A stretch of DNA of 11,395 nucleotides from Candidatus Woesearchaeota archaeon (lineage in GTDB: Archaea; Nanobdellota; Nanobdellia; Woesearchaeales; GW2011-AR9): assembly GCA_016181345.1 (NCBI GenBank), contig JACOZM010000049.1, positions 1-11,395 of the forward strand. The letters are read 5' to 3'. The notes under the pieces were generated by a model. That model was given only the letters and a program-made list of their open reading frames with translations, searched no databases and was not told where the DNA came from. A program made the position numbers and the translations under genes. Positions 1-11,395 of this stretch are shown in pieces (within the stretch, counting starts at the first letter, position 1; each line of letters opens with the position of its first letter).

Positions 1-1
1 G

Positions 2-463
2 GATCAGATAAGATTGGTCAAAGAAACAGGATTCAAAGGGATTTTACACATCGGCCATATCTCCTGTCCGGAAGCTGTCGAGCTTGTAGATCAAGCCAGA
101 GCGGAGATTAAAATTGTTTGCGGGGTAACTCCTCATCATTTATTGTGGGATTATTCTAAATTACAAGAGCCGAATGGAGCATTGTATAAGATGAATCCGC
201 CATTAAGAAGCTGGGAAGACGTAATCAGATTACGAAAATTACTGCAACAAGGAAAGATTGATTGGATTGAAACCGATCATGCTCCGCATGCGATCGGAGA
301 AAAACTTCACGGTTCGAAGAATTGCCCTTCCGGATACCCTTCGCTTTACCTCTATAAAGAGCTTATTGAAAAGAACTTGCCGGCCTGGGGATTAACATCT
401 GAAGAGATCGAAAAATTAACGTTTAGCAATATAGTAAAAACATTTAAGCTAAATCTTATTTAA
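2..463 (+). CDS. pyrC: Dihydroorotase, C-terminal part (5' end outside window)
   Basis: Dihydroorotase interconverts N-carbamoyl-L-aspartate and dihydroorotate in cytosolic pyrimidine synthesis. The frame is open from base 2, so the start and the N-terminal metal-binding HxH lie upstream of the window. Visible family signatures, in order: HIGHIS followed by PEAVELV (the late metal-binding His), VCGVTPHHLLW, KMNPPLRS (substrate contact), and ETDHAPH, which holds the catalytic Asp. The last recognisable block, LTFSNIVKTFKL, matches the usual LTxNPAKIFGL, but the protein stops three residues later. Many dihydroorotases continue with roughly 50-60 residues of a small beta domain, so this is either a short form or C-terminally truncated. 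The usual SGxPGxE stretch reads SGYPSLYLY here. An 11-bp direct repeat (443-453 and 459-469) spans the stop codon. The gene converges on the membrane-protein gene at 523-915. Confidence 0.88.
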   Translation, partial: DQIRLVKETGFKGILHIGHISCPEAVELVDQARAEIKIVCGVTPHHLLWDYSKLQEPNGALYKMNPPLRSWEDVIRLRKLLQQGKIDWIETDHAPHAIGEKLHGSKNCPSGYPSLYLYKELIEKNLPAWGLTSEEIEKLTFSNIVKTFKLNLI

Positions 464-522
464 GCTAAACATTTAATGAACAAATTAAGAAAAGAATTAA
501 AAAAAATTAAAAAATAATCCAA

Positions 523-915
523 TTATTTTCTTTTCTTCTCTCCTGCTTTTGATCTTAAATAAGCCCCAGTAACTGTTGTTACTGCTAACAATTCAACATA
601 GCTTACCCAAAGCCAACCGGAAGAATAAAATGCTCCGAAATCCTTGACAAAGAAAGGTATGGTCACTGCTAAATCTAAGATAGTTCCAACAATTAAAAAG
701 ACGATTCCCAGGTACAACCCTTCTTGCCCATTCGGCTTAACACTCTTGAAGTACATCCATGTGCAGAATACAACAAGAGGGACAAGCAGCACTAAATTTA
801 CAAAGTTTTTTCCAGACTCTGACATTTTTGCTAGCATAACCACTACAACTTCCACAAAAATCAGGAGCCACAATAATATCCCATAGCCTATCCCAGCTTT
901 CCAATTTTTTAACAT
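523..915 (-). CDS. Small four-helix integral membrane protein, unknown function
   Basis: A 130-residue protein with four hydrophobic segments at about residues 8-29, 38-56, 66-90 and 99-119, and a positively charged C-terminus (RSKAGEKKRK) that should lie in the cytoplasm by the positive-inside rule. The third segment (LGIVFLIVGTILDLAVTIPF) carries an Asp inside the membrane. Its G-I-V-x-LD-x-P pattern recalls a widespread family of small four-TM proteins of unknown function in archaea and bacteria. That resemblance is from memory and is not proof. The ATG start is well supported by a strong Shine-Dalgarno (AGAGGTGA on the minus strand, about 923-930) a few bases upstream. A TATA-like TTTAAA around 989-998 would give a leader of about 50 nt. 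No enzymatic motif is visible. Confidence 0.75.
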   Translation of the reverse strand: MLKNWKAGIGYGILLWLLIFVEVVVVMLAKMSESGKNFVNLVLLVPLVVFCTWMYFKSVKPNGQEGLYLGIVFLIVGTILDLAVTIPFFVKDFGAFYSSGWLWVSYVELLAVTTVTGAYLRSKAGEKKRK

Positions 916-1004
916 ATGTTCACCTCTTTTTTAGTCCTAATAATAACAAAAGATAATAATCAGGATTTTTAGAAGTATTCTTTTCATCTTTTTAAATCTA
1001 CTTG

Positions 1005-1037
1005 TTTCTTCTACTTTCTTCTACTACTTTCTTCTAT
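1005..1037. repeat. Short tandem 10-bp pyrimidine-rich repeats
   Basis: The decamer TTTCTTCTAC occurs twice in tandem (1005-1014, 1015-1024), and a near copy TTTCTTCTAT lies at 1028-1037. The array spans the stop codon and last codons of the ATPase gene at 1024-1869. On the minus strand it is a purine-rich GTAGAAGAAA series. It looks like simple slippage expansion. No function can be assigned. Confidence 0.6.
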
Positions 1038-1869
1038 ATCCTTTACTTACCTTCTCGCTCCAAAAGCTCGGTAATGTATTGACTACAAAACCTTGATAGT
1101 TATCTGCATAAATATATGTAATCCCCTCAGTTTCAGCCAGTTCAGTAAAATCTTTTTCTACTTCTTGATACATCTCCCGTATCTTTTTTCGTTCAAAATC
1201 CTTCTGCAATAATGAAGATGGTTTTAAAATTAAATAATCTGCCTGGCGGATAGCATTGATTTCTAGATTGGTAGAATTTTGTGCAATGAAGATAACACTT
1301 AAATCCTTATGCCGTGCTATCAATAAAATGTCTGAAAGGATCTTATTTGCTTTGCTCATCGAGTTTCGGGAAGAGAACTCTATTCCTCCTTCATCGATAA
1401 GCAGAACTGCATTCGTGTCAATTTCTTCTACTGATCGGATAACTTTAATCCAGGCTGGAAGCTCTTCTTCTTTAAAACCAAGAGCGTAAGCGTATTTTTC
1501 GCTCTTTGCAGCAAAATTTTCCAAAATCCTTGTTCCTATCGCTGTTTTTCCAGTTCCTCGCGCTCCTAAGATGATTCCTATGGTACTTTTATTCGTCATC
1601 AATTTTTTCTCAAATGCCGAAAAGCTTCCCGTCTTATTTCTGATTTCTCGAAGAGGAGAATATTTTGCTATGATCTTTGGACGTTGTGATTCAGCCTTCT
1701 TTTTTTTGCTGATCTCTTTTTGCTTGACGTAGGCGCTGGTTATTTTTCTGCCGATCAGCTTGAGGATGAAATATATCCCCTTAAAGGGATAAACAAAGAT
1801 GAGTTTTGAGAGAACTATCAACACCTTACCAAAAAATGATCCGCTTGCCTTTTTAACTCTCTTTTTCAT
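1024..1869 (-). CDS. Membrane-anchored P-loop ATPase, Zot/HerA-FtsK-like
   Basis: A 281-residue NTPase. A very basic N-terminus (MKKRVKK) precedes a hydrophobic stretch at about residues 14-40 that should anchor it to the membrane. A Lys-rich linker (50-65) leads to the ATPase core. Walker A is GARGTGKT (102-109). Walker B is AVLLIDE (154-160), followed by GG. A strand ending in FIAQNS (194-199) sits where this group carries a sensor/polar residue. Together with the ARHKDLSVIFIAQN stretch, this resembles Zot (filamentous phage gp1-like) and packaging or translocation ATPases of the HerA/FtsK group. The family assignment is inference; a P-loop ATPase is certain. I chose the ATG at 1869 over the in-frame TTG at 1872 because a GAGG (1878-1881) is well spaced from it. 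This may be a remnant of a virus or integrative element, but no capsid or integrase gene is nearby. Confidence 0.72.
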   Translation of the reverse strand: MKKRVKKASGSFFGKVLIVLSKLIFVYPFKGIYFILKLIGRKITSAYVKQKEISKKKKAESQRPKIIAKYSPLREIRNKTGSFSAFEKKLMTNKSTIGIILGARGTGKTAIGTRILENFAAKSEKYAYALGFKEEELPAWIKVIRSVEEIDTNAVLLIDEGGIEFSSRNSMSKANKILSDILLIARHKDLSVIFIAQNSTNLEINAIRQADYLILKPSSLLQKDFERKKIREMYQEVEKDFTELAETEGITYIYADNYQGFVVNTLPSFWSEKVSKGYRRK

Positions 1870-1950
1870 CAATCCTGCCTCTTTTTAATAATTAAACTAG
1901 TTGATAATCTGTTGAATTTGAAAACCTGTTAATTTCTAAAATCCACCAAA

Positions 1951-1981
1951 GCTGAAAACAGTGTTATTAACGCTGAAAACA
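1951..1981. repeat. Two direct copies of GCTGAAAACA in the intergenic gap
   Basis: Perfect 10-bp direct repeats at 1951-1960 and 1972-1981 are 21 bp apart, about two helical turns on the same face of the DNA. They lie in the gap between the 809-residue gene (ending at 2063) and the ATPase gene, upstream of the ATPase promoter region. Two same-face sites would suit a regulator dimer, but they could be chance in AT-rich DNA. Nothing else is recognisable in 1873-2062. Confidence 0.35.
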
Positions 1982-2062
1982 TATTAAAGGTAAAACTGTT
2001 TGAATACTATCAGTCTTCTTCTAGAAATATAGTTTTTCTTATAAATGTTATGGCTTGCTTAC

Positions 2063-4492
2063 TTAGGGATTCGACGGAGAAGATAGTAGCAATTCTCTTC
2101 TATTTTCCATATAATTTCCTAAGCCTTCTGTTCCTGCTGTTAATCGTTCTGCTTCCGCAATCCGTAAAACGTCAGTAAGCCGGAAACAAGCTTCAGGATG
2201 ACGTCTAGTGCCAGGGTAATCTATCTGATAAGAATAAATTTTTCCATGACTGGCAAGATCTAACATTCGCTGATGCAAATCCCTATTTAATCTGGCTAAG
2301 GCGCTTCCGTGAACATATTCTTCATGCATTCCTAATCTTCCTGCACGAACGATAAGGTTAGAGATAGAGTTGTCTTGGATTGCAAATTCTCTCATATCCA
2401 ATTCTCCTCCTGTAATCTCCTGATAATCACGCTTAACTTGTTCGATATCAGGAATGTGCTTAATATCATCAACTAATCCATGCTTAAGGATTAAGATTTC
2501 TGTAAGCAATCGTACTGTTCTTGTTTCCCAAGGATTATTCTCTACTTTTTTCCGTAAGTCAACCCGATAAGGTTTTAATTCATCTTCAATAATGGCTACA
2601 GGAATATTCCCACTGAAATACAATGAGCCGATAGCTCTAACGATAGGAATAACATACCCAGGAACAATTTCTCCCTCGTTAAAATCCCCATACATTTTGC
2701 TTAATGCATCGTCAATACTCTCTGGGCGGAATAATATTTGGGTTTTTGCTACGGGTTTATAGGGGTCTCTCTCCTCCAAACCGCGTTTAGAGTCAGATAC
2801 TGTTAATACTTCTTCAGTCTCTTCAACAAGTTCTGTCAATTGAATCGGCCTGCTTCCCAGCAATGCTTCTCTGATAACTTTATGGCCTATTGGCAATCCT
2901 CGTGCAGAAAAATAATCTCTGACTCTGCTGAAAGCCTGTTCTTGAGAAAGTATAAACCTCTCTTTCACTTGATCATACAGAGAGATCAAAAGAGATGGAA
3001 CTTCCATTAAGACATGCCCCCCTCGGCTTTCTTCTTTCCTTGGCTTTAATAGATCAAGAATATCTTTTCGTTCTACTGCTCCGTCAAAAGCATCGTATAG
3101 ATGTTCTCGTCTGCTAGTACCATTTCTTCCTGAACTTTCCAGATATGTTCGAATAATTCTCCATGCCTCTCTTGTACCAATCTCATTAGGCGTATCTCCT
3201 ACTTTTTCTTGGATTCTTAAAGAACTGGCTCCAATCTCTTCTGCCGTCAGCCAATGAACTCCTTTTTTTTGTCTGGCTTGGATAATTTCGGGTTCAACAT
3301 AAACTCCAGGCATTTCCAATCGTTCTCTGAGCTCGTTCATAACAATATTTCCAAAACTATCTTCTCCTTCTTCAGTTGGCGGCAGAGCCATTTCTTCTAA
3401 GAATAGTACAATGTTTTCCAGCCGATATGTTCTCGACATTCCTGGCTCGGGAAGAATCCTGCCCATTCTTCTCAGTTCTTGAAGATGGAAGATTGACATT
3501 TCTTTAGCTTCATCGCCGTAAGATTCTAATAAGCTGCCTTGAATAGCTGCTTCATCAACTAAAAGATGAGGTGTGTAGCGAAACCTGATTGTCTTCTGAC
3601 GATGAGGTTGATCATTCTTGCCGAGTAGAGGAACAACACAATCCCTATATGTCGAGCTTTTTAATGTAGTTACGCCTAAATAAAATTCCCCTTCTCTTCT
3701 CCCAAAGCCTGTTAGGCTGGCTAGAAATTCAGCAGGGAATGTCGCCGTCTGTAATGAAAATAAAATATTCGGACTGTCATCTTTTCCTTCTTGGCCTCGA
3801 AGATTTTGCCTCATTTTTGGACGTTGGACAGCATAGCCATGATTAGGGTTAAAGAAAAATTCTCGCACTTGACCTCGAGGAAATAAATAACTATAAGTTG
3901 CACCATTAAATTCTCTTCTTCCTATAACTCTACCGCTGAGAGCTCCATCTTTTGCTACTCTCATTCTATCATAATAAAATTTTTCATATTGAGGTGGGAG
4001 CCCATTTTGCACATCCCACATCATCATCAAGACTCTTAACTCTCCGGAACTTACTTCTACTGCCCTTCCTAGCCCTTCAACATATTTATGTACATCAAAA
4101 CGGGCTAATCTTTTAGGATTGCTTAGGATATCTTCCAATCCATCTTGTCCGATGTACGTTCCTAATAAGAGTCTTTCCTCACTGCCGTCTACTTCTTCAA
4201 AATCAGTATTCCCAAAATATCTTCTTACTAGATTTCTTGCATGTCCTGCGGTAAATCTCCAGCTTTTTGGTTTGCCCAGACGCCCTTTTTTAACTTCTCT
4301 TTCGAGTAAAGAAGTAGCTTTATTTTCCGGTTTAGGACGTCCTTGTTCCCCCATTGCCCATTTTAGAACTTCAAAGAGATCTCTTCGCGCTATGCGGTAG
4401 TCAGCACCTTCGCGCTCTTCTATCTGCTCTAAAGTTGCTTCTAGTAATTGTTGAGAATCTCTTTCCTCATCATCATAATCTTCTCTTCTCAT
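2063..4492 (-). CDS. 809-residue protein with recurring HTH-like modules, unknown function
   Basis: I do not recognise this protein as a named family. It is charged and soluble, with no signal peptide, membrane segment, Cys cluster or P-loop. The N-terminus is very acidic (residues 1-28). A recurring pattern is visible: a helix, then G-R/K-I/L, a variable loop, then an aromatic-R-L/F strand, then a helix with hydrophobic i, i+3, i+4 spacing. Copies are at about 61-93 (KKGRLG to WRFTAGHARNLVRRYF), 335-368 (RMGRIL to TYRLENIVLFLEEM) and 740-784 (SHGKIY to CFRLTDVLRIAEAERL), with a weaker one at 171-212. This resembles the wing and helix of MerR/excisionase-type winged HTH domains, so a DNA-binding or structural role is possible (inference). 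Its TATA box (4514-4522) is about 26 nt from the ATG, so the mRNA is probably leaderless. The ORF is intact, which argues for a real gene. Confidence 0.8.
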   Translation of the reverse strand: MRREDYDDEERDSQQLLEATLEQIEEREGADYRIARRDLFEVLKWAMGEQGRPKPENKATSLLEREVKKGRLGKPKSWRFTAGHARNLVRRYFGNTDFEEVDGSEERLLLGTYIGQDGLEDILSNPKRLARFDVHKYVEGLGRAVEVSSGELRVLMMMWDVQNGLPPQYEKFYYDRMRVAKDGALSGRVIGRREFNGATYSYLFPRGQVREFFFNPNHGYAVQRPKMRQNLRGQEGKDDSPNILFSLQTATFPAEFLASLTGFGRREGEFYLGVTTLKSSTYRDCVVPLLGKNDQPHRQKTIRFRYTPHLLVDEAAIQGSLLESYGDEAKEMSIFHLQELRRMGRILPEPGMSRTYRLENIVLFLEEMALPPTEEGEDSFGNIVMNELRERLEMPGVYVEPEIIQARQKKGVHWLTAEEIGASSLRIQEKVGDTPNEIGTREAWRIIRTYLESSGRNGTSRREHLYDAFDGAVERKDILDLLKPRKEESRGGHVLMEVPSLLISLYDQVKERFILSQEQAFSRVRDYFSARGLPIGHKVIREALLGSRPIQLTELVEETEEVLTVSDSKRGLEERDPYKPVAKTQILFRPESIDDALSKMYGDFNEGEIVPGYVIPIVRAIGSLYFSGNIPVAIIEDELKPYRVDLRKKVENNPWETRTVRLLTEILILKHGLVDDIKHIPDIEQVKRDYQEITGGELDMREFAIQDNSISNLIVRAGRLGMHEEYVHGSALARLNRDLHQRMLDLASHGKIYSYQIDYPGTRRHPEACFRLTDVLRIAEAERLTAGTEGLGNYMENRRELLLSSPSNP

Positions 4493-4513
4493 CGTTGGAC
4501 CTATTAATTCCTT

Positions 4514-4522
4514 ATTTTTAAA
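4514..4522 (-). promoter_or_regulatory. TATA box for the 809-residue gene
   Basis: On the minus strand the sequence reads TTTAAAAAT, centred about 26 nt before the ATG at 4492, which places transcription start at the start codon itself. No Shine-Dalgarno is needed or seen. Short GAAACAA motifs recur at 4580, 4614, 4630 and 4648 in the same gap (4493-4706); the rest of the gap holds nothing I recognise. Confidence 0.5.
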
Positions 4523-4676
4523 CTTTTAGATATATAAGAATAGATAACCCAAAGGAAGTTCCAAGTTCTGTCAATAATAGAAACAACAACACTTTAAGAA
4601 ATAATACATCCCAAGAAACAATAATAACAGAAACAATGTCAATCAAAGAAACAATACCTAGAAGTGCAAAGCAATA

Positions 4677-4684
4677 TTTTTAAA
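4677..4684 (+). promoter_or_regulatory. TATA box for trm5
   Basis: TTTTTAAA is centred about 26 nt upstream of the ATG at 4707, so the predicted transcript starts at or next to the start codon (leaderless). No Shine-Dalgarno precedes this ATG. Confidence 0.55.
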
Positions 4685-4706
4685 CTCATGACTATTCCAT
4701 CCTGAC

Positions 4707-5726
4707 ATGCTCGCAGCTAAAACAACGTTAATTCATGCAGAAGAAGTAAAAAATATTTTGATTAAAAAAAATTTTCTTGATCATCGTTATCTGCCGATAA
4801 AGGAATTTGGAGTTATCTTTTTCCCTCTTCTCAAAAAGGTAAAAATTCCTAAGGCAGAAATTATTGATGTAGCTATGGACTTTCCAAAAAAGCCTCTTCC
4901 TCTGACTATTGAAGGCCTATTGGAAAACAAGATCAGCAAAGAAGAATTAAAAAAGATTCCTAAAAGTCAGGAAATTATCGGAACAATTCTTATCTTAGAA
5001 ATACCTGAAGAGCTGGAGCATCACGAGAAGAAAATTGCTGAAGCTTATCTCTTATTGAATAAGCATGTGGAAACTGTCGTTAAGAAAGCAAAGATGCATG
5101 AAGGAACTTATCGGACAAGAAAAGTAAAGGTATTAGCAGGAAAAAAGAAGAAAGAAACACTTCATCTCGAAAACGGGATCAAATTAAAACTTCATCTGGA
5201 AAAAACGTATTTTTCTGCCCGAAGCGCCAACGAAAGAATGAGAATAGCTCAACTTGTTAAGCCAGGAGAAGAAATTTTAGTGATGTTTTCCGGCGCTGCC
5301 CCTTATCCTCTCGTCTTAGCCAGGCACACTCCAGCAAAAATAATCTATGGAATAGAATTAAACCCTTCTGCTCACCAATATGCTTTGCAGAATGTCGAAA
5401 TAAATAACCTTCAAAATAAAGTTATTATTTATCAAGGCGATGTCAGAAAAATAGTTCCAAGTATGCATCAGACTTTTGACAGGATTATCATGCCTCTGCC
5501 GAAGACGAGCGAGGAATTTCTTGATGTAGCTCTTCCAAAAGCTAAGAAGAAGGGAATGACCCATCTTTATGCTTTCTTTAATGAAAAGAATCTTGCAGAT
5601 GAAAAGAAAAAAATAAAAAATATTTGTCATCAGCTTAACTATAATGTTAAAATCATTAGAACAGTAAAATGCGGCCAATTTTCTCCTGGAACATTTAGAT
5701 GGTGCTTTGATTTGATGGTTATGTAA
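4707..5726 (+). CDS. trm5: tRNA (guanine-37-N1)-methyltransferase Trm5
   Basis: Trm5 uses S-adenosylmethionine to methylate N1 of G37 next to the anticodon, which prevents +1 frameshifting; the same step starts wyosine synthesis in archaea. The 339 residues follow the family layout. An N-terminal D1-like region (about 1-75) precedes the D2 RNA-contacting part with IIGTILILEIPEEL and the GTYRTRKVKVLAG block (matching GxfRxRxlxxLaG). Then come ENGIKLKLHLEKTYFSARSANERMRIA, matching the diagnostic YFSPRLAxER, and the Rossmann methyltransferase core. SAM motif I reads VMFSGAAPYPLV where most members have DMFAGVGPF, so the Asp is replaced by Val. Next are IELNPSAHQYALQN, GDVRK, and IIMPLP in the catalytic-loop position (usually MNLP). 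The C-terminus PGTFRWCFDLMV is typical. TYW2-type paralogues share this fold, but overall agreement favours Trm5. Confidence 0.85.
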   Translation: MLAAKTTLIHAEEVKNILIKKNFLDHRYLPIKEFGVIFFPLLKKVKIPKAEIIDVAMDFPKKPLPLTIEGLLENKISKEELKKIPKSQEIIGTILILEIPEELEHHEKKIAEAYLLLNKHVETVVKKAKMHEGTYRTRKVKVLAGKKKKETLHLENGIKLKLHLEKTYFSARSANERMRIAQLVKPGEEILVMFSGAAPYPLVLARHTPAKIIYGIELNPSAHQYALQNVEINNLQNKVIIYQGDVRKIVPSMHQTFDRIIMPLPKTSEEFLDVALPKAKKKGMTHLYAFFNEKNLADEKKKIKNICHQLNYNVKIIRTVKCGQFSPGTFRWCFDLMVM

Positions 5727-5779
5727 GGTCTATGTGCGCTGAGAAGTTACATCCGTTAATCATTTCCTTTCGGATCATC

Positions 5780-5791
5780 TGGTGTTCACCA
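5780..5791. repeat. Short palindrome between convergent genes
   Basis: TGGTG-TT-CACCA lies between the convergent trm5 (ending at 5726) and endonuclease-like (ending at 5813) genes. As RNA it could form a four-pair hairpin with a GTTC loop. It is not followed by a T tract, so a terminator role is not clear. The rest of this 86-bp gap shows nothing recognisable. Confidence 0.3.
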
Positions 5792-5812
5792 CTGTCATTG
5801 CGCATTCCATCC

Positions 5813-6847
5813 TTACTTATTTCTCTTTATCAAATCTTCTAAAACTTCTTGTTTCTCTGATGCGTATAAAAAACTAAATTGATTATAAAACTTGTGTAGA
5901 TTTTCTTTGCCTTTGAGGTAAAACCTCCCATAAAATTGTCTCCCTTTCTGCTTTCTTAATTGAATGTGAGATGTTGAAATACCAAAATGATTAAGCATTG
6001 TTCTGATTTGGTTTAGAAATTCTATTAAGTTTGGGACATATTCTTTACACTTAGAAAGAACAAACTGGATTCTCCACCTATTATTTGAAGGGGCAGAGCC
6101 TTCATTTCCGATTACCGTTGACAAGAAGATTTTCTTTATTTCATCTGGTCCATGATAAATCCAATTTTGGATTAAAAATGGTTGAAATACTTTATTTCCT
6201 TTTTTAGCGCCTAATTCTTGGAGCAATTTGGACAGTGCTGTGCTCTTACATACTTCAACTACATAAGATTCTCCTGTTGTTGCTTTCTTAATTTTAAACT
6301 CTTCCTTTTCAAATTCGGTCTTAAAGTTTTTTACAAATGATATCGCATCTTTTTTTCTTCGGAAAAAGAAATTTACATTGCCCCTTTTGATATGACCGTC
6401 ACACATTGAAAATCCGGTTAATAAAGCTAAAAATTGCTGAATATCAAGACTCTCAAAATTTATTAAAGGATATTTTTGGATAAATTTAAACTCCATGTTT
6501 ATTCTTAGTTCATGGTCCATCCTTAATAGTTCAAATTCACTCTTGTCAATTTCTGTTATTAACTCACTTTTATTCTCAAAATAGTAAGGCAGCAAATAGT
6601 TTTGATAAATCTCTTCTAGTTTTTCTGTATTTGAATAAGAATAATAGAACCCTTTAGTTAATTGAATCGGCGTCCTGGATATAAAATGACTCTTATGAAG
6701 CCGAGTAAGAATCATGGTAATAATGCTTTTTTCAGTGTTTGTTCCCAATTTCTTCAATTCAGATAATATGCCTGAAGAATTAAAGACTTCGTCTGGATTT
6801 TCCTTAAAAATAGTATGGACTATTTGATGTACTGATAAATTGTTCAT
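5813..6847 (-). CDS. Free-standing LAGLIDADG-type homing endonuclease-like protein with N-terminal winged helix
   Basis: A 344-residue protein. Residues 1-75 look like a winged-helix domain (HQIVHTIF, SSGILSELKKLG, then a wing-like ISRTPIQLTKGFYYS). Two LAGLIDADG-type helices follow: ALLTGFSMCDGHI (141-153), with acidic D150, and FLSTVIGNEGSA (241-252), with acidic E249. Each is followed by a basic beta-rich segment (NVNFFFRRKKDAISFVKNF; RWRIQFVLSKCKEY), as expected for the DNA-contacting sheets of a single-chain enzyme. Both acidic positions are present, so nuclease activity is possible. The gene is not inside an intron or intein that I can see. A WhiA-like regulatory use of the same fold is the alternative. 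The ATG at 6847 has a GAGG (6858-6861) 10 nt upstream and a TATA box at 6886-6894. Confidence 0.75.
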   Translation of the reverse strand: MNNLSVHQIVHTIFKENPDEVFNSSGILSELKKLGTNTEKSIITMILTRLHKSHFISRTPIQLTKGFYYSYSNTEKLEEIYQNYLLPYYFENKSELITEIDKSEFELLRMDHELRINMEFKFIQKYPLINFESLDIQQFLALLTGFSMCDGHIKRGNVNFFFRRKKDAISFVKNFKTEFEKEEFKIKKATTGESYVVEVCKSTALSKLLQELGAKKGNKVFQPFLIQNWIYHGPDEIKKIFLSTVIGNEGSAPSNNRWRIQFVLSKCKEYVPNLIEFLNQIRTMLNHFGISTSHIQLRKQKGRQFYGRFYLKGKENLHKFYNQFSFLYASEKQEVLEDLIKRNK

Positions 6848-6885
6848 CTATGTGTTGCCTCTTTTTAGGATTAGAAAAAGGACCG

Positions 6886-6894
6886 ATTTATATA
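6886..6894 (-). promoter_or_regulatory. TATA box for the LAGLIDADG gene
   Basis: TATATAAAT on the minus strand predicts a start near 6864, leaving a 17-nt leader that contains GAGG. The 142-bp gap 6848-6989 is a divergent promoter region shared with the hydrolase gene. Confidence 0.5.
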
Positions 6895-6941
6895 CTATTT
6901 GTGGACTTGTCTAGTGGGTATGTGGTGTATTATTAAAAAGG

Positions 6942-6951
6942 TTTTTAAATA
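6942..6951 (+). promoter_or_regulatory. TATA box for the hydrolase gene
   Basis: TTTTTAAATA predicts transcription start near 6972 and an 18-nt leader before the ATG at 6990. The only purine stretch is AAGGA at 6983-6987, very close to the ATG, so its role as a ribosome site is doubtful. Confidence 0.45.
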
Positions 6952-6989
6952 TAAACTAAATCATATTGAATCTATAAAAACTAAGGATC

Positions 6990-7553
6990 ATGGCAACAAT
7001 TTTCATCTTTCACGGAATAGAAGGAAGTGATAAAGAGAATTGGTTTCCTTGGCTGAAGAAGGAGCTGGGGCTTTTAGGACATCAAGTTTTCGTCCCTAAT
7101 TTTCCTAACTCTGACTCCCCTAATGTACAAGAATGGATGGATTTCTTTGCCCAGAACTACGCAGATAAATTAACCAAAGACTCTGTGTTTATCGGGCATA
7201 GCTTAAGTGTTTCTTTTATCTTAAGCCTTTTAGAAAAATACTCAGTTAAGGCAGCTTTTTTAGTCGCCGGCTTTTGCAGTCCTGTAAATAACAAATACCA
7301 AGAAAGAATGGTTTCATTTACTGATAAAGAATTTGACTGGAAAACGGTAAAAAAACATTGTCCTAAATTTGTAATTTTTAACTCTGACAATGATCCTTAT
7401 ATTACTTTGGAAAAAAGCCAAGAATTAGCCGACAATCTACAAGTCAAAGCTATTTTAATCAAGAATGGCGGGCATCTCAACAAAAAATCCGGGTTTGCAG
7501 AATTTCCGTTGCTGCTGGAGGAGATCAAGAAATGGTTAGGTAACTATTCGTAA
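6990..7553 (+). CDS. RBBP9/YdeN-type alpha/beta serine hydrolase
   Basis: A 187-residue cytosolic protein, the normal length for this minimal alpha/beta-hydrolase family, whose members are serine hydrolases of poorly defined substrate. The N-terminal strand IFIFHGIEGS gives the oxyanion-hole HG. ENWFPWLKKEL and FPNSDSPNVQEWM match the family's W-pW-L and P...Dxp...W blocks. The nucleophile elbow is GHSLSV, with Ser71. The acid is in NSDNDPYI (Asp135, the usual SxxDP position), and the base is His162 in NGGHLN. The triad is therefore complete. It lies downstream of a divergent promoter and ends about 80 bp before the DGR promoter. It is probably a separate transcript, with no obvious functional link to the DGR. 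Confidence 0.85.
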   Translation: MATIFIFHGIEGSDKENWFPWLKKELGLLGHQVFVPNFPNSDSPNVQEWMDFFAQNYADKLTKDSVFIGHSLSVSFILSLLEKYSVKAAFLVAGFCSPVNNKYQERMVSFTDKEFDWKTVKKHCPKFVIFNSDNDPYITLEKSQELADNLQVKAILIKNGGHLNKKSGFAEFPLLLEEIKKWLGNYS

Positions 7554-7606
7554 TCATTCTCCTGAGTTGAAAAAACAAGTAAATCAGAAAATTATGCAAC
7601 CACTTA

Positions 7607-7620
7607 CTACTAGGTAGTAG
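7607..7620. promoter_or_regulatory. Palindrome upstream of the DGR promoter (possible operator)
   Basis: CTACTA-GG-TAGTAG is a perfect 6+6 inverted repeat ending 14 bp before the TATA box at 7635-7642. That position is suitable for an activator or repressor near the BRE. It could also end the upstream hydrolase transcript as a hairpin, although the 2-base spacer is too tight for a full stem. Confidence 0.4.
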
Positions 7621-7634
7621 AATTATCCGCAAGA

Positions 7635-7642
7635 TTTATAAA
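7635..7642 (+). promoter_or_regulatory. TATA box for the DGR target operon
   Basis: TTTATAAA is centred about 28 nt upstream of the ATG at 7667, so the predicted start is at or within a few bases of that codon. This supports the ATG at 7667 over the upstream in-frame TTG at 7646, which would lie between TATA and the start site. Confidence 0.6.
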
Positions 7643-7666
7643 TTATTGGTTATTTTTATCCCTAAA

Positions 7667-8068
7667 ATGTCAGATTTAACCATTTTGCTTAATCAAGGTC
7701 GTGAACAAGTTCCAGTTACAAAAATGGTTGATCCCTTTGATGTAAAGATGGGATCAATTCCTAATATAGTTCCTTTATTGAGAGACGAAGGAAGAACGTT
7801 TGCCTCTGGAAGCGTTGTTTTAGCGGAACGATTAGCTGCTCTTCGCTCTGGTGATCAACAACAAATTGAAGCGTGGGGCAATACTTATTATGATTTAGCT
7901 GATGCCTGCCTTACGTTTGAGGATGTATTGAAAGTACAGCCAGATTCTCCGTTATTAAAGGACATTCGCGGAATAGTTGAAACTGCCGACGGGCTTTACA
8001 TAGCCGTTTCTGCGGCTGCTGTTTCAGCAGCTGCTAAACATGAAATGCGCTATTTTCCAGTGAGATAG
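7667..8068 (+). CDS. Unknown protein, probable N-terminal part of the DGR target protein
   Basis: A 133-residue product (MSDLTILLNQGREQ onward) of unknown family. It is mostly helical with an Ala-rich segment near the end (AVSAAAVSAAAKHEMRYFPVR). There is no signal peptide and no Cys. Its TATA box gives a leaderless start at 7667. It stops at TAG 8066-8068, while the next frame (+1) is open from 8064 and runs on into the VR-bearing ORF. That ORF has only TTG codons near its beginning, so the two may be one protein of about 280 residues joined by a +1 shift or split by a mutation. The alternative is a separate accessory gene. It lacks the basic four-helix look of Avd, so I do not call it that. 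Confidence 0.6.
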   Translation: MSDLTILLNQGREQVPVTKMVDPFDVKMGSIPNIVPLLRDEGRTFASGSVVLAERLAALRSGDQQQIEAWGNTYYDLADACLTFEDVLKVQPDSPLLKDIRGIVETADGLYIAVSAAAVSAAAKHEMRYFPVR

Positions 8069-8099
8069 TAAAGTAAAAAGGCAAGTAACTGACGTTGTC

Positions 8100-8510
8100 T
8101 TGTTGAAATATGCTCACCCTACTCATGTTGAATTAAGCGGCGATCAATTTAACGCCGTAGATGCTCAACCATTAAAGAGAGGCGATTTTGTTTATCAGCG
8201 AGACATGCAAGCAGAAGAAATAGTTAAAGATGGAGACGTAGTTCATCTGGTTTATAAAGCATTGTTGCCGGCAGAATTAGTTGTTCCGTTAGTAGCTGAA
8301 ACATTTGAATTTAACAAAAGAACTTACGGTTATGATTCAAATATGGGCTTGTATCTTGCTGGTGAGCCACAAAGACAAGCTGAATTGCGGGCTTTCTGTG
8401 CTGGCTGGCTTAACAGCAGGTCTGGGCTTGATGGCCACTATTTTGGCAGTAGCGACAACCGCCTCGTTGGGGTAGTAGAGGGTAGCGCCGCAGGCGCCGC
8501 GAAAAAATAG
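8100..8510 (+). CDS. DGR target (variable) protein, VR-bearing C-terminal part
   Basis: This carries the variable repeat at residues 98-125 of the 136-residue reading from TTG 8100. The variable segment reads AFCAGWLNSRSGLDGHYFG and then SSDNRLVGVV. The invariant framework (FCA, L, RS, L, G, G, NRLVG) surrounds positions where the template has AAC/AAT codons. This resembles the NNNxGFRL end of C-type-lectin-fold DGR targets (family knowledge). The rest (HPTHVELSGDQFNAVDAQPLKRGDFVYQ) looks like a small beta-rich domain I do not recognise. After the VR, a tail of ten residues (EGSAAGAAKK) ends the protein. The start is doubtful: no ATG or GTG occurs near the beginning of the frame, only TTG, and no well-placed ribosome site. 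The frame is open back to 8064, so it is likely continuous with 7667-8068. Confidence 0.8.
   Translation: MLKYAHPTHVELSGDQFNAVDAQPLKRGDFVYQRDMQAEEIVKDGDVVHLVYKALLPAELVVPLVAETFEFNKRTYGYDSNMGLYLAGEPQRQAELRAFCAGWLNSRSGLDGHYFGSSDNRLVGVVEGSAAGAAKK
8387..8474 (+). repeat. DGR variable repeat (VR)
   Basis: This 88-nt repeat aligns to the TR at 8706-8796. With one 3-nt gap opposite a TR AAC codon, I count 14 substitutions, all opposite TR adenines (10 to G, 3 to T, 1 to C), and none at G, C or T. The first 15 nt and the block CGACAACCGCCTCGTTGG near the end (apart from its one A-to-G change) give the flanking homology. The last two A-to-G differences (8471, 8472) may instead mark the IMH/IMH* difference at the 3' border. 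Confidence 0.93.
8485..8497 (+). other. GC-rich hairpin just downstream of the VR
   Basis: GCGCC-GCA-GGCGC can form a 5-bp stem with a 3-base loop, beginning 10 nt after the VR end. It is absent after the TR. A DNA hairpin or cruciform at this place is required for efficient retrohoming in the Bordetella phage DGR (established). It also encodes the Gly-Ser-Ala-Ala-Gly-Ala tail of the target and is unusually GC-rich for this window. Confidence 0.65.
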
Positions 8511-8516
8511 AAAAGA

Positions 8517-8524
8517 TTATATAA
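8517..8524 (+). promoter_or_regulatory. TATA box for the template RNA
   Basis: TTATATAA is centred at about 8521, just past the target stop codon. A start 25-27 nt downstream falls at 8546-8548, the first base of the predicted outer stem of the TR RNA. The coincidence of promoter spacing and RNA fold supports an independent template-RNA promoter that may also drive the RT gene. Confidence 0.6.
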
Positions 8525-8546
8525 TTCTAGTATTTATTTTTATTTC

Positions 8547-8813
8547 TCGGCTATAGTTCCAAAACTATTTGGGATAATGGCTGGGCTACAGCTTTTTTGT
8601 TAAGGCTCAAAATTATGTTGGGTCATAAAATACAGCTGTGACACATGTTCTCTGGGGCATAGGGTTGAAACAGCAGTGAATCGTCAGCAAAAAAGCTATA
8701 CTTGGGCGGGCTTTCTGTGCTAACAGGCTTAACAACAGGTCTAGGCTTAATGGCAACAACAATATTGGCAATAACAACAACCGCCTCGTTGGAATAGCCC
8801 AGCTTATAGCCGA
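8547..8813 (+). ncRNA. DGR template RNA with predicted multi-stem fold
   Basis: This accounts for most of the 312-bp gap between target and RT genes. P1 pairs TCGGCTATA (8547-8555) with 8805-8813. A hairpin follows at 8556-8563/8568-8575 with an ACTA loop. P2 pairs GCTGGGCTA (8580-8588) with 8795-8803, plus a G-U pair. P3 pairs AGCTTTTTTG (8590-8599) with 8688-8697. Inside P3, 8604-8610 can pair with 8618-8624 (two wobbles). On the 3' side P2 and P1 are directly contiguous. The TR (8706-8796) is left as a loop closed by P2. I infer that the fold presents the TR to the RT and defines where copying stops; flanking RNA is known to be needed for cDNA priming in the Bordetella system. The fold was derived by eye, with no energy calculation. 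Confidence 0.72.
8706..8796 (+). repeat. DGR template repeat (TR)
   Basis: A 91-nt invariant template. In the target frame it has 11 AAC/AAT codons, including runs of three and four Asn. This codon choice lets A-to-N mutation reach many residues without creating stop codons. It has no coding role of its own. Its 3' end overlaps P2 of the template RNA by two bases, and the RT gene starts 26 nt further on. Confidence 0.93.
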
Positions 8814-8822
8814 TGTAATCTT

Positions 8823-9941
8823 ATGGATAAGACGAATTGCAGGGATTTATGGGCAGAGCTGTGCAGTTATGATAATTTAGTTCTAGCCTACAAAAAAGCC
8901 AGAAAGCATAAGACTACAAAAGAATATGTTTTAGAATTTGAGAAAGAGCTTGAGAATAATCTTCTTACCCTTCGTTCAGAATTATTACTTCATTGTTACC
9001 AGCCAAGGCCTTTAGTTCATTTTATCATTCGAGATCCAAAGACCAGAAAAATAAGCAAATCTACATTTAGAGATAGGATAGTGCACCATGCTTTATGCAG
9101 TGTAATCGAGCCAATATTTGAGAAAAGTTTTATTTATGATTCTTATGCGAATAGGATCGGCAAGGGAACATTAAAGGCAATCAACAGATTTGATTTTTTC
9201 AAAAGAAAATCTAGTAAAAACAACACTGTCAATTCTTATATTCTAAAAGCAGACATCAAAAAATATTTTGATAATGTAGATCTCTCAGTTTTATTATCTA
9301 TTCTTAGGGAAAAGATAGATGACCGAAGAATTGTCTGGCTAATCAAGAAAATATTAAATAATTATGGCCATATGATAAAAGGTATGCCTCTTGGCAATCT
9401 CACCAGTCAGTTTTTTGCTAATGTTTATCTTAATAAGTTAGATGGATTTGTAAAACACAAGCTAAAAGTAAAATATTATCTGCGCTATGTTGATGATTTT
9501 ATAATTCTTGATAGTGATAAGGAGAAATTAGTAAACTATAAATTACTTATTGATGAATTTTTAAAAAGTAAGTTAAGTATTCAATTGCATGAAGATAAAT
9601 CAAAAATATACTGCTTAGGGGATAGTATGGTTTTTCTCGGTTTTCGTGTTTTCTATTATCACAAGCTTCTAAAAAAATCGAATTTAAACAGATTCAAGAA
9701 GAATTTTCTATTTTTAAAAAAGCGATATATCCGCAAAGAAATTGATTACGAGTTTATCTATAACTTTATAGAAGGGTGGGTTGCATATGCGAAGAATGCA
9801 AGCACCTATAAGTTTAGGCAGAAATTTTTAAAAGATTTTGAAGGAAGATTTAATGGTGAGATTTCAGCAAAGGAAATAAATGCCTATGGTAAGATCATGC
9901 GAAAAATAATCTTTTTACAAACTCAAGTTATCATCTCCTAA
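8823..9941 (+). CDS. DGR reverse transcriptase
   Basis: A 372-residue group-II-intron-like reverse transcriptase that would copy the TR RNA with errors at adenines. Motifs in order: RDRIVHHALCSVIEPIFEKSFIYDSYANRIGKG (finger region, about 83-114); KADIKKYFDNVD with catalytic Asp144; GMPLGNLTSQFFANVYLNKLD (187-207), whose LGNLTSQ is the DGR-class signature in motif 4; and RYVDDFIIL (221-229) with catalytic D224 and D225. VFLGFRV (270-276) and the late GWVAYAKNAST (318-327), close to the GWLxHAxT seen in DGR RTs, follow. There is no maturase or endonuclease domain, and the length is normal for DGR RTs (about 300-400). The ATG lies 9 nt after the template-RNA stem P1, with no clear Shine-Dalgarno, so the fold could influence translation. 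Confidence 0.93.
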   Translation: MDKTNCRDLWAELCSYDNLVLAYKKARKHKTTKEYVLEFEKELENNLLTLRSELLLHCYQPRPLVHFIIRDPKTRKISKSTFRDRIVHHALCSVIEPIFEKSFIYDSYANRIGKGTLKAINRFDFFKRKSSKNNTVNSYILKADIKKYFDNVDLSVLLSILREKIDDRRIVWLIKKILNNYGHMIKGMPLGNLTSQFFANVYLNKLDGFVKHKLKVKYYLRYVDDFIILDSDKEKLVNYKLLIDEFLKSKLSIQLHEDKSKIYCLGDSMVFLGFRVFYYHKLLKKSNLNRFKKNFLFLKKRYIRKEIDYEFIYNFIEGWVAYAKNASTYKFRQKFLKDFEGRFNGEISAKEINAYGKIMRKIIFLQTQVIIS

Positions 9942-9968
9942 ATAATAAAAAAAGAACTTTAGGTATCC

Positions 9969-11177
9969 TTACCCCAAAATCATGCTTTCGTCTTCTTCTT
10001 CTTCGATTCTGACTTTCTCAATAGCAGCTAAGAAGTCTTCTTGAGTAACGTACTCGCGGTTATTCCGGATGGCAAAATATCCTGCTTCAGTGCAGACTGC
10101 TTTTATCTCTGCTCCGGAAAAATTCTCCATCTCCAAGACTAGTTCATTTAATTTTATATTTTTAAGGCTCATACCTTTAGTATGCACTTTTAAGATTTCT
10201 AATCTTCCATCTTCATTCTGAAGATTAACTTCAATCAGCCGATCTAGCCTTCCCGGGCGGATGATTGCTTGATCCAAAATATCGAGTCTATTAGTTGCAG
10301 CTACAACTTTAACGTCTCCTAAGCTATCAAACCCGTCAAGCTCTGCTAACAATTGCATGAACGTCCGATTAACTTCCCTCTCGCCAGACGTTCCAGTCTC
10401 CATTCTCATCGCTGCTAAAGCATCAATTTCATCAATAAAAACAATAGCTGGAGCATTTTTCCGTGCATAATCAAAAATATCCTTAACGAGCTTAGCTCCT
10501 TCACCTATAAATTTCTGTACGAGCTCTGAGCCGACAACTTCAATAAACATTGCCTTAGTCGAATTTGCTACGGCTTTGGCTAAAAGTGTCTTTCCTGTTC
10601 CAGGAGGTCCAAATAAGAGAACTCCTTTTGGCGGTTGGATCCCTATTTTCTTAAAGAGCTGAGGTTTTTTCAAAGGCAATTCAATAACTTCTCGAATCTC
10701 GCGCATTTCATCCTTTAATCCGCCGATGTCTTTCCAATTTTCATGAGGCTTGTCGATGATAACAAACTTTTCAACGTCAAAATTCTGGGTAAGATTAATT
10801 TTTTCCACAACATTCAATGATTTTTGTTCTACTAAAACAGAATCTCCCGACTTCAATCCTTTAACATCATGAGAAATGTTGCAGTAGAATTTATTTCCAT
10901 TGGGAAGCTTGATGATGGCATTCTTGCCCATAACATTGCAGACTTCAGAGACAAGCAAAGCTGGTTTTTTAAGATTATTCAGTTCGTTGCTGGCTTTATC
11001 AAATAATTCTCGGAGCATTGCCCCTTCTTCCTGTAATCGTGCAATAGTTCCTTGGATAAGCTGATTTTCTTCTTCTAGCCGGACAATATTCTCAGCCATC
11101 TTTTTGGTCTGCTCATCATGATCCTTCAAGTTATACTCTTCAGAATATACTGTTTTTTTATCTGTTTCCCCGTTCAT
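9969..11177 (-). CDS. pan: Proteasome-activating nucleotidase (PAN)
   Basis: PAN is the hexameric AAA+ ATPase that unfolds proteins and feeds them to the archaeal 20S proteasome. The 402 residues show an N-terminal coiled coil (about 20-70), an OB domain (about 71-127), and the AAA module. The module begins at WKDIGGL, with Walker A GPPGTGKT (190-197), pore loop KFIGEG (222-227), Walker B IVFIDE (245-250), sensor VAATNR (292-297) and Arg fingers in IRPGRLDR (306-313). The helical C-domain contains GAEIKAVCTEAGYFAIR. The C-terminus ends EDESMILG. The hydrophobic-Tyr-X motif used by PAN to open the 20S gate is not present; the third-last to last residues are ILG. The TATA box (11199-11207) lies about 26 nt from the ATG, so the mRNA is probably leaderless. 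It converges on the RT gene, with 27 bp between them. Confidence 0.92.
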   Translation of the reverse strand: MNGETDKKTVYSEEYNLKDHDEQTKKMAENIVRLEEENQLIQGTIARLQEEGAMLRELFDKASNELNNLKKPALLVSEVCNVMGKNAIIKLPNGNKFYCNISHDVKGLKSGDSVLVEQKSLNVVEKINLTQNFDVEKFVIIDKPHENWKDIGGLKDEMREIREVIELPLKKPQLFKKIGIQPPKGVLLFGPPGTGKTLLAKAVANSTKAMFIEVVGSELVQKFIGEGAKLVKDIFDYARKNAPAIVFIDEIDALAAMRMETGTSGEREVNRTFMQLLAELDGFDSLGDVKVVAATNRLDILDQAIIRPGRLDRLIEVNLQNEDGRLEILKVHTKGMSLKNIKLNELVLEMENFSGAEIKAVCTEAGYFAIRNNREYVTQEDFLAAIEKVRIEEEEDESMILG

Positions 11178-11198
11178 AGTGTCTATAAAAGAGTTTTT

Positions 11199-11207
11199 AT
11201 TTTTAAA
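11199..11207 (-). promoter_or_regulatory. TATA box for pan
   Basis: TTTAAAAAT on the minus strand is centred about 26 nt before the ATG at 11177, predicting a leaderless mRNA. The MITE-like element begins 34 bp further upstream, leaving this promoter intact. Confidence 0.5.
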
Positions 11208-11240
11208 CGTTGCTATAATATGTAGTATTTAGTTCTGTTG

Positions 11241-11385
11241 AAAATAGTGGCAAGGTCAAGGTGGAAAATTCATTAAGAGCATCGTCAGATAAGACTAGTT
11301 GCAAGGCTTTCCACTTAAAAATACTACTTATATTTAGATTTTTTGCAATAAAGCCTTGCTGAATTTTCCGACCTGCCACTATTTT
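11241..11385. mobile_element. 145-bp MITE-like element with TIRs and 5-bp target duplication
   Basis: The ends are a perfect 12-bp inverted repeat, AAAATAGTGGCA (11241-11252) and its complement (11374-11385). The match continues inward through GGTC and GGAAAATTCA after a 1-nt and a 5-nt interruption, giving 26 paired positions. An inner 10-bp inverted repeat, GCAAGGCTTT (11301-11310), pairs with 11350-11359. TGTTG lies immediately outside both ends (11236-11240 and 11386-11390), which is the direct repeat left by transposition. There is no coding capacity, so it would depend on a transposase elsewhere. I cannot assign the parental IS family; a 5-bp duplication is compatible with several. As RNA it would be one long hairpin. 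Confidence 0.78.
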
Positions 11386-11395
11386 TGTTGTAGAA

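Follow-up and report, generated by a model that had tools for sequence, protein, structure and literature searches.

We asked whether a contig of 11,395 nucleotides from a Candidatus Woesearchaeota archaeon (hereafter the window, i.e., the whole stretch of DNA analyzed) carries a genuine diversity-generating retroelement (DGR) and how the template RNA of that element is organized. Paul 2017 reportedly treats DGRs of uncultivated Nanoarchaeota and other DPANN archaea. In the portion of PMC4372165 considered here, DGRs are documented in uncultivated Nanoarchaeota (DUSEL4) and other DPANN archaea. The DGR of the window is genuine and of this known archaeal kind, residing in a small-genome archaeon. 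Our principal reading, with a probability of roughly 0.8, is that of a cellular DGR of the DPANN archaeal reverse transcriptase (RT) group, the template RNA of which bears a 5′ scaffold and is closed by two helices, P1 and P2. All features described below lie on the + strand.

Adenine-directed differences between the repeats

The variable repeat (VR; 8387–8475) and the template repeat (TR; 8706–8797) were aligned, the former lacking one codon of the latter. The substitutions between the two fall on TR adenines without exception (14/14), for which the probability by chance is 2.6e-9 with 27 adenines among the 89 ungapped columns, or 2.9e-8 when the two terminal A-to-G sites are removed from the same comparison. 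These values uphold the claim of a preliminary description that ordinary divergence cannot explain the pair. The same description credited all 14 substitutions to TR adenines, which is correct as to their positions. Nevertheless, the two at 8793–8794 (AA in the TR, GG in the VR) are probably not products of mutagenesis, because the same change recurs in 19 of the 24 archaeal rows that could be scored by a simple offset alignment (39 rows tried; L041 was counted twice for its two VRs, L040 was dropped as it was scored at another place, and the row of the window itself was not scorable in this way). The sites belong to an IMH/IMH* feature, GGGGTA in the VR against GGAATA in the TR: the IMH-like 3′ end of the VR (8456–8475) finishes with GGGGTAG, and the IMH*-like 3′ end of the TR (8778–8797) finishes with GGAATAG, its AA abutting P2.

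A GC-rich hairpin, GCGCC-GCA-GGCGC (8485–8497), follows the VR directly within the coding frame. A perfect stem of at least 5 within 70 nt of the VR was found in 29 of the 39 rows, against 7.7 expected after shuffling. The TR contains 11 AAY codons, and no TR codon can be converted to a stop by an adenine change. The TR/VR signature was also carried by 35 further archaeal loci; L034, L035, L038, and L043, which duplicate contigs present in the set, were used neither in this survey nor in the folds, and L112, a tandem repeat, was left uncounted. The detector of A-directed repeats returned nothing in 30 Markov-resampled copies of positions 6896–11395 or in positions 1–6895 of the window. A DNA-similarity search of the same genome for further VRs of the window TR recovered the TR itself, its VR, and nothing else beyond a 14-nt match (E-value of 0.97).

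A target frame interrupted in the assembly

The VR had been placed at the C-terminus of a single target ORF, yet the target occupies two frames. ORF1 (7667–8068, stop codon at 8066–8068) corresponds to the N-terminal half of an AvpA-like target and shares 96% identity with the N-terminal part of P0121, an intact homologue. The VR-bearing C-terminal half (8064–8510) lies in the +1 frame relative to ORF1 and shares 84% identity with the C-terminal part of P0121; this frame is open from 8064, and a TTG at 8100 is the first start codon listed for it. The break at 8061/8062 is the 3′ edge of a 99-nt stretch (7963–8061) that recurs without a mismatch at the end of another contig of this genome, C67. 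Since the frame is interrupted in the assembly, this copy may not produce the full target, or the assembly may be wrong there, and the element can only doubtfully be called complete. Programmed frameshifting at the break was set aside, by inspection only, because no homologue is interrupted and the frame is lost at the boundary of the shared stretch.

The break invites the interpretation that the DGR has decayed, an out-of-frame loss having turned the target into a pseudogene and left the cassette without a useful function. In line with this, 32 nt are absent at the break relative to the C67 paralogue, and all of the 13 homologous proteins found, including that paralogue, read through the site. 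On the other hand, the RT is intact, the break falls at the boundary of the stretch common to the end of contig C67, and the VR displays no non-adenine substitution from the TR, implying that the last rewriting was recent or that the VR is still being rewritten. We therefore regard decay as a serious possibility, albeit one that we do not favor. The C67 paralogue is a second target, found by a protein search of the same genome. Its VR was considered as a product of the window TR and rejected: 10 of the 25 mismatches are at non-adenines, and thus the window TR did not make it.

The preliminary description left the target unrecognized, and no sequence-family match was indeed obtained in profile searches. 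The fold was nevertheless recognizable, as a close homologue is predicted by AlphaFold to adopt the C-type-lectin fold known from AvpA (the top model of five has a mean pLDDT of 70.7, the other four being at about 60 or less, and a pLDDT below 50 over much of the VR). With a profile of the 13 homologues, 5ioo was not listed among the PDB sequences at an E-value of 10. The identity to AvpA (crystal structure 5ioo) is 9%, and about 12 residues follow the VR here versus 46 in AvpA, as far as the part of PMC5006420 considered here goes; the same part counts AvpA relatives down to 17% identity through fold prediction. Judging from the predicted fold of the homologue, the target is likely an AvpA-type C-type-lectin protein, and by analogy with the DGR and AvpA families the element would vary a binding surface. 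No member of the target family was found in IMG/VR contigs.

A template RNA predicted to close around the TR

The sole Rfam match at the gathering score in the whole window was RT-16 (RF03019) at 8546–8704, which spans the full model with 72.2 bits (gathering score of 50; E-value of 3.4e-11) and would constitute the 5′ domain of the template RNA. RT-16 is said to originate from Weinberg 2017 (NAR). Neither the name nor the description of the Rfam entry carries a link to DGRs, and no earlier link was seen among the literature matches listed; the source paper of RT-16 and Paul 2017 may say more. The part of PMC11701678 considered here names the RNA.

The Rfam model extends only to the start of the TR, and the 3′ strands of P2 and P1 lie outside it. 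In the predicted fold, the 5′ strand of P1 (8547–8555) pairs with 8805–8813 and that of P2 (8579–8588) with 8795–8804, both across the TR, so that a single 19-nt run (8795–8813) closes the TR loop. The 5′ scaffold (8590–8697), overlapping the Rfam model, is predicted to comprise P3 (8590–8601/8686–8697), which encloses P4 (8604–8610/8618–8624) and P5 (8631–8639/8670–8678). Across 52 loci, none of 20,000 permutations matched the covariation of P1/P2. The signal was weaker in 11 held-out loci; in three of them (L134, L142, and L172), pairing with the locus's own flank was poorer than the mean of the others. The two sets together comprise all 47 RT-16 matches and 16 genome-contig loci. The folds of 32 of the 52 loci had been viewed beforehand, and the closed-helix hypothesis was therefore partly formed on them. 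The A-U pair at P2 position 1 was fixed by the anchor patterns and carries no covariation weight; L150 was dropped, as no TR was found, and anchors were set by hand for L012, L020, L024, L040, L049, L051, L052, and L053, which did not match the pattern, with a further test run accordingly.

Alternatively, the 5′ arm of P1 can pair locally with the 5′ strand of P2, which is the first stem of the Rfam RT-16 model. This local stem also passes the permutation test (0/20,000), which does not separate the two forms, and the closed form may therefore represent one of two conformations. A folding energy computed with pairing across the TR forbidden was not used, because the constraint removed local pairs as well. 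Also weighing against our reading, 4 of 35 archaeal loci (L009, L013, L015, and L039) gave no RT-16 match at the gathering score. RT-16 appears to be the 5′ half of an archaeal DGR template RNA. Thus, the folded template RNA with arms pairing across the TR, put forward earlier as a peculiarity of this cassette, stands as a predicted fold with covariation in relatives but is common to the archaeal DGR group.

The TR ends 25 nt before the RT start. The corresponding distance is at most 71 nt in all 33 archaeal loci scored, and the spacer is 166–451 nt in 38 of 43 bacterial loci; some of these values are too long because they were measured from the end of the detected ungapped repeat, which gives 64 for the window. 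Loci with the RT on the other strand were excluded (archaeal L041, L042, and L046; bacterial L096 and L109). Five bacterial loci have the TR after the RT, among which L076 also has a repeat pair whose TR lies approximately 400 nt before the RT.

The window resembles BPP-1 in the A-directed TR/VR pair, IMH and IMH*, the hairpin after the VR, and the broad RT group. In contrast, BPP-1 has its structured RNA 3′ of the TR, 144 nt between the TR and brt, and avd, whereas the scaffold of the window is 5′ of the TR and its ORF list has no ORF of at least 60 aa between the target and the RT. The structured RNA of the BalMu-1 phage is also 3′ of the TR. The Rfam Phage_DGR RNA (RF03022), which covers the BPP-1 spacer 3′ of the TR and scores 104.7 bits in BPP-1, gave no match up to an E-value of 1 in 8300–9000. 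An ordinary DPANN DGR built like BPP-1 might still carry its scaffold within the first part of the RT gene, 3′ of the TR, with RT-16 being only a leader or regulator of RT expression; its precedent is the BPP-1 spacer, to which the RT-Avd complex is recruited and which provides the adenine for priming (PMC12875486, in the part considered here). We deem this unlikely, as just 25 nt separate the TR from the RT and covarying arms flank the TR on both sides. Moreover, eight cassettes in relatives retain RT-16 and a TR/VR pair with no full RT gene adjoining, which regulation of RT expression does not explain. What looks new is the helix-closed loop predicted to hold the TR, together with the position of the structured RNA, which lies across the TR from where BPP-1, the best-studied phage system, has it.

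A reverse transcriptase of the DPANN archaeal group

The RT (8823–9941) is an intact ORF of 372 aa with the motifs MPLGNLTSQ and YVDD, i.e., the DGR-type (I/L)GxxxSQ and YxDD. Its best match among solved structures was 8ub7 with 158 bits (an entry labelled only "Reverse transcriptase," which we take to be the BPP-1 phage RT), while the best group II intron RT scored 84.5 bits; phrog_1423 was matched with 366 bits. The best PADLOC model was a general RT (174 bits), and the other matches listed were mostly other RTs with lower scores. In the RT phylogeny, the window RT was placed with those of BPP-1, ANMV-1, and bacterial DGRs against two group II RTs, and grouped with the DGR RTs of DPANN archaea. 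The tree omitted L001–L004, L034–L038, and L043 (the status of L036 and L037 as copies was not demonstrated), as well as rows with fewer than 220 aligned residues. Together with the VR/TR pair and the RT motifs, this position supports the earlier assignment to a DGR in a DPANN archaeon. Ordinary duplication and divergence of the repeats next to a group II intron or defence RT, for which one may cite the best NCBIfam model (group II intron RT, 151 bits, under its cut-off of 300), scarcely deserves credence and is refuted, as far as sequence allows, by the 14/14 changes at adenines, the tree with the LGNLTSQ motif, and the same signature in the 35 other archaeal loci.

In IMG/VR, the RT matched 13 contigs with an identity of at most 43%. 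The accessory protein Avd occurs in BPP-1 but is not known from all DGRs; PF05635, the only Pfam model tried for it, had no match in the same genome (68% complete).

Proposed mechanism and implications

In the DGR proposed here, a transcript from approximately 8546 to 8815 would fold such that P1/P2 bring together the regions upstream and immediately downstream of the TR; the A-rich TR would then loop out next to the 5′ scaffold (P3–P5, the Rfam RT-16 motif). The RT would most likely bind this scaffold rather than a 3′ spacer with Avd. Synthesis of the cDNA might begin where the TR meets P2, the site of the conserved AA of IMH*, and the TR would be copied with errors at adenines. The VR of the AvpA-type C-type-lectin target would then be exchanged for the cDNA, with the IMH and the hairpin 3′ of it as guides. 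More broadly, and with the odds about even in our judgment, DPANN archaea may have a second DGR architecture, in which the 5′ scaffold recruits the RT, the P1/P2 loop lets the cDNA start without a 3′ spacer or Avd, and the RNA-target module is separable, RT-less cassettes being rewritten in trans by an RT encoded at another site of the genome; RT-16 would be its conserved half.

The window shares with the DUSEL4 and other DPANN DGRs an RT of the archaeal clade, an orphan target with the VR, a TR, the hairpin after the VR, and solo target fragments elsewhere in a genome; the part of PMC4372165 considered here describes neither a conserved RNA scaffold nor pairing around the TR. The DGR mechanism described, in the part of PMC12875486 considered here, is that of BPP-1, in which the RT uses 3′ spacer RNA and Avd. 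An archaeal group with its scaffold on the other side of an enclosed TR allows the true requirements of the RT to be probed in a natural system, and provides targeted mutagenesis with a compact tool that may dispense with Avd. A role for Rfam RT-16 is suggested as well, and its occurrence ahead of an A-rich repeat can serve as a sequence signature in searches for RT-less DGR cassettes.

The repeat pair and the reverse transcriptase

The VR (8387-8475) aligned to the TR (8706-8797) with one codon absent from the VR, within one base of the coordinates in the preliminary description, and all 14 substitutions fell at TR adenines as stated there; given 27 A among the 89 ungapped TR letters, the chance of this pattern is 2.6e-9. 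When the region was resampled 30 times, the detector of A-directed repeats found none in these copies. The repeat pair of the window is real. The TR codons include 11 AAY, and none is convertible to a stop by an adenine change.

The RT ORF (8823-9941; 372 aa) matched RVT_1 (E 7e-20) and the phrog_1423 reverse transcriptase (366 bits), and, among solved structures, scored 158 bits with 8ub7 versus 84.5 bits with the top-scoring group II intron RT. Placement of the RT in a tree, as proposed in the preliminary description (maximum likelihood; 98 RTs), grouped the 39 archaeal rows including the window together on one side of a branch (96/82), with two group II intron RTs separate from all others. 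PLGNxTSQ and YVDD were conserved in 39/39 archaeal rows. The named hosts of the archaeal RT matches are Woesearchaeota, Nanoarchaeota, Pacearchaeota, Micrarchaeota, and Aenigmatarchaeota, and RTs of the archaeal DGR type (E 1e-30 or better) were found in 35 of 145 genomes drawn from its family or order, the window's own genome included. As had already been pointed out, DGRs are well established in DPANN archaea, according to excerpts of PMC4372165, PMC8144416, PMC10907252, and PMC8421398. The target protein, previously called unrecognised, is AvpA-like as judged from the predicted fold of a close homologue, and is split between two frames in this assembly (ORF1, 7667-8068, and the VR-bearing half, 8064-8510). 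We regard the cassette as one more DPANN DGR with a target of known kind. The GC content of the RT (0.30; window, 0.36) differs from that of the target halves (7667-8510; 0.42-0.44), in line with the separate RT and target histories described in the excerpt of PMC4372165.

The template RNA and RT-16

The predicted single-strand fold of 8510-8822 was 3.6 standard deviations better than those of shuffles. In this fold, P1 (8547-8555/8805-8813) spans the TR, as does P2 (8579-8588/8795-8804), with P3-P5 making up a scaffold on the 5' side of the TR. The Rfam RNA RT-16 (RF03019) matched 8546-8704 with 72.2 bits, and RT-11 reached 31 bits, far under its Rfam threshold. At the gathering score, RT-16 was detected in 31/35 other archaeal loci having a TR/VR pair and in 0/23 bacterial RT loci, 22 of which bear such a pair. 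The 145 genomes yielded 47 matches at E<=0.001 (40 above the Rfam cut-off), and a DGR RT came next, within 80-365 nt, in 35 of them. Nine of the remaining 12 carried a TR/VR pair, including L157 with an RT ~1.3 kb further on; the other three (L150, L159, and L160) had no TR/VR pair and no RT except fragments. Two points are new as far as the literature searched goes, namely that RT-16 is assigned as the 5' half of the template RNA in archaeal DGRs and that the TR is enclosed, albeit priority is not certain for either.

Covariation of P1 and P2

The main set comprised 52 RT-16 loci, of which 32 had been folded earlier and 20 were previously unseen, and a comparison of shared 8-letter words left no near-identical ones among them. 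The 5' arm, preceding the TR, paired with its own 3' flank at a mean of -37.6 kcal/mol versus -30.0 kcal/mol with the flanks of other loci, a preference reached in 0/20,000 permutations, and the own flank was the top-ranked partner in 10/52 loci. No preference of the arm for its own TR body was found in the same 52 loci (11,422/20,000). P1 arms alone gave -14.8 versus -9.6 (0/20,000). For P2, aligned on anchors without gaps, 8.16 of 10 positions paired within loci versus 6.42 between loci (51 loci; 0/20,000). Without the eight loci whose anchors were set by hand, the values were 8.07 and 6.47 (43 loci; 0/20,000), and positions 4-10, outside the reach of the anchor patterns, gave 5.30 versus 3.93 (43 loci; 0/20,000). 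Of the 43 loci, 32 had U-A at position 2 and the other 11 had C-G, and positions 7-9 were paired in 33, 33, and 31 loci versus 19.9, 20.5, and 18.1 after shuffling. In a left-out set of 11 of the 47 matches, the preference was reached in 57/20,000 permutations; own-flank pairing was worse than the mean of the others in three, one of which has unread bases. Altogether, the arms pairing across the TR, as proposed in the preliminary description, are supported by the predicted fold and by covariation in relatives. A local stem of the 5' strands of P1 and P2, as in the Rfam model, passed the permutation test too, so that two states of the template RNA, TR-closing or local stem, are possible.

The TR end

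The AA of the TR motif GGAATA is GG in the VR in 19 of the 24 scorable archaeal rows (L040, scored at another place, was dropped) and in the window, where P2 of the predicted fold adjoins this AA without a gap. An origin by mutagenesis is disfavoured, as the change recurs in 19/24 rows; we take GG/AA as the archaeal IMH/IMH* difference, located at the likely cDNA start. A GC-rich hairpin follows the VR, and perfect stems of at least 5 were found after the VR in 29/39 rows versus 7.7 expected from shuffling.

Comparison with bacterial and viral DGRs

The TR ended 5-71 nt (median 28) before the RT in all 33 archaeal loci scored and 166-451 nt (median 402) before it in 38/43 bacterial loci; the TR was located after the RT in the other 5/43, among which L076 has an additional TR ~400 nt before the RT. 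In phage BPP-1, 144 nt separate the TR and brt, with Rfam Phage_DGR inside that gap, and RT-14 lies between the TR and the RT in phage BalMu-1 and likewise in L067. In the archaeal viruses ANMV-1 and vir525, the TR precedes the RT by 113 and 103 nt, respectively, with zero Rfam matches up to E 0.5. From these distances and the positions of the Rfam RNAs, the structured RNA of the cellular DPANN group lies 5' of the TR, opposite to its place in BPP-1 and BalMu-1. In three archaeal loci (L041, L042, and L046), the TR/VR pair and RT-16 are on the strand opposite the RT, and the RNA module and the RT are thus not co-transcribed.

In the proposed mechanism, the transcript would fold into a closed loop that holds the TR, the RT would bind the 5' scaffold and begin cDNA close to the P2 edge, the TR would be copied with errors at adenines, in keeping with the TR/VR pattern and with DGRs as a family, and the cDNA would rewrite the VR of the AvpA-like binding protein. 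The BPP-1 counterpart of this mechanism, in the excerpt of PMC12875486, relies on the spacer 3' of the TR, which recruits RT-Avd and provides priming from an internal adenine.

Cassettes without an adjacent full RT and a second target

Eight cassettes in the genomes of relatives (L149, L151-L156, and L158) possess RT-16 and a TR/VR pair, but no full RT gene was found in the 2.9-3.9 kb examined after the TR; L152 retains a truncated RT start. Of their TR/VR mismatches, 113/115 were at A, a proportion for which the detector itself requires 85%. A DGR RT was found elsewhere in 5/7 of the genomes bearing them. TR/VR pairs without a full RT gene suggest that these cassettes may be served in trans; solo targets without RT have been reported (excerpt of PMC4372165).

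A second target gene lies at the end of a 4.2-kb contig of the window's own genome (L118), with the IMH GTTGGGGTAG and a GC hairpin. No TR/VR pair, RT-16, or RT was detected on this contig. The VR of this target was the product of another TR, not of the window's.

Other features of the window

An 809-aa protein (2063-4492, minus strand) had zero Pfam or NCBIfam matches, and a stand-alone LAGLIDADG-like protein (5813-6847, minus strand) showed weak similarity to the intein part of an RtcB model. An interspersed repeat of ~170 nt (11225-11395), with zero Rfam matches, had 20 matches in its own genome, itself included; the others are 70-93% identical, some of them incomplete. Its inverted arms are short (15 nt, 87% complementary), and it is perhaps a MITE-like element.
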